From Sediminispirochaeta smaragdinae DSM 11293 (GTDB lineage Bacteria > Spirochaetota > Spirochaetia > DSM-16054 > Sediminispirochaetaceae), in the NCBI RefSeq assembly GCF_000143985.1, contig NC_014364.1, forward strand, positions 2,976,001 through 3,040,000: DNA of 64,000 bases, given 5' to 3'. Below are positions 1-64,000 of this stretch, piece by piece. Both the position numbers and the translations under genes were made by a program. Position 1 is the first letter of the stretch. Every line of letters begins with the position of its first letter. The notes beneath the pieces were generated by a model that was given only the letters and a program-made list of their open reading frames with translations, made no database searches and was not told the DNA's origin.

Positions 1-408
1 GATTGCAGGCTTGCCAAAACAGTCCCCCAACACTACATTGGCACCTTTCCGCCCCAGCCCCGGAATCATCAACAGCTCTTCCATAGATTCCGGCACGCTT
101 CCATCGAATTTTTCAAGCAAAGCAGCGGCTGCTGCCACAATGTGACGGGCCTTGACACGATAAAAGCCCACCGAATGGATAAGGTCCTCAACCTCTTCCC
201 CATCGGCCTCGGCAAGCGATTTCGCATCAGGAAAACGTCGAAACAGTTTCTCGGTAACAACATTAACCTGCGCATCTGTGGTTCTGGAAGAAAGGATGAC
301 GGCAATCATAAGCTGATAACAGTTATCATGCCGCAAAAGCGTTTCGGCCTTTGGCCATGCCTGCAAAAGACGCTCGACCACCATTGCCGACAGCAAATCT
401 CGGTTCAT
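1..408 (-). CDS. nth: Endonuclease III, 5' part (runs off window)
   Basis: Base-excision DNA glycosylase/AP lyase that removes oxidised pyrimidines. The 136 residues visible start MNRDLLSAMVVERLL and contain the family's ILSSRTTDAQVN stretch (compare LLSAQATDVSVN in E. coli) and the helix-hairpin-helix IPGLGRKGANVVLG, whose Lys is the position of the Schiff-base lysine. The catalytic Asp and the 4Fe-4S cluster cysteines would lie beyond the left edge. The start ATG at 406-408 is the first in frame; the ribosome site is weak. It reads away from the tRNA genes and belongs to the host chromosome, not the prophage. Confidence 0.9.
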   Translation of the reverse strand, partial: MNRDLLSAMVVERLLQAWPKAETLLRHDNCYQLMIAVILSSRTTDAQVNVVTEKLFRRFPDAKSLAEADGEEVEDLIHSVGFYRVKARHIVAAAAALLEKFDGSVPESMEELLMIPGLGRKGANVVLGDCFGKPAI

Positions 409-489
409 AAAGATAGCCTATCATAAGCGCAGAAGAAGGCCAACGGCTTGACCCAAAAGAGGACGATCGTTATACTTTGCCTCGGTCTC

Positions 490-562
490 CGGGATGTAGC
501 CTAGTGGCTAAGGCGCCTGCTTTGGGAGCAGGAGATCGCCAGTTCGAGTCTGGCCATCCCGA
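490..562 (+). tRNA. tRNA-Pro(TGG)
   Basis: A 73-nt cloverleaf. The 7-bp acceptor pairs 490-496 with 555-561, the anticodon loop TTTGGGA gives TGG, the T-loop is TTCGAGT and the discriminator is A. No CCA is encoded. It lies 8 nt upstream of tRNA-Arg, so the two are probably co-transcribed. Confidence 0.95.
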
Positions 563-570
563 TGATGCAT

Positions 571-644
571 GCGTCCATAGCTCAGCTGGATAGAGCAACG
601 GCCTTCTAAGCCGTAGGTCGCAGGTTCGAATCCTGCTGGACGTA
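571..644 (+). tRNA. tRNA-Arg(TCT), prophage integration site
   Basis: A complete cloverleaf. The acceptor 571-577 pairs with 637-643 (terminal G-T wobble), the anticodon loop CTTCTAA gives TCT, and the T-loop is TTCGAAT. Its 3' 44 nt (601-644) are repeated exactly at 42755-42798, and an integrase gene starts about 100 nt downstream. The gene is therefore the attachment site of the prophage, and its 3' end is restored by the phage copy. Confidence 0.95.
601..644 (+). repeat. attL: tRNA-Arg 3' end repeat
   Basis: 44 bp identical to 42755-42798, running from the anticodon arm (GCCTTCTAAGCCG) to the discriminator base of tRNA-Arg. Flanking bases differ on both sides. With the adjacent tyrosine recombinase this marks the left prophage boundary. 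Confidence 0.95.
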
Positions 645-747
645 ACAACTAATCCCTTACAAAATAAGGAATTACAAAAAAACAGAAAGCAAGACACTAT
701 GGCAATCTGCATTTTTACTGCATTTTATTTTCTAAAAGGATTCAGAT

Positions 748-1998
748 ATGCCAAGGAAAACTGAACAATTCTCCATTATTCTCCGTCCTCCATCAAAGGT
801 GTATCATTTCAAGTTGGCAGGGTGGTCCAACTATAAGAGCACTCAGGTGTTTTTCGATCAGCACCGGGAGCGTTTTCAGAAACACCTAAACTGCAAAACA
901 AAAGCCGATGCCCAAGAAGTGGTCAGAATGGCAATCACCATTCAGGAAGAATCAAAACGGCCTATGCCATTATCTTCCCAGGTGAGACTAATAGACCTGC
1001 TGAAAGATGCCTACACTTGGGACCGATGTCCACATGTCCGGCGTCTACGGGACGAGGGAAAGGCTATCACAAAGCGCCATGTCCAAGACAGTCGGAACAT
1101 TATCAAATCCCACATCCTCTGTTGTAAAGATTTTGTGAATAAGCCAATTGCCAAGATGAGAAGATCAGACGTTCTGGAGTTCCGGTCATTCATGTTGGAT
1201 CGGGTAGGACCAAGAACTGTCAACAAAGCACTTTCGATTGTAAAGGCGGTTATTAGAGAAGCAATCTTCCAGGAGGTGATCGACCGAGATCCTACAATCG
1301 GAGTAAGCAAGGTGAAGCTTACCGAGAAAAAAGAACCTGGCGTTTTCACTAAAGAGGAGCTTCTATTGATGTTTCCGGAAAAAGGGATTGGCCCATGGAA
1401 AAGCATCACTGATCATACGGTCTTCCTTACCGCTGCAAGCACCGGGATGCGGAGGAGTGAGATACTGGCCCTACGGTGGGAGAACGTGAACCTGGAAAAG
1501 CAGTTTATCAATGTGGTCGAAGCTTTCAAAGACTACCGGATGATAGAGATCGGCAAACCGAAATGGGAGCGTTCCCGGGTGGTCCCGATTCCCAAGAAAC
1601 TGGTCACCAGGCTGAAGGATCTGAGAGATCAATCACCATACGCAAAAGATTCGGATTATGTGTTTTGTTACAAGGATGGTACTCACTTGGGTGGAACTTG
1701 GTGGAGTAAGCATTTCCGCTCCGCTTGCATTGCTATTGGAGTGATCAAAGCTAAAAAAAAGGTCAAAGAAAATGAAGATCCTAACCCACGGAACCTTACT
1801 CCACATTCCTTCCGGCATACACTAAATACACTGTTACTAAGCAACGGATACGATAGCGGAAAGATCAGAGCTACTCTGGGATGGACCAGTGAAAAAATCC
1901 AGGACAATTATACTCATTTTTCGATAGACCACCTGAACGGTCAGTCGGATATGGTAGAGAGCTTTTTTGAAAAGGATAAAAAAAATGGAACCAATTAA
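748..1998 (+). CDS. int: Phage tyrosine recombinase (integrase)
   Basis: 416-aa site-specific integrase that would catalyse integration and excision at tRNA-Arg. The catalytic-domain signatures are TGMRRSE (Arg235), HSFRHT (His353, Arg356), LGWTSEKIQDNYTHF with Trp379 where many members have His, and the nucleophile Tyr388. The N-terminal 200 residues contain the arm-type and core-binding regions. The ATG at 748 follows AAAGGA at a good distance. It lies about 100 bp inside attL and is transcribed into the prophage. A decayed relative starting with the same MPRK motif lies just beyond attR (42914), which implies a second element used the same site. Confidence 0.95.
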   Translation: MPRKTEQFSIILRPPSKVYHFKLAGWSNYKSTQVFFDQHRERFQKHLNCKTKADAQEVVRMAITIQEESKRPMPLSSQVRLIDLLKDAYTWDRCPHVRRLRDEGKAITKRHVQDSRNIIKSHILCCKDFVNKPIAKMRRSDVLEFRSFMLDRVGPRTVNKALSIVKAVIREAIFQEVIDRDPTIGVSKVKLTEKKEPGVFTKEELLLMFPEKGIGPWKSITDHTVFLTAASTGMRRSEILALRWENVNLEKQFINVVEAFKDYRMIEIGKPKWERSRVVPIPKKLVTRLKDLRDQSPYAKDSDYVFCYKDGTHLGGTWWSKHFRSACIAIGVIKAKKKVKENEDPNPRNLTPHSFRHTLNTLLLSNGYDSGKIRATLGWTSEKIQDNYTHFSIDHLNGQSDMVESFFEKDKKNGTN

Positions 1999-2102
1999 AA
2001 ACGATATCATTCCGGGAAAACATTTTTTATAGCCTCTTTCCAAATTTCGCTTAGATAAATATCAAACCTTACTCAACCTTTCACTTCCTAAATTGCAAAA
2101 TT

Positions 2103-2468
2103 TTACCCTGTGTCTTCCGCCCTTCCCTCTTCGTTTTCCCAGCGCCTAGCCATAACCAGAAGATCATCAACTCGATCCTCCGGGAGCCGCAGGGCCAACT
2201 TTGCCAACTTCAATGCCTTGGGATTTGCATTCAGTTGAGCCCCCAGAATATCTTTCGACTCCTCCCCGCTTATCAGGTACTCCACGGAAACGCCCAGGGC
2301 TTTGGCTAGCAGAACAGCCCTATCTGACCGGGGGATAGAGGCCTTTGCACTCATCCAAATTTCTATTGTCCTGTAATTGATGCCAGTTTTCTTTCCAAGT
2401 TCTTTAGCAGTGAAGCCATGAGAGACCATTAATAGTTTTAGTCGTTCAGTAAACTTAGAAGCAGTCAT
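2103..2468 (-). CDS. XRE-family repressor 1
   Basis: 121-aa DNA-binding protein with an N-terminal helix-turn-helix (FTAKELGKKTGINYRTIEIWM, about residues 19-39) and a short C-terminal tail without the LexA/CI peptidase motif. The open frame extends upstream, but the first sensible Met is at 2468 (MTASKFTERL); AGAGG lies almost against it, so translation may be inefficient or leaderless. It is divergent from 2601, with a palindromic operator and promoter between them, the usual layout of a lysogeny switch. It is paralogous to the repressor at 4070-4411: both share the LAKALG/IAKALN, VEYL(I/V)(S/T)GEE core. Confidence 0.88.
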   Translation of the reverse strand: MTASKFTERLKLLMVSHGFTAKELGKKTGINYRTIEIWMSAKASIPRSDRAVLLAKALGVSVEYLISGEESKDILGAQLNANPKALKLAKLALRLPEDRVDDLLVMARRWENEEGRAEDTG

Positions 2469-2510
2469 ACCTCTTTCATCGGCAATATTAGTATGTTTCT
2501 GGAAAAAAAT

Positions 2511-2560
2511 ACATATAAATGTGTGTTTTTGTTTGACAAACACATATTTATATGTAAAAT
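2511..2560 (+). promoter_or_regulatory. Operator palindrome overlapping a rightward promoter
   Basis: ACATATAAATGTGTGTTTTTG and its imperfect inverse (CAAACACATATTTATATGT) form an inverted repeat over 2511-2555. Inside the right half lie TTGACA (2533-2538) and TAAAAT (2555-2560), 16 bp apart, directed at the gene at 2601. This is the expected binding site of repressor 1; the assignment is inference. Confidence 0.7.
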
Positions 2561-2600
2561 AATCTTCATAGCACATAAAAACATGTGTTAAGGAGATTGT

Positions 2601-2786
2601 ATGAGAGATATCAGGGTTCCTCTTGATGAAGAAATTATCGAAGAAATCAAAACAGGCCCCCTTTCTATAACAGGAGGACAGGGAGCCGCTTCCTGGGTAC
2701 GTCAGTTGATCCTGAAAGAACTGGAACGATATCGGTCCATAAAGAATGGCAACTCTCAGCTCAATGTAGAGGCATTCCATAATTGA
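2601..2786 (+). CDS. Small switch partner protein 1
   Basis: 61-aa protein of unknown family. It begins MRDIRVPLDEEIIEEIK and ends GNSQLNVEAFHN. The second switch has an equivalent small protein (4491-4697) ending GKTQLDIKPFE, so the two are paralogues with a conserved C-terminus. It is preceded by AAGGAG at 2590 and driven by the operator-promoter at 2511-2560. Position and size suggest a Cro- or Arc-like regulator of early lytic genes, but no helix-turn-helix is obvious. Confidence 0.7.
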   Translation: MRDIRVPLDEEIIEEIKTGPLSITGGQGAASWVRQLILKELERYRSIKNGNSQLNVEAFHN

Positions 2787-2804
2787 TCAAGGTTGAAGAA
2801 CGCA

Positions 2805-3119
2805 ATGGATATCGTAAATAGAAATGAGACTATCACCTTCGATGATTCTATCGAAGGTGTAACCAAAACTCTGGCAGAAGCTCTGGCTATGGTTGTTTCA
2901 AAAGGGATCAAGCCGGTGGTGATCGAAAAGCAGGATACCATAGTTGATGTTAAAGGCGCTGCTGAGTATCTGAAAGTATCTACTGCCACCATCCATCGGA
3001 TGACTAAAGATCGGGAAATTCCCTATTTCAAGGTGAAAGGCAATAACCGGTTTTCGATCAAAGAACTGGAGAAATACATATCAAATCAAATGATCCATCC
3101 TAACAAAAGGAGGAAGTAG
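2805..3119 (+). CDS. Excisionase-family (HTH_17) DNA-binding protein
   Basis: About 104 aa. The C-terminal half has the MerR-like excisionase fold: VDVKGAAEYLKVSTATIHRM followed by the wing IPYFKVKGNNRFSIKELEKY (about residues 50-95). In prophages such proteins either bend the att site for excision or act as regulators. A TTG at 2793 is an alternative start; ATG 2805 is preferred, though neither has an ideal ribosome site. It lies 18 bp after the switch partner gene and is probably co-transcribed. Confidence 0.78.
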   Translation: MDIVNRNETITFDDSIEGVTKTLAEALAMVVSKGIKPVVIEKQDTIVDVKGAAEYLKVSTATIHRMTKDREIPYFKVKGNNRFSIKELEKYISNQMIHPNKRRK

Positions 3120-3203
3120 AGGGACTACAAGAAGGGCGCCATTGTAAACCTGATTAATGTCTTGCGGCTTGAGCGCTACCGCGAAAGAAATCTTGCGTTC
3201 GAC

Positions 3204-3283
3204 TACGAGGGAGTGAGTGAGGCTCCTGCCTTCACCGGGCGGAATCTCAGATCAGGGATCTTTGACAGATTAGAGAAGGATTT
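3204..3283 (+). repeat. Diverged direct repeat, copy 1
   Basis: About 80 bp similar to 4742-4821. Both contain TACGAGGGA, then CC(G/C)GG(C)CGGAA, then GATCTTTGACAGAT and AGAGAAGG. The copy lies beside a repressor fragment (3299-3418) that is also a duplicate, so a whole switch module was once copied here and then eroded. Confidence 0.7.
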
Positions 3284-3298
3284 TGCAGCTACCTGGCT

Positions 3299-3418
3299 TC
3301 ATGTTTCTTTCTGGGATTTGTTTTGCTTCCTGGCGGCGTACCCTTCAACGAGGATTCTTACGGCCTCAAGCTCCGAGTCGTCAAGCTCTTCGAGCCGGTT
3401 TACAATATCGGCATAACG
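3299..3418 (-). pseudogene. Repressor 3' fragment
   Basis: Minus-strand reading RYADIVNRLEELDDSELEAV, then RILVEGYAARKQNKSQKET and a stop. It matches the C-terminus of repressor 2 (RYADLFNLLEELDEPELEAM, then RVLAEGYVARKQNRAQREA). No helix-turn-helix or start remains in frame. It is the tail of a third repressor copy, evidence of module exchange in the immunity region. The rest of 3120-3483 holds the repeat at 3204-3283 and nothing else I can call. Confidence 0.8.
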
Positions 3419-3483
3419 TCTCGGACGGATATAACCAATAAATAAACTACAATTAAAATATGTAATGCAATATAAGGTCTAAT

Positions 3484-3939
3484 CTATCTTTCTACTAAGT
3501 ATTCATCAAGCATTGAGTTAATCACCTTAGATACAGTCTTATTGGCACCATAAGGTGAATCACCCGAAGCAGTACCCTCTGCCAGAATAAGCCCGGAAGA
3601 TATCTCCACCCATCTTATAGAAAGATCAGTTATAACATTATGGACAACATCAAAGTAATATCTATATTTAAAGTGGACAGCTATTCTCTGAATATCCTTA
3701 CCTATAGCATCAGCACTATATGTTCCTTTTTCTACATAGTTAGGGTCAATTCTAAGTATTTCGATATTCCTTTTATCAAATTCTTGAGAGATTACCTTCC
3801 CGATATTTAATGGATCATCAAGTTCTGGGAGGAAGAAAACCACATCTTTTTGTATCTGTTGACGAAAAGATGTGTCATAGGTGGCACAGCCAAACAGTAA
3901 AAACGTTAAGGATATGAACAATAGATATGCTCGTTTCAA
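3484..3939 (-). CDS. Putative lipoprotein
   Basis: 151 aa. The signal peptide with lipobox LLFGC (Cys18) predicts lipid anchoring after export. The mature part is mixed alpha/beta with no family I recognise; it includes RRIDPNY-like and WVEISSGLILAEGTASG stretches reminiscent of periplasmic lipoproteins that measure or assemble envelope parts. It is AT-rich and monocistronic on the minus strand between the two switch modules, the place where prophages keep lysogenic-conversion genes. Superinfection exclusion is possible but unproven. Confidence 0.75.
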   Translation of the reverse strand: MKRAYLLFISLTFLLFGCATYDTSFRQQIQKDVVFFLPELDDPLNIGKVISQEFDKRNIEILRIDPNYVEKGTYSADAIGKDIQRIAVHFKYRYYFDVVHNVITDLSIRWVEISSGLILAEGTASGDSPYGANKTVSKVINSMLDEYLVER

Positions 3940-4069
3940 TTTTGTGCTCCATTTTTATTCTTATGACCAATTATAGATGAATTGAAGAGAAATTCAACTG
4001 TGCTTTTACGATTACATTTTTAAAGATCTTTGTTAATCTGGAAAATACAGGATTTTTCGCTACCCTGAC

Positions 4070-4411
4070 CTACGCCTCTCTCTGGGCCCTATTCTGTTTT
4101 CTGGCTACATAGCCTTCAGCAAGTACTCTCATAGCCTCAAGTTCTGGCTCATCGAGCTCCTCAAGCAGATTGAAAAGATCGGCGTAACGGTGGGGAGGCT
4201 GCCAGGAGTCAGCTTCTTCACCCGTTACAAGATATTCAACAGTGGTATTGAGTGCTTTTGCAATTGCAGTGGCTTGCTCTACATTCGGTAGACGTCCCTT
4301 TGCCGTCCACCCTTTGAGGGTGTTGTAGCTAATGCCAGCTTTCCATGCTAACCATTCTTGAGTCTTCTTTTGATTTCGTAACTCTTCTTTTACTCGGTCA
4401 ATGAAATCCAT
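4070..4411 (-). CDS. XRE-family repressor 2
   Basis: 113-aa helix-turn-helix protein (QEWLAWKAGISYNTLKGW, about residues 20-37) with the core AIAKALNTTVEYLVTGEE and an acidic-then-basic tail. Start Met at 4411 follows AAAGAGAGT. It is paralogous to repressor 1 and divergent from the small gene at 4491, with an inverted-repeat operator between them. Having two complete switches in one prophage is unusual; they might control integration/excision and early lytic genes separately. Confidence 0.88.
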   Translation of the reverse strand: MDFIDRVKEELRNQKKTQEWLAWKAGISYNTLKGWTAKGRLPNVEQATAIAKALNTTVEYLVTGEEADSWQPPHRYADLFNLLEELDEPELEAMRVLAEGYVARKQNRAQREA

Positions 4412-4431
4412 ACTCTCTTTATCGGAAAAAA

Positions 4432-4483
4432 TACTCCATTTGGATACCATTTTTCTTGACAAAGAATCCGTTCGGAGTAATAA
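4432..4483 (+). promoter_or_regulatory. Operator pair and promoter of switch 2
   Basis: Inverted arms TACTCCATTTGGATAC (4432-4447) and GAATCCGTTCGGAGTA (4464-4479) share TACTCC-n4-GGAT symmetry. TTGACA at 4456-4461 and TAATAA at 4478-4483 are 16 bp apart, so the second operator arm covers the promoter spacer. Transcription would begin about 4490, at or next to the ATG at 4491, giving a leaderless message. Confidence 0.7.
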
Positions 4484-4490
4484 TAGCAAT

Positions 4491-4697
4491 ATGAAAGAAT
4501 CCAAACGGATACCTGATGATCGTTATAAAGCATCTATCCCATTCAATACAGAAGAGAAAAGTAGGTTCATCTTTTTTCTAAAGGCAACCGGCAGGAAGGC
4601 TGGACCCTACCTAAAGGTAGAGATGATGAATCGCGTAAAGGAATGGGAAGCCATCCAGTCGGGAAAGACACAACTCGATATAAAACCATTCGAGTAA
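4491..4697 (+). CDS. Small switch partner protein 2
   Basis: 68 aa, MKESKRIPDDRYKASIPF..., ending SGKTQLDIKPFE. It is paralogous to the protein at 2601 by its C-terminal GKTQLDIKPF motif and by position. A longer frame starts at 4401, but that would include the operator and promoter, so ATG 4491 is chosen. No ribosome site precedes it, fitting a leaderless start. Function unknown; probably the antirepressor or Cro-like half of the switch. Confidence 0.7.
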   Translation: MKESKRIPDDRYKASIPFNTEEKSRFIFFLKATGRKAGPYLKVEMMNRVKEWEAIQSGKTQLDIKPFE

Positions 4698-4741
4698 ATG
4701 AGACAGAGCAGGATCGTGTAAGGAGAACATACGGGCTCATA

Positions 4742-4821
4742 TACGAGGGAAGAGCGACGTTTCGGCCTACCCGGCCGGAACCTCAAATCGGTGATCTTTG
4801 ACAGATAAGAGAAGGGATTTA
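4742..4821 (+). repeat. Diverged direct repeat, copy 2
   Basis: Partner of 3204-3283 (shared TACGAGGGA and GATCTTTGACAGAT blocks). It lies downstream of switch 2 as copy 1 lies downstream of switch 1, so it belongs to the duplicated module. Confidence 0.7.
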
Positions 4822-4837
4822 GAGATAAGGATTTAGT

Positions 4838-4931
4838 GCTGTCCTGTATAGGGAAACCATTTGGAATGCTGATAAAGCAGCCTCTGACCAGGCCATTACC
4901 ACTTGTGGGGTTCGAATCCCCGAGGACAGCA
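4838..4931 (+). tRNA. tRNA-like element, anticodon not assignable
   Basis: 94 nt with an 8-bp acceptor (GCTGTCCT 4838-4845 with AGGACAGC 4923-4930) and a perfect 5-bp T-arm with loop TTCGAAT (4906-4922). Between them are 60 nt that fold as GCTG-ATAAAG-CAGC and GCCT-CTGACC-AGGC hairpins, not as standard D and anticodon arms. No 7-nt loop with T33 fits. The 8+5 acceptor/T stack and the length recall tRNA-Sec, but no TCA is present. It may be a tRNA-derived RNA or a decayed phage tRNA. It lies upstream of the structured stretch at 5255-5850. Confidence 0.5.
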
Positions 4932-5046
4932 ATCGGAGCGAAGCCTTGTTTGCATGCCGAAGCGCAATAGTGCAAATGTCGGGATTTAACTCGCCGGAGA
5001 CGTAACCGGCACAATCTACTCCGTGAAAACGGGAAAGGAGGAAGGC

Positions 5047-5250
5047 GTGACAGACAAGACGAAGCGCATTATTGCCTATGCGCTGACTGCGATAGCCGCC
5101 GCAGTTTTGGCGTTTGCCGAGCTGTTTGGCTGGGACCTGCCGGACTGGGGAACAATCATGAACGTAATAGTCATCATTGCATCCCAGGTCTTCGGCATTG
5201 AGTGGATTCCACCCAAGCGGGCAAGCAATGGAACCGGCGGAAACGGTTAA
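5047..5250 (+). CDS. Small two-helix membrane protein, holin-like
   Basis: 67 aa. Two hydrophobic segments (IIAYALTAIAAAVLAFAELF and IMNVIVIIASQVFGI) are separated by a short WDLPDWG turn, with a charged C-terminal tail. This is the size and topology of small phage holins, but the gene lies far from the lysis block at 36 kb. Start GTG 5047 is chosen because AAAGGAGG ends 7 nt before it; an upstream GTG at 5023 has no such site. Sequence on both sides is rich in RNA-like hairpins and lacks genes. Confidence 0.65.
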   Translation: MTDKTKRIIAYALTAIAAAVLAFAELFGWDLPDWGTIMNVIVIIASQVFGIEWIPPKRASNGTGGNG

Positions 5251-5254
5251 AAAT

Positions 5255-5850
5255 TTCAGATGAGATAACGGCTAAAAACAGGCAAACGAGACGCAATCGT
5301 TAACTGCGTTGGCGCCCGGGAAAATTAGATAGGGCTGACCGGGGGCAACCAGTGAGACCGCAAGTAGACGGGCATAATTGAGGCGGAAGCCGAGTGAATG
5401 ATCAGGATGGCAACCTGATTGAAAAGCGTGTTATGTCGATAGCCTAAGCTCCGGGTCGCGCCGGACACTGGTTTTACCTTATTTCCGCAAGGAAGCAGTC
5501 TGGTCGTTACTGTACAAGTGGTTTGCCTTATTGGTTTAGCAAAGTGGAAACGACAAACCAGGTCTATAGACTGCCTTAACGGGTTAAGGTACCGGGCGCC
5601 GGGGAATCGTGGCGCTTTTAAGTGACCGGATGACCAACCATATACCTTTCCGATATGGCGGTAAACAGCACCTCCCCAAGGCGTAACGGTCGTCCGGTTT
5701 CTTAACTTCCCCGTATGGGGGAGAAAAACAATCCGTGATGCCGGAGAAATAATAGCATCTATATTTTCGCGGCTGTATGTCGGGATTCAAACAGGTTGGA
5801 TCGGTAAACACCAATTTTCCTACCGGTCCAACACCTTTCAACCTTTTTCA
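5255..5850 (+). ncRNA. Large structured noncoding RNA candidate
   Basis: About 600 nt without a credible ORF in an otherwise gene-packed prophage. Visible helices: GGCGCCCGG 5311-5319 with CCGGGCGCC 5592-5600 (closing about 290 nt); CTGGTTT 5468-5474 with 5555-5561; GTCGTT 5503-5508 with 5549-5554; TTTGC 5522-5526 with 5539-5543; a GCAA tetraloop stem at 5482-5495; CCTTAA-CGGG-TTAAGG 5574-5589; a 12-bp helix 5624-5635 with 5688-5699 enclosing CCATAT/ATATGG; CTTCCCC-GTAT-GGGGGAG 5706-5723; and a 12-bp stem 5795-5806 with 5821-5832. Size, prophage setting and a nearby tRNA-like gene resemble the GOLLD and ROOL ornate RNAs, but I cannot confirm homology. Confidence 0.72.
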
Positions 5851-5864
5851 AGGAGGACATGGTA

Positions 5865-6401
5865 ATGGAATTGGAAGAAAAAGAAAGCTTGCAAGGTTTC
5901 ATAGGAGTGAAAAGGATCAAAGCGCGATCAATGACCAGGCGTGGATACAACGGCTATCGCGGCTGGCAACTTCCTGCGGATGAAAACGGAGATGATGAAG
6001 GAATGCTTGTCGAGTATGTCGATGGCGGTAAATCCAATCATCCCGCACATGAAGGCTATATCAGCTGGTCACCTATCGATGTTTTCAATCATGCTTATCG
6101 GCCATGTGATGCCCTTACGTTTGGCTTTGCAATCGAAGCGGCAAAGGCCGGAGAGAAGATTGCCCGGAAAGGCTGGAATGGAAAAGGCATGTTTGTCTTC
6201 TACCAGAAGGGCTACCCGGAAGGAATACCGATCAACAAAAACACCGCGGAGGCAACAAGATTGCCGGAAGGAACCGTCTGCAAATTTCGGCCGTATCTCA
6301 TGATGAAGACAGCACAAAACGACTTTGTGCCGTGGGTTGCATCGCAAACCGACATCTTAGCGGAGGACTGGGAGATTATCGAGCAGGGAGAACAGAAATG
6401 A
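5865..6401 (+). CDS. Tad2-like (DUF2829) anti-Thoeris protein with N-terminal domain
   Basis: 178 aa in two parts. Residues about 14-80 form a phage domain (MTRRGYNGYRGWQLPADE, NHPAHEGYISWSPIDVF) often seen alone. Residues 84-172 match DUF2829: LTFGFAIEAAKAGEKIARKG, WNGKGMF, PYLMMKTAQNDFVPW and SQTDILAEDWEII. Tad2 proteins of this family bind the cyclic ADP-ribose signal made by Thoeris TIR proteins and so block that defence. Here the role is inferred from family. ATG 5865 is preferred because AGGAGG (5851-5856) is 8 nt away; ATG 5859 is too close. It heads the early operon and overlaps the next gene by 4 nt. Confidence 0.8.
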   Translation: MELEEKESLQGFIGVKRIKARSMTRRGYNGYRGWQLPADENGDDEGMLVEYVDGGKSNHPAHEGYISWSPIDVFNHAYRPCDALTFGFAIEAAKAGEKIARKGWNGKGMFVFYQKGYPEGIPINKNTAEATRLPEGTVCKFRPYLMMKTAQNDFVPWVASQTDILAEDWEIIEQGEQK

Positions 6402-6652
6402 GTATTGAAACAAAAGAAAAGGCCGCTCCAGGCAAGGATACGGCCAAGAATAACAACCACACCAATATTACCATGATTGGATTCAGGCAGCAAGAACTTC
6501 ACGAGATCGAAAAAAGCCTTGAGGAGATGGACCACAAGATACAGGAGCTTTTCCGTTTCGGAACAGCCCATAACCGGGACATCTTCGCCATGAAGCTGGC
6601 TAATGAGGTACGGAGAATCAGAGATCAGTTGAACTCAGGGAGGCTGATGTGA
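6398..6652 (+). CDS. Small phage protein, unknown
   Basis: 84 aa, hydrophilic. The second half is helical and heptad-like (FRQQELHEIEKSLEEMDHK). The ATGA overlap with the Tad2-like gene and the 4-nt overlap with the ATPase gene show translational coupling in the early operon. I recognise no family; it may be a partner of the recombination genes that follow. Confidence 0.7.
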   Translation: MSIETKEKAAPGKDTAKNNNHTNITMIGFRQQELHEIEKSLEEMDHKIQELFRFGTAHNRDIFAMKLANEVRRIRDQLNSGRLM

Positions 6653-7740
6653 CCATCGAAAAGACAAGCCAGATCAAGGCGGGCGACAACCTTGTGATGG
6701 TGATCTACGGCAAAGGCGGTGTGGGAAAGACAACCTTCACCGCCACAGCTCCTAACGTGATCCTTCTCGACTTTGAGAACGGCACCAAGTACCTGGGAGC
6801 CCGCGGCTTCAATGTGGATGTGATCAGGCTCAAGAGCTGGCCGGCAAACGCGGAGAAACAGAAGCTTGCGGCCTTGGTGGCCCCCTACCACACCATTGCT
6901 CTTGATCCCCTTGGGGAGGCGATGGAGAAGCTCCTCAATTCATCGGCGTTAAACGGCCGGAAGTTCCGTCAGGCAGACGGGTCGTTGACCATGGCAGGAT
7001 GGGGAGAAGCGAAGGCGCAGATGCGCAGCTTCATCAAGTGGCTCCGGGATTCCGGTAAGAACGTGATCATCGTTGCCCATGTATCGGAAGAGAAAGACGG
7101 GGAGATGATCACCAACCGCATACAGGTTGCAACAAAGCTCAGGGAAGAGATACCCAACATCGTGGATGTTATCAGCTACATGGGCGTGAAGATGGTAGAC
7201 GACAAGCCTGTTCGCATCCTCTACACACCCCGGCAGGGAGACCAGTTTGACTCAAAGGATCGAACCGGGAGAGTTCCGCTTACGGTACAGGTCAGCGAAC
7301 ACGACGGCTTTAATGACCTGCTCAAGGCTATGGGAATCGGGCAGCAGAACATCCCGGAAAACAAGATGCCGGTACCGGAGGCAACACCTACCACATTCCA
7401 GGGGCCGCAGGACGAGAAGCAAACGGAACCCACACAAAAGGACCCGGACGAGGAAGCGCGAACACAACTCAAGTATCAGCTTGACGGTGCCATTGTCGGG
7501 GAACTGGTTACCAAGGCCGAACGGGATGAGGTGCTTGCAAACAGCAAGAAGTACAAGGGCCAGGTGCTTGAGGCCTACATCCAGAGGATCAGCGATGAAC
7601 TCTTTAATCTCCAGCAGAAGGCAGAAAGCGCAAACAGCACGGTTGCACCTGAGCGCCAGAAAGAGAAAGAGGATCAGCCGCAGGAAGAAGAAGAGTATGC
7701 GCCAGAAGAACCAGAGCCCGAAGAGCTCGAAATCTGGTAG
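6649..7740 (+). CDS. Sak4-like RecA-fold ATPase (phage recombinase)
   Basis: 363 aa. Walker A YGKGGVGKTTF (about residues 20-30), ILLDFENG and IALDPLGEA as acidic beta-strands, a core of about 230 residues typical of AAA_24/Sak4 single-strand annealing ATPases, then a long acidic Glu/Pro-rich tail ending EEYAPEEPEPEELEIW. Sak4 proteins act with SSB in phage recombination; ssb lies five genes downstream. The GTG start at 6649 overlaps the upstream stop. It is followed after 14 nt by a coiled-coil protein commonly found beside such ATPases. Confidence 0.82.
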   Translation: MTIEKTSQIKAGDNLVMVIYGKGGVGKTTFTATAPNVILLDFENGTKYLGARGFNVDVIRLKSWPANAEKQKLAALVAPYHTIALDPLGEAMEKLLNSSALNGRKFRQADGSLTMAGWGEAKAQMRSFIKWLRDSGKNVIIVAHVSEEKDGEMITNRIQVATKLREEIPNIVDVISYMGVKMVDDKPVRILYTPRQGDQFDSKDRTGRVPLTVQVSEHDGFNDLLKAMGIGQQNIPENKMPVPEATPTTFQGPQDEKQTEPTQKDPDEEARTQLKYQLDGAIVGELVTKAERDEVLANSKKYKGQVLEAYIQRISDELFNLQQKAESANSTVAPERQKEKEDQPQEEEEYAPEEPEPEELEIW

Positions 7741-7754
7741 GACAGGAGAAGGAC

Positions 7755-8405
7755 ATGAATATTACGGACATAACCGTTGACGATATCATCGAGGAACAGG
7801 AGACGGCAGAAGAAACGGGACTTGAGAAGCTCAAAGGCGATATTGATGAAGTGATCAGTCGGATGGAAGCGCTTTCCATCCAGAGTGATGAACAGCTTGC
7901 AGAAGCAGGCGAATGGCTTGTGAAGAACAAGCAGACACAGAAGATCGTCAAGGACCACTTCGAGCCTGAACGCAAAGAGACCTATGCGGCCTATAAGGCT
8001 GTGACCGATCAGATTAAGAAGTACACCGACATTCTGACCAAGGCTGAAAGAACCGTCAAAAAGAAGATGGGAGCATACCAGGCAGAACAGGACCGGCTAC
8101 GCATCGAGGCAGCGGAAAAACAGCGTAAAGAAGCGGAGAAGGAACGGGAGCAGTCAAGGAAAGACGGAAATTCCGCCCCTGTTATTCCCCTTCCACCGGA
8201 GAAGAAAGAGGAGCCGGTGAAGATTGAAGGGGTGTCCTTTTCGGAAAACTGGACATTCATCATTGAAGAGACCGACAAAATCCCGCGGGAATACATGGTT
8301 CCGGATGAGAAGAAAATCCGCCAGGTGGTGAAGGCGTTAAAGGCTGATACCAATATTCCCGGTATCAAGGTCTACGCGGAAAAGACCGTCAGTGCCAGGA
8401 CATGA
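7755..8405 (+). CDS. Phage coiled-coil protein of the recombination cluster
   Basis: 216 aa. A long charged helical region (QAEQDRLRIEAAEKQRKEAE, roughly residues 100-140) lies between an N-terminal helical domain and a C-terminal alpha/beta domain (FIIEETDKIPREYMVPDEKK, KADTNIPGIKVY). Proteins with this arrangement often sit between annealing ATPases and exonucleases in phages; the biochemical role is unknown. ATG 7755 has GGAGAAGGAC upstream. Part of the 6.4-15 kb early operon. Confidence 0.72.
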   Translation: MNITDITVDDIIEEQETAEETGLEKLKGDIDEVISRMEALSIQSDEQLAEAGEWLVKNKQTQKIVKDHFEPERKETYAAYKAVTDQIKKYTDILTKAERTVKKKMGAYQAEQDRLRIEAAEKQRKEAEKEREQSRKDGNSAPVIPLPPEKKEEPVKIEGVSFSENWTFIIEETDKIPREYMVPDEKKIRQVVKALKADTNIPGIKVYAEKTVSART

Positions 8406-8409
8406 GACC

Positions 8410-9048
8410 ATGACACTTGAGGCACAAATAAACATAGACTTTGCCCCTGAGGAACACGCCTACCGCGTTGACGGCAGGAAAGTTTCCAGTGTGACAAGCA
8501 TCCTCAAAAGTGAGGGGTTCATTGATACCCGGTGGTACAAGCCATCGGGTACCTCTCGCGGGGAGATGGTCCACCAGGGAACGGAGGCAATCGACCGGGG
8601 CCACCTTACCATTGCACAGTTCCCACCATCGGAAATTATTCCCTACCTCAAAGCCTGGCAGTCGTTCAAGGCTGATATCGGGGTGAGTGAGTTTGTGATC
8701 ATCGAGCTTCCGATCGGCAGCAAGGTGATGGAATACGGGGGCATCCCGGATCGGGTTGCCGTGATCAACGGGGAGTATTGGCTTCTTGATATCAAGAGCG
8801 GAGCACATGAGCTCTGGCACGGTCACCAGCTGGCCGCCTACAAGATAGCCCTTGAAGAGACCTTCGGGCTGAAGGTTGCAAAGCGTCGGGTGGTGCACCT
8901 AAAGAAAACCGGGAAGTACTCGATCTGTGGGGAGGACAAGAAGATCGGCTCCTTTGACCTTCCGGTCTGGGAACAGCAGTGGATTGCGATCGCGACCGCT
9001 CGGCTGATCAAACAGCGGTACGCAAAGATAAAACCGGAGACTGTATGA
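8410..9048 (+). CDS. PD-(D/E)XK nuclease, RecB/exonuclease-like
   Basis: 212 aa. The catalytic core is visible as YGGIPDRVAVINGEYWLLDI followed by KSG: the Asp of GIPDR and the Asp-x-Lys of LLDIKSG. It resembles the Cas4/RecB-type exonucleases that phages pair with annealing proteins to resect ends. Start ATG 8410 is chosen because AGGA lies about 9 nt upstream; GTG 8392 has no ribosome site. It overlaps the next gene by 4 nt. Confidence 0.82.
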   Translation: MTLEAQINIDFAPEEHAYRVDGRKVSSVTSILKSEGFIDTRWYKPSGTSRGEMVHQGTEAIDRGHLTIAQFPPSEIIPYLKAWQSFKADIGVSEFVIIELPIGSKVMEYGGIPDRVAVINGEYWLLDIKSGAHELWHGHQLAAYKIALEETFGLKVAKRRVVHLKKTGKYSICGEDKKIGSFDLPVWEQQWIAIATARLIKQRYAKIKPETV

Positions 9049-9518
9049 GTCAGAGGGCAATTGTCATTCCAGCGGCCGAACGGGTGAAAACCGGAGAGCC
9101 GGGAGTCGTTTCCTTCCGCGTCGGAGAGGTATTCCATGAGTACCTTATCCACCTTTTCCGGTACCAGGAAACAGAACGCAAGTCACCTGCCCCCTATTAC
9201 TCACTCAAGATCGACACCCCGAAGCGGCCGAGGACAACCGGAGAGAACAGCCAGAACCATCATATCAACGGCCACTGTCAACAGATTTCCGTTGATACCG
9301 GCCAGCCTTTCGAGGACGTGAAGAAGTACGCGAAACAGTTCGCGCTCACCATGGGCTACCCCATCCTTGAGGACGAGAACGGGGAACCCATACACGACCT
9401 ATGGGGAAAACCGCAAGGGATCAGTGAGTCTGATTGCAGTACTGAGGATGCGGCAATCCTCATTGAAGCGATCCACCAGATAGCGGCGGAAATGGATATC
9501 AACCTCATCGAGGACTAA
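9045..9518 (+). CDS. NinB-like phage recombination protein
   Basis: 157 aa. The middle carries KRPRTTGENSQNHHINGHCQ, then VKKYAKQFALTMGYPILEDE, resembling the phage family that replaces NinB/Orf-type recombination mediators (pattern: KPRTTG-SQN-IxGhxQQIA, then a VK.y.k..A...GYP motif). The family call is by pattern memory and is tentative. ATG 9045 overlaps the nuclease stop codon, so the two are translationally coupled. Confidence 0.6.
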   Translation: MSQRAIVIPAAERVKTGEPGVVSFRVGEVFHEYLIHLFRYQETERKSPAPYYSLKIDTPKRPRTTGENSQNHHINGHCQQISVDTGQPFEDVKKYAKQFALTMGYPILEDENGEPIHDLWGKPQGISESDCSTEDAAILIEAIHQIAAEMDINLIED

Positions 9519-9527
9519 GGAAGCACC

Positions 9528-9974
9528 ATGGGAAAAACAGCAACAGGGACAAAGCAGAGAGCAAAACCGGTACGAAGACAGAAGACACGACGACAAAAGG
9601 CCGTAGATGCAGCAGATCGGTGGTTCAGTCTCTACATACGACAAAGGGATGGGAACCGTTCAGTGACAAGTAACTGTACAAGGAACCTGACCTGTTCACA
9701 CCTGTTCTCACGAAGATTCTACGCTACCCGCTGGGATGAGACGAATGCCTATTGCCAGACGGCCGGAGAGAACCTCTACCACAACCGGGATGCAGGACCT
9801 TTGACCAGTTACTTTCTGGATGTGCATGGAGAGGAGGCCTACCGGAAGCTGTATGAAAAGGCCCGATCAGGGGCCAAGTTCAGAACAGAAGAGATCGAGG
9901 ATATCGCTGCTTACTACAAGAGCCGGTTTGAGCGGCTTACACAGAAGCAGCGCGACTTTTTCAATGTTATTTAG
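9528..9974 (+). CDS. NinG/Rap-like recombination endonuclease
   Basis: 148 aa. A basic N-terminus (KQRAKPVRRQKTRRQKAVD) precedes a domain with WFSLYIRQRDGN, CSHLFSRRFYATRWDETNAY, C-x6-EN and the tail YKSRFERLTQ. This resembles lambda NinG (Rap), a structure-specific nuclease that cuts recombination intermediates. The paired Cys/His residues suggest a reduced HNH-like metal site. RBS AAGGAAG. It follows the NinB-like gene, the same order as in lambdoid nin regions. Confidence 0.72.
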   Translation: MGKTATGTKQRAKPVRRQKTRRQKAVDAADRWFSLYIRQRDGNRSVTSNCTRNLTCSHLFSRRFYATRWDETNAYCQTAGENLYHNRDAGPLTSYFLDVHGEEAYRKLYEKARSGAKFRTEEIEDIAAYYKSRFERLTQKQRDFFNVI

Positions 9975-9983
9975 GGAGGGACT

Positions 9984-10526
9984 ATGGCAAACGATATTAC
10001 CAGTTTCACGGCAGTCGGACGAGTGACCCGTGATGCGGAATTCCGATACACGAACGGTGGAACGCAGCTGTGCAAGTTCAGCATTGCGTCGAATTATAGC
10101 AGGAAGGTACGGGATAACTGGCAGGATGAAGTCAGCTACTTTGACTTCACCCTATTCGGAAAACGGGCGGAAGCACTTGCTCAGTATCTCACCAAAGGTC
10201 AGCAGGTGGTCGTTTCGGGCCAGCTGCGGCAGGAGCGGTGGGAAGACAACGGACAGAAGCGAAGCAGGGTTGCGTTCTTCGCCCAGGATGTACAGCTGAT
10301 CGGGGGAAAGCCCACCGGTCAGAGTAACGGGCAACGGTATGGAGAGGCCCCTTACCAGGGTCCGCCGCAGAACCGGCAGCAAGGCTACCAGCAGGGGCCA
10401 CCGCCTAACAGCGGCTACCAGAAGCCGACGAGCGGCTATGACCAGTGGGGACATCCGATAAACCCCGGACCTAATAATCAGGGCCCGGAACAAGAAATGA
10501 ACTTCGACGACGATATACCGTTTTAA
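9984..10526 (+). CDS. ssb: Single-stranded DNA-binding protein
   Basis: 180 aa. Classical OB-fold SSB (TSFTAVGRVTRDAEFRYTNG, VSYFDFTLFGKRAEALAQYL, KGQQVVVSGQLRQERWEDNG), then a Gln/Pro/Gly-rich linker of about 65 residues and the acidic tip MNFDDDIPF that recruits partner proteins. It coats single strands during phage replication and recombination. GGGAGGG precedes the ATG. It lies between the recombination genes and the replication initiator. Confidence 0.95.
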   Translation: MANDITSFTAVGRVTRDAEFRYTNGGTQLCKFSIASNYSRKVRDNWQDEVSYFDFTLFGKRAEALAQYLTKGQQVVVSGQLRQERWEDNGQKRSRVAFFAQDVQLIGGKPTGQSNGQRYGEAPYQGPPQNRQQGYQQGPPPNSGYQKPTSGYDQWGHPINPGPNNQGPEQEMNFDDDIPF

Positions 10527-10538
10527 GGACGAATTACC

Positions 10539-11651
10539 ATGGCACGACGCAGAATGATCGACCCGTCAATTTGGAGCAATGAACAAGCGCAGTGTTTATC
10601 AACATCGGCGTTCAAGGTGTATGTGTTTCTGATTTCACAGTCCGATGATGAGGGGTACCTGAAGGTATCCCTCGTCATGTGGCCCTCATTGATCAACCCT
10701 GTTGACAGGAGCTACACGAAGGACCAGCTGGTAAATGACCTCAATGAAATACTCTCTTGCGGCTTGGTAGAGGCCTACCGGTTGGGTGATGAGGTCTATG
10801 TGAAACATCCTCATTGGACACTTTACCAGACCATACAGAAGCCTTCAGGAAGCAAATACCCGAAAGATGGGGAAAGAATCTATCGCATAGAGGAATATCG
10901 TAATGATATCGGTACGGTACCACATGAATATGATACCGATACCGTACCGGTACGAGAGGAGTATGATACCGATACAATACCGGTAAACGACCACTCTCAT
11001 TTCGTACCGCCTAAGTTAAGTAAAGAGAAGTTAAGTAAAGATAATACTAAGATACCTTCGGTAGCATCGGCAGAGCCTCAGCCGGAGCCTGGAGAGGCGA
11101 CAAAACCGGCAGAAGAGCCGGAGCCGGAAAGCTCCCCACTTCCCCCACCCGATTCGGAACCCGATCCAGAACCTAAGCCGGAGCCCGAACATGAACCCGA
11201 CATCGAACCGGTTCTTGAGCTTGAATGCCAGGCACCGAAGAAGCGCAAAGCCAGCAAGGGGAAAGCACCTACCGCCGGGAAAGAACCGGCAGACCCGCTG
11301 TACCACTCGATCAAGGATTCCTTCCTGGCTGTTGTCGGGGACTTCTCGAACTGGGGCAAGGAAGGCAAGGCGATCCACGGGATCATCGAGAAATGCTCTC
11401 GCGCCTCACCGGAAGACCCTGCCGGGTGTGCCGAGCGGATGATCGGGGAGTTATGGCGGCTAAAGAATTCGGCGGATCGGTTCTACCGAGATCAGCCCTT
11501 TGTTCCGTCGACCCTCAACGCTTCGGGAATCTGGGACCGGGTAGCCGAGCAGCTGAAGATCACGGCCGATGAGCTGGAAGGTGTGAGGATGTGGGAAGCG
11601 CTTGACCCCTACGGGGTGAGAGGAAAGAGCAAGCAGGCGGTGGGAGGTTAA
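10539..11651 (+). CDS. Phage replication initiator (winged-helix)
   Basis: 370 aa. The N-terminal domain (residues 1-115: RRMIDPSIWSNEQAQCLSTS, VYVFLISQSDDEGY, WTLYQTIQKPSGSKYP) is the winged-helix found in phage replisome organisers. It is followed by an 11-residue repeat (EYDTDTVPVRE/EYDTDTIPVND), an acidic Pro/Glu stretch and a C-terminal domain (about 265-370) that probably contacts helicase machinery. The DNA for the 11-residue repeats forms 33-bp-spaced iterons, so the origin probably lies within the gene as in lambda O. ATG 10539 follows AAGGAC. Confidence 0.8.
   Translation: MARRRMIDPSIWSNEQAQCLSTSAFKVYVFLISQSDDEGYLKVSLVMWPSLINPVDRSYTKDQLVNDLNEILSCGLVEAYRLGDEVYVKHPHWTLYQTIQKPSGSKYPKDGERIYRIEEYRNDIGTVPHEYDTDTVPVREEYDTDTIPVNDHSHFVPPKLSKEKLSKDNTKIPSVASAEPQPEPGEATKPAEEPEPESSPLPPPDSEPDPEPKPEPEHEPDIEPVLELECQAPKKRKASKGKAPTAGKEPADPLYHSIKDSFLAVVGDFSNWGKEGKAIHGIIEKCSRASPEDPAGCAERMIGELWRLKNSADRFYRDQPFVPSTLNASGIWDRVAEQLKITADELEGVRMWEALDPYGVRGKSKQAVGG
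10896..11041 (+). other. Candidate phage replication origin (iterons and AT-rich repeats)
   Basis: Two 24-bp iterons at 10929-10952 and 10962-10985 share TATGATACCGATAC and TACCGGTA, with a weaker third at 10896-10919, all at 33-bp spacing. They are followed by a perfect 14-bp direct repeat AAGTTAAGTAAAGA at 11013-11026 and 11028-11041 and an AT-rich run, resembling an unwinding element. Lying within the initiator gene is the lambda O arrangement. Confidence 0.68.
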
Positions 11652-11655
11652 GCGT

Positions 11656-12057
11656 ATGCAGTGGAACACCAAGACATTCATGGCGATGTTGCAGCAGTAC
11701 TACGGCAAGCTTTCGCCGATCCACGCGGGAGCGTTAGTCGACTGGCTCGATAGCAAGCAGTTTTCGGGTGAGTATCTCAAGCGGCTGTACCAGGAGATAA
11801 CCGAGAGCTACTCAACGAAGTACGGGAGGCCCTGTGACCTTGCGATCGTGAAGGAAACGCACATGGCCCTTGCACCTTCGTATGTGCCCCCTGCCCGGCA
11901 GCTTGAAAGTGATCAGCGGATGATCGGGGAGCGGTTTGTTGAGCGGGAGGAAGGCGCAAAGCTGTTTGCGAGCATCATCGAGAATCTGACGAAGAAAAAG
12001 CGGCGGGTGAAACCGGAGAATAAGTCGAGGAGAGTGCGGAATGACATTCACAGATAA
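11656..12057 (+). CDS. Possible helicase loader-type phage protein
   Basis: 133 aa. The N-terminal half is helical (FMAMLQQYYGKLSPIHAGAL, VDWLDSKQFSGEYLKRLYQE) and the C-terminus is strongly basic (KKKRRVKPENKSRRVRNDIHR). Size and position right after the initiator suggest a helicase loader or inhibitor of the G39P kind, but similarity is too weak to claim. The start ATG is 4 bp after the initiator stop. The last codons overlap the next gene by 17 nt. Confidence 0.6.
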   Translation: MQWNTKTFMAMLQQYYGKLSPIHAGALVDWLDSKQFSGEYLKRLYQEITESYSTKYGRPCDLAIVKETHMALAPSYVPPARQLESDQRMIGERFVEREEGAKLFASIIENLTKKKRRVKPENKSRRVRNDIHR

Positions 12058-12259
12058 GTACCTGAAAGAAAGGATTCCGGCGGTAAAGACGGTTTTCAAA
12101 GGGGATGATCGTATTGAAAAGGAAATGGTACTTGAGATAACGGACTATGACCGAGGGATCATTGAAATGAAAGCCGGTAATGCGTATTACCGGTTCCGGC
12201 ATGTTGATCTTGAGCGAGCCATTACATCGATGCAGGTGCGGCAAGAGGTAAATGCATGA
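12041..12259 (+). CDS. Small phage protein, unknown
   Basis: 72 aa, MTFTDKYLKERIPAVKTVFK..., predicted beta-rich middle (EMVLEITDYDRGIIEMKAGN). No recognised domain. Overlaps both neighbours (17 nt upstream, ATGA downstream), so it is embedded in the operon and probably real. Confidence 0.65.
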   Translation: MTFTDKYLKERIPAVKTVFKGDDRIEKEMVLEITDYDRGIIEMKAGNAYYRFRHVDLERAITSMQVRQEVNA

Positions 12260-12462
12260 GCGAGTATGGTGTAAGAAAAGTTTGCGGGAATTGCAGAAGT
12301 TTCGAAAAGTGCTTTGCCGAATCAGAGGAGCTTATCGGAATCTACTCCCCGGGTTGTCTTGCGGCTGATAAGGAGGAGACGCGGTATATGCCTGCGTGTG
12401 GAGACTTTGAGCCGATGATGAAGCTGGTAGGGCTGTTAGGAACGGAAGATGAGGGCCGGTAA
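12256..12462 (+). CDS. Small Cys-rich phage protein
   Basis: 68 aa with five cysteines (C10, C13, C19, C34 and C48: CGNCRSFEKC, PGCLAAD, PACGDFEP), a spacing that could bind zinc. No family recognised. It begins in an ATGA overlap and ends overlapping the next ATG by one base. Small zinc-ribbon-like proteins upstream of terminase are common in phages. Confidence 0.65.
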   Translation: MSEYGVRKVCGNCRSFEKCFAESEELIGIYSPGCLAADKEETRYMPACGDFEPMMKLVGLLGTEDEGR

Positions 12463-13181
12463 TGGGACGTAAGCTTGCCATTGAAACACATCCACAGCGG
12501 CACGAAATAGAGCAAATGCTCTTGAATAAAGTACCGGTGTCCCACATTAGCGAGCAATTCGGTGTCAGTCGCGGTGCAATTGCCCGGTTTCGAGACAGCT
12601 TTGAAGGCAGTTTCAAGGCAATTGCGACGAAACGAAGTGAATTGCTTACAAAATCGGTTGATGATCTCGAGGAGTTCCAGGAGGACCTTCGGGGTGCGGA
12701 GAGTATCTGGAACACCTTAAAGCGGATCACCCAACGGGCATGGATGGTCCTTGACGCCTGCCATGCGTACCTGCAGGACCCGGACGATCCAGGCAAGTAT
12801 GACCTCGGCCCTCGGGGAGAAGATATCACCGTTGTGCTGACCGAGTACGATGATGAGGGGAAGCTGCAAAAGGAAAAGCGAAAGCTCTCGGATGTGATCG
12901 CGGAGATTGAGGGGACGGGGAAGAACGTTGCCGAGATCAACTACAAGATCGCGGATCCCCGAAAGCTGATCCTTGATACGGCCAATACCCTGAACAAGCA
13001 GCTTGAGCTTATCGCGAGGCTGCAAGGAGAGCTACAGGACGTGACGGTGAACATCACCCAGACATCTGAATGGAAAGAGATACAGACGACCATCCTGCAA
13101 GTGACAAAAGACTACCCAGAAGTGAGGGAGAAAATTGCCAGTGCCTTTACCGCCGGGGATGCTCCGGCAGACGTTAACTGA
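12462..13181 (+). CDS. Terminase small subunit-like HTH protein
   Basis: 239 aa. An N-terminal helix-turn-helix (IEQMLLNKVPVSHISEQFGV, SRGAIARF, residues 16-43) is followed by a long helical region and a C-terminus of the type that contacts the large subunit. The position directly before the terminase ATPase supports DNA recognition for packaging. It overlaps the ATPase gene by 47 nt if that gene starts at TTG 13135. Confidence 0.72.
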   Translation: MGRKLAIETHPQRHEIEQMLLNKVPVSHISEQFGVSRGAIARFRDSFEGSFKAIATKRSELLTKSVDDLEEFQEDLRGAESIWNTLKRITQRAWMVLDACHAYLQDPDDPGKYDLGPRGEDITVVLTEYDDEGKLQKEKRKLSDVIAEIEGTGKNVAEINYKIADPRKLILDTANTLNKQLELIARLQGELQDVTVNITQTSEWKEIQTTILQVTKDYPEVREKIASAFTAGDAPADVN

Positions 13182-14028
13182 AAGCCTTCGGGCGACACTC
13201 GCTCCAAGGCAATACCTCCGGTCTCTCGGGTTTACGCCGTTCCTGTGGCAGGATTGGGCCCTTGACCAGTCGCTTCGCAGACTGCTTTTGAATTGCTGCC
13301 GACAGGCGGGCAAAAGCACGGTCATAGCTGCAAAGGCGGCACACAAGGCGAAGTTCTTTTCAGGCAGCCTCATCATTCTGGTGTCCCCTGCTCTGCGGCA
13401 GAGCAAGGAGCTGATGCGCAAGGTAGAGGACTTCATTGCACTGGACAAGAGCTTTCCTCCGGCAAGTGAGGAAGACAACCAGCTGACCAAGGAGTTTAAG
13501 AACCGTTCCAGGATCGTGGCGCTTCCGGGAAGTGAGAAGACGATCCGAGGCTTGAGCGGCCCGACCTTGATCATCATCGATGAGGCGAGCCGAATCCCGG
13601 ATGAGCTGTACAAAGCAATCAGGCCCATGATGGCCGGAGCAGATACAGAGCTGGTACTCATGACCACGCCTTTTGGAAAACGTGGTGTGTTCTATGATGC
13701 GTGGTCAAGAAGTAAACGCTGGACAAAGATCGAGGTCGTCGGCCGGGACATTCTCGGACGGTTTCCCAACGAACAGGTTTACGCACAGCTGAGGCGGAAA
13801 GACGGGATTAAGGCCTGCTATTCGCCCCGCCATAGTGTTGAGTTTCTCGGGGAGGAGCTGGAAGAGATGGGCGAATGGTGGTACCGCCAGGAATACGGCG
13901 GAGAGTTCATGGACCCGATCGATTCGGTTTTCAATATGGAAGATGTACGGGCGGCGATTATCAACGATACACCGGCCATAAGCTTTGCGCCGATTATCGA
14001 GGAAGACGTACCGGCGCTTCACTTTTAG
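13135..14028 (+). CDS. terL: Terminase large subunit, ATPase part
   Basis: 297 aa. Packaging motor ATPase: Walker A CCRQAGKST (about residues 54-62), Walker B LIIIDEAS, coupling motif MTTPFGKRG. It ends at the linker (PIIEEDVPALHF) before any nuclease motif; the nuclease is a separate ORF starting 19 nt later. The start is uncertain: TTG 13135 has GAGGGAG 4 nt upstream, GTG 13141 and ATG 13159 are alternatives. A split large terminase is known from some phages but is uncommon. Confidence 0.88.
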   Translation: MPVPLPPGMLRQTLTESLRATLAPRQYLRSLGFTPFLWQDWALDQSLRRLLLNCCRQAGKSTVIAAKAAHKAKFFSGSLIILVSPALRQSKELMRKVEDFIALDKSFPPASEEDNQLTKEFKNRSRIVALPGSEKTIRGLSGPTLIIIDEASRIPDELYKAIRPMMAGADTELVLMTTPFGKRGVFYDAWSRSKRWTKIEVVGRDILGRFPNEQVYAQLRRKDGIKACYSPRHSVEFLGEELEEMGEWWYRQEYGGEFMDPIDSVFNMEDVRAAIINDTPAISFAPIIEEDVPALHF

Positions 14029-14047
14029 GGACATGGGAGGGGAATAA

Positions 14048-14725
14048 TTGATCCGAAACATTGTATCTGTTGACCTTGGCCAGCAGTTTGACTTTACCGC
14101 AATCAGCGTGACGCAAACACGTGAACAGTGGACGACGGGGCCGAACATCCCGGCTGAGTGGAAGGCGACAAGCGGGGATAGGCTTCTGACCTATTACTAC
14201 TATCTGCGGTACCTGGAACGCATGAAGATGAAATACCCGGACGTTGTCCGCGAGGTCAAGAAGATCGTTACCGCGCTTGAGAATGACCAAACAACGGCGC
14301 TTTTGGTGGATGCAACGGGCGTGGGCCTGCCGGTGGTTGAAATGATGCGGGAAGACCTGCTTTTGCCGATACCGATCATCATTACCGGCGGTAACAGTAT
14401 CTCAGAGCAGAACGGAGGATTCCATATTCCCAAGCGTTTCCTTGTTGCGGCATTGCAGGGACTCTTTGAGACCGGCCGACTGAAAATCGCTTCCGGTATC
14501 GGTTGCCTTGCAGAGTTCATGCATGAGATCGAAAACTTCCGGGTGAAGATCACGCAGAGCGGGAACGACACGTATGAAGCATGGCGGGAGAGTGACCACG
14601 ACGACCTTGTGATCAGCGTTGCGATGGGAGCCTGGTATGCGCAACGGGAAAGCATCAACAACATTCTCATACGAAAGAACGATAAGGAGGTGCTGGATGA
14701 GTACGATCCTCTCGATAGACTGTAA
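14048..14725 (+). CDS. Terminase large subunit, nuclease part
   Basis: 225 aa. RNase H-like headful nuclease with acidic residues in IVSVDLGQQFDFTAI, ALLVDATGVG and DHDDLVISVAMGAW, which are the three metal-binding sites of TerL nucleases. It starts at TTG with GGGAGGGG 7 nt upstream, so it has its own ribosome site; the stop that separates it from the ATPase ORF is therefore probably a natural split, not a recent frameshift. It must assemble with the ATPase subunit to cut concatemers. Confidence 0.85.
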   Translation: MIRNIVSVDLGQQFDFTAISVTQTREQWTTGPNIPAEWKATSGDRLLTYYYYLRYLERMKMKYPDVVREVKKIVTALENDQTTALLVDATGVGLPVVEMMREDLLLPIPIIITGGNSISEQNGGFHIPKRFLVAALQGLFETGRLKIASGIGCLAEFMHEIENFRVKITQSGNDTYEAWRESDHDDLVISVAMGAWYAQRESINNILIRKNDKEVLDEYDPLDRL

Positions 14726-14873
14726 AGACCCAAAGGTCAAACGATCGATCCAGTGGCTCCTGGCTGAGCTGGGAAGCCTCTCATACGGGGAGATCATGCT
14801 CTCGTTCACGCTCCACGACGGACAGGTGAAGTCGATCGACAAGGCGACGAAAGAAAAGCAGAGGAATGCTTGA
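14697..14873 (+). CDS. Small protein overlapping terL end
   Basis: 58 aa, MSTILSIDCKDPKVKRSIQW... to KATKEKQRNA. It starts at an ATG with AAGGAGG 7 nt upstream, inside the end of the nuclease gene (29-nt overlap, different frame). No domain recognised. A short alpha/beta protein; the strong ribosome site argues it is made. Confidence 0.6.
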   Translation: MSTILSIDCKDPKVKRSIQWLLAELGSLSYGEIMLSFTLHDGQVKSIDKATKEKQRNA

Positions 14874-14899
14874 TCCGGGAATTCCGGGAGGTATAAGAT

Positions 14900-15442
14900 A
14901 TGGATATGCAAAAACCATTAGACAAAAAGATCAAATACGGATTGTGGATCGCATTCGGATATGTGTGCGGGGTGCTCCTCATCCTTGCGCCTATTCATGA
15001 GTTTGGCCATTGGGCCATCGGTAACCTCATAGGCTATCGGACCTATTTCTATGGCTGGACCTATGTAAGCCATGACGGATATCCGGACACACCATGGCAG
15101 GGATACGTCGAAATGGGAGCAGGCCCAACCTTTGAGATTGTGGCCTACCTTGTGATCTCGGCACTCCTGGCGTGGAAGCGAAAGTATGGTGGAGCCTTTT
15201 TCTTCTTGGGCCAACAGCTCTATTTTCCGATCAGGTTCTTTCACGATGATGAGTGGTACTTTCTGTATGCGTATGGGAAGGCATTGATCCCGGCGAGCAT
15301 TGTATTTGCCGTGATCATGTGCGTGGTGATCTGGGCAAACATGGAGCAGGACAAGGTACGGGCTGCGAAGCTTGCACGGGAGAAAGCGAGAAAACAGAAA
15401 ACGAACGAGCGGCCCCTTGTCAAAGAAAGAGCTTTGAGATAG
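14900..15442 (+). CDS. M50-like membrane metalloprotease in the packaging block
   Basis: 180 aa with three or four membrane segments (about 14-33, 75-92, 125-148). HEFGH at residues 33-37 sits at the end of the first segment, the zinc-binding position of site-2-protease-type M50 peptidases. A later GAGPTFEI stretch lies in the second segment, and HDDEW (about 115) could supply the third ligand, though the usual N-x2-P-x4-DG motif is not clear. The tail is highly basic (AREKARKQKTNERPLVKE). ATG follows GGGAGG. It is transcribed between terminase and portal genes; a role in host membrane or repressor processing is speculation. Confidence 0.7.
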   Translation: MDMQKPLDKKIKYGLWIAFGYVCGVLLILAPIHEFGHWAIGNLIGYRTYFYGWTYVSHDGYPDTPWQGYVEMGAGPTFEIVAYLVISALLAWKRKYGGAFFFLGQQLYFPIRFFHDDEWYFLYAYGKALIPASIVFAVIMCVVIWANMEQDKVRAAKLAREKARKQKTNERPLVKERALR

Positions 15443-15460
15443 AATTTTTCATAACATAAG

Positions 15461-15579
15461 GGCGGGAAACCGTCGCGATCCGGCCGTATGCCGGTCGTCT
15501 ACCTGAATACCACAGGCGGCGAAGTATCTGAGTTGACATTGTAACAGGTGTCGGCGCAGGTACTTTGCCGCCTTTTTTT
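15461..15579 (+). ncRNA. Multi-hairpin RNA or processed terminator between late genes
   Basis: A gap of about 165 nt between the protease and the next gene. It contains GCGG-GAAA-CCGT (15462-15473), CCGGC-CGTAT-GCCGG (15480-15494) and a 12-bp helix GGCGGCGAAGTA (15515-15526) with TACTTTGCCGCC (15561-15572), followed directly by seven T. The end looks like an intrinsic terminator with a large internal loop, so this is either an attenuator before the structural genes or a small RNA. Confidence 0.6.
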
Positions 15580-15608
15580 GTGCCCTTTTGGTGGCACTGG
15601 GAGGGATT

Positions 15609-15938
15609 ATGCCGATTAATGCGCTTCGCAGGCGATGGAACGAGGGAGTTGTGGCAGACAACGCCTATGACAAACAGAGCGGTGATGCTGGCGGTGGTTA
15701 CACCTGGCAGGAACGACGGCAGCTTAGAAATGATGGTGCTGAAGACGTCTCCAACGAGCAGATGGGAAGCATCCTGAAACAGGTATACGGTGACGCTTCG
15801 GAAGAGACCTTCAAAAAGGCCGTGAAAGAGTATGACCTCTCCGATCTCAACCCTCAGCGGCAGAAAAACTTTCTTTATGAAAAGCTTCAGGAAAAAATCA
15901 GGCAGGACCGGGAAAACAGCGCGGAGCGGGTGTGGTAA
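15609..15938 (+). CDS. Phage protein upstream of portal, unknown
   Basis: 109 aa, soluble and highly charged (MPINALRRRWNEGVVADNAY, then helical LNPQRQKNFLYEKLQEKIRQ). ATG 15609 follows GGGAGGGAT. No domain recognised. It lies just before the portal, where head-completion or scaffold helper proteins can be found. Confidence 0.65.
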   Translation: MPINALRRRWNEGVVADNAYDKQSGDAGGGYTWQERRQLRNDGAEDVSNEQMGSILKQVYGDASEETFKKAVKEYDLSDLNPQRQKNFLYEKLQEKIRQDRENSAERVW

Positions 15939-15947
15939 GAGGCTGGC

Positions 15948-17630
15948 ATGGCTGAGGAAAAGAGCGCACAAGAGATCATCCAAACCTTCGAGCAGCTCAA
16001 GCAGGAACGATCCACGTGGGAAGATGAGTACCAGGAGATAACCGAACAAATCTTTCCCCGTCGAAGCGTATGGACGGACAACAAGGGCCGCGCTTCCCGT
16101 TCAGGCGGGCTCATCTATGACGGCACCCCGATCTCCGCTCTCAACCTCCTTGCAAACGGGCTTGTCGGCTATCTCGTATCACCGGCAACTCGGTGGTTCA
16201 AACTCAGGCCGACACAAGATGAACTGCTCCAGATACGTGGGGCCAGACAGTGGCTTGAGATCGTTGAGAACCTCATCTATGACGAGTTTAACAGGTCCAA
16301 CTTCTACGAGGAAATCGTGGAGTACTTCCGCGACGGCGGCAGCATAGGGATCGCAACCATTTATGTGCAGGAGGACATCGGCCGCCGAATGGCCAATTAC
16401 TCATGCAGACACCCGAAGGAAATCTACATTGCCGAGGACCGCTTCGGGTACATCGACACCGTGTTCCGCCGATTCTTCCCAACGGCCAAGGAACTCGAAG
16501 AAGAGTTCGGCCGTGAGGCGTTATCGGATGGCGTGCAAAACCTCTGTGAACGCAGTCCCTATGAGCGGGTGGAGATCATCCACGCGGTTTACCCTCGTAA
16601 GAAGCGCAATCCCAGAAAGAAAGGCAATCGTGACATGAAGTTTGCCTCTGCCTATGTGGAAGGCGGAAGCAACCATAAGATCAGGGAACGGGGGTACGAG
16701 CGGCTTCCGTATGTAGTGTGGCGCTGGTCGACAAACTCCGATGAGGTGTACGGCCGGGGACCCGGATATGATGCGCTTGTCGATGTGAAACGGCTGAACA
16801 GGCTGAGCCGGGACATGCTCAAACAAAGCCAGATGGCCGTTGATCCTCCCCTTGCTGTTCCTGAGAAGATGCGGGGAAAGGTCAACTGGGTTCCTCGGGG
16901 ACTCAACTATTACCAGAACCCGAATGAGGTTCCTGTTGCCCTGAATCCCGGTATGCAGTTCCAGGTCGGCCTTGATCGGGAACAACACATGCAGCAGATC
17001 ATCGAGAAGCACTTTATGACCGACTTTTTCCTCATGCTCGAACAGGCACCGAAGGAGATGACGGCAACCGAGGTAATGGAGCGGCAGTCGGAGAAAGCGG
17101 CGGTACTCGGTACGGTGATCGGCCGAATCAGCAGTGAGTTTCTCGACCCGATCATCGACATAACCTTTGATATTGCCATGAAAGGCAAACGGCTTCCCCC
17201 TCCACCGCCGGAGTTTGCCGAGGCCATGTACAAGACAAACGGCGGAATCGAAATCGATTACCTGGGGCCGCTTGCACAGGCACAAAAGAAATTCCACGTT
17301 ACGCAGGGAGCACAACAGAGTCTCAACGCCGTTGCTCCCATTATGCAGATCAACCCGCAAGTCGCGGACCTCATCAACTGGGATCAGCTGACAATGGAAA
17401 TACTCCACGCCTATGGCATGCCGCAGAAAGCCATTGTCGACCTTCGGGATGTGCAGAAGATCAGGCAGCAACGAGCGGTGCAACAGGCTGCGGCCATGCA
17501 ACAGCAGCAGGCACAGCAGCTTATCGATAAGTACCCCATGGACAAACAAGCCCCGCCGGACTCTCCCATGGAGGAAATCGGTAACCAACTCCGTGATGCC
17601 CTGAAAGGCGGAAATGGAGGTGCGGCGTGA
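15948..17630 (+). CDS. Portal (head-tail connector) protein
   Basis: 560 aa. Podovirus portal of the T7-connector family: WEDEYQEITEQIFPRRSVWT, DGTPISALNLLANGLVGYLV, SPATRWFKLRP, a long MTATEVMERQSEKAAVLG helix, and a Gln-rich C-terminal barrel (RAVQQAAAMQQQQAQQ). It forms the dodecameric DNA entry ring. Length is in the family range (about 500-560). ATG 15948; the next gene starts 4 nt before its end. Confidence 0.92.
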   Translation: MAEEKSAQEIIQTFEQLKQERSTWEDEYQEITEQIFPRRSVWTDNKGRASRSGGLIYDGTPISALNLLANGLVGYLVSPATRWFKLRPTQDELLQIRGARQWLEIVENLIYDEFNRSNFYEEIVEYFRDGGSIGIATIYVQEDIGRRMANYSCRHPKEIYIAEDRFGYIDTVFRRFFPTAKELEEEFGREALSDGVQNLCERSPYERVEIIHAVYPRKKRNPRKKGNRDMKFASAYVEGGSNHKIRERGYERLPYVVWRWSTNSDEVYGRGPGYDALVDVKRLNRLSRDMLKQSQMAVDPPLAVPEKMRGKVNWVPRGLNYYQNPNEVPVALNPGMQFQVGLDREQHMQQIIEKHFMTDFFLMLEQAPKEMTATEVMERQSEKAAVLGTVIGRISSEFLDPIIDITFDIAMKGKRLPPPPPEFAEAMYKTNGGIEIDYLGPLAQAQKKFHVTQGAQQSLNAVAPIMQINPQVADLINWDQLTMEILHAYGMPQKAIVDLRDVQKIRQQRAVQQAAAMQQQQAQQLIDKYPMDKQAPPDSPMEEIGNQLRDALKGGNGGAA

Positions 17631-17929
17631 TCAGATGGGGAGAGCCGGTTTCACCGGAAGCAGAGCGTATCAGAGAGACCTACCGGAGGACCTTTTCCAC
17701 CCCGGAAGGGAAAAAGGCACTGCTCTACATCCTCACCGACCTGGGCTTTTTCGATGCGACGAAGGACGAAGCCGCACAGGCCCTTCGCAATTTTGCAGTC
17801 AGACTGCTTGAGCAGATGGGAATACTGCATGAGGCCAATGCAGAAACACTGGTGGCGCAACTTCTCAAGCTTGCGCCCTATGACTTACAGACTCACCGGA
17901 AGATCGGTGAACGGGAGGACTTTTCATGA
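17627..17929 (+). CDS. Bbp19-like small phage protein
   Basis: 100 aa. FSTPEGKKALLYILTDLGFF, then AQALRNFAVRLLEQMGI resembles the Bbp19 family encoded next to portal genes in BPP-1-like podoviruses. It starts at GTG 17627, overlapping the portal stop, and overlaps the scaffold gene by 4 nt. Function unknown; its fixed position suggests a capsid-assembly role. Confidence 0.7.
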   Translation: MIRWGEPVSPEAERIRETYRRTFSTPEGKKALLYILTDLGFFDATKDEAAQALRNFAVRLLEQMGILHEANAETLVAQLLKLAPYDLQTHRKIGEREDFS

Positions 17930-18732
17930 GTGACATTATGGACCCTCAGACGACTGGGGACAATCCGAACAACGATAACGGTGCCGGTGCGAATGCTGGC
18001 GCCGAAGGGGCCGGAGAACAGCAGCAAGCGCAACAGACACAGCAGACAACGACTTCGGACCTTCCCAGGTGGATGTATCAGCTTTCAGGAGACCTGCAGA
18101 AAGACGATCGCCTGTCCGGTTTTACGAAACCCGATGAACTGGCGAAAGCGTATCTCGATTATGCGGGGAAAGCCGACAAGCTGATTGAGCTACCGGGAGA
18201 AAAGGACGCGGAAGGATGGAAGAAGTTTTACGGCAAACTCGGCAGACCGGAGACACCGGAAGGATACGACTTTTCCGGTGTGAGTATCCCGGAAACCATA
18301 GAAAAGAGTGAACTTGCCGACTTCCGCAACATGGCGCACGAGCTTGGACTATCGAAGGCCCAGGCAGCGAAGCTACTCGAACACTCCATTGCCGACCTCA
18401 ACAGCATCACCACCAAAGCCGACGAAAACGCGAAGGCTGAGGCACAAAAGAAGCTTGATGAGAAGAAGCAGAAGATCGGAGCCCTCGTGGAGAAATACGG
18501 GGACAACTTCGAGGAGATTGTCACGAAGGCTCATCGTGCGTATGAGGCAGTCGGGAGCAAGGAACTCGGTGAGTACCTTGACTCAAGCGGACTTGGTGAC
18601 GACCCGGTGATGGTCGGCGCGTTTCTTTCCATTGCGGAGAAGATCGGGGAAGACACGCTGTTCGGCTCATCCCATGGAGGTGGTCGTGACGAAGGCGCCG
18701 ACTGGTATCCCAACACAAATTTTGACTCATAA
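17926..18732 (+). CDS. Scaffolding protein
   Basis: 268 aa. A low-complexity Asn/Gly/Gln/Thr-rich N-terminus (residues 1-47), a middle of acidic helices (FTKPDELAKAYLDYAGKADK, LGRPETPEGYDFSG) and coiled segments (KAEAQKKLDEKKQKIGALVE), then a Gly/Asp tail. This is the typical composition and position of podovirus scaffold proteins, directly before the major capsid gene. It directs prohead assembly and is then removed. Confidence 0.85.
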   Translation: MSDIMDPQTTGDNPNNDNGAGANAGAEGAGEQQQAQQTQQTTTSDLPRWMYQLSGDLQKDDRLSGFTKPDELAKAYLDYAGKADKLIELPGEKDAEGWKKFYGKLGRPETPEGYDFSGVSIPETIEKSELADFRNMAHELGLSKAQAAKLLEHSIADLNSITTKADENAKAEAQKKLDEKKQKIGALVEKYGDNFEEIVTKAHRAYEAVGSKELGEYLDSSGLGDDPVMVGAFLSIAEKIGEDTLFGSSHGGGRDEGADWYPNTNFDS

Positions 18733-18743
18733 CGGGAGGGCAT

Positions 18744-19730
18744 ATGCCTACTATACCCCAGAAAAGTGAGCTTACGCTTGTCGAGCTTGCAAAGCGAATG
18801 GACCCCAAAGGCAAGCAGGCGGAGATCGCCGAGGTACTCGAAGAGACCAACGAAATTCTCGAAGACCTTCGGTTTGTTGAAGCCAACAACGTAACGACTC
18901 ATGTGTCGTCTATTCGTAAGACCTTGCCGGAAGGTTCCTGGCGTTCGATCGGTGGATACACCAAGAGCACCTCCAGTGCTGTTCGTCAGATAACCGAGGA
19001 CGTGGGAATGCTTGAAGCCTACTCCAAAGTAGACAAAAAGCTTGCCCATCTTTCCGGCAATCCTGCGGCGTTCCGCAAGCAGGAGGACAAGGCCTTTATC
19101 CAGGGACTTGGAATCCAGATGGCAACCGCATTCATCTACGGCGCCAGGGCGATCGATCCCGCATCGTTTAACGGTCTTGCTGTTCGGTTCAACGCTTACG
19201 GCATGCCGAACGTAACCAATGCAGGCGGCAACGGTGTAAACGAAGGTGTTACCAGCCTTTGGATGGCGCAGCACGATGTCGGCTCGTTTCACGGATTCTA
19301 TCCCAGGGGCAGCAAGGCCGGTCTTGATGTAAAGGACCTCGGGGAGGATACGGAAACCACGGCGGAAGGAGAACGGCAGATTTACCGGTCGCACTTCACC
19401 TGGGACATGGGAATCATGATCCGCGATTATCGTGCGATACAGCGGGTTGCCAATATTCCGGTTTTCAATGATTCGGAAAAGTTCGTGAAGTTCGACAACT
19501 TCATGATTGCCGCCCTCAACAGGATGCCCAAGCGCGGCCGTGGTGCTGTTATCTACGCGAATCTCGACATGTTCACCATGTTCGACATTCTCGCAAAGGA
19601 CAAGAGCAATGTCGCCTATGGCTCTGCGGAAGTGTTCGGCAAAACCGTTACGACCTTCCGTGGTGTTCCCATTCGACTCGTTGAGGCAATTTCTTCCGAT
19701 GAAGACGTTGTCACCGAGACTGCGGCATAA
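18744..19730 (+). CDS. Major capsid protein (Bbp17-like)
   Basis: 328 aa. HK97-fold capsid protein of the BPP-1/epsilon15 podovirus group (GYTKSTSSAVRQITEDVGML, YSKVDKKLAHLSGNPAAFRK, IYRSHFTWDMGIMIRDYRAI, VFGKTVTTFRGVPIRLV near the end). GGGAGG before ATG. The scaffold gene lies upstream and the cement-like gene downstream. Confidence 0.9.
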   Translation: MPTIPQKSELTLVELAKRMDPKGKQAEIAEVLEETNEILEDLRFVEANNVTTHVSSIRKTLPEGSWRSIGGYTKSTSSAVRQITEDVGMLEAYSKVDKKLAHLSGNPAAFRKQEDKAFIQGLGIQMATAFIYGARAIDPASFNGLAVRFNAYGMPNVTNAGGNGVNEGVTSLWMAQHDVGSFHGFYPRGSKAGLDVKDLGEDTETTAEGERQIYRSHFTWDMGIMIRDYRAIQRVANIPVFNDSEKFVKFDNFMIAALNRMPKRGRGAVIYANLDMFTMFDILAKDKSNVAYGSAEVFGKTVTTFRGVPIRLVEAISSDEDVVTETAA

Positions 19731-19744
19731 GGAGGTTTACACAA

Positions 19745-20119
19745 ATGATTCTTGATAAACGACTGATGTTCAGCGAGAACCAGGCTATCACGGCCACTGC
19801 CGTGAGCACAAACTCGCTCACCTTCGAGGTCGATGATCTTGGCACGGGCGAGCCGGTTACCCTCTGGACGCAGGTAACCGAGGCCTTTACTGCTGCCGGA
19901 GATGCGAGTCTACATATTGATCTCCAGCATTCCGATGACGGGAGCACCTGGAAAGACCTTGTGCCCTCCAGGGCCTTTGCGCTTTCCGATCTTGGCCTTG
20001 GGGCGAATCCCTTGAAGATCAACGTACCTGCCGGGGCAAAGAAGCACATGCGGCTGAATTACCCGGTAGCAGATGGTCCCATGACCGCGGGGAAAATTAC
20101 CGCCGGGCTGAAGCGATAG
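19745..20119 (+). CDS. Bbp16-like capsid cement protein
   Basis: 124 aa, beta-rich (MILDKRLMFSENQAITATAV, LHIDLQHSDDGSTWKDLV, KHMRLNYPV). It matches the pattern of Bbp16-type cement/decoration proteins that follow the capsid gene in this phage group and stabilise the shell. ATG after GGAGG. Family call by pattern and position. Confidence 0.78.
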   Translation: MILDKRLMFSENQAITATAVSTNSLTFEVDDLGTGEPVTLWTQVTEAFTAAGDASLHIDLQHSDDGSTWKDLVPSRAFALSDLGLGANPLKINVPAGAKKHMRLNYPVADGPMTAGKITAGLKR

Positions 20120-20127
20120 GAGGTGCA

Positions 20128-20442
20128 ATGATGAAAGTAAAATGCCTGGTATACACCTATCACCTGGGGCGTATCTGGCGCGAAGGGGTCGTCTATGATT
20201 ATCCCGACGACAAGACTCCGCCGAAACGGCGTTTTAAGGTACTCGAAGCGCCGAAGGAAAAGGCGAAAGAGAAACCCGAAAACAGTGATCCGGAAAAAGA
20301 GAAGCTCATCGCCCGTGCATCCGAACTGGGTATCGGGCCACCTTCCACCCTCTCCCGTTGGGGCGTGGATAAGCTGAAAGATGAGATCGGCAGGGCTGAG
20401 GCTGCCCTTGCTGCGGCAAGTGTCGGCGGCAGTGGAGCGTAA
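20128..20442 (+). CDS. Small virion-region protein with C-terminal SAP/HeH-like motif
   Basis: 104 aa. A beta-rich N-terminus (VKCLVYTYHLGRIWREGVVY), a Lys/Glu/Pro linker, and a short helix-extension-helix motif (LIARASELGIGPPSTLSRWG, VDKLKDEI) of the kind used to bind DNA or partner proteins in phage head-completion proteins. GGAGG precedes the start; ATG 20131 is an equal alternative. Confidence 0.65.
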   Translation: MMKVKCLVYTYHLGRIWREGVVYDYPDDKTPPKRRFKVLEAPKEKAKEKPENSDPEKEKLIARASELGIGPPSTLSRWGVDKLKDEIGRAEAALAAASVGGSGA

Positions 20443-20451
20443 AGGGTCGCC

Positions 20452-21045
20452 ATGACTGCGCTGGAACTCATCAACATTGCCTTGACTCGGATGAATGAAT
20501 CGAAATTGACGAGCATCACGATCGACACCTATGTTGCCGACCTTTGCAGGCTCTTTCTCAAACCTGTTGCCGATGAGGTGACCCTTGAGGAAGACTGGCA
20601 GTTTGCGCGTAAGCGGGAAGCTTTGAGAACGGACGATGAGGGTGAGAACCAGACAGATTATGGATACATGTACCGGCTCCCTGCGGACTGTCTTTTTCCG
20701 AGGCAGCTCCGCAGTAAGGGGCAGTACGAGATAGAGGACGGACGGCTTTACACCGGGGATGAAGCGGCAGTGCTCATCTACACAAGATCAATGGTTGAGA
20801 TAGCGCATGATGACGAGAATGGGCTCGATATTCCCGTACTTGTGACCTCGTTCCCGGTGACCTTTGCCCAGGCGGTTGCTTGCCGTCTGGGGAGCCAGAT
20901 CGGCCCAAAGATATCGGACAATTTCAATCTCGCCTCCGCGCTCGGCCAGGAATACATGGTCATGCTTGAAAAGACCAAGGCCTTTGACGGCATGCTTTCT
21001 CCGGCCGAGGATGAGGCGGTAGAACTCTGGAGTGATATTCAATGA
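20452..21045 (+). CDS. Tail tubular protein A-like head-tail adaptor
   Basis: 197 aa. MTALELINIALTRMNESKLT, FLKPVADEVTLEEDWQFARK and YRLPADCLFPRQL are typical of podovirus gp11/gp4-type adaptors that attach the nozzle to the portal. The next gene overlaps by 4 nt. Confidence 0.85.
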   Translation: MTALELINIALTRMNESKLTSITIDTYVADLCRLFLKPVADEVTLEEDWQFARKREALRTDDEGENQTDYGYMYRLPADCLFPRQLRSKGQYEIEDGRLYTGDEAAVLIYTRSMVEIAHDDENGLDIPVLVTSFPVTFAQAVACRLGSQIGPKISDNFNLASALGQEYMVMLEKTKAFDGMLSPAEDEAVELWSDIQ

Positions 21046-22754
21046 GCCGCCAGAGAATCCTTGTGACAGATTTTACCCGTGGGATTGTCTCTCCTCGGAT
21101 GGTTCCCAGAATCGACCAGACAAAGGCGGTGTCAGAACTTACCGGCTTTGTCGTCCTTCCCGACGGTGGAATTCGGCGCCGGGAGGGGACCATCTATGCA
21201 AGGCGAGGGCTTGGGGTGCTTCCGACAGACTGTGAAGCGGTTCCGGCCTTTACCACCTTTGACAAGCGGATTACTGGAACAGAAACGCTACACCTTGCAT
21301 GGATCAATGACGCACCACGCCAGCTCAATGTACAGAACATGACCAATCGAACCATACAGAGTGTGGCAAGCGAGAGTCTTGAGGCTGGAAAGCCTCTTCT
21401 TGATTCGGGGAAATTCAACAACGATCTTGAATCCCTGTACGCGCAGAATATTCACCTGTGGACACCTGGGGCCAGTCATGTACTGGACCTTGAGACCTGG
21501 GCCCTTGCAGAAAAGACCAGCCAGGAGATCAGCACGATCTATCAGGCACGAATGATCGCGGTAAACCGCACCTGGGGAACGGTCTACATGAGTGTCGCGT
21601 ACATCTATCTTGATTTTGATTCGGACGGACACCTTGAGCTTATTCCCGATTTCTACGGATTCGAGCATCCCCGGTGGATCGTTGCCTTCGGTGGGGATGT
21701 GTATATCGGAACGGACAAAAGCGAGTGGATGCTTACCAGTGGGTATCCCTACTTCACCGATGACCTTGGCGGACTGATGATGCAGAAGATTAGCGGGATC
21801 GGGGCCGACCTTGCCGTTGTGTTCGGTTCCTCGATCATCCTTGCAAAGGATAGACGGCTTGTCAGGATCGTGTATTCATCGGCCGGGGAATTCCAATCCC
21901 AGAGCATGGCGGAGCTTATCGACAACACGGATATCATTCAGATCGATGTGATTGAATACGGAAGCCATCGGTACCTGGTCTTTATTGATCGGGATCGTCG
22001 GCTTTGGTGTTTGACCGAGTGCCAGAACACCGGCGTTGCTGCATGGCAAATCCTTGCCGAGCATGTCGGCTGGGTGAAAAGCTACGGCCAGGACCTCTAT
22101 ATCGCTATTGAGCGGGACGGAGACTGGAACGTCGAAGTCATTCCCATGGACAACCTGAATTACCCAGGGAACCGGTCACAGGGGCTCAAAGACGTGCTAT
22201 TTGAGCGGAGGGTATACGGCGATTGCGGGGGCTTTCTCCGCATTGATCATGATCCTTCGACCGGCTACTCGGTTACCGGCGACAGATTACCGGAACGTCA
22301 AACCATGGAAGTCTACCTCCCGGAAGGCCAGTACATCGGCCAAAGAGATACCGATGCAAACGGCCTCCTCATTGGATCGGCCGAAGAGATCGCAACCTGG
22401 GCAGGTTACGACGGGAAACCGGTCTACCTCTATTGCTACCAGAGCGGGAAAACATTCACCTCCAGGGTGAAGACGCTCCCGCTTGAAATGGGAACAGCAA
22501 TGGGGCCCGGCCTGGGCGCTCTTCGGAGAATCAACCGGGTGATTGTCAGAGTATTTGAATCAAAGGCACTCAGGGCCCGTGCCAATACCGGGCGATGGGA
22601 AACATGGGAAAGTGAGGACTTGTTTTCCGGAAATGTAGAGCTTCCGATCGACTGTGCTCACAGTGATCTCGTGCAGCTTGAGATCGAGGCAATCGGAGAT
22701 AAACCGCTGCATATTCACTCAATCCAAATCGACGCAACCATGGGGGACGAATGA
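21042..22754 (+). CDS. Tail nozzle protein
   Basis: 570 aa, beta-rich throughout. The N-terminus RILVTDFTRGIVSPRMVPRI, then GGIRRREGTIYARRG, is characteristic of podovirus nozzle/tubular B proteins (T7 gp12, P22 gp10 type). Its C-terminal IHSIQIDATMGDE overlaps the following start by 4 nt. It forms the tail tip through which ejection proteins and DNA pass. Confidence 0.85.
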   Translation: MSRQRILVTDFTRGIVSPRMVPRIDQTKAVSELTGFVVLPDGGIRRREGTIYARRGLGVLPTDCEAVPAFTTFDKRITGTETLHLAWINDAPRQLNVQNMTNRTIQSVASESLEAGKPLLDSGKFNNDLESLYAQNIHLWTPGASHVLDLETWALAEKTSQEISTIYQARMIAVNRTWGTVYMSVAYIYLDFDSDGHLELIPDFYGFEHPRWIVAFGGDVYIGTDKSEWMLTSGYPYFTDDLGGLMMQKISGIGADLAVVFGSSIILAKDRRLVRIVYSSAGEFQSQSMAELIDNTDIIQIDVIEYGSHRYLVFIDRDRRLWCLTECQNTGVAAWQILAEHVGWVKSYGQDLYIAIERDGDWNVEVIPMDNLNYPGNRSQGLKDVLFERRVYGDCGGFLRIDHDPSTGYSVTGDRLPERQTMEVYLPEGQYIGQRDTDANGLLIGSAEEIATWAGYDGKPVYLYCYQSGKTFTSRVKTLPLEMGTAMGPGLGALRRINRVIVRVFESKALRARANTGRWETWESEDLFSGNVELPIDCAHSDLVQLEIEAIGDKPLHIHSIQIDATMGDE

Positions 22755-23638
22755 TGATAGAGCCTGTCATAGTGCAGCACATGGTCGCCGAGGCAATGGG
22801 AATTGATTTCACAAACGTTGCCGTATGTATTCAGCAAGGATGGCTACAGGCCGTCATTGCCGGGGCGGCTCTCGTAGTAGGGGCCGTTGCCCAGTATCAA
22901 AGTAATAAAGCAGCAAAAAAGGCAGCGAAAGAACAAGCAGAACTTGCCAAAAAGCAGGCCGCCTTTAACAAAAAACAGGGCCTACAGCTTTACGGTGATG
23001 AAGGACTATACAGGCAGCAAGCCAGCGAAGCCTTGGCTAATACCCAGGAAGAATACGATATAAACAAAGAGCAAATCGAATTTTCCTGGGATCAGGCGCA
23101 GCAATCCTACGACCTCAACCTCTCCACCCTTGATCACAACAGATTGCGTGCGGATGAAAGCATTGATGATCAGAACTTGAAAAATCAGGCTGCTCTCGGT
23201 GCCTTTGGCGTCCGTGGCGGTTCCTCCAGAACAAAAGCCAACAAAACGATCGCAGATGCAAGAGAAAATCTTTCCTTTGAATATGGCCAGAACAAAACAC
23301 AACTCAACATGAGCCTCGAAAGCGCTCAAAAGCAGACTGAACTTGCACAGGAGCAGCTTGACCTCGGGATGCAGAAGGCACAGCAGTCGTATGGGTACGC
23401 AATCGAACAGGCAGACATGGGCAAAGAGGCGGCCCTGAAAGGCTATGAGTTTGCCTCAGAGGGAATCAGCAACCAGTTGCAATCAGTATATGACCAGGCA
23501 AATTCCTGGTCGGTTATAACCGCAGGTCTAAGCGGTCTACAATCCGGCTTTCAAATGGCATCGGCCGTTAACACTTTTGGACAACAGTATTTAAACGACG
23601 ATGATAAAGTCAATTTTTGGAAAGATTGGTGGGCGTGA
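22751..23638 (+). CDS. Internal virion (ejection) protein 1, gp14-like
   Basis: 295 aa. A hydrophobic segment (WLQAVIAGAALVVGAVAQYQ, about residues 30-50) is followed by long Gln/Ala/Lys-rich coiled coil and a second apolar stretch (WSVITAGLSGLQSGFQMASA). This is the architecture of T7 gp14-type ejection proteins that enter the outer membrane first. A leading region (MMIEPVIVQHMVAEAMGIDF) precedes it; the ATG overlaps the nozzle stop. Confidence 0.78.
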   Translation: MMIEPVIVQHMVAEAMGIDFTNVAVCIQQGWLQAVIAGAALVVGAVAQYQSNKAAKKAAKEQAELAKKQAAFNKKQGLQLYGDEGLYRQQASEALANTQEEYDINKEQIEFSWDQAQQSYDLNLSTLDHNRLRADESIDDQNLKNQAALGAFGVRGGSSRTKANKTIADARENLSFEYGQNKTQLNMSLESAQKQTELAQEQLDLGMQKAQQSYGYAIEQADMGKEAALKGYEFASEGISNQLQSVYDQANSWSVITAGLSGLQSGFQMASAVNTFGQQYLNDDDKVNFWKDWWA

Positions 23639-23653
23639 TAATGGAGGACCATA

Positions 23654-25596
23654 ATGCCTAATGCGTTTGATGCCATCTTAAAGGCAATGGAAACAACGGC
23701 TATGGGGCTTCAAACATACCAAAGAATTGATGCTCCACGAGTCGAATATGAAGCGACGAAACTCCAGAGCCAGATAAAACTCGGCCTCGATTCTTTCTCT
23801 CGTGACGCGGAGAAACTGCCGTATGGACAGATACAACAGGCATGGACCGAACGGCAGGAACAGATTACCGACATGATCGGGCAACAGCCCTCGGAAATCC
23901 AGTATGTCATGAAAAATTGGTGGCAGAACGCATCGACTAGCTACCAGTCAACCATGAACGGGCTTGTTGATCAGAAGTACCGGGCACAAGAACTGACTTC
24001 GCTTTCCGAGCAAATTGACGAACTTGCAAAGGACGGAAGCGATGAATCAATTGCAAAAATCAAGAAGCTTGTCGAATCTGCCAATGGAAGTGGGGTTATC
24101 GATCCTGGGACGGCGTACAAGCTGAGTTTTGAGTCAATCGCGAAGGTCAACTACAACGCCGCCAAAGCCAACGCTTTGCAGATCATGGATAAGGACGGTG
24201 TCAGTGCAGCCCTTGAGTATGCCATGAACGGAAACGAGAAGCTCTCAAACGACATGCGCATAGCGCTACGAAACGAGATCAAGACCATTTACACCGACCG
24301 GGAGAATGGAAGGATTCAGCTTGATACGCAGGCGAACGACGATGCCTCTTCCCTTGCTGAACAAATCCTTGATGGTGAGAAGCCCTTGTCTTCAATGGAC
24401 CAGTTGATTGAAAGCGATACTCGCATGAGCGGCAGAAGTCGACTGAATTGGCGTAATTGGATGATCGCCGTACAAACCCAAAGGGACAAAGAACCCGATC
24501 CCGAAATGGCCGCTTATGCAAAGACTGCTCTTAACAAGGTTATGGAGGACTGGGAGAAGAATGGACCGAAAGCTGAACAGAAGAACATGCTTTTGCAGCT
24601 TTTGACAAATGGCTACATCAACAAAAACACCTATGATGATTACCTCTCTACGATTTCCAAGGATCCCATAACAGAGCCGGAGTTTGACGACGGAATCAAG
24701 CTCATCAAATCAGCCTTGAAAGATAACGACGAAGGCATGGAGCAGGCCCTTGCCGCCTTCAGGCAGAAAGTCTATGCAAATCGTTACATCGGCGATGAGC
24801 TCAACCAAAATCGGTGGACCGGCCAGGAGCTTGCCCAGGTTGCGCAGAACATCGCAGCTCCCACCGTCTTGAACGAAATGAAGATGGATCAGTTTCACGT
24901 CGGAGGATTTAACCTTGACGGTTCCTTCTTAAACTCCGTTGAAGAGAACATCCTGAACGCTCAGAACGGAAGGTTTCTCGGTTTGACGGAGGAACATGCC
25001 CAGATGTTCAACCAGATTCAGGAAGGCCAGGAACAAATCATCTTGCAGCTCCTGCCGGACGGAACCACGATCAACAAGATCACCAGGAACAAAAACGGTC
25101 TTCCCGAATTCCACACGACAGTCGGAACATTCATGTTTGCAATCCCAACAGATGAGAATGGGGAGCCAACGTCAAAAGACGAGGTCCTCATCTATCACCT
25201 TGGTGGCGATCAATGGGCGGAGTATGACCGAAAAGCCGTCAAGCAAGAAGCCGACCAGCGCAATGTTTCCGATGCTACGGCCCTTGCCTCAGCAGAGAAA
25301 GCCTACCTTGATCAGGAAGATACTCCGAGGCAAGGCATCCCTCGGTTTACCGTCAATGACGATTACTCTCCCTTAGAGAAAGAGCTTGACCTCATGCGGC
25401 AAGAGCTCCTTGTCGGTGGCGGATTTAGTCAGTATGGGAGGCAGTGGGACTCTACCGCAACCCGAAGAATCAAAGAGATTGCAGAGCGTCGGGGGCTGCC
25501 GACTTCGACCGTCGTCCAGGCGGCAAAGAGCGTCGGATATGTTGATGAGGATTTCAAGATCGGCGTTTTTCGATTCTGGCCTTTTGGAGGTCGAGA

Positions 25597-25600
<4 letters not shown>
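23654..25600 (+). CDS. Internal virion (ejection) protein 2, gp15-like
   Basis: 648 aa, mostly helical and soluble, with no membrane segment. Position between the gp14-like and giant proteins, and its size, match T7 gp15, which forms a periplasmic tunnel during ejection. No enzymatic motif seen. GGAGG before ATG; overlaps the next gene by 4 nt. Confidence 0.72.
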
Positions 25601-36054
<10,454 letters not shown>

Positions 36055-36058
36055 GCCA

Positions 36059-36292
36059 ATGGGCGATAACGACAAAATCGATATGGTCTTAAGCATTGTG
36101 ACGGAACAAGGCCGGGACATCAAAGAGATCAACAGTAAGCTCACCGACTTTTTCATCAACCGGGAAAGTACGTGCCCTGTTGAGAAACGCCATGAGAAGA
36201 AGATTGAGTACCGAACAGTCATTGTCGGAATGGTGTGCGGTCTTGGTGGTTCGATTATCGGGGGACTACTCCCCGTTGTTTTGGGAGGGTGA
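36059..36292 (+). CDS. Lysis-region membrane protein (holin-like)
   Basis: 77 aa. A soluble helical N-terminus (KIDMVLSIVTEQGRDIKEIN) and one C-terminal membrane segment (VIVGMVCGLGGSIIGGLLPV). This is the shape of XhlA/HemX-type accessory holins. It lies directly before the endolysin-like gene. Confidence 0.68.
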   Translation: MGDNDKIDMVLSIVTEQGRDIKEINSKLTDFFINRESTCPVEKRHEKKIEYRTVIVGMVCGLGGSIIGGLLPVVLGG

Positions 36293-36297
36293 AAAAT

Positions 36298-36777
36298 ATG
36301 ATTATGAGCTGGAATCGACGAGAGAAAAAACTCGTTTGTGGAAACAGAAAAATACCTTGTTCCTGCATTGTTCGCAACGAGCTTAATGGATGGAGACCGC
36401 TGGCAAATAAACCGGCACAGGATGAGGTCGTAAGGTCTCTACCGGAGAATATTCCGTACATGCCACGACCGTTTCCGGTCGGACGTTGGAATGTTGGCAG
36501 ACCAGTGCCTCGATCTCATCCGTATAAAGCCCCCTATTACATCCCGACTGATGCCTTCCAGATGCTGCCGAGATGGGAACTTGACGACGATGGTGGATAT
36601 CTTCGGGAAACGGAGGATATGGTCCGTGACGAAGATTATGGACTTCATTGCTCATCATCAAACACAACACTCGGCTGTATCAGAATCACCAAGGAAAAGG
36701 ATTTGCTCTGGATGGTCGAGAAGATCAATAGAACGCTTGATACAGGAGAAAAGGTGTATCTGGAGGTAGCGGCATGA
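36298..36777 (+). CDS. L,D-transpeptidase-fold endolysin candidate
   Basis: 159 aa. The motif LHCSSSNTTLGCIRI (His117, Gly126, Cys127, Arg129) is the active-site pattern of YkuD/L,D-transpeptidase enzymes (H-x-n-S/T-x-GC-I/V-R). In the lysis block such an enzyme would cut or exchange peptidoglycan cross-links and serve as the endolysin. There is no signal peptide, so a holin is needed. ATG 36298 follows GGGAGGG; a longer upstream frame lacks support. Most phage lysins are muramidases or amidases, so this class is unusual. Confidence 0.68.
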   Translation: MIMSWNRREKKLVCGNRKIPCSCIVRNELNGWRPLANKPAQDEVVRSLPENIPYMPRPFPVGRWNVGRPVPRSHPYKAPYYIPTDAFQMLPRWELDDDGGYLRETEDMVRDEDYGLHCSSSNTTLGCIRITKEKDLLWMVEKINRTLDTGEKVYLEVAA

Positions 36778-36995
36778 AGAAATTCTTCAAAAGTTTTTTC
36801 AATTCCACGAATGACATAAACGAGAGTACGGTTATCGGGTTTGTCGTTGCCATTTTGTTTGTTGCGGCGACCTTCCTGAATATTGTGGATGCCGAAAAAT
36901 ACCAAACGATCGGCTGGGTATTGGTTGGATTGTTTACCGGATCAACGGCGCGAAATATCGTTGACACATTGAAAAGGTCAAAGGGCAATCCCTAA
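36774..36995 (+). CDS. Holin-like membrane protein
   Basis: 73 aa with two hydrophobic segments (STVIGFVVAILFVAATFLNI and TIGWVLVGLFTGSTARNIV), a basic-aromatic N-terminus and a basic tail. ATGA overlap with the endolysin-like gene. The most probable holin of the phage. Confidence 0.72.
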   Translation: MKKFFKSFFNSTNDINESTVIGFVVAILFVAATFLNIVDAEKYQTIGWVLVGLFTGSTARNIVDTLKRSKGNP

Positions 36996-37007
36996 CGAGG
37001 TGAAGGA

Positions 37008-37463
37008 TTGAGATGCGCAAAATTATTAGCATTATCCTTACTCTTTTTGTGTGTTTTTCCGCTGGTTTCCTCCTGGGCACTTACCGCTCAGGAAGAGGCG
37101 ATAGTGGACGAGCTGCAGAATACGATAGTAGAGGCAAAAAGCGAGATACAGAGTATCAAAAGCTCAGCAATGAGTATGAGCGAGCAGTTGAGACGTACGA
37201 GGGAGAGCTCGCAGAGCTTCGAGCGGAAGTGGCAGGATACGGAAAAGAAGCTGGAGGGCTTACAGAGCGAATCGGAGGAACGGAAAGCCAAAGTGTCGGC
37301 ATTGCAGAGCGAGCGGGACGGGCTGAGGAAGGACTATCAAGAGCTCTTGATCTATTGCGAAGGCTTAGAGAGGCGGAATCAGCGGCAGCAGACGGCCCTT
37401 AAAGCCGGGGGCTCTCTCCTGGCCGCCTCAATCATCGTGAATGTACTGCAGGCTCTGTTTTGA
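37008..37463 (+). CDS. Exported coiled-coil protein with C-terminal membrane anchor (spanin-like, frame A)
   Basis: 151 aa from TTG 37008. A textbook signal peptide (KLLALSLLFLCVFPLVSSWA) is followed by about 95 residues of coiled coil and a C-terminal membrane segment (LKAGGSLLAASIIVNVLQAL). This topology, an exported rod tethered at its end, resembles one-piece spanins, though the signal lacks a lipobox. AGGTG lies 5 nt before the TTG. It almost entirely overlaps a second plausible ORF in another frame (37013-37402). Its downstream position after holin and endolysin fits lysis stage three. Confidence 0.62.
   Translation: MRCAKLLALSLLFLCVFPLVSSWALTAQEEAIVDELQNTIVEAKSEIQSIKSSAMSMSEQLRRTRESSQSFERKWQDTEKKLEGLQSESEERKAKVSALQSERDGLRKDYQELLIYCEGLERRNQRQQTALKAGGSLLAASIIVNVLQALF
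37013..37402 (+). CDS. Rz-like i-spanin candidate (frame B, overlapping)
   Basis: 129 aa from ATG 37013, AAGGA 5 nt upstream. A single N-terminal membrane segment (KIISIILTLFVCFSAGFLLG) is followed by charged coiled coil (EYQKLSNEYERAVETYEGEL, AEEGLSRALDLLRRLREAES), the form of lambda Rz inner-membrane spanins. It is nested in frame A apart from its start offset. Both frames have starts, ribosome sites and export or membrane signals, so either or both may be expressed; the ATG frame has the better start. Confidence 0.58.
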   Translation: MRKIISIILTLFVCFSAGFLLGTYRSGRGDSGRAAEYDSRGKKRDTEYQKLSNEYERAVETYEGELAELRAEVAGYGKEAGGLTERIGGTESQSVGIAERAGRAEEGLSRALDLLRRLREAESAAADGP

Positions 37464-37605
37464 TCTTGCTAAGGGGGAAGAGTTGCATCCTTCTCATGGG
37501 AGGATTATAATACTCATGGGTCATTTCGTTGGTTATCTGCATGAAATTCATGTTGATAAAGGAAGTTATATGCAATTTCTTTTTTGGCTAAAGATATATG
37601 AGAAA

Positions 37606-37626
37606 GAGCCCGCCGTCCATGGGCTC
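37606..37626. terminator. Hairpin before the HEPN gene
   Basis: GAGCCC (37606-37611) pairs with GGGCTC (37621-37626) around loop GCCGTCCAT. The core GCCGTCCATGG recurs in the hairpin at 38768-38793 on the other side of the HEPN gene. There is no clear T-run, so terminator function is uncertain. Confidence 0.45.
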
Positions 37627-37649
37627 CGTTAAGAAATTAGGAGGATTAG

Positions 37650-38759
37650 ATGAAAGATATCTCAGAAATAAATATGAATCTTGATGAATATAATTTTTAT
37701 ACTTTTCAATTCGTTGATGAACTTAGATATTTTTTTACCCCTGAACAAGTTTTTAATAAAAATGACGCATTTAATAATTTCATTGAAAATTTAAAGGTAA
37801 AATTTAGAGACTGTGGATGGGAAGGAGATGGAGAACTTAATATTGGTTGGCTTCCTCCATTTCTTGATGAATCTATTGATCCTAATTATGGAAATATATA
37901 TTGGCATATTAAACAGGATAATAACGGCTATTCTTTTATTGCATCACCTTCTACTTTTTATTCTTCACGAATATTGGATCAAAATAAAAAACGTTTTATA
38001 GGTAGCAAGATTCTTGAAACTCAATCTATTACGGAAATTACAAGTAAAATACTTATAGGGAAAACCAAAGAGATTCAAGATATTATTAATGATTTAAAAT
38101 TAGAAAGTTATCCAGATATCATTTTAAAAACTATACTCATTAGCATCCAAAGTGATCTCGTTTCATCCTTTATATCTTTTATTGAAGATGTATATTTACA
38201 ATTTATCATTCATTTTTTCGAGGAGAACAATAGAGACAATTTAAGACTAAGTAAAATCGATGCTAAAATTGATATGAAAAGTATTAATTCAGACATTGAT
38301 TATAGTGATAGAGAGCAATCATTAACACTTCGATTAATTATGAAATCTATTTGGGAAAATTTTAAATTTTGGCCATTTAAAGAAAAATATAATGAGATCA
38401 CAAAAGCTATTGATTTCCAAATTGATCAATCATCTCGTGATATGCTTTTTAAGCATGTATATTTACGAAATTGTATCCATCACAAAAATGGACAAGTTCA
38501 GAATGATTTACAAAAAATGTTAGGTAGAAATAATATAAAGGTGTTAAACAATCAAAATAGAGAAATTGTGTTGAAAGAATGGGATTCTATAGATTTATCT
38601 ATAAACGAAATATCAATTTTTAAAGAAAAATTAGAAGACTTCATAAGCAAATATGAGGTACATATTTTACAAAGAATGACAAGTAGATCAATACATCATA
38701 GTTTTAAAAACCCAATTGTCAGGAAATTTGATTTATCAGCAAAGAAAGACACTGATTAA
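37650..38759 (+). CDS. HEPN-type protein, candidate abortive-infection factor
   Basis: 369 aa, very AT-rich compared with the phage backbone. VYLRNCIHHKNGQ holds R273-x4-H278, the RX4-6H catalytic signature of HEPN RNases, placed late in a helical C-terminal domain (about 220-330). The N-terminal 110 residues form another domain (WLPPFLDESIDPNYGNIYWH). Single-gene HEPN proteins of this size are common in phage-defence islands. RBS AGGAGG at 37640. It is flanked by two hairpins with a shared core and followed by a lipoprotein gene, a typical cargo (moron) arrangement. The defence role is inferred. Confidence 0.68.
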   Translation: MKDISEINMNLDEYNFYTFQFVDELRYFFTPEQVFNKNDAFNNFIENLKVKFRDCGWEGDGELNIGWLPPFLDESIDPNYGNIYWHIKQDNNGYSFIASPSTFYSSRILDQNKKRFIGSKILETQSITEITSKILIGKTKEIQDIINDLKLESYPDIILKTILISIQSDLVSSFISFIEDVYLQFIIHFFEENNRDNLRLSKIDAKIDMKSINSDIDYSDREQSLTLRLIMKSIWENFKFWPFKEKYNEITKAIDFQIDQSSRDMLFKHVYLRNCIHHKNGQVQNDLQKMLGRNNIKVLNNQNREIVLKEWDSIDLSINEISIFKEKLEDFISKYEVHILQRMTSRSIHHSFKNPIVRKFDLSAKKDTD

Positions 38760-38767
38760 AATAGTAA

Positions 38768-38793
38768 CCCAAATGCCGTCCATGGCATTTGGG
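38768..38793. terminator. Perfect hairpin after the HEPN gene
   Basis: CCCAAATGCC (38768-38777) pairs over 10 bp with GGCATTTGGG (38784-38793), loop GTCCAT, followed by GAATTTT. A good terminator candidate for the HEPN gene. It shares GCCGTCCATGG with the hairpin at 37606-37626. Confidence 0.65.
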
Positions 38794-38830
38794 GAATTTT
38801 CGGATTGATATTACTTTTTGAGGTATAAAT

Positions 38831-39292
38831 ATGGAAAAAATAATAGAGAAAATAACTGTTAGTTTCTTAATCCTTATTCTATTTTCATGTACTTCATTTC
38901 CAGCGCTTAACCCACCAGCTTCAGCAACACAAACTGGTCCGAGAACAATCATACTTAATGGAGAGGAAATATCTGAAGAAGATGTCGGAGGCTTCATCTC
39001 ATGGTACGGGCAAGACTTTATAGAAGCAGGACCTATTATAGTAGAAGTTGGTTTTTTTGGTGATCCAAACTTAGAAGGATTAGGCTTCATTCTCTATGAT
39101 GGCGGATTCACTGGTGAATTGACTTATTATCGCAGAACAGGATTAGAACATCGTTGGGATTGGGGACCAAATGAAACCGATTATGCCTTTGTGATTCAAA
39201 CTGATGGAACTGGCTTATATTATGATTTTACAAAAGTTAAGAAAGGTAAGAGTACCACCGCCAGTGCGGTCTATATATGCCATAAGCGTTAA
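38831..39292 (+). CDS. Putative lipoprotein, prophage cargo
   Basis: 153 aa. Signal peptide with lipobox LFSC (Cys about 21), then a beta-rich mature domain (ISWYGQDFIEAGPIIVEVGF, LGFILYDGGFTGELTYY, HRWDWGPNETDYAFVIQ). No family recognised. As a lysogen-expressed surface lipoprotein at the cargo end it could act in superinfection exclusion. ATG 38831 follows GAGG. Confidence 0.7.
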   Translation: MEKIIEKITVSFLILILFSCTSFPALNPPASATQTGPRTIILNGEEISEEDVGGFISWYGQDFIEAGPIIVEVGFFGDPNLEGLGFILYDGGFTGELTYYRRTGLEHRWDWGPNETDYAFVIQTDGTGLYYDFTKVKKGKSTTASAVYICHKR

Positions 39293-39537
39293 TTAACCGC
39301 GCCCGTCCCAAATCTACCTTTCTTCATCTAATAACGATATATGGTTTCACTTCCTCTAACTTTCCTCTTGTGGGAAGTGCCCGACGGCGACTTCATTGCA
39401 GTTCATGGGGCATGAGTCGAGGCAATGATTCTCCACTACTCCCGGCCGTATTGGCAGGAGAGGCTTGTTGCGTATGGAGGCGACAGGAGAAGGTTGAGTA
39501 GTTCTGGAAGTGATGAATGTTCCTCTTATCGGCCGTG

Positions 39538-39577
39538 ACCATGACAATAGCCACGTCTGCTCCAATTGCTGGTTATG
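39538..39577 (-). repeat. attC 5' half-site after DUF2971 gene
   Basis: Minus-strand CATAACCAGCAATTGGAGC then AGACGTGGCTATTGTCATGG, nearly identical to the 5' arm of the attC at 40559-40735. It begins 22 nt downstream of the DUF2971 stop, the normal cassette position. I see no matching 3' arm (GCTCAATTG), so the site is truncated or chimeric. The rest of 39293-39537 holds no recognisable gene. Confidence 0.65.
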
Positions 39578-39599
39578 TAGTTCCACTTTAGTTAAAGCT

Positions 39600-40505
39600 T
39601 CAGCGAATATACCCTCTCGACCTACTAATCATTATCTCACTTCCATCTATCTTATCCGATAGGTAACTATAAATTTCCTGTTTAACAATATCATCATTTG
39701 AGACATGTGGCCCTAAGATAACTTTTGAAATTCCTACGTTTAGTTTGTTTTGATAATCATTTTTATAGTTAAACACAATCTCAACTATCTGTTGTATTTC
39801 CTTATCCTTAAGAATATACTTTGTGAAGTTTTTTTTATTGCTTAGTATAAAATATCGCCATTCTTGTTCTTCTTTATGGAATTCATTCTTAATTAGAGAG
39901 GCCATAATCAATATTAGATTAATAAGCTCTTTTTGGATTGTTTCAGAATATTTATTATTTTCATTAACAATACTGGTCATATGGTTATATATTGTATTTT
40001 CAAAGTCATAAATTCTTTGATCTACAATTTCTAATTTTTCATCATAATATACAACAGGATAGATGTAGCAAAGTGATCCTTCGCCCATTTTTTCTTTTAT
40101 TTTTTCAAAGAACTTTATTCGATTAAATCCTATCGCTACACCTTTACCTCTTTCAGCGTAATTTATCCATTGTTGATGAATATCATGTTCCGCCGATGTC
40201 GAAAATATATAGAAATCAGCATCATATATTGCTTTCCGTTCATAGTCGCTTATGATTTCCAGTACTGTACTTTCATCTTTGAATATTTTCTTAATAACAG
40301 ATAGCCCAAATTCAATTTCCAATGGATCATTCAATCTGTAGATGTTTGAGAAGCGTAAAGAACAGTTTTCAACGATATTAAATAGAGTAGATTTCGTAGT
40401 GTAGTGGTAAACCGTATCAACTTTTTTGTCAATTTTGACATCCATTTCTTTAAACAGAGTGTCAATGGCTTCTTTATCAATTTCATCAAAGTATTTATCT
40501 TCCAT
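39600..40505 (-). CDS. DUF2971 family protein, cassette gene
   Basis: 301 aa. The DUF2971 pattern is visible: VYHYTTKSTLFNIVENCSLR, FSNIYRLNDPLEIEFGL, FSTSAEHDIHQQWINYAERG, KGVAIGFN. This family is frequent in mobile and defence islands; its fold is thought to resemble ADP-ribosyltransferases, but activity is unknown to me. AT-rich. A half attC follows its stop and a complete attC lies between its start and the AAA-TIR gene, so it is an integron-type cassette carried in the prophage. Confidence 0.75.
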   Translation of the reverse strand: MEDKYFDEIDKEAIDTLFKEMDVKIDKKVDTVYHYTTKSTLFNIVENCSLRFSNIYRLNDPLEIEFGLSVIKKIFKDESTVLEIISDYERKAIYDADFYIFSTSAEHDIHQQWINYAERGKGVAIGFNRIKFFEKIKEKMGEGSLCYIYPVVYYDEKLEIVDQRIYDFENTIYNHMTSIVNENNKYSETIQKELINLILIMASLIKNEFHKEEQEWRYFILSNKKNFTKYILKDKEIQQIVEIVFNYKNDYQNKLNVGISKVILGPHVSNDDIVKQEIYSYLSDKIDGSEIMISRSRGYIR

Positions 40506-40558
40506 TCATACCTTCTAAAATCTAACCTAAACGCTAATTTAAACAAATTTTGAATCTA

Positions 40559-40735
40559 CATAACATTCAATTGAGCTGCGTGGCGTTCACTGGCATGCGT
40601 TTGTGCTCTTTCCTTCATGCATTATACCATATCTTTCACAAATTAGAGCTTTCGCTTTCAAATCCAGCTCTTCTTTACCCAATCTAACGCACAAACCATG
40701 ACAGTAGCCACGTCTGCTCCAATTGCTGGTTATGC
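40559..40735 (-). repeat. attC recombination site (integron cassette)
   Basis: Read on the minus strand, it starts GCATAACCAGCAATTGGAGC and ends AGCTCAATTGAATGTTATG. The ends pair as CATAAC/GTTATG, CAATTGGAGC against GCTCAATTG with one extra unpaired G, and GTGGC/GCCAC. Deeper, GTTTGTGC pairs with GCACAAAC. One extrahelical base in the L box and CATAAC/GTTATG core ends are hallmarks of attC. It abuts the AAA-TIR stop codon. Confidence 0.82.
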
Positions 40736-40736
40736 A

Positions 40737-42218
40737 TCACTTTCGTTCTCGTTTTTCTCTTATCTTCTTAATCAGTAAATCCGCAATACTGTTAATTTGA
40801 GTCTCTATAGGTTCATCTATACTATATGTAATACCACCAACTTTTTTTGTTTCATCGAACATTGATAGTTCTACATTTGAAAACCAGATTGGAATTACAG
40901 ATTCTTCACCAAATCTTTCTTTAAATTGTTCTGATTCGAATTTCGTCCATATTTTTGTCGGGTACTCTTTACTTAATAAAACAATAACAAATTCTGCCTC
41001 TGAGTTATAAATAGGTGCTAAATATTCTTCAACATTAGTAGCTAATATGCTGTGTTGCTCATTTTTATCATAAAATACTTCAAGTTCACCTTCAGTCAGT
41101 TTATCAAATAATTTTTCCGCAATTACTCGTTGTTCTCCGGCAAAGGATAAAGCAAAGTCATAGTTCGAAGAGATATCAAGGTTAAGAAATCCTAACTTTT
41201 TACCAAATTTAGTCCACAAAAGATTTCGCAAATAGAATAAAAACTTTGGATCTTCAATTGATAATATTTTTGATTCAACATCAAAATGTATATTCTTCTT
41301 AATTTCTACATTATTTTCAATTAAGGATGCCAAAAATCCTTTATCAACAACTTGATTTATGCTTCCTTTAAATTTTGGATATAATAATACGATGTCATTA
41401 ATATTTAATGACCAGTCCTCACTCTTCGAGAGCCAATATAGTAAATGAAAATATGGAGCTCTACCTTCGGGTCTTATTTTAGAGCCAATTGAGAAATCCC
41501 TAGCGACATGAAAGAATACTCGCTGTAATTCATTCATAATTCCTTCTTTTACTTCAATTAAACTTACTTCAATATTTTTTTCTTCCTTTTCCTTTTCTAA
41601 CACACGCTGTCGTATACAAGCTTCAGAACAAATCATTTGTGTTATATGAAAACTACCACCTGACATTTCTGCAATTTGGTTTGGAGAGGGATATTTGATA
41701 TTTAAAGCTGATTCGCCTTTTACAATAAGCTCAATTATTTTATCATCAGGATTGCTTTCAAAGCGTATCGTATCTACCCTATTATTCAAGTCTGGTGCAA
41801 ATTTTACAAGTGAATCTCCAGCTTTGTTGATACCAACTGCGATTACTTTACTATTCTCGTCTTCTTCATCAGCCAACAATTTAATGTAATTTGCGATGCT
41901 TTCTTTCGTGTTATCATCTAGAATATGAAAGTCATCAATTATCACAATTCCAACATCTGTCATATCTGGTAGCGATACAATTATATCTTTATCTTCTTTT
42001 TTTCTAGTTGATAATATTAAAACTTTGCTTCGCAATCCTACTTCGTCGATAGCTTTCTGTACGCATGTTGTTTTTCCGATACCAGATGGTCCTTCTATTA
42101 TTAAACTGCGACCTTTTGTTCTTAATGCAACTAGCATTTTTGTATATTCAGGTGGTTCAACGAATGTATATGTGGGAACACCTGATGTCTTAAACACTTC
42201 TTCTAATCGTGGTTCCAT
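40737..42218 (-). CDS. AAA ATPase-TIR protein, candidate antiphage effector
   Basis: 493 aa. N-terminal AAA-type ATPase with Walker A GPSGIGKT (43-50) and Walker B IVIIDDFH (91-98), a middle winged/helical region, and a C-terminal TIR domain from about 355 (YDFALSFAGEQRVIAEKLFD, VFYDKNEQHSILATNVEEYL, FVIVLLSKEYPTKIWTKFES). The Glu of WTKFES lies where TIR NADases have their catalytic Glu. ATPase-TIR fusions are sensor-effector proteins of bacterial immunity that deplete NAD on infection. It is an integron-type cassette: attC abuts its stop. Start ATG at 42218. Confidence 0.8.
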   Translation of the reverse strand: MEPRLEEVFKTSGVPTYTFVEPPEYTKMLVALRTKGRSLIIEGPSGIGKTTCVQKAIDEVGLRSKVLILSTRKKEDKDIIVSLPDMTDVGIVIIDDFHILDDNTKESIANYIKLLADEEDENSKVIAVGINKAGDSLVKFAPDLNNRVDTIRFESNPDDKIIELIVKGESALNIKYPSPNQIAEMSGGSFHITQMICSEACIRQRVLEKEKEEKNIEVSLIEVKEGIMNELQRVFFHVARDFSIGSKIRPEGRAPYFHLLYWLSKSEDWSLNINDIVLLYPKFKGSINQVVDKGFLASLIENNVEIKKNIHFDVESKILSIEDPKFLFYLRNLLWTKFGKKLGFLNLDISSNYDFALSFAGEQRVIAEKLFDKLTEGELEVFYDKNEQHSILATNVEEYLAPIYNSEAEFVIVLLSKEYPTKIWTKFESEQFKERFGEESVIPIWFSNVELSMFDETKKVGGITYSIDEPIETQINSIADLLIKKIREKRERK

Positions 42219-42283
42219 TTAATACTCCATAAGGTATGATACAGTTTTTATTACCAATATAACCAATATATCGCCAAGTTGTG

Positions 42284-42580
42284 CATAACATAATAGATTA
42301 TGTCGTCTGAGTAGAAAATGATTCCGAATTTTCTTCATTACATGTAACTCGTATAAGGACCTAATAATCTCCTTTACAACATAGATAAAAGCATGAATGG
42401 GGTATTTATATGCAGAAAGTTAATCTTAATTCATACTTATATCTGAGACTTTATATAATTTATTGTAAGCCCACTACTTTCATAGTGCAACAAAAAAATC
42501 AACTCTCTCTATATAGCTTGTTCTGTGGATACCATTTTTTTATGCACTGAGGTCTTACTGTCGGTCGATTACAAAACTTT
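42284..42580 (-). repeat. Cassette-leader repeat, copy A
   Basis: On the minus strand this segment, upstream of the AAA-TIR gene, is homologous to 47790-47960 upstream of relB: TGGTATCC(A/C)CAGAACA near one end and TTCTAC(T/C)CA(G/A)ACG...CTATTATGTTAT at the gene-proximal end. Copy A has about 130 bp more in the middle. It may be attI-like or the common start of a cassette array. No gene seen in 42219-42754. Confidence 0.6.
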
Positions 42581-42754
42581 CACAAGGTTGATGATTATAC
42601 ATCAAACCCACCGTTAGGTTATATCAAGACCTGCATTTATTCTGCATTCTATTTCTGCTGTGCTGTGATAATCATTGACAACAAAAACATCATAATTTAC
42701 TATAATATAGTGATTTATTCACTTGCAGAGTACATATGCCATTAGGCTCTTAAT

Positions 42755-42798
42755 GCCTTCTAAGCCGTAGGTCGCAGGTTCGAATCCTGCTGGACGTA
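42755..42798 (+). repeat. attR: tRNA-Arg 3' end repeat
   Basis: 44 bp identical to 601-644. Only the 3' part of tRNA-Arg is present, with no D-arm, so it is not a tRNA gene. It marks the right prophage boundary. A decayed integrase start follows 116 nt downstream, the same spacing as attL to int, so this repeat probably also served as the left end of an older element. Confidence 0.95.
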
Positions 42799-42913
42799 GT
42801 TTTAATTACTTATAATGTAAATAATTACACAATAATTCATTTTTATCAATTTTGTTTTTGTCTTCATTGCACCCTGTATTGCACCCTAAACGATTTTATG
42901 ATACAAGAATTTT

Positions 42914-43134
42914 ATGCCTCGGAAACCAGATCCATGGACAGTTAAGCGAATTCGCGGTTATTGATATTTTAAATTACGTGGAGAAGCTGTATATCATACA
43001 ACTGCTATTCATATCGACAACTGGAAACGAACTAAACCATTGGCAGAACATCATTCTTTTTGACATGAAACGTGAAAGGCTTATTGCCTTTGACGGGCGA
43101 GATATCAAAACGCCGGTAGTGGTAGTGTCAATAA
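42914..43134 (+). pseudogene. Integrase remnant, N-terminal part
   Basis: Reading MPRKPDPWTVKRIRGY-stop-YFKLRGEAVYHTTAIHI, then IDNWKRTKPLAEHH and a stop. It resembles the start of the prophage integrase (MPRKTEQFS..VYHFKLAGW). In-frame stops show decay. It is separated from its C-terminal part by the IS256-family element. Confidence 0.72.
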
Positions 43135-44449
43135 TCTTGCGCAAATTCTTTTTGCCTCAATCTGAAGAAATCACTTATAAGACCTGGTCCTCCCGATCGT
43201 AATCAATCAGCAGGTCCATATTCAGATACTTCCGTTCACTCCATGAAGAACCTGAGATGTGACGCAGCCGGGCCGCGACCAGCATCAGGGCAGATTCTCC
43301 ATCGGGGAATGAGCCGATTACTCGTGTCCTCCTTCTAATTTCTCGCATGATTCTTTCAAGACCATTGTTGGTCCTGATGCGCTTCCAGTGCTCCACCGGG
43401 AAATGATAGTACGAAAAGGTTTCGAGGGATCCTTCCCGCACCAGAGCCGCCGCTTTGTGAAGTTTCATATCCATGAGCTTCTGCGCAATGAGATCCTTTT
43501 TCCGGATTGCCTCTTCCTTGTTTTCCTGGGCATGAATTGCCTTCAGCATTGTGGCAACCTCTTTCACTTTGCCATGGGGAACAAAGCTGAACACATTCCG
43601 GTAGAAGTGGACGACACAGCGTTGCCAGCGTGCCTGGGGATAAAACTCCGGAATCGATTCGACTAACCCCAAAGATTTGTCGGAGATGAACATATCGACA
43701 GTCGCAAGGCCGCGTTCTTTGAGATACCTCAAGAAGCGTTGCCAGCTGTCCTTATCTTCCTTAGTGCCCTCTGCAACCCCGATAATATCCCGAAATCCAT
43801 CCTGATTGACACCAATGGCAACCAGAACCGACACATTTCTCACTTCACCGGCCCAGGATCGCTTCATCCAGATCCCGTCCAGATACACATAGGCGTAATG
43901 GCTCTCAAGCGGCAGATTCCGCCACTTCTCGATTTCTTCGTAGATTTTCTTGTTGAGATTACTGATCGTTCCCGGTGACACCTTTGCTCCCCACAGGGCT
44001 TCTGTGATGTCTTCGACTCTCCGCACCGACACTCCTGCCAAGTACATTTCCACCATCGCTTCCTCTACGGAAATCTCCCGGCGTTTGTACCGTTCAATGA
44101 TCGCCGTTTCGAAGGTTACCTTCTTCAACTTGGGCATCTGAATGGTTACTTCACCAGCCTTGGTCAACAGCTTTCGGTTATAATGGCCGGCTCGATACCC
44201 CTTCCGATCTGTGTTTCTCTCATGCTTCTGGGCATTGACTAATTGCTCGGCTTCAGCTTCCAGCATGGCATTCAACGTCTCTTCGACAGTTTCCCGTACA
44301 AATTCCCCCAAATGGGCTTTAACTTCTTCCTCATTTATCTCGATAATCTTACTGTTCATATAGTCCTCTTTCTGACTTGGTTTTGGTCGTACTTAATCAA
44401 TCGTCAGATTGAGGACTTTCTTTTTATCGAAATTAGAATTTGCGCAAGA
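43135..44449. mobile_element. IS256-family insertion sequence
   Basis: 1315 bp ending in perfect 15-bp inverted repeats TCTTGCGCAAATTCT (43135-43149 and inverse at 44435-44449), with further imperfect match (CTCAATCTGA) inside. It holds one transposase on the minus strand. It lies between two halves of a decayed integrase. No clear 8-9 bp target duplication is visible, so one flank may have been deleted. Confidence 0.9.
43175..44359 (-). CDS. IS256-family transposase
   Basis: 394 aa, normal family length and uninterrupted. DDE triad: Asp161 (VYLDGIWMKRSWAGEVRNVS), Asp227 (MFISDKSLGLVESI) and Glu335 (NNGLERIMREIRRRTRVIGS), with the IS256 C/H motif QRCVVHFYRN between the second and third. The N-terminal ETVEETLNAMLEAEAEQLVN is also typical. 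Probably active or recently so. Confidence 0.95.
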   Translation of the reverse strand: MNSKIIEINEEEVKAHLGEFVRETVEETLNAMLEAEAEQLVNAQKHERNTDRKGYRAGHYNRKLLTKAGEVTIQMPKLKKVTFETAIIERYKRREISVEEAMVEMYLAGVSVRRVEDITEALWGAKVSPGTISNLNKKIYEEIEKWRNLPLESHYAYVYLDGIWMKRSWAGEVRNVSVLVAIGVNQDGFRDIIGVAEGTKEDKDSWQRFLRYLKERGLATVDMFISDKSLGLVESIPEFYPQARWQRCVVHFYRNVFSFVPHGKVKEVATMLKAIHAQENKEEAIRKKDLIAQKLMDMKLHKAAALVREGSLETFSYYHFPVEHWKRIRTNNGLERIMREIRRRTRVIGSFPDGESALMLVAARLRHISGSSWSERKYLNMDLLIDYDREDQVL

Positions 44450-44999
44450 TATTATACGTTATCCCGGTAGTTCACCACTCAGAAAGAGGAGTTCCAACCG
44501 ACGAGGAGGTGGCACTTCTTTTCCCCTCAGATTTTGATTCATTCAGACGGCCGTAGAATAGAGAAGATAAGCTACCTGTCATTGGAAATAGAAAAGCCAA
44601 AGGAACTCGTTTCCCTATTGGAGTCCCTTGTGCCCTTGCTTTCTCTTCTGGTATGCGAACCTCAGAACTTCGAGCCTTGACTCACACCGCAACTCATCCA
44701 GAATTCGGAGGCCTTGTCGTTGCTCAGACTATCAACCGTGATACCGAGCCTGCACCACCTAAGGCAAATAGCGTTCGAGCCATACCTTTACCCCTACAAT
44801 ACACGAATGCGGACAATTCTTGCATCTGCTCACCTTGATCCATATTTTGATAATATACATGGTTTCCGATTGTCAACAACAGCTACCGACGCAATCTTGA
44901 GAGCATTCACTGGCCACAAGTCGCCCGATATGACAAACACCCGGAACGATAGCACAAATTGTGACAAAAGAATTATCAGATTGAAGCAGTTGTTCGACG
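44450..44999 (+). pseudogene. Integrase remnant, C-terminal part
   Basis: Fragments in different frames: VPTDEEVALLFPSDFDSF, then ALAFSSGMRTSELRALTH (the Arg-I box), NSVRAIPLPLQ, then HGFRLSTTATDAILRAFTGH and KSPDMTNTRND (the H-x-x-R and GH...Y region with losses). Frameshifts and a lost Tyr make it nonfunctional. It pairs with the N-terminal remnant at 42914 across the IS element. Confidence 0.75.
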
Positions 45000-45003
45000 T
45001 CTT

Positions 45004-45747
45004 TTACTTTATTTCCTTTTTCATACAAATGCTATTGCTATTCCCCTTGTATTCTCCATAATTCTCTATTCGCTTATACCCTATGCTTTCATATAGTTTT
45101 TGGGCAACTTGTTGTTTTATTCCGGTTTCAAGTATTAATGTGTCCACACCTTTTTCCACAGCACATTCTTCAAGTTCTTTTAGAATCCTTCTTGATAATC
45201 CTTTTCCCCGATAATTTTTATTAATATAAACACGTTTAATTTCAAAAACTTTTTCCTCATATCGCTTTAAACATCCACATCCAATTGGATTTCTATCATA
45301 ATAAAGAACAACTACCAATGCACCATCACTCAAGACGTTCAACTTATCATATTCGTTCTGGATATTTGGATACATACTCCATAACTCATGATTTAATTCA
45401 TTTATCAGCGTCAGATAATCAGCATCGTTTATATTTGTTCGCTTGATACTATATCCTTCAGCAATATCTTTTACGAGAATTGTATCGCATTCTGCTCCGC
45501 TTAGCCTAAATTGCCTAATTTCTTGATATTCACTTGAATTGTACCAATCGTTAAATTCTATTTCATTTTCAAACTTTATGATAACTGTTTTTGAATATTT
45601 ATAACTTCCTTCAAGAATCCTTGGAGTATTGTCGACTGCTATATAAGTTCCTTTGTATTTTGAAAAAACTGCATCACATGCATCAAGATATTTTTGATAT
45701 ATTAGAGGATCAACAATTTTGATGTTAGCTATAAAATAAACAGCCAT
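45004..45747 (-). CDS. DUF1330-GNAT fusion protein
   Basis: 247 aa. Residues 1-95 match DUF1330 (YFIANIKIVDPLIYQKYLDA, VIIKFENEIEFNDWYNSSEY), a small ferredoxin-like fold. Residues about 98-245 are a GNAT N-acetyltransferase (VFEIKRVYINKNYRGKGLSR, RILKELEECAVEKGVDTLIL, YESIGYKRI) with the acetyl-CoA loop NYRGKG. The substrate is unknown. AT-rich, oriented with the other cassettes; the metallo-beta-lactamase half-site lies upstream, while downstream it abuts the integrase remnant with no attC, so its cassette is truncated. Confidence 0.8.
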   Translation of the reverse strand: MAVYFIANIKIVDPLIYQKYLDACDAVFSKYKGTYIAVDNTPRILEGSYKYSKTVIIKFENEIEFNDWYNSSEYQEIRQFRLSGAECDTILVKDIAEGYSIKRTNINDADYLTLINELNHELWSMYPNIQNEYDKLNVLSDGALVVVLYYDRNPIGCGCLKRYEEKVFEIKRVYINKNYRGKGLSRRILKELEECAVEKGVDTLILETGIKQQVAQKLYESIGYKRIENYGEYKGNSNSICMKKEIK

Positions 45748-45908
45748 TATTTTTATTCCCCCTATAAAAGTTGAAAGTCAGACGTTATGTTTTTCAAACA
45801 GTATCATCTTTTGAGTTTTTGCTCTTTTTTATGAATTATACCATATACTTTTGTCGTTCAAAGTTTACTTTCTCAAGAAGACACTCCTCCATCCAATCCA
45901 CAGAACAA

Positions 45909-45948
45909 ACCATGGCAGTAGCCTCGTTTGCTTCAATTGGTGGTTATG
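45909..45948 (-). repeat. attC 5' half-site after metallo-beta-lactamase
   Basis: Minus-strand CATAACCACCAATTGAAGC, then AAACGAGGCTACTGCCATGG, about 80 percent like the 5' arm at 40735. Homology continues to about 45800 (shared TATGGTATAAT and AAAGAGCA), but the 3' arm with GCTCAATTG/GTTATG is missing. It lies 46 nt after the lactamase stop. Confidence 0.62.
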
Positions 45949-45994
45949 TGGGGCTTTGCCGATTATTATTTACCTTGGCATGATTGGTGAAACG

Positions 45995-46825
45995 CTATGG
46001 CAAAACAGAAATCGTATTTTCAATTACGCCAGGATCAAATCGAATTCCATGTCCTGGAATTACGGCAACACAATCGAAATCCCGTAATCGTTCCACGGAT
46101 GATTTCCATGTATCCATGTTTGCATCCGCTCTATTTCCAGTTCCATTGCCTACCCGCAACATGCATCCACCAAATAATATTTTTCGCTCTGGGAAATACA
46201 CGACTATGTTATCAGGAGCATGTGTTTCCCCAGGGAAAAAAACTTCAATTGGTTCATCTCCCACAGTAAAATGATACCCTTCCGTTAATTGAAATATCTG
46301 CGATGGTCCTACATAGGGAATAGTTTCATGTCGTTTCAAGAATTTTTCATTTCCCGGGCCTTCCAGCCACCCCATTGTTAGCTGTCTAGTGGCTTCCCCA
46401 CGTTCACGAAGTAATGATACAGTTTTATCGGAACCGATAATTGGTATATTTCTGTGTAAAAGCGCATCGTTTCCGCCAAGATTATCTACATGGTAACCTG
46501 TATTAATTTCAATGAATTGACGATTACCATATTGCTTATTTATCCAATCCAGTACGTTCTCGGTAGCCTCTGGAGTATATGGAGTGTCGACAAAGACCGC
46601 ATATTTTTCTCCGATCAAAACAACTAACGAGTTCCCCCCCCATGGGAATTTATGCGTAATGACAAAAGCATTGGGAAGAATTTCGCGTACTTCGAGTTCG
46701 TCATTTAATCTGATAACAGGATATTCTGGTTGTGTTTGCGCAATCAACGACAAGTCAGTTAGAACAAAGAAAATAATTAACATAACATTACGGATTGGAT
46801 TATAGTAATTCCTGAAAAGATTCAT
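45995..46825 (-). CDS. blaSPS-1: Subclass B1-like metallo-beta-lactamase with Gly at ligand position 116
   Basis: 276 aa with signal peptide (to about residue 30). Metal sites: N-T-G110-Y-H112-V-D114-NLGGN, H202 in GETHAPDN, C221 in LFGGCML, H259 in IPGHG. Position 116 of the standard numbering, His in B1 and Asn in B2 enzymes, is Gly here. I recall exactly this noncanonical zinc-1 site from SPS-1 of Sediminispirochaeta smaragdinae, a periplasmic carbapenem-hydrolysing enzyme; identity is by memory, not comparison. It is arranged as an integron cassette between an attC and a half-site. The start follows AAGGAACC with ATG at 46825. Confidence 0.85.
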   Translation of the reverse strand: MNLFRNYYNPIRNVMLIIFFVLTDLSLIAQTQPEYPVIRLNDELEVREILPNAFVITHKFPWGGNSLVVLIGEKYAVFVDTPYTPEATENVLDWINKQYGNRQFIEINTGYHVDNLGGNDALLHRNIPIIGSDKTVSLLRERGEATRQLTMGWLEGPGNEKFLKRHETIPYVGPSQIFQLTEGYHFTVGDEPIEVFFPGETHAPDNIVVYFPERKILFGGCMLRVGNGTGNRADANMDTWKSSVERLRDFDCVAVIPGHGIRFDPGVIENTISVLP

Positions 46826-46890
46826 ATTAGGTTCCTTGCTTTACAAAGGTTTTTATTACATACACGATTTGCACTTAGTATTCAAGACCT

Positions 46891-47039
46891 CATAACGCCC
46901 GGGTCAGGAGCGCCCTCGGTCCTGACCCGAAGGCGAAGGATTTGGCACGTGTTTTTGCGATCATCGCTTATCGCCTCTACCCTAACAAAATAGCAAAAAC
47001 CGTGACAAAAAACGGCGTCTACTGCACCCGTTTGTTAAG
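46891..47039 (-). repeat. attC recombination site after relBE
   Basis: Minus-strand ends CTTAACAAACGGGTGCAG and CTGACCCGGGCGTTATG. The L boxes pair GGGTGCAG with CTGACCC, leaving a single extrahelical G; the cores pair TTAAC with GTTA. Inside, GGTTTTTGC and GCAAAAAC are complementary. About 149 bp, upper range for attC. It lies between relE and the metallo-beta-lactamase. The remaining stretch 47040-47180 holds nothing I can call. Confidence 0.82.
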
Positions 47040-47180
47040 GATACGCCTCTTTTGCTTTATCTGCATTATTTTTATTTAGTTCTTAAACCGGTTTTTAATA
47101 TTAATTAGTCCTAAAATTTCACTTCCGCTGGAGCTTTTCTTAATTTCTTCAGGTTTCGCTACCATTGGGATATATATTCT

Positions 47181-47453
47181 TTAATTATATGCATCCTTTC
47201 TATCTTCAATATCAACGATAAAAACAATAACTTTATCATTATCTGTTTCATAAAACAGTCGGAATTTTCCAATTCGGTATCTATATAATCCAGTTAGTTC
47301 ACCCTTTAATTTCTTTATATTAGCTCCAAAGTATGGATTCTTTCTAAGAAATGGATATACGTAATCGGTGATTTTCTTATACAAATTCTTATATTTAGTC
47401 TTACTGATTTTTTTCTGAAAATGTTCAGTTTCAGCTATTTTATATTTATCCAA
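47181..47453 (-). CDS. relE: RelE/ParE-family toxin
   Basis: 90 aa. KKITDYVYPFLRKNPYFGAN, IKKLKGELTGLYRYRIGKFR, LFYETDNDKVIVFIVDIEDR are the RelE fold strands with the conserved R-Y-R-I-G-x-F-R-L. An mRNA interferase or gyrase-targeting toxin kept in check by the overlapping antitoxin (8-nt overlap). Toxin-antitoxin cassettes are frequent in chromosomal integrons, where they stabilise arrays. Confidence 0.88.
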   Translation of the reverse strand: MDKYKIAETEHFQKKISKTKYKNLYKKITDYVYPFLRKNPYFGANIKKLKGELTGLYRYRIGKFRLFYETDNDKVIVFIVDIEDRKDAYN

Positions 47454-47688
47454 CGATTCTATACTTCCCTTCTTTTACTTCCTTTCTACCTTGTTGTAAG
47501 CTTTTAAGAAGGTTTTCATCATTCATGATTTCATCCATTTCATTATCACTCACAAAACTTTCTTCTGTAAGAAACGCGATTGTTGCATATTCAATGAAAT
47601 TCGATATAGATCGTCTATGACCATCAGCGGCTGTTTTTATAAGATTATATGTATCATCATCAACACGCATTGTTATCGTTTTAGCCAT
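47446..47688 (-). CDS. relB: Ribbon-helix-helix antitoxin (RelB/CopG type)
   Basis: 80 aa. N-terminal ribbon-helix-helix (KTITMRVDDDTYNLIKTAAD, GHRRSISNFIEYA) for DNA binding and an acidic C-terminus (FVSDNEMDEIMNDENLLKSL) that wraps the toxin. GGAG precedes the ATG. It probably autorepresses the promoter at 47707-47735. Confidence 0.85.
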   Translation of the reverse strand: MAKTITMRVDDDTYNLIKTAADGHRRSISNFIEYATIAFLTEESFVSDNEMDEIMNDENLLKSLQQGRKEVKEGKYRIVG

Positions 47689-47706
47689 GGTTGACTCCTT
47701 TATTCA

Positions 47707-47735
47707 AATTTATTCTTAAATATTCATTTTGTCAA
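47707..47735 (-). promoter_or_regulatory. relBE promoter
   Basis: Minus-strand TTGACA (47730-47735) and TAAATT (47707-47712) separated by 17 bp, ending just upstream of the GGAG and ATG of relB. Confidence 0.65.
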
Positions 47736-47789
47736 TAAAAACAGCTAATTCTATAAATTCTTATGTAATCCTGAGGTGTATTCCTTATA

Positions 47790-47960
47790 ACATAATAGAT
47801 TGCTCCGTTTGGGTAGAAAAGTGTTCATAGTTTTTTTCATTGTACATAATCCGCATATTGTCTGTTCTGGGGATACCAATGGACTCTATGCAGCAATGGC
47901 CTTATTGTCTATTTTGATTAACCGATAATCCGACAAAACACGATACCGTTCCGGCTGATC
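47790..47960 (-). repeat. Cassette-leader repeat, copy B
   Basis: Homologous to 42284-42580 (shared CAGAACA, TTCTAC-CA-ACG and CTATTATGTTAT). It lies upstream of relB, the first gene of the outer cassette group, as copy A lies upstream of the AAA-TIR gene. Possibly attI-like. Confidence 0.6.
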
Positions 47961-47998
47961 GCTCACTCAAAAACACATGCCAAATCCTTCACTTCGCT
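47957..47998 (+). repeat. Inverted attC fragment
   Basis: Plus-strand AAAAACACATGCCAAATCCT, then TCACTTCGCTCAGGA resembles the interior of the attC at 46891-47039 on the opposite strand (AAAACACGTGCCAAATCCTT, CGCC..GGTCAGGA). A leftover piece of a cassette site in reverse orientation. Confidence 0.55.
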
Positions 47999-48087
47999 CA
48001 GGAACTATAAGAGAGATCCCCCGTTTATTTTTAGTGCCTCTTTCTATGAACCTCTTTGCCAAAACATCAATTTTACCATTTTCGACG

Positions 48088-48474
48088 TTATCGTATATTT
48101 CCTCCTCCCCTGTTTTCAACCATATCGTAATTTTTGCGTGCAGTTTTTACTGCGTCGCTATGAAGCTCGGCCCATTGTATCAATGCTTGTAAAGGTTCAG
48201 ATATAGAACGACCAAGATCTGTCAAGCTATATTCCACGCTAGGTGGTTTCGTGGGAAATACTTCACGATTCACATAACCGCACCGCTGAAGATTTCGCAA
48301 AGTCTGAGTAAGCATCCGCTGGGATATATCTGGTATATGTCGCCGTAATTGTCCGAAACGATATGGCCGCTCGGCAAGCATGATTATTATAAGTGTGTTC
48401 CATTTTCCGCTGATATCGGCCAGAACGCTGCGAACAGGGCAGTCGAGTACTTTTTGTTGATCATCATTTTGCAT
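48088..48474 (-). CDS. HxlR-family transcription regulator
   Basis: 128 aa. CPVRSVLADISGKWNTLIII starts with the conserved Cys12 used as a redox or electrophile sensor in many HxlR proteins; the winged helix includes LRRHIPDISQRMLTQTLRNL and VEYSLTDLGRSI. Divergent from the oxidoreductase gene at 48680, which it probably controls from the intergenic palindromes. Good ORF length for the family. Confidence 0.9.
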   Translation of the reverse strand: MQNDDQQKVLDCPVRSVLADISGKWNTLIIIMLAERPYRFGQLRRHIPDISQRMLTQTLRNLQRCGYVNREVFPTKPPSVEYSLTDLGRSISEPLQALIQWAELHSDAVKTARKNYDMVENRGGGNIR

Positions 48475-48536
48475 GCAAATTCCCCCTATCTCTTCTGTGA
48501 CATTATATGAAACAATATGAATTCTCGCTCCGTAGA

Positions 48537-48646
48537 TTACTTTAAAGTAACTACCAGCCCAAAAACTGCCTTCTTGACGACCTATATCGGTTTTCTTTTA
48601 TTATATATGTACTCTCTGTTTGAGAGCAACTCTAATTTATAGAGTT
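48537..48646. promoter_or_regulatory. Operator palindromes between hxlR-like and oxidoreductase genes
   Basis: TTACTTTAAAGTAA (48537-48550) is a perfect 14-bp palindrome. AACTCTA-n5-TAGAGTT (48628-48646) is a second dyad close to the oxidoreductase start. Likely HxlR sites. Confidence 0.6.
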
Positions 48647-48679
48647 ACTTAAAACATATTATTTAGAAGGATTCTTTGT

Positions 48680-49591
48680 ATGAAAGCAGTAAGGTTTAGT
48701 GAATTTGGTGGTCCTGAAGTCCTGCAGCTGGTCGAAGCTGACGAACCACACGCAGGGGCAGGCCAGGTACGAATCGCGGTTCATGCCGCGGGAATCAACC
48801 CGGCAGACTGGAAAATTCGTGCCGGATATCTCAAGGAGCACATGCCCATTCCATTTCCATCGGGAACCGGATTCGAGGCATCAGGTGTCGTTGACGAAAT
48901 CGGAGAAGGTGTTACTGGTATATCTGTCGGCGATGCTGTTTTCGGCTTCGGCATTAATACGGTCGCGCAGTACGCAGTACTCACAAGCTGGTCAAGAAAA
49001 CCAAAAGAGCTCTCCTTTGAGGAAGCTGCCGGTTATCCAACGGCGGTTGAAACGGCAACGCGCGTCTTGGGATCAGTTAATTTGAAATCCGGAGACACCA
49101 TTTTGGTGGATGGTGCAGCAGGCGGCGTAGGTACTGCCATGATTCAGCTCGCACGCCATCGGGGCTTTCACGTGATCGGAACATCGAGTGAGCCCAAACA
49201 TGAATATCTGCGGTCTTTTGGGGCGCTTCCCACTACATATGGTTCAGGACTTGCCGACCGCGTCAAAAAACTTGCACCGAACGGAGTAAATGCAGCATTT
49301 GATTTTGCGGGAGCGGGAAGCATCCCTGAATTGGTTGATATAGTCGGCGATCCTTCCCGTGTGGTAACGATTGCGGATATGGCGGCCGTACAAAAATACG
49401 GGGTATTAGGAGCCTTTACGGGTAATCAAAAGAACCCTGAACTTGTTTTTCAGGAAGCCGCAACGCTGCATTCCGCGGGCGCTTTTAGAATGCCTATTGA
49501 TGAAGTTTTTCCTTTTGAAAGAATTGCAGACGCGCATAGAAAAAGTGAATCGGGAAGAGTGAAGGGAAAACTGGTAGTCAAAATTTCTTAA
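48680..49591 (+). CDS. NADP-dependent quinone oxidoreductase-like (zinc-free MDR)
   Basis: 303 aa. Medium-chain dehydrogenase fold: N-terminal GroES-like domain (VRFSEFGGPEVLQLVEADEP, INPADWKIRAGYL), then the nucleotide-binding domain with VDGAAGGVGTAMIQLARHRG. No structural or catalytic zinc Cys sets, as in quinone oxidoreductases. Divergent HxlR regulator suggests induction by quinones or aldehydes. AGAAGGA before ATG. Confidence 0.9.
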   Translation: MKAVRFSEFGGPEVLQLVEADEPHAGAGQVRIAVHAAGINPADWKIRAGYLKEHMPIPFPSGTGFEASGVVDEIGEGVTGISVGDAVFGFGINTVAQYAVLTSWSRKPKELSFEEAAGYPTAVETATRVLGSVNLKSGDTILVDGAAGGVGTAMIQLARHRGFHVIGTSSEPKHEYLRSFGALPTTYGSGLADRVKKLAPNGVNAAFDFAGAGSIPELVDIVGDPSRVVTIADMAAVQKYGVLGAFTGNQKNPELVFQEAATLHSAGAFRMPIDEVFPFERIADAHRKSESGRVKGKLVVKIS

Positions 49592-49609
49592 TGAATAGAT
49601 TTCATAGCT

Positions 49610-49644
49610 GTCCATAATAAACCCTTCTGTGGATTATTTTGGAC
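49610..49644. terminator. Weak hairpin between convergent genes
   Basis: GTCCA/TGGAC and AATAA/TTATT arms around a T-T mismatch lie between the plus-strand oxidoreductase and the minus-strand catabolic operon end. Position suggests a shared terminator; the stem is AT-rich. Confidence 0.35.
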
Positions 49645-49714
49645 GGTTATAAATCTTAAAAAAAACGATCGGGAACAAAGACTCGGAGAAAGATCTGCCG
49701 GGTGGTCGGGGGCA

Positions 49715-49984
49715 TCAATCCTTAGATTCTTCGCAGAAAGCCTCCAGGGTAACGGGAAAAAGCGGAAAGCGTGGAGTATCCGCCTCGACGGCCTCTTTCG
49801 GCACTCCTAGCTCCCTGGCAATGATGGAGGCGACAAGAGGCCCGCAGGTTCTTCCCTGGCAAAGCCCCATACCGGCCCGACAGAAGCGTTTTACCTCGGC
49901 AACGCTCCGGCAACCTGCCCGTACCGCCTGGATAATTTCTTCTTCGCTTATCTCTTCACATCGGCAAATAATACGAGACCTCAC
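49715..49984 (-). CDS. BFD-like [2Fe-2S] protein of the oxidase complex
   Basis: 89 aa. CRCEEISEEEIIQAVRAGCR and CRAGMGLCQGRTC form the bacterioferritin-associated-ferredoxin-like cluster motif found in the HcnB/opine-oxidase/sarcosine-oxidase families, here as a separate subunit. It probably passes electrons from the flavoprotein encoded just upstream (ATGA overlap). Last gene of the operon. Confidence 0.82.
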   Translation of the reverse strand: MRSRIICRCEEISEEEIIQAVRAGCRSVAEVKRFCRAGMGLCQGRTCGPLVASIIARELGVPKEAVEADTPRFPLFPVTLEAFCEESKD

Positions 49985-51639
49985 AGTTCCTCCCTTTTCC
50001 TTTCGATGAAACGGACCCGATCGGCGTATAATCGGTCGTAGGCGATGGTGACAAGAGGACTACGATTTTGCTGCTGCGTCTGTGATACACGAATCACCTC
50101 TGCATTACACAAAACAGCCCCGAAGCGATCAACGGCCCGCACCCGTTCCCCTTTTTGCGGTAAGGGAAGATATTCATAAACAAAGGTGAGGGTCGATTGA
50201 CTCTGACCATACTCTTCCCGAAAGAGAACAATCGCCTGCCCCGGGCAGACGGAAAGACAGCGCCCACACCCGGTACAGAGATCAGAATCAAGCCTTGGAA
50301 TACCAGTGAGGGAGGGAGTCATGGTAATCGCCCCAACGGGGCAGGCGGAAATACAGGGATTACAGGGGATGTCCTGGTCACAATAGAAAACGGCAACGGG
50401 CTTCTTTCCCTTACCGACAGGAGGATGATCATCGCCGATAAGAAAGGAGTCAGGGCAGCTTTCCGTCGGTACCGTATCGGTATTATCGGTAACCGTACCT
50501 GAGGCTTCACAGTCACTGCAGGAGATTTCTTGTCCATGACCTGACCGCATGATACGCTCTTTTCCCATGCGGCGGCGGGTGCCGAAGCTTCCGCTTCTAA
50601 GGTCATTCAGTCGATCCCAGATCTCCGCCGTCGCCGCCTCACGTTCTGCTTCGGAAATCGTTCTAAGGGCACATGCGGCACCGATACCGGCGATACGCCC
50701 CTCATCCAGGGCGGTATTGGCCTCCTCTATTCCGGCGCAATCGCCGGCAACAAAGATACCGGGAATCGAGGTTTCAAGATTTTTATCGTGCCACGGAATC
50801 GTCCCACCGAATTCGGGAGAAAAACAGAGACGACAACCTGCCATGGTTGCAAGGCGCTGATCAGACGTGAGGCCGACCGCAAGACAAAGGGTATCCGCCT
50901 GAAGGCTCTTTTCGGTGCCGGGAATTTCGCTGCAAGAGGCATCGACAGCCGCAATAACGACCTCCTCCACATGGGTGCTCCCCCTGGCTTCTTTGACCGT
51001 GTGACCGGTACATATGGGTACTCCCGCCCTAAGGATTTTTGACCCGTGGACCTGATAGCCGCCAATCTCCTCCTTTGCCTCGACCAGAGCGATAACATCT
51101 GCCCCTGCCTGAAGAAGTTGATAGGCAACGATAAGTCCAACGTTACCGGAGCCCATCATCACCACCCGTTTGCCGGGAAGCACACGGTGAATATTACAAA
51201 AGGTTTGTGCCGCCCCTGCGGTGATGACTCCGGGCAAGGTCCACCCGGGAAAGGAGGCCCCCCGCTCTCCCCCACCGGTTGCAAGAACCACGGCCCGGGG
51301 CTTTATGGTCACAACCTTTTGGCCGTCTGTCAGCAGAGAAACTCTGCGATCGGGGAAAATTCCCAGGACCTTGGTGGAGAGGAGCACGGAGACACCTGCA
51401 TCCCGGGCATCGATGAGAAGCCGGTTTCCAATCTCAAAGCCTCGGGAGCCTGCATAGTGAGCATGTGAGCCAAAAAACTTATGGATCTGCTTGAAAAGCT
51501 GGCCACCCGGCCTGTTGTGTTCATCAACCAAAAGGACACGAGCGCCCCGCCGCCCCGCTTCAATTGCGGCCCCTAAGCCGGCAGGTCCCCCACCCACAAC
51601 CAGAAGGTCGGCATCCTCACGTACCTTAGAGATTAGCAA
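49981..51639 (-). CDS. FAD/NAD oxidoreductase with inserted 4Fe-4S ferredoxin domain
   Basis: About 552 aa. N-terminal FAD fold (DLLVVGGGPAGLGAAIEAGR), a disulfide-oxidoreductase-like NAD fold (VVMMGSGNVGLIVAYQLL), FVAGDCAGIEE for FAD, then a ferredoxin part with CNPCISACPVGAI and CTGCGRCLSVCPGQAI motifs (two 4Fe-4S sites). HcnB/sarcosine-oxidase-alpha relatives usually end in a BFD domain; here the BFD is separate and a bacterial-type ferredoxin replaces it. TTG 51639 is proposed as start (overlapping the upstream gene); the open frame extends to 51714. Confidence 0.8.
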   Translation of the reverse strand: MLISKVREDADLLVVGGGPAGLGAAIEAGRRGARVLLVDEHNRPGGQLFKQIHKFFGSHAHYAGSRGFEIGNRLLIDARDAGVSVLLSTKVLGIFPDRRVSLLTDGQKVVTIKPRAVVLATGGGERGASFPGWTLPGVITAGAAQTFCNIHRVLPGKRVVMMGSGNVGLIVAYQLLQAGADVIALVEAKEEIGGYQVHGSKILRAGVPICTGHTVKEARGSTHVEEVVIAAVDASCSEIPGTEKSLQADTLCLAVGLTSDQRLATMAGCRLCFSPEFGGTIPWHDKNLETSIPGIFVAGDCAGIEEANTALDEGRIAGIGAACALRTISEAEREAATAEIWDRLNDLRSGSFGTRRRMGKERIMRSGHGQEISCSDCEASGTVTDNTDTVPTESCPDSFLIGDDHPPVGKGKKPVAVFYCDQDIPCNPCISACPVGAITMTPSLTGIPRLDSDLCTGCGRCLSVCPGQAIVLFREEYGQSQSTLTFVYEYLPLPQKGERVRAVDRFGAVLCNAEVIRVSQTQQQNRSPLVTIAYDRLYADRVRFIERKREEL

Positions 51640-51937
51640 CGCCGACCCCCTCTTGGGTCTCCACAACCATTCCTTCCGCCACAGGGGTGACACAGGTACG
51701 AACATTGGGGACACCGTTGACGATCATCGAACAGTCGGTGCACTGACCGATTCCGCAAAAGATGGAACGGGGAGATCCTTTTTTGGTGTGTCGAAAGACG
51801 CTTATTCCCGCAGCCAGCAGGGCTGCGGCAATAGGTTCCCCTTCCAGGGCCTTGATTCTTTTACCGTCGACGATAATGGTAACCATGGCTTTCTCTTCCA
51901 TCTCACCGAGGATGGGATGATGAACGATACGCTTCAT
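51626..51937 (-). CDS. HcnA-like plant-type [2Fe-2S] subunit
   Basis: 103 aa. VTIIVDGKRIKALEGEPIAA, LLAAGISVFRHT, then CGIGQCTDCSMIVNGVPNVRTC, the C-x4-C-x2-C...C arrangement of HcnA/opine oxidase gamma subunits. It forms the electron-transfer subunit of the FAD complex. ATG 51937 overlaps the M20 gene stop. Confidence 0.85.
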   Translation of the reverse strand: MKRIVHHPILGEMEEKAMVTIIVDGKRIKALEGEPIAAALLAAGISVFRHTKKGSPRSIFCGIGQCTDCSMIVNGVPNVRTCVTPVAEGMVVETQEGVGVANL

Positions 51938-53133
51938 TCCGCTTCGCTTCCAAACTCAGCCCCTGAGCTGAGATAATTCAAGCCGATATCACAAAGTAGG
52001 CGCGAAATATGGGGTAAAACCGAATCGTCCAGGATAAATCGACCGGTATGCAGCTGGCCAGGACTCTCCTTCCGATCATCCCCCACACCAAAGGTAAAAT
52101 AGCAGGAGGGAACCTCACTGCTGAAATAGCCGAAATCCTCGGAAACGTAGGCACGGTCGAGATTTGTTTCCACCCAGCGAAAAAAGCCATGGTTTCGTGC
52201 CGTCTGTCGTACCAATTCCGAAATTCCAGGGGCATTCACCGCCGAAGGATAACCGAAACGGTAGGAGATGGAATAGTCACCACCGAAAAGGTTGACCAGG
52301 GAGTCAAGAATCGTTTTCATCTCCTCCTTGATTCTCAGGCCGTCATCCCGAAAAGAGCGAACAGTACCGGTCACCTTGACCTCCTGGGGAATAATGTTGT
52401 GAGCCTTACCTCCCGATATGGAACCGACGGAGATAACAGGCCACTGACCGGGAGTATACTTTCTGCTTACCATGGACTGAAGGAGGACAACGAAATGACA
52501 TGCCATCAGCACCGTATCGGCGCACTGTTCCGGTCGGGCGCCGTGCCCGCCGGGGCCCTTAATGATGAGCTCGAAAAGGTCGCTTCCCGCGGTAACGGCT
52601 CCCTCGGGAACAATCACCATACCGACGGGAAAGTTAGGGCTATTGTGCAGTCCCACCATCACATCGATCCGGGGCTCCTTCAGGACCCCTTCCTCAATCA
52701 TAAATCGGGCACCGCCTGGAGGGCGCTCCTCTGCAGGCTGAAAAATAAAGACGATATTACCCTCTTCAGGAACCCCTCCGGTCAGAAACTCCTTCATATA
52801 GAGAAACGATCCCGCCACAGAGGCAACGTGACTATCGTGACCACAGGCATGCATCACCCCCGGAACCTGCGATTTGTAAGGCAGATCGTTCTCTTCATCC
52901 ACAGGAAGGGCATCCATATCGGCTCGAAACCCGATGGTCCTCCCCGGACGTTTTCCCCGGAGAACAGCCTTAAGACCGGTTCCTCCGATACCGGTAGAGA
53001 CCTCGGCTCCGGATTCCCTCATAAAGGCGGCAATGGTTTTCGCCGTTTCGAATTCCTTACCGGAGAGTTCCGGCTGCCGGTGGAGCGTTCTTCTCAGTTC
53101 GATAATACGTTGTCCAATCTCGTTTTTATCCAT
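51934..53133 (-). CDS. M20 amidohydrolase (hippurate/acyl-amino-acid type)
   Basis: 399 aa. Metal sites: Cys/His of MHACGHDSHV, Glu-Glu in QPAEERPPGG, GLHNSPNFPVG, and C-terminal YVSEDFGYFSSEVP. The MHACGHD motif marks the subfamily that hydrolyses N-acyl amino acids. ATG 53133 (MDKNEIG) has GGAGA upstream at good distance; GTG 53139 is less likely. It would free an amino acid or amine from an amide before oxidation. Confidence 0.88.
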   Translation of the reverse strand: MDKNEIGQRIIELRRTLHRQPELSGKEFETAKTIAAFMRESGAEVSTGIGGTGLKAVLRGKRPGRTIGFRADMDALPVDEENDLPYKSQVPGVMHACGHDSHVASVAGSFLYMKEFLTGGVPEEGNIVFIFQPAEERPPGGARFMIEEGVLKEPRIDVMVGLHNSPNFPVGMVIVPEGAVTAGSDLFELIIKGPGGHGARPEQCADTVLMACHFVVLLQSMVSRKYTPGQWPVISVGSISGGKAHNIIPQEVKVTGTVRSFRDDGLRIKEEMKTILDSLVNLFGGDYSISYRFGYPSAVNAPGISELVRQTARNHGFFRWVETNLDRAYVSEDFGYFSSEVPSCYFTFGVGDDRKESPGQLHTGRFILDDSVLPHISRLLCDIGLNYLSSGAEFGSEAE

Positions 53134-53160
53134 ACACACTCTCCATCATAAAACATCTGC

Positions 53161-54531
53161 TCAAAATCCAGCCGCCAGGGAGCCCTTTCCGCGAACCGAA
53201 CCGAATTTCGCTTCGAAAAGTTTCAAAGCACGATCAAGAATTCTCTCCTCGTCAATGTTGGTAAAAACACCGTTTCGCAGAACCGCCTTACCGCCGATGA
53301 AGACACTTTCGACATTAGAAGGAGTGCCACAGTAGACGAGATTCTGGACGGGATCGTGCACAGGAGAGGACCAGAGTTTCTTCATATCGAGAAGGACAAA
53401 ATCCGCATTCTTACCGGGATCAAGAGTACCACTGTTCAGTCCAAGAGCAGAAGCTCCGTTTTCCGTGGCCATGCGAAACAGATCATCCGCGCTAACAGCC
53501 TTTGGATCCAGACAAAAGGCCTTTTGCAATCCTGCACCGCAGCGCATCTCCTCAAACATATCTAGCAGGTCGTTGGAAGCGGCACCATCGGTGGCAAGAG
53601 CCGGTAGAAGTCCTTTTCCGATCATTCGGGAAACAGGGGCAACACCGCTGCCCAGCTTCATATTACTTTTGGGATTATAAACCGGGACAACACCCTTTCG
53701 GACCGCAATATCGATCTCCTCTTCGGTCAGATGCACGCAGTGGACCGCCATCACCGGCCGACGAAGGAAGCCTATCGTATCAAGATAGGCAAGGGGCGTG
53801 AGTCCATGCTCGGTAAGCGACTGCTCGACCTCCCACCTGGTCTCGGAAACATGGATCTGTACGCCGAGATCAAAGGCCTCGGCCTGTTCCATCTGCCAGA
53901 GTAGAAAATCCTCGGTACAGGTGAAGGGAGTCGAAGGGGCAATAAAGACCTTTATCATCTCATTGCCGTTCTTTTTCTCGTTCCAGGTCTCGATATAACG
54001 AAGGATCTCCCGCTTACGCTCTTCAAGATCCTGGTCCAGCTCCTTGGGTACCCAGCGGTTGACCGCTGTCACTGCGCCCACCGCCCTCATTCCTATATCC
54101 CGATAGGCCCGAAAAACCGAATCGAGGGTCAAATCCATGTTCACGAAAGCGGTGATGCCGCTTCGAATCATCTCCATACAGCCGATAAGGGTCCAAAAAT
54201 AGCCCCCTTCGACATCGCCCTTCTCCCAGTCCAAGGCATGGACAAGATGTGCAAAGGGAAAGGTGACCGCCTCGCTCCAGGACTTTAGAGCCAACGTATC
54301 GCTTCGTCCCCGGAGAAAACACTGATACAGGTGCGTATGGCTGTTTACAAAGCCGGGAATCACCGTTTTTCCCCGGCCGTCAAGCACTTCGGTTCCATCA
54401 GGGACTCCATCTGCAAGATGCTTGCCTATGGCGACAATGGTACCGCCGGAGATATGCATGTCCACATCATGTTCTACCCGGTCGGCGCTGCGAATAAGGG
54501 TGCCAATAGAGGAAATGATAAGATCAGCCAT
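53161..54531 (-). CDS. SsnA/TRZ-type amidohydrolase
   Basis: 456 aa. Metal-dependent deaminase/hydrolase of the chlorohydrolase superfamily: PGFVNSHTHLYQCFLRG (HxH), QIHVSE (His), VHCVHLTEEEI, ATDGAASND (Asp) and the terminal beta-sandwich NADFVLLDMKKLW. Members deaminate or open N-heterocycles. It overlaps the next upstream gene by 8 nt. Confidence 0.88.
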   Translation of the reverse strand: MADLIISSIGTLIRSADRVEHDVDMHISGGTIVAIGKHLADGVPDGTEVLDGRGKTVIPGFVNSHTHLYQCFLRGRSDTLALKSWSEAVTFPFAHLVHALDWEKGDVEGGYFWTLIGCMEMIRSGITAFVNMDLTLDSVFRAYRDIGMRAVGAVTAVNRWVPKELDQDLEERKREILRYIETWNEKKNGNEMIKVFIAPSTPFTCTEDFLLWQMEQAEAFDLGVQIHVSETRWEVEQSLTEHGLTPLAYLDTIGFLRRPVMAVHCVHLTEEEIDIAVRKGVVPVYNPKSNMKLGSGVAPVSRMIGKGLLPALATDGAASNDLLDMFEEMRCGAGLQKAFCLDPKAVSADDLFRMATENGASALGLNSGTLDPGKNADFVLLDMKKLWSSPVHDPVQNLVYCGTPSNVESVFIGGKAVLRNGVFTNIDEERILDRALKLFEAKFGSVRGKGSLAAGF

Positions 54532-55384
54532 TGTGATCCTCCCCTGCCAAACGTCCCAAAAGATTTGCCGCGGTGTTGCCCAAAAAATCCGCCGTTTCCC
54601 CGGCAGTGAGGGAAGTGGTTTCGACCATCTTCCGAAAACGGCCGATTTTCAGAAGGGGATAGTCCGAACCGTAGATAAGCTTCGACAAAAGCCCCATCTG
54701 CTTGAGAGCATCGAAGATTGTCGCATCGTAAAGGAAGGGCAGCGCCGCGGTATCGTAATAGACATTACTGAGCTGCTTTCGCAACTCCGGCATGGCTTCG
54801 AAAAAGCAGAGGCCTCCCCCCATATGGGCAAAGATGATGGTAGTGTCCGGAAAATTGGTGGCGAGGCACTCCGCTTCATGTATGGAATCCGGTGTTTTTC
54901 CGGGATAGTAATGCCCTACCAATTCGTTTACATGGACCAACAAGGGCCAGTTATTCTCCGCACAGAAGCCGCAGAGCTCCTCCATGACCTCTTTGTCGGT
55001 AATATCGAGCTCCTGCCCCATGGGCATGATCTCGCCCACCCCTGTAAGGCCAGAGGCCTTACACCGTTCAAGCTCCTTCCTGACCCCATCGGCACCGGGA
55101 TTTACCGTTGCAAAACCGACAAGCCGATCGGGAAATCGGGAAAGGGCCTCAATGGTATAGTCGTTTGCACGACGACAGTTATCCTGATCACGAAACCCAA
55201 AACCAAAGACGATCGACCGGTCAACTCCATCTTTGTCCATATCGCAGATCAACTCTTCGGCGGTAACGTTTTTATTTTTCTGACTACCGGAAAGCAGATC
55301 GAAATAGGGCTCCTTGGCCCGATAGCCTTCCATATTGGAGATGATATGCGGCGATGTTATATGGACATGCGCATCAATAACCAT
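54524..55384 (-). CDS. Amidohydrolase-2 (TIM-barrel) protein, copy 1
   Basis: 286 aa. Starts MVIDAHVHITSP (DxHxH metal pair), with LLVHVNE, IIFAHMGGG and YGSDYPL for the further ligands: the amidohydrolase-2/decarboxylase family. It hydrolyses lactones or decarboxylates ring compounds in other pathways. Paralogous to 59974-60789 in the same operon. Its ATG follows a hairpin-T6 element (55397-55439). Confidence 0.87.
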   Translation of the reverse strand: MVIDAHVHITSPHIISNMEGYRAKEPYFDLLSGSQKNKNVTAEELICDMDKDGVDRSIVFGFGFRDQDNCRRANDYTIEALSRFPDRLVGFATVNPGADGVRKELERCKASGLTGVGEIMPMGQELDITDKEVMEELCGFCAENNWPLLVHVNELVGHYYPGKTPDSIHEAECLATNFPDTTIIFAHMGGGLCFFEAMPELRKQLSNVYYDTAALPFLYDATIFDALKQMGLLSKLIYGSDYPLLKIGRFRKMVETTSLTAGETADFLGNTAANLLGRLAGEDHNG

Positions 55385-55396
55385 GATCTGCTCCTT

Positions 55397-55439
55397 AAAA
55401 AAGGCCTCCCCCCGAACGGCCCCAAGCCGAAGGGGAGGC
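55397..55439 (-). terminator. Intrinsic terminator inside the operon
   Basis: Minus-strand GCCTCCCC (55432-55439) pairs with GGGGAGGC (55404-55411), an 8-bp GC stem with internal structure, followed by CTTTTTT. AAGGAG and the next ATG follow at once. Probably reduces transcription of the downstream hydrolase/oxidase genes relative to the transporter, or responds to a signal. Confidence 0.72.
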
Positions 55440-55453
55440 AGGTCTCACATAGA

Positions 55454-56212
55454 TTACTCTTCCTCCTGCTCTTCCAGATCGGATCCGATAAAGACACCGA
55501 TCTTTGGAAGCCCGATAAGAAGAGGAACGCCGATGATGGTGGCACCAAGAGAAAAAATAGCCCGTTCCCAGGGAGAGACAAAAGCCAATCCGATCCACAT
55601 CGCCGAAGGCCACTGGTACAAGGTGATCCCTGCAAAATTGGCAAGCCCCGCGGCACCGACAAAGCCGGCATAGGCAGAGACAAAGACACCAATGCCGCGA
55701 AGAACGGGCTTTTTCGAAAAAGCTTCCTCTTTTCTCCAGATCAATGCCCCAAGGGCAGTGGCCACAAGGCCGAGGCTATAGAAAACCAACGGGAAAAGCG
55801 CCGCTCCCCTGCCGATCTTGGTAGAAAACCAAAGGATATAGCCGACAGCGATAATGCCGATGGCGACGTACCACTTCCTGCGAGTGATACAACCTGCCAC
55901 GAAGGCGTTGCACGTTCCGATCAAAAAGGTCGCAATCCCCAGCCAGGCGATATGCGGCGCGATGATCTGTCCCAGAAACCCTCCAATGGCGGCACAAATT
56001 GCACCCCCGACAGGTCCGAAGAAGACGCCGGAAAGGGGAATCAACGCCGCGCTGACGCTGAAGGTCCCTCCCGATCCGATGATCGGAATTGCCGGCAGCA
56101 GGTTCCCAGCCGCGATAAGTGCGGCCCAAATGGCGAGAACCGAAGGATGTACGCCGCCGAGCAGCTTGTATCCCTGTTTCTTTGTCAGGTCCTCCCTTTC
56201 TTCATTATTCAT
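55454..56212 (-). CDS. ECF transporter substrate-binding (S) component
   Basis: 252 aa, about six membrane segments (HPSVLAIWAALIAAGNLLPA, IPLSGVFFGPVGGAICAAIG, IATFLIGTCNAFVAGCI, AIGIIAVGYILWF and others) with soluble termini. The FGPVGGAICAAIGGFLGQI stretch is the typical S-component helix. Encoded with its own EcfA, EcfA' and EcfT, so group I. The ligand is unknown; the operon suggests the compound the hydrolases attack. Confidence 0.82.
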   Translation of the reverse strand: MNNEEREDLTKKQGYKLLGGVHPSVLAIWAALIAAGNLLPAIPIIGSGGTFSVSAALIPLSGVFFGPVGGAICAAIGGFLGQIIAPHIAWLGIATFLIGTCNAFVAGCITRRKWYVAIGIIAVGYILWFSTKIGRGAALFPLVFYSLGLVATALGALIWRKEEAFSKKPVLRGIGVFVSAYAGFVGAAGLANFAGITLYQWPSAMWIGLAFVSPWERAIFSLGATIIGVPLLIGLPKIGVFIGSDLEEQEEE

Positions 56213-56221
56213 AAAACCCCC

Positions 56222-57097
56222 TTATTCCCTTTTCGGGATTATATGGCCGGCCGGTAGAGTACCTGTCTCACAGGCTCTCCGGACAACCGATTCCCCAAGT
56301 TCTTCAACGTTCAGATATGTTTCTTCTCTGCCCAAGCAATCGTCAAGGCGTTGGCCCAACCTTGTGATATAGGGCGGTTTTATATGCGTCTCCAAAAGTT
56401 CCTCTGGTCGGGAAAAGATTTCACGTACCGAACCATCCATGTGAATCCTCCCCTTCTTCAGGACGATGATACGCTCTGCATAGCGGGCTATCAGGTCCAT
56501 GTTATGGGTAACGACAATGATGGTCTTTCCTGCATTACGCAGGGAAGTGGCGATATCCATGATCTGGGTGTTTCCCTTATGATCCTGTCCACAGGTTGGC
56601 TCATCCAGAATGATGATCTCGGGATTCATCGCCAGAACCGAGGCAATGACGACCTTGGCCCTGTCTCCCTTACTCAAGGTAAGGGGAAAACTTTCCAATT
56701 GATTGCCAAGGCCAACTGTCTCCAGCGAGCTGGTCACCCGCTCTTCCAACTCCCGTCCCTCGATTCCAAGATTGGAGGGTCCGAAGGCGACCTCCTCCCG
56801 AACGGTGGGGGCAAAGAGCTGAAGATCGGGATTCTGGAGGACAAATCCGACCTTGGTAGCCAACTGGGATACTGCCATCGATCGCGTATCGGTGTCGAGG
56901 ACCTTCACCTCTCCCTGTTTCGGCTTAAGAAGACCGATCATATGCTGCAAAAGGGTCGACTTTCCCGCACCATTTTGCCCAATGATTCCCACGAATTGAT
57001 TCCTATAGATCTCAAGATCGATATCTTTTAATGCTTCCACCCCACCGGGATAGGTACAGGATAATGCCTTGATCGAGACAACGGAATCAGATTTCAT
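56222..57097 (-). CDS. ECF transporter ATPase 2 (EcfA')
   Basis: 291 aa. ABC ATPase: Walker A GQNGAGKST, Q-loop VLQNPDLQLF, Walker B IIILDEPTCG. The signature is LSKGD instead of LSGGQ, a deviation that in asymmetric ECF ATPase pairs leaves one hydrolytic site altered. ATG 57097 (MKSDSVV) overlaps the upstream EcfA stop. Confidence 0.88.
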   Translation of the reverse strand: MKSDSVVSIKALSCTYPGGVEALKDIDLEIYRNQFVGIIGQNGAGKSTLLQHMIGLLKPKQGEVKVLDTDTRSMAVSQLATKVGFVLQNPDLQLFAPTVREEVAFGPSNLGIEGRELEERVTSSLETVGLGNQLESFPLTLSKGDRAKVVIASVLAMNPEIIILDEPTCGQDHKGNTQIMDIATSLRNAGKTIIVVTHNMDLIARYAERIIVLKKGRIHMDGSVREIFSRPEELLETHIKPPYITRLGQRLDDCLGREETYLNVEELGESVVRRACETGTLPAGHIIPKRE

Positions 57098-57966
57098 GAT
57101 CGCTCCCCGGCACCTCTTAGGCACCTTCGTATTTCGCTCTCACCCTCTTCGACAGATGAAAAGAGGGAAACCGGTACATTACGTTTCTGCAGATAGCCTG
57201 CAAGTTCGACCGTCGACGGTATGGCCACCTGAACCTCGGAAAAGAGCTCCTCATTTCGAAATACCTGTTCCGGGGTGTCGAAAGCGGCAACCTCTCCATG
57301 GTGAAGAACCAGTATTCTATCGGCAAAACGGACGATCTCTTCCATCTTATGCGACGACATAATGATGGTCATGCCGTAGCGGCTACGCAACTGGCTAACC
57401 ACTTCAAAGACCTCCTCGGTGCCCAAGGGATCGAGTTGACTCGTCGGTTCATCGAGAACGATGATTTCGGGGCGCATGGAAAGAACTGAAGCTATGGCAA
57501 CACGCTGCTTTTGGCCTCCGGAAAGAGCGGTGGGAGGGCGGTCTTCAAAGCCCTCAAGCCCCACGACCCCTAAGGCCCAACGCGCGGTTTCTCTGATTTC
57601 CTTGGGATCCTGCCGCAGGTTTTCCGGTCCGAAGGCAACCTCATTCAAAACCGTTGTGGTAAAGAGCTGCGTATCAGGATCTTCAAGCACGATACCGACA
57701 TGCAGTGCCAACTCCGAGGTATATGCGGTTTTTGTGTCCAAACCCGATGTTATCACCCGCCCCTTCAATAGGCCTCGTTCGGTATGGGGTATGATGCCGT
57801 TCAGGCATTTACAGAATGTCGTTTTTCCTGCGCCATTTTCGCCGATGACGGCAATAAACTCCCCTTTTTTGATAGAAAGCGTGATTTCTTTTAGGCTCCA
57901 CGCCTTTGTCCTGGGATAGTGATACCAGACATCCTCGAAGCGGACGATTGTATGTTCCTCTTCCAT
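57094..57966 (-). CDS. ECF transporter ATPase 1 (EcfA)
   Basis: 290 aa. Walker A GENGAGKTT, Q-loop VLEDPDTQLF, canonical signature LSGGQKQR, Walker B IIVLDEPTSQ. It pairs with the downstream ATPase to drive the EcfT/S transporter. The tail after about 230 is longer than in many ECF ATPases. Confidence 0.9.
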   Translation of the reverse strand: MEEEHTIVRFEDVWYHYPRTKAWSLKEITLSIKKGEFIAVIGENGAGKTTFCKCLNGIIPHTERGLLKGRVITSGLDTKTAYTSELALHVGIVLEDPDTQLFTTTVLNEVAFGPENLRQDPKEIRETARWALGVVGLEGFEDRPPTALSGGQKQRVAIASVLSMRPEIIVLDEPTSQLDPLGTEEVFEVVSQLRSRYGMTIIMSSHKMEEIVRFADRILVLHHGEVAAFDTPEQVFRNEELFSEVQVAIPSTVELAGYLQKRNVPVSLFSSVEEGESEIRRCLRGAGERS

Positions 57967-57975
57967 CGTTTCCCC

Positions 57976-58782
57976 CTATACCCAGTAATAATTGAGGACC
58001 AGTAGGAGCCCCCCAAAAGCCAAGGCAGATAGAAGGAATATCCAATCCCCCGGCTTTGTTCGTATGCTCATGATGTAGCTACGCTTTTTATCCGAGCCGA
58101 AGGCCCTGGAATCCATAGCAACGCCCATTAATGTTGCCCTGCGCATGGCCCCCATCACAAGAGGAACCACTAAGGTCGGAAAGGCTTTTAGCTTGGCAAA
58201 GAGTTTGCCGGTATCAAACACCGTAAACCCCCGTAACTTCTGTGCATTCATAATCGAAACAATATCCGAACGAAGGATCGGAAGCTGATTTAAGGCCGTG
58301 GTTGCCGTAAACGCCACCTTATACGATAGACCAAGCTTCACCATTGCAAGAGAAAGATCCTCGATGGTTGTTGTTACAAGGAGTAACGGCAGGGTGCACA
58401 AAAGCGTCAGCACCCGCAGACAGAGCAAGAGGCCGAAAAGGATTCCCTCCATGGTGATGCTACCCATGCCACCGATAAGAGGAATCCACCGCGGTATCAG
58501 CGGTTCAACCAGCACGATTACCCCGGGATAGAAGATGCTTTGCATGATCATCAAAAGGATGAAAAGCACCATCATAAATTTAACGTATGATAGAATCGTT
58601 TGGTAACCAAGCCCTGCAACCTTCCAAAGAATCAAAATGGCAGCAAAAAGCAGGCCGATTGAAATGAAACTCTTGAAGACAAAAATAAGAACGGTAAAGA
58701 AGATCAAAACGAGCGTTTTAATCCTCGGGTCCGTTTTGTGCAACAGTGAGTTTCCCGGTTTGTAACTGGTCGGATTAGCCAT
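57976..58782 (-). CDS. ecfT: ECF transporter transmembrane component (EcfT)
   Basis: 268 aa. PGNSLLHKTDPRIKTLVLIF is the diagnostic EcfT opening, followed by four to five membrane segments and the Ala-Arg-Gly-type coupling helices (RGFTVFDTGKLFAKLKAFPT, MRRATLMGVAMDSRAFGSDK). ATG 58782 (MANPTSYKPG) is chosen at the motif start; it overlaps the upstream flavoprotein by 8 nt. Confidence 0.9.
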   Translation of the reverse strand: MANPTSYKPGNSLLHKTDPRIKTLVLIFFTVLIFVFKSFISIGLLFAAILILWKVAGLGYQTILSYVKFMMVLFILLMIMQSIFYPGVIVLVEPLIPRWIPLIGGMGSITMEGILFGLLLCLRVLTLLCTLPLLLVTTTIEDLSLAMVKLGLSYKVAFTATTALNQLPILRSDIVSIMNAQKLRGFTVFDTGKLFAKLKAFPTLVVPLVMGAMRRATLMGVAMDSRAFGSDKKRSYIMSIRTKPGDWIFLLSALAFGGLLLVLNYYWV

Positions 58783-59977
58783 GGGGTACAAGCCTCCTGT
58801 TCGGACGTATCGAATCAAGATCACAAGGATCAAGCTTCCACTCTTGCAAGATATCGTTCCATTCCGCCGGAGATAGCGCCGAGCCACCGCCACGGCAGAT
58901 CATTGTGGCAGCCATGTTCCCTGCCGCAGGGGCGGTGGAAAAGGCGCCTTTTAGGCCGGAGGCAACAAAGAGATTGCCAAACTCCGGAGAAAAACCGAAA
59001 ACAGGCAGCCCGTCGGGAGTAAAGGTCGTATTGGCCGCCCAGGATCGAATAATTTCAAGGCTGCCGAGATCGGGGAAATAGCGAAGAAAATTACGTACCG
59101 TCTCGTATACCCCCTCTACGCTCAGATCTCTCTCGTAATCCCTTCCGGGTTCGGTTGCCTGGCCGATGATCAGCGAACCATTCGGATGCTGAGCGACACC
59201 TAGGCCTACAATGCGATTGGTAAGCGGCCTATTGGTAAGGAAACCACCACTCACGACAACCGTTCGTACAAGAGGAGGAATCGGACGGGTAACAAAAGCC
59301 GTTCCCTTGTGGTAATAGACAGGAAGTTCCATACCGAGAAAGGCAGCAACCTCACGACTCCACGCCCCTGCGGCCAATACGACGCAATCGGTTTCAATCT
59401 CTTCCTTTTTCGTAACAACACTCTTCACCCTTCCGGAATCCACTCGAAACCCTGTCACGCGGCAAGGTGCACAAATCTCGACACCATGCCTGCGGGAGGC
59501 CTCCGTCAGTCCCGACACAACCTTTAAGGGCATAATACTCCCTTCCCGGGAAGAGTAAAGAGCGCCGAGGAGCCTGCCGGTATCAAGATGCGGTTCGATT
59601 CCCTTTAAGGCGGAACCTTCGACCAGCTCTATCGGAACCCCTCGCCGCCGCTGCCGCTCCATCAGAGCCAGGCCCTGTTCTTTTTGTTCAGCCGAACAAA
59701 AGAGTAAGAGTCCACCGGAGTAATTCGCCTCGAAATCAAGTCCTTCCTCCTCTTCCAGCCTCCGGTAGAGGGAAAGGGTTTCATTGGTCCAGGCAAGCTG
59801 AATCGCAGGTTCCCGATCCATCACCGAAATCTGGCCGAGATTCCCCCCCGATGCCCCATATCCCGGAGCGCAGGCATCCAGAAGAAGGACCCTTCGTCCC
59901 CGGACGGCAAGATGATAGGCCACGGAGAGTCCGACAACCCCTGCACCGACCACAACGACCTCGGCATGGCGCTTCAT
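58775..59977 (-). CDS. FAD-dependent amine oxidoreductase (HcnC / sarcosine oxidase beta-like)
   Basis: 400 aa. DAO-type flavoprotein: VVVVGAGVVGLSVAYHLAVR, LLLDACAPGYGASGGNLGQI (FAD binding), C-terminal WAANTTFTPDGLPVFGFSPE, and FVASGLKGAFSTAPAAG. Oxidises secondary or N-methyl amino acids. With the HcnA-like, HcnB-like and BFD proteins downstream it makes a complete multi-subunit dehydrogenase. ATG 59977 overlaps the upstream stop. Confidence 0.87.
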   Translation of the reverse strand: MKRHAEVVVVGAGVVGLSVAYHLAVRGRRVLLLDACAPGYGASGGNLGQISVMDREPAIQLAWTNETLSLYRRLEEEEGLDFEANYSGGLLLFCSAEQKEQGLALMERQRRRGVPIELVEGSALKGIEPHLDTGRLLGALYSSREGSIMPLKVVSGLTEASRRHGVEICAPCRVTGFRVDSGRVKSVVTKKEEIETDCVVLAAGAWSREVAAFLGMELPVYYHKGTAFVTRPIPPLVRTVVVSGGFLTNRPLTNRIVGLGVAQHPNGSLIIGQATEPGRDYERDLSVEGVYETVRNFLRYFPDLGSLEIIRSWAANTTFTPDGLPVFGFSPEFGNLFVASGLKGAFSTAPAAGNMAATMICRGGGSALSPAEWNDILQEWKLDPCDLDSIRPNRRLVPHG

Positions 59978-60789
59978 AGAGCCTCTCCATCCCCAACGGC
60001 CGAACCACTGAGCACTCTCTCTATGTTCCGTGAGAGAATCCCCTGACGTTTTTCTTCCGAAAGGCCCAACTGATTGATCCTGCATAAGCCGACTCCCATA
60101 GTTTCCCAGGGAAAATCGCTTCCATAAAAAAGTTTATCGGGAACCTCTCCTGCGGCGGCGCGAAGTGCCACCAGATTGACGACCTCCGAACTATCGAGAT
60201 AGAGATTTGCGGTTTCTCGTGCCGCCTCTATTGCCGTGATCCAGAAATCGCCCCCAAGATGACCGAGAATCACCGGAGTATCAGGCACCGAGGAAACAAG
60301 AGAGGCAATCTGCACAATGGCATCGGCAGTAACAGGGTAATCACCGTGAACGAATATCGGAAGACCACCCAAGTCCGCCGATTTTGCAAGGAGAAAAGCG
60401 AAACGTTCGGACAAGGTCTCGGCACCCAGTATCTCACCAAAACCGACAAAGCCCAGGTCAACGGCCTCTTCCATGAGGCTTGTCAGGAGGGATTGGGGAA
60501 GACGGAGGTCAAGTTTGGCAAAACCTATAAGACGATCGCTATGCCTTCTAATGACCTCTGCACTTTGACGGTTCCACCTGCTCACCGTTTCGGAGGCGAG
60601 AGAGGCGGCACGGTCGCGAGAGCGGGCAATGGCCTCCATCATTGCCGAAGCACCTTTCAGATCGAAGACCTCCTCGCCGCGTGCGATACCGGAGGGGCAG
60701 ACAATGCCCCGATCCACACCGAAACGATCCATCTCACGAACTATAAGATCGACCGGGTCGGTTAGATGTAAATGACAATCGTAGATCAT
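59974..60789 (-). CDS. Amidohydrolase-2 protein, copy 2
   Basis: 271 aa. MIYDCHLHLTDP (C-HxH), IFVHGDYP, VILGHLGGD, FYGSDFPW supply the metal ligands. Paralogous to 54524-55384 (both share the ...GFA(K/T)(L/V)... and GEI cores). Probably successive steps or related substrates. The GntR gene ends 3 nt upstream. Confidence 0.86.
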   Translation of the reverse strand: MIYDCHLHLTDPVDLIVREMDRFGVDRGIVCPSGIARGEEVFDLKGASAMMEAIARSRDRAASLASETVSRWNRQSAEVIRRHSDRLIGFAKLDLRLPQSLLTSLMEEAVDLGFVGFGEILGAETLSERFAFLLAKSADLGGLPIFVHGDYPVTADAIVQIASLVSSVPDTPVILGHLGGDFWITAIEAARETANLYLDSSEVVNLVALRAAAGEVPDKLFYGSDFPWETMGVGLCRINQLGLSEEKRQGILSRNIERVLSGSAVGDGEAL

Positions 60790-60792
60790 CGA

Positions 60793-61515
60793 TTACTCCC
60801 ATTTTCGTAAGAGGGAAAACGACACAATCTCCGGATTGAAGTGAATGGTCGTTTTTGCAAGAATCTTGTCAAAGATGCTGTAAAAAGATTCCTTCCACTC
60901 GAGGATCGGAGCGCCGGGCGGCACGTCTAATTGACGGGAAGTCGCATCCGATGCTGCGGCAGGTTTGAAATAACAGAGAGAATGCGAAACAGGTTCGCAT
61001 GCATAGGTATTGAGAAAATCAGGAAGTGTGTTGTAAAGGCAATCATCCTTAAGAGGATCGGAAGCAAGCATCTCTGAAGGAACAAGGACCTTTACCATGA
61101 TTGCGGGTTTTTCATCTGCAATATAGCACGCCTCAATGCACAGGGTCTCCTCCCCCGGTAACCAATGGTAAGCGGTACGTTCAAACCGAACCCGGTGCCC
61201 GGCATCCCGTAATATCTCAGAAAAATCCACATACCGGTCGATCCTCATACGAGACCGGAGGGTACTCCGATGAATCAAATTGCCGATTCCATGCCGTTTC
61301 GATACGATACCCTCCCGACTCAAGGCGGCCAGGGCCTCCCTAATGCTTGCCCTGCTGACACTCAGGCGCTCGGACAACATGTTTTCGGGAGGAAGCCGAT
61401 TACCGACAAACTCTCCATCCTCTATCATCTCAATGATGCGTTCTTTTACCTTTACATAGAGCGGAACAGAGTCGACCTTCCACCTATCGGCTACTTTTCC
61501 GGCACCATAGCTCAT
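60793..61515 (-). CDS. GntR/UTRA transcription regulator 1
   Basis: 240 aa. Winged helix KERIIEMIEDGEFVGNRLPP, LSVSRASIREALAALSREGI, then a UTRA ligand domain (YFKPAAASDATSRQLDVPPG, IFDKILAKTTIHFNPEIVSF). Represses or activates the operon in response to a pathway compound. ATG 61515 has AGG 8 nt upstream; ATG 61539 is possible. Paralogous to the partial gene at the window end. Confidence 0.88.
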   Translation of the reverse strand: MSYGAGKVADRWKVDSVPLYVKVKERIIEMIEDGEFVGNRLPPENMLSERLSVSRASIREALAALSREGIVSKRHGIGNLIHRSTLRSRMRIDRYVDFSEILRDAGHRVRFERTAYHWLPGEETLCIEACYIADEKPAIMVKVLVPSEMLASDPLKDDCLYNTLPDFLNTYACEPVSHSLCYFKPAAASDATSRQLDVPPGAPILEWKESFYSIFDKILAKTTIHFNPEIVSFSLLRKWE

Positions 61516-61572
61516 ATCATCAGACCTATTTTTTCCCATTATACCGATACCATCCTCTTTGTTAAAGACGAT

Positions 61573-62388
61573 TCACTCTATCCGAACGATGTTGTCCCAG
61601 GCGCCGCTTCTCCATGAGGCAATATAGGTACTGCAGAATTGATCACATCCAAGAAGCGCAGCCCCGGCTCGCAAGGCTCCATAATGCAACTCGCCGCTTC
61701 TCATGATGACCCCGCTAAGCCCCTCGGCCATGGCCATTGCAAGAAACATAGAAGAAAGCAACGCTCTGGCAGGGAGGCCGTGCGATATATTATCTATTCC
61801 GCATATCGTACCGACCTCGGGAAAAGCTTTCCGCACGATGTGAAGCCGGTCAAGAAACTGACAACCACTGAGATCAGAAACTGCAACAGGCTTAAGCATC
61901 GGATCGATGTAGAGGCGGGAGGGGGTGAGGCCTGCCGAGAGAGCGGCGTCGACGATGCGCCCACTCAGTTCAAGGAACTGATCCCCCGATTTCTCAAGGC
62001 CCACTCCGGTGGTGGGGAGAGCAATCAGGATCATCCCCCGATCGGCGGCAAGACGGCATGAGGCTTTAAGTTTCGCCGCTTCTGCGGTGGTGGAATTCAG
62101 AACGGCAGCCCCCCACTTCTCCTCGTAGACAGAGAGACCTGCCTCGATATGCTCAAGATCGGGACAGTCAAAGGCAAGGGGAACCGAACATGCGGCCTGA
62201 ATAATCTTAGAGGCCCAAAGGAGATCGGCTACTTCATCGCCTCTTCCCGCAAGGTTGATACCGACGGCAGAGGCGCCAAACTCAACCTGCCTTCGGGCAA
62301 GCGATATCAGTGCTGCCTCATCCCGCCGGTCGAAGATGTCCCCTATCCCCTCGATGCCGACATTGATATCCCCACCGATGACCAGCAT
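61573..62388 (-). CDS. Methyl-pterin methyltransferase-like protein (MeTr/DHPS fold)
   Basis: 271 aa TIM barrel of the dihydropteroate synthase/MeTr superfamily: GGDINVGIEGIGDIFDRRDE, FGASAVGINLAGR, FDCPDLEHIEAGLSVY, IALPTTGVGLE, YIDPMLKPVAVSDLSG, ICGIDNISHGLPARALL. The GIDNISHGLP motif is that of methyltetrahydrofolate:corrinoid methyltransferases (compare NGLSN). It would move methyl groups between a pterin and a corrinoid acceptor; no corrinoid protein lies in this window. Confidence 0.82.
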   Translation of the reverse strand: MLVIGGDINVGIEGIGDIFDRRDEAALISLARRQVEFGASAVGINLAGRGDEVADLLWASKIIQAACSVPLAFDCPDLEHIEAGLSVYEEKWGAAVLNSTTAEAAKLKASCRLAADRGMILIALPTTGVGLEKSGDQFLELSGRIVDAALSAGLTPSRLYIDPMLKPVAVSDLSGCQFLDRLHIVRKAFPEVGTICGIDNISHGLPARALLSSMFLAMAMAEGLSGVIMRSGELHYGALRAGAALLGCDQFCSTYIASWRSGAWDNIVRIE

Positions 62389-62393
62389 CTTCG

Positions 62394-63362
62394 TTATCCC
62401 CGAAGTCCGAAAGATTCCCGCAGCATATCAACCCGAATTTCTCCGGCCGAAAACTGGTTTCCGCTCGCATAGTTGACGATTTCATATCTGGCTACCGTGT
62501 GAATATCCTTATCGACAAGATAGAAATCACGATGACCTTCTTCAAAGATATCGGCAAAACGCTCTCCATAACGTCGAGATGCGTTAAAGGGAACCTTATC
62601 TATTACCGCTTCAATCTCTTCATCCTTGCAATTCACCACGTATCGTACCGTAACACCATAGAGTAAGGCCGTATTGACCCTATCCATGGCGATACACTCA
62701 TCGGCTATCGGCGGAGCAATGGGACAGGTCCCCATACCGCTGATAATCTTGGAAATATCAAAGCCTTTCCGTTCAAGCCGCCAAATAGAAGCCTCGACGG
62801 TTCTCGAACACACCTGTATACAGCCGGCAAGGCTGCCGGTCCTTGCTGCAAGGATATAGACGTTTTCGAGAGAGACACCGCAAGCCGCTGCAACATCCTC
62901 TGCTACTGCCTCGTCGGGAAGGCGCTGGGTTTGAGCAGCAAATACCGTTTCGTGGTGATTATCCTTGTAGGACCATGCCTGCGAAAAGATATCATTCCTG
63001 GCAATCGCCCTAGCAGGACCTGATCCGATGGGATTGATACCCGAAGGTGCATCGTTAGCAGGAAGTTTCCATCCCGAAAACTGAGATGAGAGGCATGCCT
63101 CCTGGGGGTGGTCGATATAGACGTCAATAGAGGGGAGATCAAGCCCATCTTCCCGAAAGCGTCCGTAAACGGCGTGCCCCATGGCGCCGATGGTCGCCTT
63201 GATGAAAAGCAATGCGGCGGAATACCCCCCAGGTGCATCGACTCCCATGTCGACAACAGTGGCTCCGTTGGAAAGGATATGACACCGGCAATTGAGCTCT
63301 TCGGCTTGGGGAAGGATCTCCTCCTTTACAACCCGTACCGCCCGTTGATTGATACTGAACAT
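62394..63362 (-). CDS. Methenyl-tetrahydromethanopterin cyclohydrolase-like (Mch)
   Basis: 322 aa. Mch family: SINQRAVRVVKEEILPQAEE, ILSNGATVVDMGVDAPGGYS, IKATIGAMGHAVYGRF, FAAQTQRLPDEAVAE, ISGMGTCPIAPPIADECIAM, MDRVNTALLYG. Mch hydrolyses methenyl- to formyl-tetrahydromethanopterin in methanogens and methylotrophs. Spirochaetes are not known to me to make methanopterin, so this may use a folate or have a new role. Five nt before the methyltransferase-like gene. Confidence 0.82.
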   Translation of the reverse strand: MFSINQRAVRVVKEEILPQAEELNCRCHILSNGATVVDMGVDAPGGYSAALLFIKATIGAMGHAVYGRFREDGLDLPSIDVYIDHPQEACLSSQFSGWKLPANDAPSGINPIGSGPARAIARNDIFSQAWSYKDNHHETVFAAQTQRLPDEAVAEDVAAACGVSLENVYILAARTGSLAGCIQVCSRTVEASIWRLERKGFDISKIISGMGTCPIAPPIADECIAMDRVNTALLYGVTVRYVVNCKDEEIEAVIDKVPFNASRRYGERFADIFEEGHRDFYLVDKDIHTVARYEIVNYASGNQFSAGEIRVDMLRESFGLRG

Positions 63363-63378
63363 GCACTCCTCCTAACGC

Positions 63379-64000
63379 TTAACGAAGTGAAAAATCTTCC
63401 CATGTTTTTCTTAGCATGGAAAGCTTCATGGAAACAGGATGAAACCAGGTAAGCGAATAACAGATAACCTCATCATAGATATTGTAGAATTGCTCTTTCC
63501 ATTCGATGATCGGGGTACCCTCCGGGATCCCGAAGCAGGAAGAGAGGTCGGTATCACACGATGTAGGTTCAAACCAGATCAGGGTGTGCTCCACCTCTTG
63601 GCCGCAATATTTGCGCAAAAACGCATAGACATTTTCTTCTCCGACATCCGTGGGCCGACTTGTAAGAAGTTTCTCAGGAACAAAAACCAGACAGTGGATA
63701 GCAGCTTCGCCGTCGGCAAAAAAGGTGCAACGAGTGGAAACATAACGTCCTGCATCAGATAGAGGCAGGGAAAAGGCCTTCCTGAGTTTTTCTTCATCCG
63801 TATCATCGGTAAGTGATCGAGAAGAGATGCTGTAGCCGGGACGCTTACCGCCGAGGGCTATCAATGAACCGAAGTCTCTGGTCCGATCGATACGATATCC
63901 CTGCTCAAGGGCACTGAAATGGATGAAATTCCCCAGTCCGTGCCGTTTCGTGATCACTCCTTCTTTATGGAGAGCAGCAAGGAGTTCCCGCATGGTGGTC
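63379..64000 (-). CDS. GntR/UTRA transcription regulator 2 (runs off window)
   Basis: Partial; the start lies beyond 64000. From the end of the recognition helix (MRELLAALHKEGVITKRHGL) through the UTRA domain (LIWFEPTSCDTDLSSCFGIP, EWKEQFYNIYDEVICYSLTW). Close paralogue of regulator 1 (both have ITKRHG/VSKRHG and EWKE(Q/S)FY). It ends 17 nt before the Mch-like gene, at the head of the visible operon. Confidence 0.88.
   Translation of the reverse strand, partial: TTMRELLAALHKEGVITKRHGLGNFIHFSALEQGYRIDRTRDFGSLIALGGKRPGYSISSRSLTDDTDEEKLRKAFSLPLSDAGRYVSTRCTFFADGEAAIHCLVFVPEKLLTSRPTDVGEENVYAFLRKYCGQEVEHTLIWFEPTSCDTDLSSCFGIPEGTPIIEWKEQFYNIYDEVICYSLTWFHPVSMKLSMLRKTWEDFSLR

Follow-up and report, generated by a model that had tools for sequence, protein, structure and literature searches.

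Near-complete dual coding of two membrane proteins in spirochaete prophage lysis cassettes, with a putative spanin-like role

Two overlapping reading frames, here denoted A and B, were identified in a prophage within the window, i.e. the whole 64,000-nucleotide stretch of DNA analysed (G000:C1:2976001-3040000 of a single-contig genome of 4,653,970 bases). The sequence comparisons described below point to A/B as a dual-coded pair of the lysis cassette with a spanin-like role, a combined statement to which we assign a probability of about 60%. The dual coding as such appears genuine with near certainty. Two full-length membrane proteins are rarely double-coded on the same strand with starts and membrane signals confined to one short stretch, and such cases are normally difficult to defend; the availability of about 28 diverged natural homologues renders this one testable. 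No description of this pair was found in the open-access literature; lysis, holin and spanin are absent from the main text of a study of 38 Treponema prophages (PMC11144348). Gene callers are biased against overlap, as noted in PMC6139136, and will probably annotate only one of A and B in most cases.

Results and discussion

Reading frames and predicted layouts

ORF A (37008..37463, + strand) opens with TTG and encodes 151 aa, and ORF B (37013..37402, + strand) opens with ATG and encodes 129 aa. B is read in the +2 frame of A, hence A lies in the +1 frame of B. Both begin nearly at one point, and the double-coded stretch amounts to about 390 bases. A preliminary description of this DNA had proposed two overlapping ORFs of different topology with starts 5 nt apart. 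The spacing was verified (TTG at 37008 vs. ATG at 37013), and the different layouts were recovered by hydropathy and AlphaFold2 (AF2).

The signal peptide region of A (37008..37085, + strand) contains the hydrophobic stretch LLALSLLFLCVFPLV, as judged by hydropathy, is modelled by AF2 as a helix over residues 2-16, and shows an SPI-like site near SSWA/ALTAQ and no lipobox. It overlaps, in the other frame, the predicted N-terminal membrane helix of B (residues 2-25; 37016..37087, + strand; hydropathy and AF2). Residues 27-150 of A (37086..37457, + strand) are modelled as one continuous helix, in which a periplasmic coiled coil leads into a C-terminal membrane helix; the hydrophobic portion GSLLAASIIVNVLQALF (37410..37460, + strand; mean KD 1.87) is located past the end of B. 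The AF2 monomer of A, which comprises the signal helix and this single long helix, has a mean pLDDT of 89.3, and that of B (helices 2-25, 34-87 and 95-126) is of moderate confidence with a mean pLDDT of 68.5. A fold search with the model of A matched no PDB entry, the outcome to be expected of one long helix. The region of A/B gave no Rfam match, and the reading as an RNA element was therefore dropped.

Among the 28 aligned homologues, A starts with a hydrophobic signal that carries an SPI-like site, continues as a long coil and closes with a C-terminal hydrophobic helix whose last residue is usually K or R. B displays an N-terminal hydrophobic helix, a coil and a short polar tail, and the layout of an i-spanin, an N-terminal TM segment followed by a periplasmic coil, was found by hydropathy and AF2 in its 28 aligned homologues. 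The topologies of A and B are thus predicted, from hydropathy and AlphaFold monomers, to be constant among the loci.

Parts of a segment that takes in the 3' end of A and the following 120 bp or so (window 37380-37587) recur as solitary copies of about 30-200 bp, at eight places in total in the same genome and at six in a congener. Copies include G000:C1:2254893, 559225, 2350540, 2256434 and 4501841 as well as G001:C3:117146 and C13:158284. The segment may represent a prophage end or a recombination site. At L006/L002 (G000:C1:2350466), a terminase-like ORF is joined in frame to the final 51 codons of A, apparently through a deletion that brought two prophage genes together.

Conservation of both frames among homologues

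The genome carries three full-length A/B copies, including that of the window, along with fragments of A, and one further full-length copy resides on an IMG/VR contig. In the three closest copies, A is 86-89% and B 86-88% identical, and both frames are open. Both are likewise open over their full length in L008, from another family of the class, at identities of 39% (A) and 33% (B). A profile search across the phylum reached the remote loci L020, from another class, and L023, which share the same relative frame, the same layouts and two open frames; when 245 genomes of the family of L023 were searched by profile, 22 loci with E < 1e-8 (L023's included) and several weaker ones were obtained. 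An independent search of 393 genomes with a B profile arrived at the same sites as A in G386, G325, G384, G322 and G253, and added L069 and L076, where A was then located in the other frame. Weak profile matches in large ORFs (400-1500 aa) were mostly coiled-coil noise and were left out, and pattern scans were precluded by the high variability of alignment A7. Scans of viral contigs returned close copies only (at least 80% identical), among them L001 (86-89%) as a new one. The first scan of genome contigs, with A1, found nothing; the second gave two Treponema loci, both found previously and one truncated. A tblastn search with five queries detected no relatives among 50,697 phage records.

The loci represent at least four families of the phylum, and the identity of A drops to about 15% among them. 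Homologues that keep only one frame open had been named in the preliminary description as the observation that would speak against the pair. None was encountered: both frames are open in all 30 loci (window counted), with 8-24 stops in the third frame. That is, the +2 frame stays open along A in real homologues and the +1 frame contains many stops. L039 and L054 show in-frame internal shortening that preserves both frames, and in L055 A is longer (247 aa) and accommodates B entirely within its first part.

Chance and selection

One alternative holds that only A is a gene, and that B is open by accident of the codon and amino acid composition of A and is seemingly conserved via the DNA of A. 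A is indeed the longer ORF, its coiled coil is the clearer one, and its helix is modelled with high confidence. Moreover, an open frame B is not improbable when L049 (P = 0.33), L051 (P = 0.12) or L052 (P = 0.10) are considered singly, where the stop-count test is weak. Across the 30 loci, however, the overlap contains zero stops in frame B, compared to a mean of 0.9-5.2 per locus expected upon synonymous codon shuffling within A, a result toward which the delimitation of the overlap by the open run introduces a slight bias.

Selection was addressed with a counting test of the OLGenie kind. Pooled over seven pairs and 919 codons, ωA (dNN/dSN) is 0.447 (0.356-0.566) and ωB (dNN/dNS) is 0.639 (0.510-0.800), intervals that are somewhat optimistic because two of the seven pairs were drawn from the four close copies. 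Applied to neighbouring genes with a single frame, in nearly the same set of pairs (2980 codons), the test gives a pseudo-ωB of 1.128 (0.974-1.329). For the A-synonymous rate, the values are 0.34 (overlap) and 0.83 (neighbours). Differences at codon positions 1/2/3 are distributed as 127/148/175 in the overlap vs. 425/305/1077 in the neighbours (chi-square P ~ 2e-17). Both frames are thus conserved and under purifying selection across the phylum.

Two further comparisons concern the protein encoded by frame B. In 22 of 23 pairs, some of them with an identity of A near 15%, its similarity is higher than under a synonymous-shuffle null; it should be noted that this null breaks shared descent and is fair for saturated pairs only. 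The hydrophobicity of the N-terminal helix of B lies above the null given by the signal peptide of A and local synonymous codon usage (P < 0.05) in 23 of 24 loci. The start of B is also conserved next to that of A. Against this combined evidence, an A-only locus is considered very improbable. A chance origin of B was rejected on the basis of the stop counts, the selection tests, the helix null and the control with neighbouring genes. Near-complete double coding in which each frame carries export or membrane signals, as had been proposed, is strongly supported by the open frames, the selection tests and the helix null.

Start codons and ribosome sites

In the window, a Shine-Dalgarno-like GAGGT (36997..37001, + strand) is found 6 nt ahead of the TTG of A, and a second box, AAGGA (37003..37007, + strand), is read from the sequence 5 nt ahead of the ATG of B. 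Starts were assigned in all loci as the nearest start codon with a Shine-Dalgarno-like box and are hence predicted ones. On this basis, the start of A minus that of B equals -2 in seven loci (ATGTG, A at ATG and B at GTG), +4 in 12 loci (ATGNATG-like, B first), +7 in four loci, and -5 in the window group and L055; L020 (-14) and L032 (+34) have the largest offsets. All values are congruent modulo 3. In most loci the two starts overlap or are adjacent, 2-7 nt apart, with a single Shine-Dalgarno site ahead of both. The earlier proposal of a separate ribosome site per ORF therefore applies to the window, where two boxes can be assigned, but not to most homologues, which share one.

Lysis-cassette surroundings

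Upstream of A/B in the window, a 77-aa protein with a coil and a C-terminal hydrophobic helix (36059..36292, + strand) is XhlA-like by layout only and has no family match. It is followed by an L,D-transpeptidase (YkuD)-like protein (36298..36777, + strand), a candidate endolysin with a PF03734 match of E 2.9e-4 and 21.9 bits against a cut-off of 23.4. A 73-aa two-helix membrane protein (36774..36995, + strand), without a significant family, is presumed to be holin-like from its size and position. The order is thus YkuD-like protein, two-helix protein, A/B, in a prophage that carries podovirus-like head-tail and tail proteins. Treponema-type loci carry, in this order, a Peptidase_C39-like endolysin (E 3.4e-7), a small membrane protein, A/B, a DUF2730-like protein (E 7.5e-4, under the cut-off) and Phage_Mu_Gp27 (E 1.8e-17). 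Phage Mu is arranged as gp22 SAR endolysin, gp23 i-spanin, gp23.1 o-spanin, gp24, gp25 releasin (DUF2730), gp26 and gp27, and comparison of this order with the cassettes of the Mu-like Treponema prophages indicates that A/B occupies the spanin slot. A/B accordingly has the lysis-cassette location expected of spanins. L008, which has no recognisable cassette neighbours, and the truncated L056 do not bear on function.

Several variations of the surroundings were observed. The cassette of L045 (G488:C30) has no small holin-like gene between the endolysin and A/B. In L020 (G095:C135, reverse-complement 917-1474), the gene directly before A/B encodes a different type of candidate endolysin, which on visual inspection resembles a zinc peptidase, and the small membrane protein comes after A/B rather than ahead of it. 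Elsewhere in the window, a 1218-aa tail fibre (31790-35446) with collagen-like GPTGPTG repeats toward its C-terminal part was noted together with a subsequent tail fibre assembly gene, and a lipoprotein-like ORF (LILFSC) at 38831-39292, downstream of the cassette, with an AT-rich 369-aa ORF (37650-38759) in between.

Functional assignment

In 27 of the 30 loci, neither a lipobox in A or B nor a lipoprotein candidate within 1.5 kb was found. The exceptions are a clear lipobox in B of L057 (LSSCC) and weak matches in B of L032 and A of L037. An o-spanin is an outer-membrane lipoprotein with a lipobox, and neither A nor B conforms to this; of the two marks of a unimolecular spanin, an N-terminal lipobox and a C-terminal TM segment, A has the second alone. 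As neither protein has a conserved lipobox, A/B has no counterpart of the outer-membrane link that known spanins provide, and the lysis function is one that we infer. A PHROG search with B gave weak Rz-like matches (phrog_1152 in five of 28 B proteins; best spanin E 6.7e-5), which may reflect the common layout of TM segment and coil. The nested spanin arrangement put forward in the preliminary description consequently holds in part: cassette position, A in the +1 frame of B like Rz1 of Rz, and the weak Rz-like profile matches agree with it, but the conserved lipobox does not materialise.

A/B could be a classical two-component spanin after all if B (or A) were lipidated at looser spirochaete lipoboxes that escape recognition. 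Besides the matches in L057, L032 and L037, a cysteine is present within or behind the hydrophobic segment of many B proteins. This cysteine is missing, however, from B of L008, L036, L040 and L069, and the residues past it in the window protein are still hydrophobic, so that we consider lipidation improbable as a general explanation. B of L057 is encoded at reverse-complement 1491-1862, and one branch may have a lipidated B.

Alternatively, A and B may both be real lysis proteins that act at the inner membrane, as a holin partner, an antiholin or a helper of endolysin release. Both are predicted inner-membrane proteins without a lipobox, the DUF2730-like neighbour belongs to the family of the Mu releasin (PMC9239132), and in L045 no small membrane protein precedes A/B. 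Still, the long periplasmic coils and the spanin slot better suit an envelope-spanning role, and most cassettes already have separate holin-like and DUF2730-like proteins. Releasins have an N-terminal TM segment in N-out, C-in orientation, a cytoplasmic domain and the Pfam domain DUF2730; this domain was absent among the matches listed for A or B, and neither protein was assigned to the releasins. An inner-membrane role is the main rival, albeit an unlikely one.

We therefore favour a spanin-like A/B pair, most likely a lipoprotein-free two-component lysis complex; the designation refers to position in the cassette and does not make A/B a proven spanin. Ribosomes loaded at one site would start in either frame and thereby supply two inner-membrane proteins at a fixed ratio. 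A would be of type I, with its signal peptide removed, a C-terminal anchor and its C-terminus in, and B of type II, with an N-terminal anchor and its N-terminus in. The long periplasmic coils of A and B would pair and, following cleavage of the peptidoglycan by the endolysin, would target the outer membrane much as spanins do in other Gram-negative phages, though with no lipoprotein subunit. That both frames are translated, where the two proteins localise, that they pair and that they disrupt the outer membrane are all points that we infer.

More tentatively, A/B might define a lipoprotein-free spanin-like class of spirochaete phages, in which type I and type II inner-membrane coiled-coil proteins are made at a fixed ratio and near-whole double coding is kept phylum-wide. 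This reading, which we rate as somewhat less likely than not, also covers one ribosome site feeding two overlapping starts and the persistence of the pair in Mu-like as well as podovirus-like prophages. The double coding of A/B would in itself demonstrate that overlapping lysis genes can remain stable over very long times. Moreover, A/B would offer a clean system for the co-evolution of two frames and for one ribosome site serving two, and a pointer to how phages break open spirochaete envelopes.

Comparison with known systems

Like lambda Rz/Rz1, A/B is a lysis-cassette pair on one stretch of DNA in which the partner is read in the +1 frame of an N-terminally anchored coiled-coil protein, and B is similar to Rz in layout. 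In contrast to Rz/Rz1, the starts of A and B are separated by 2-7 nt in most loci, each protein is full length, and the partner A has a signal peptide and a C-terminal TM segment instead of a lipobox. For embedded pairs, PMC6139136 gives an o-spanin start at 0.4-0.5 of the i-spanin length in about 70%. Mu gp23/gp23.1, the spanin subunits of that phage (PMC9239132), share with A/B the position after the endolysin and before the genes for a DUF2730 protein and the terminase small subunit; unlike A/B, the Mu pair overlaps only partly (10979-11365 and 11226-11567), and gp23.1 carries the lipobox LTGC.

The unimolecular spanin gp11 of T1 resembles A in combining an export signal at the N-terminus with a TM domain at the C-terminus. 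Conversely, A has no lipobox, is accompanied by a second protein in the other frame and forms an alpha-helical coil, whereas the periplasmic domain of gp11 is predicted to be mainly beta (PMC6139136). In the same paper, Kongari et al. 2018 suggest that an inner-membrane protein of type I (N-out, C-in), anchored by a C-terminal TM segment, could serve as i-spanin. A has this predicted layout; the suggestion comes without an example in that passage, and no outer-membrane partner emerged here. Overlapping spanin genes are well known. What sets A/B apart from known spanin pairs is the combination of near-coincident starts, near-complete mutual overlap and no lipobox, and, relative to the surveyed spanin genes of phages, the overlap of A and B is the more extreme.
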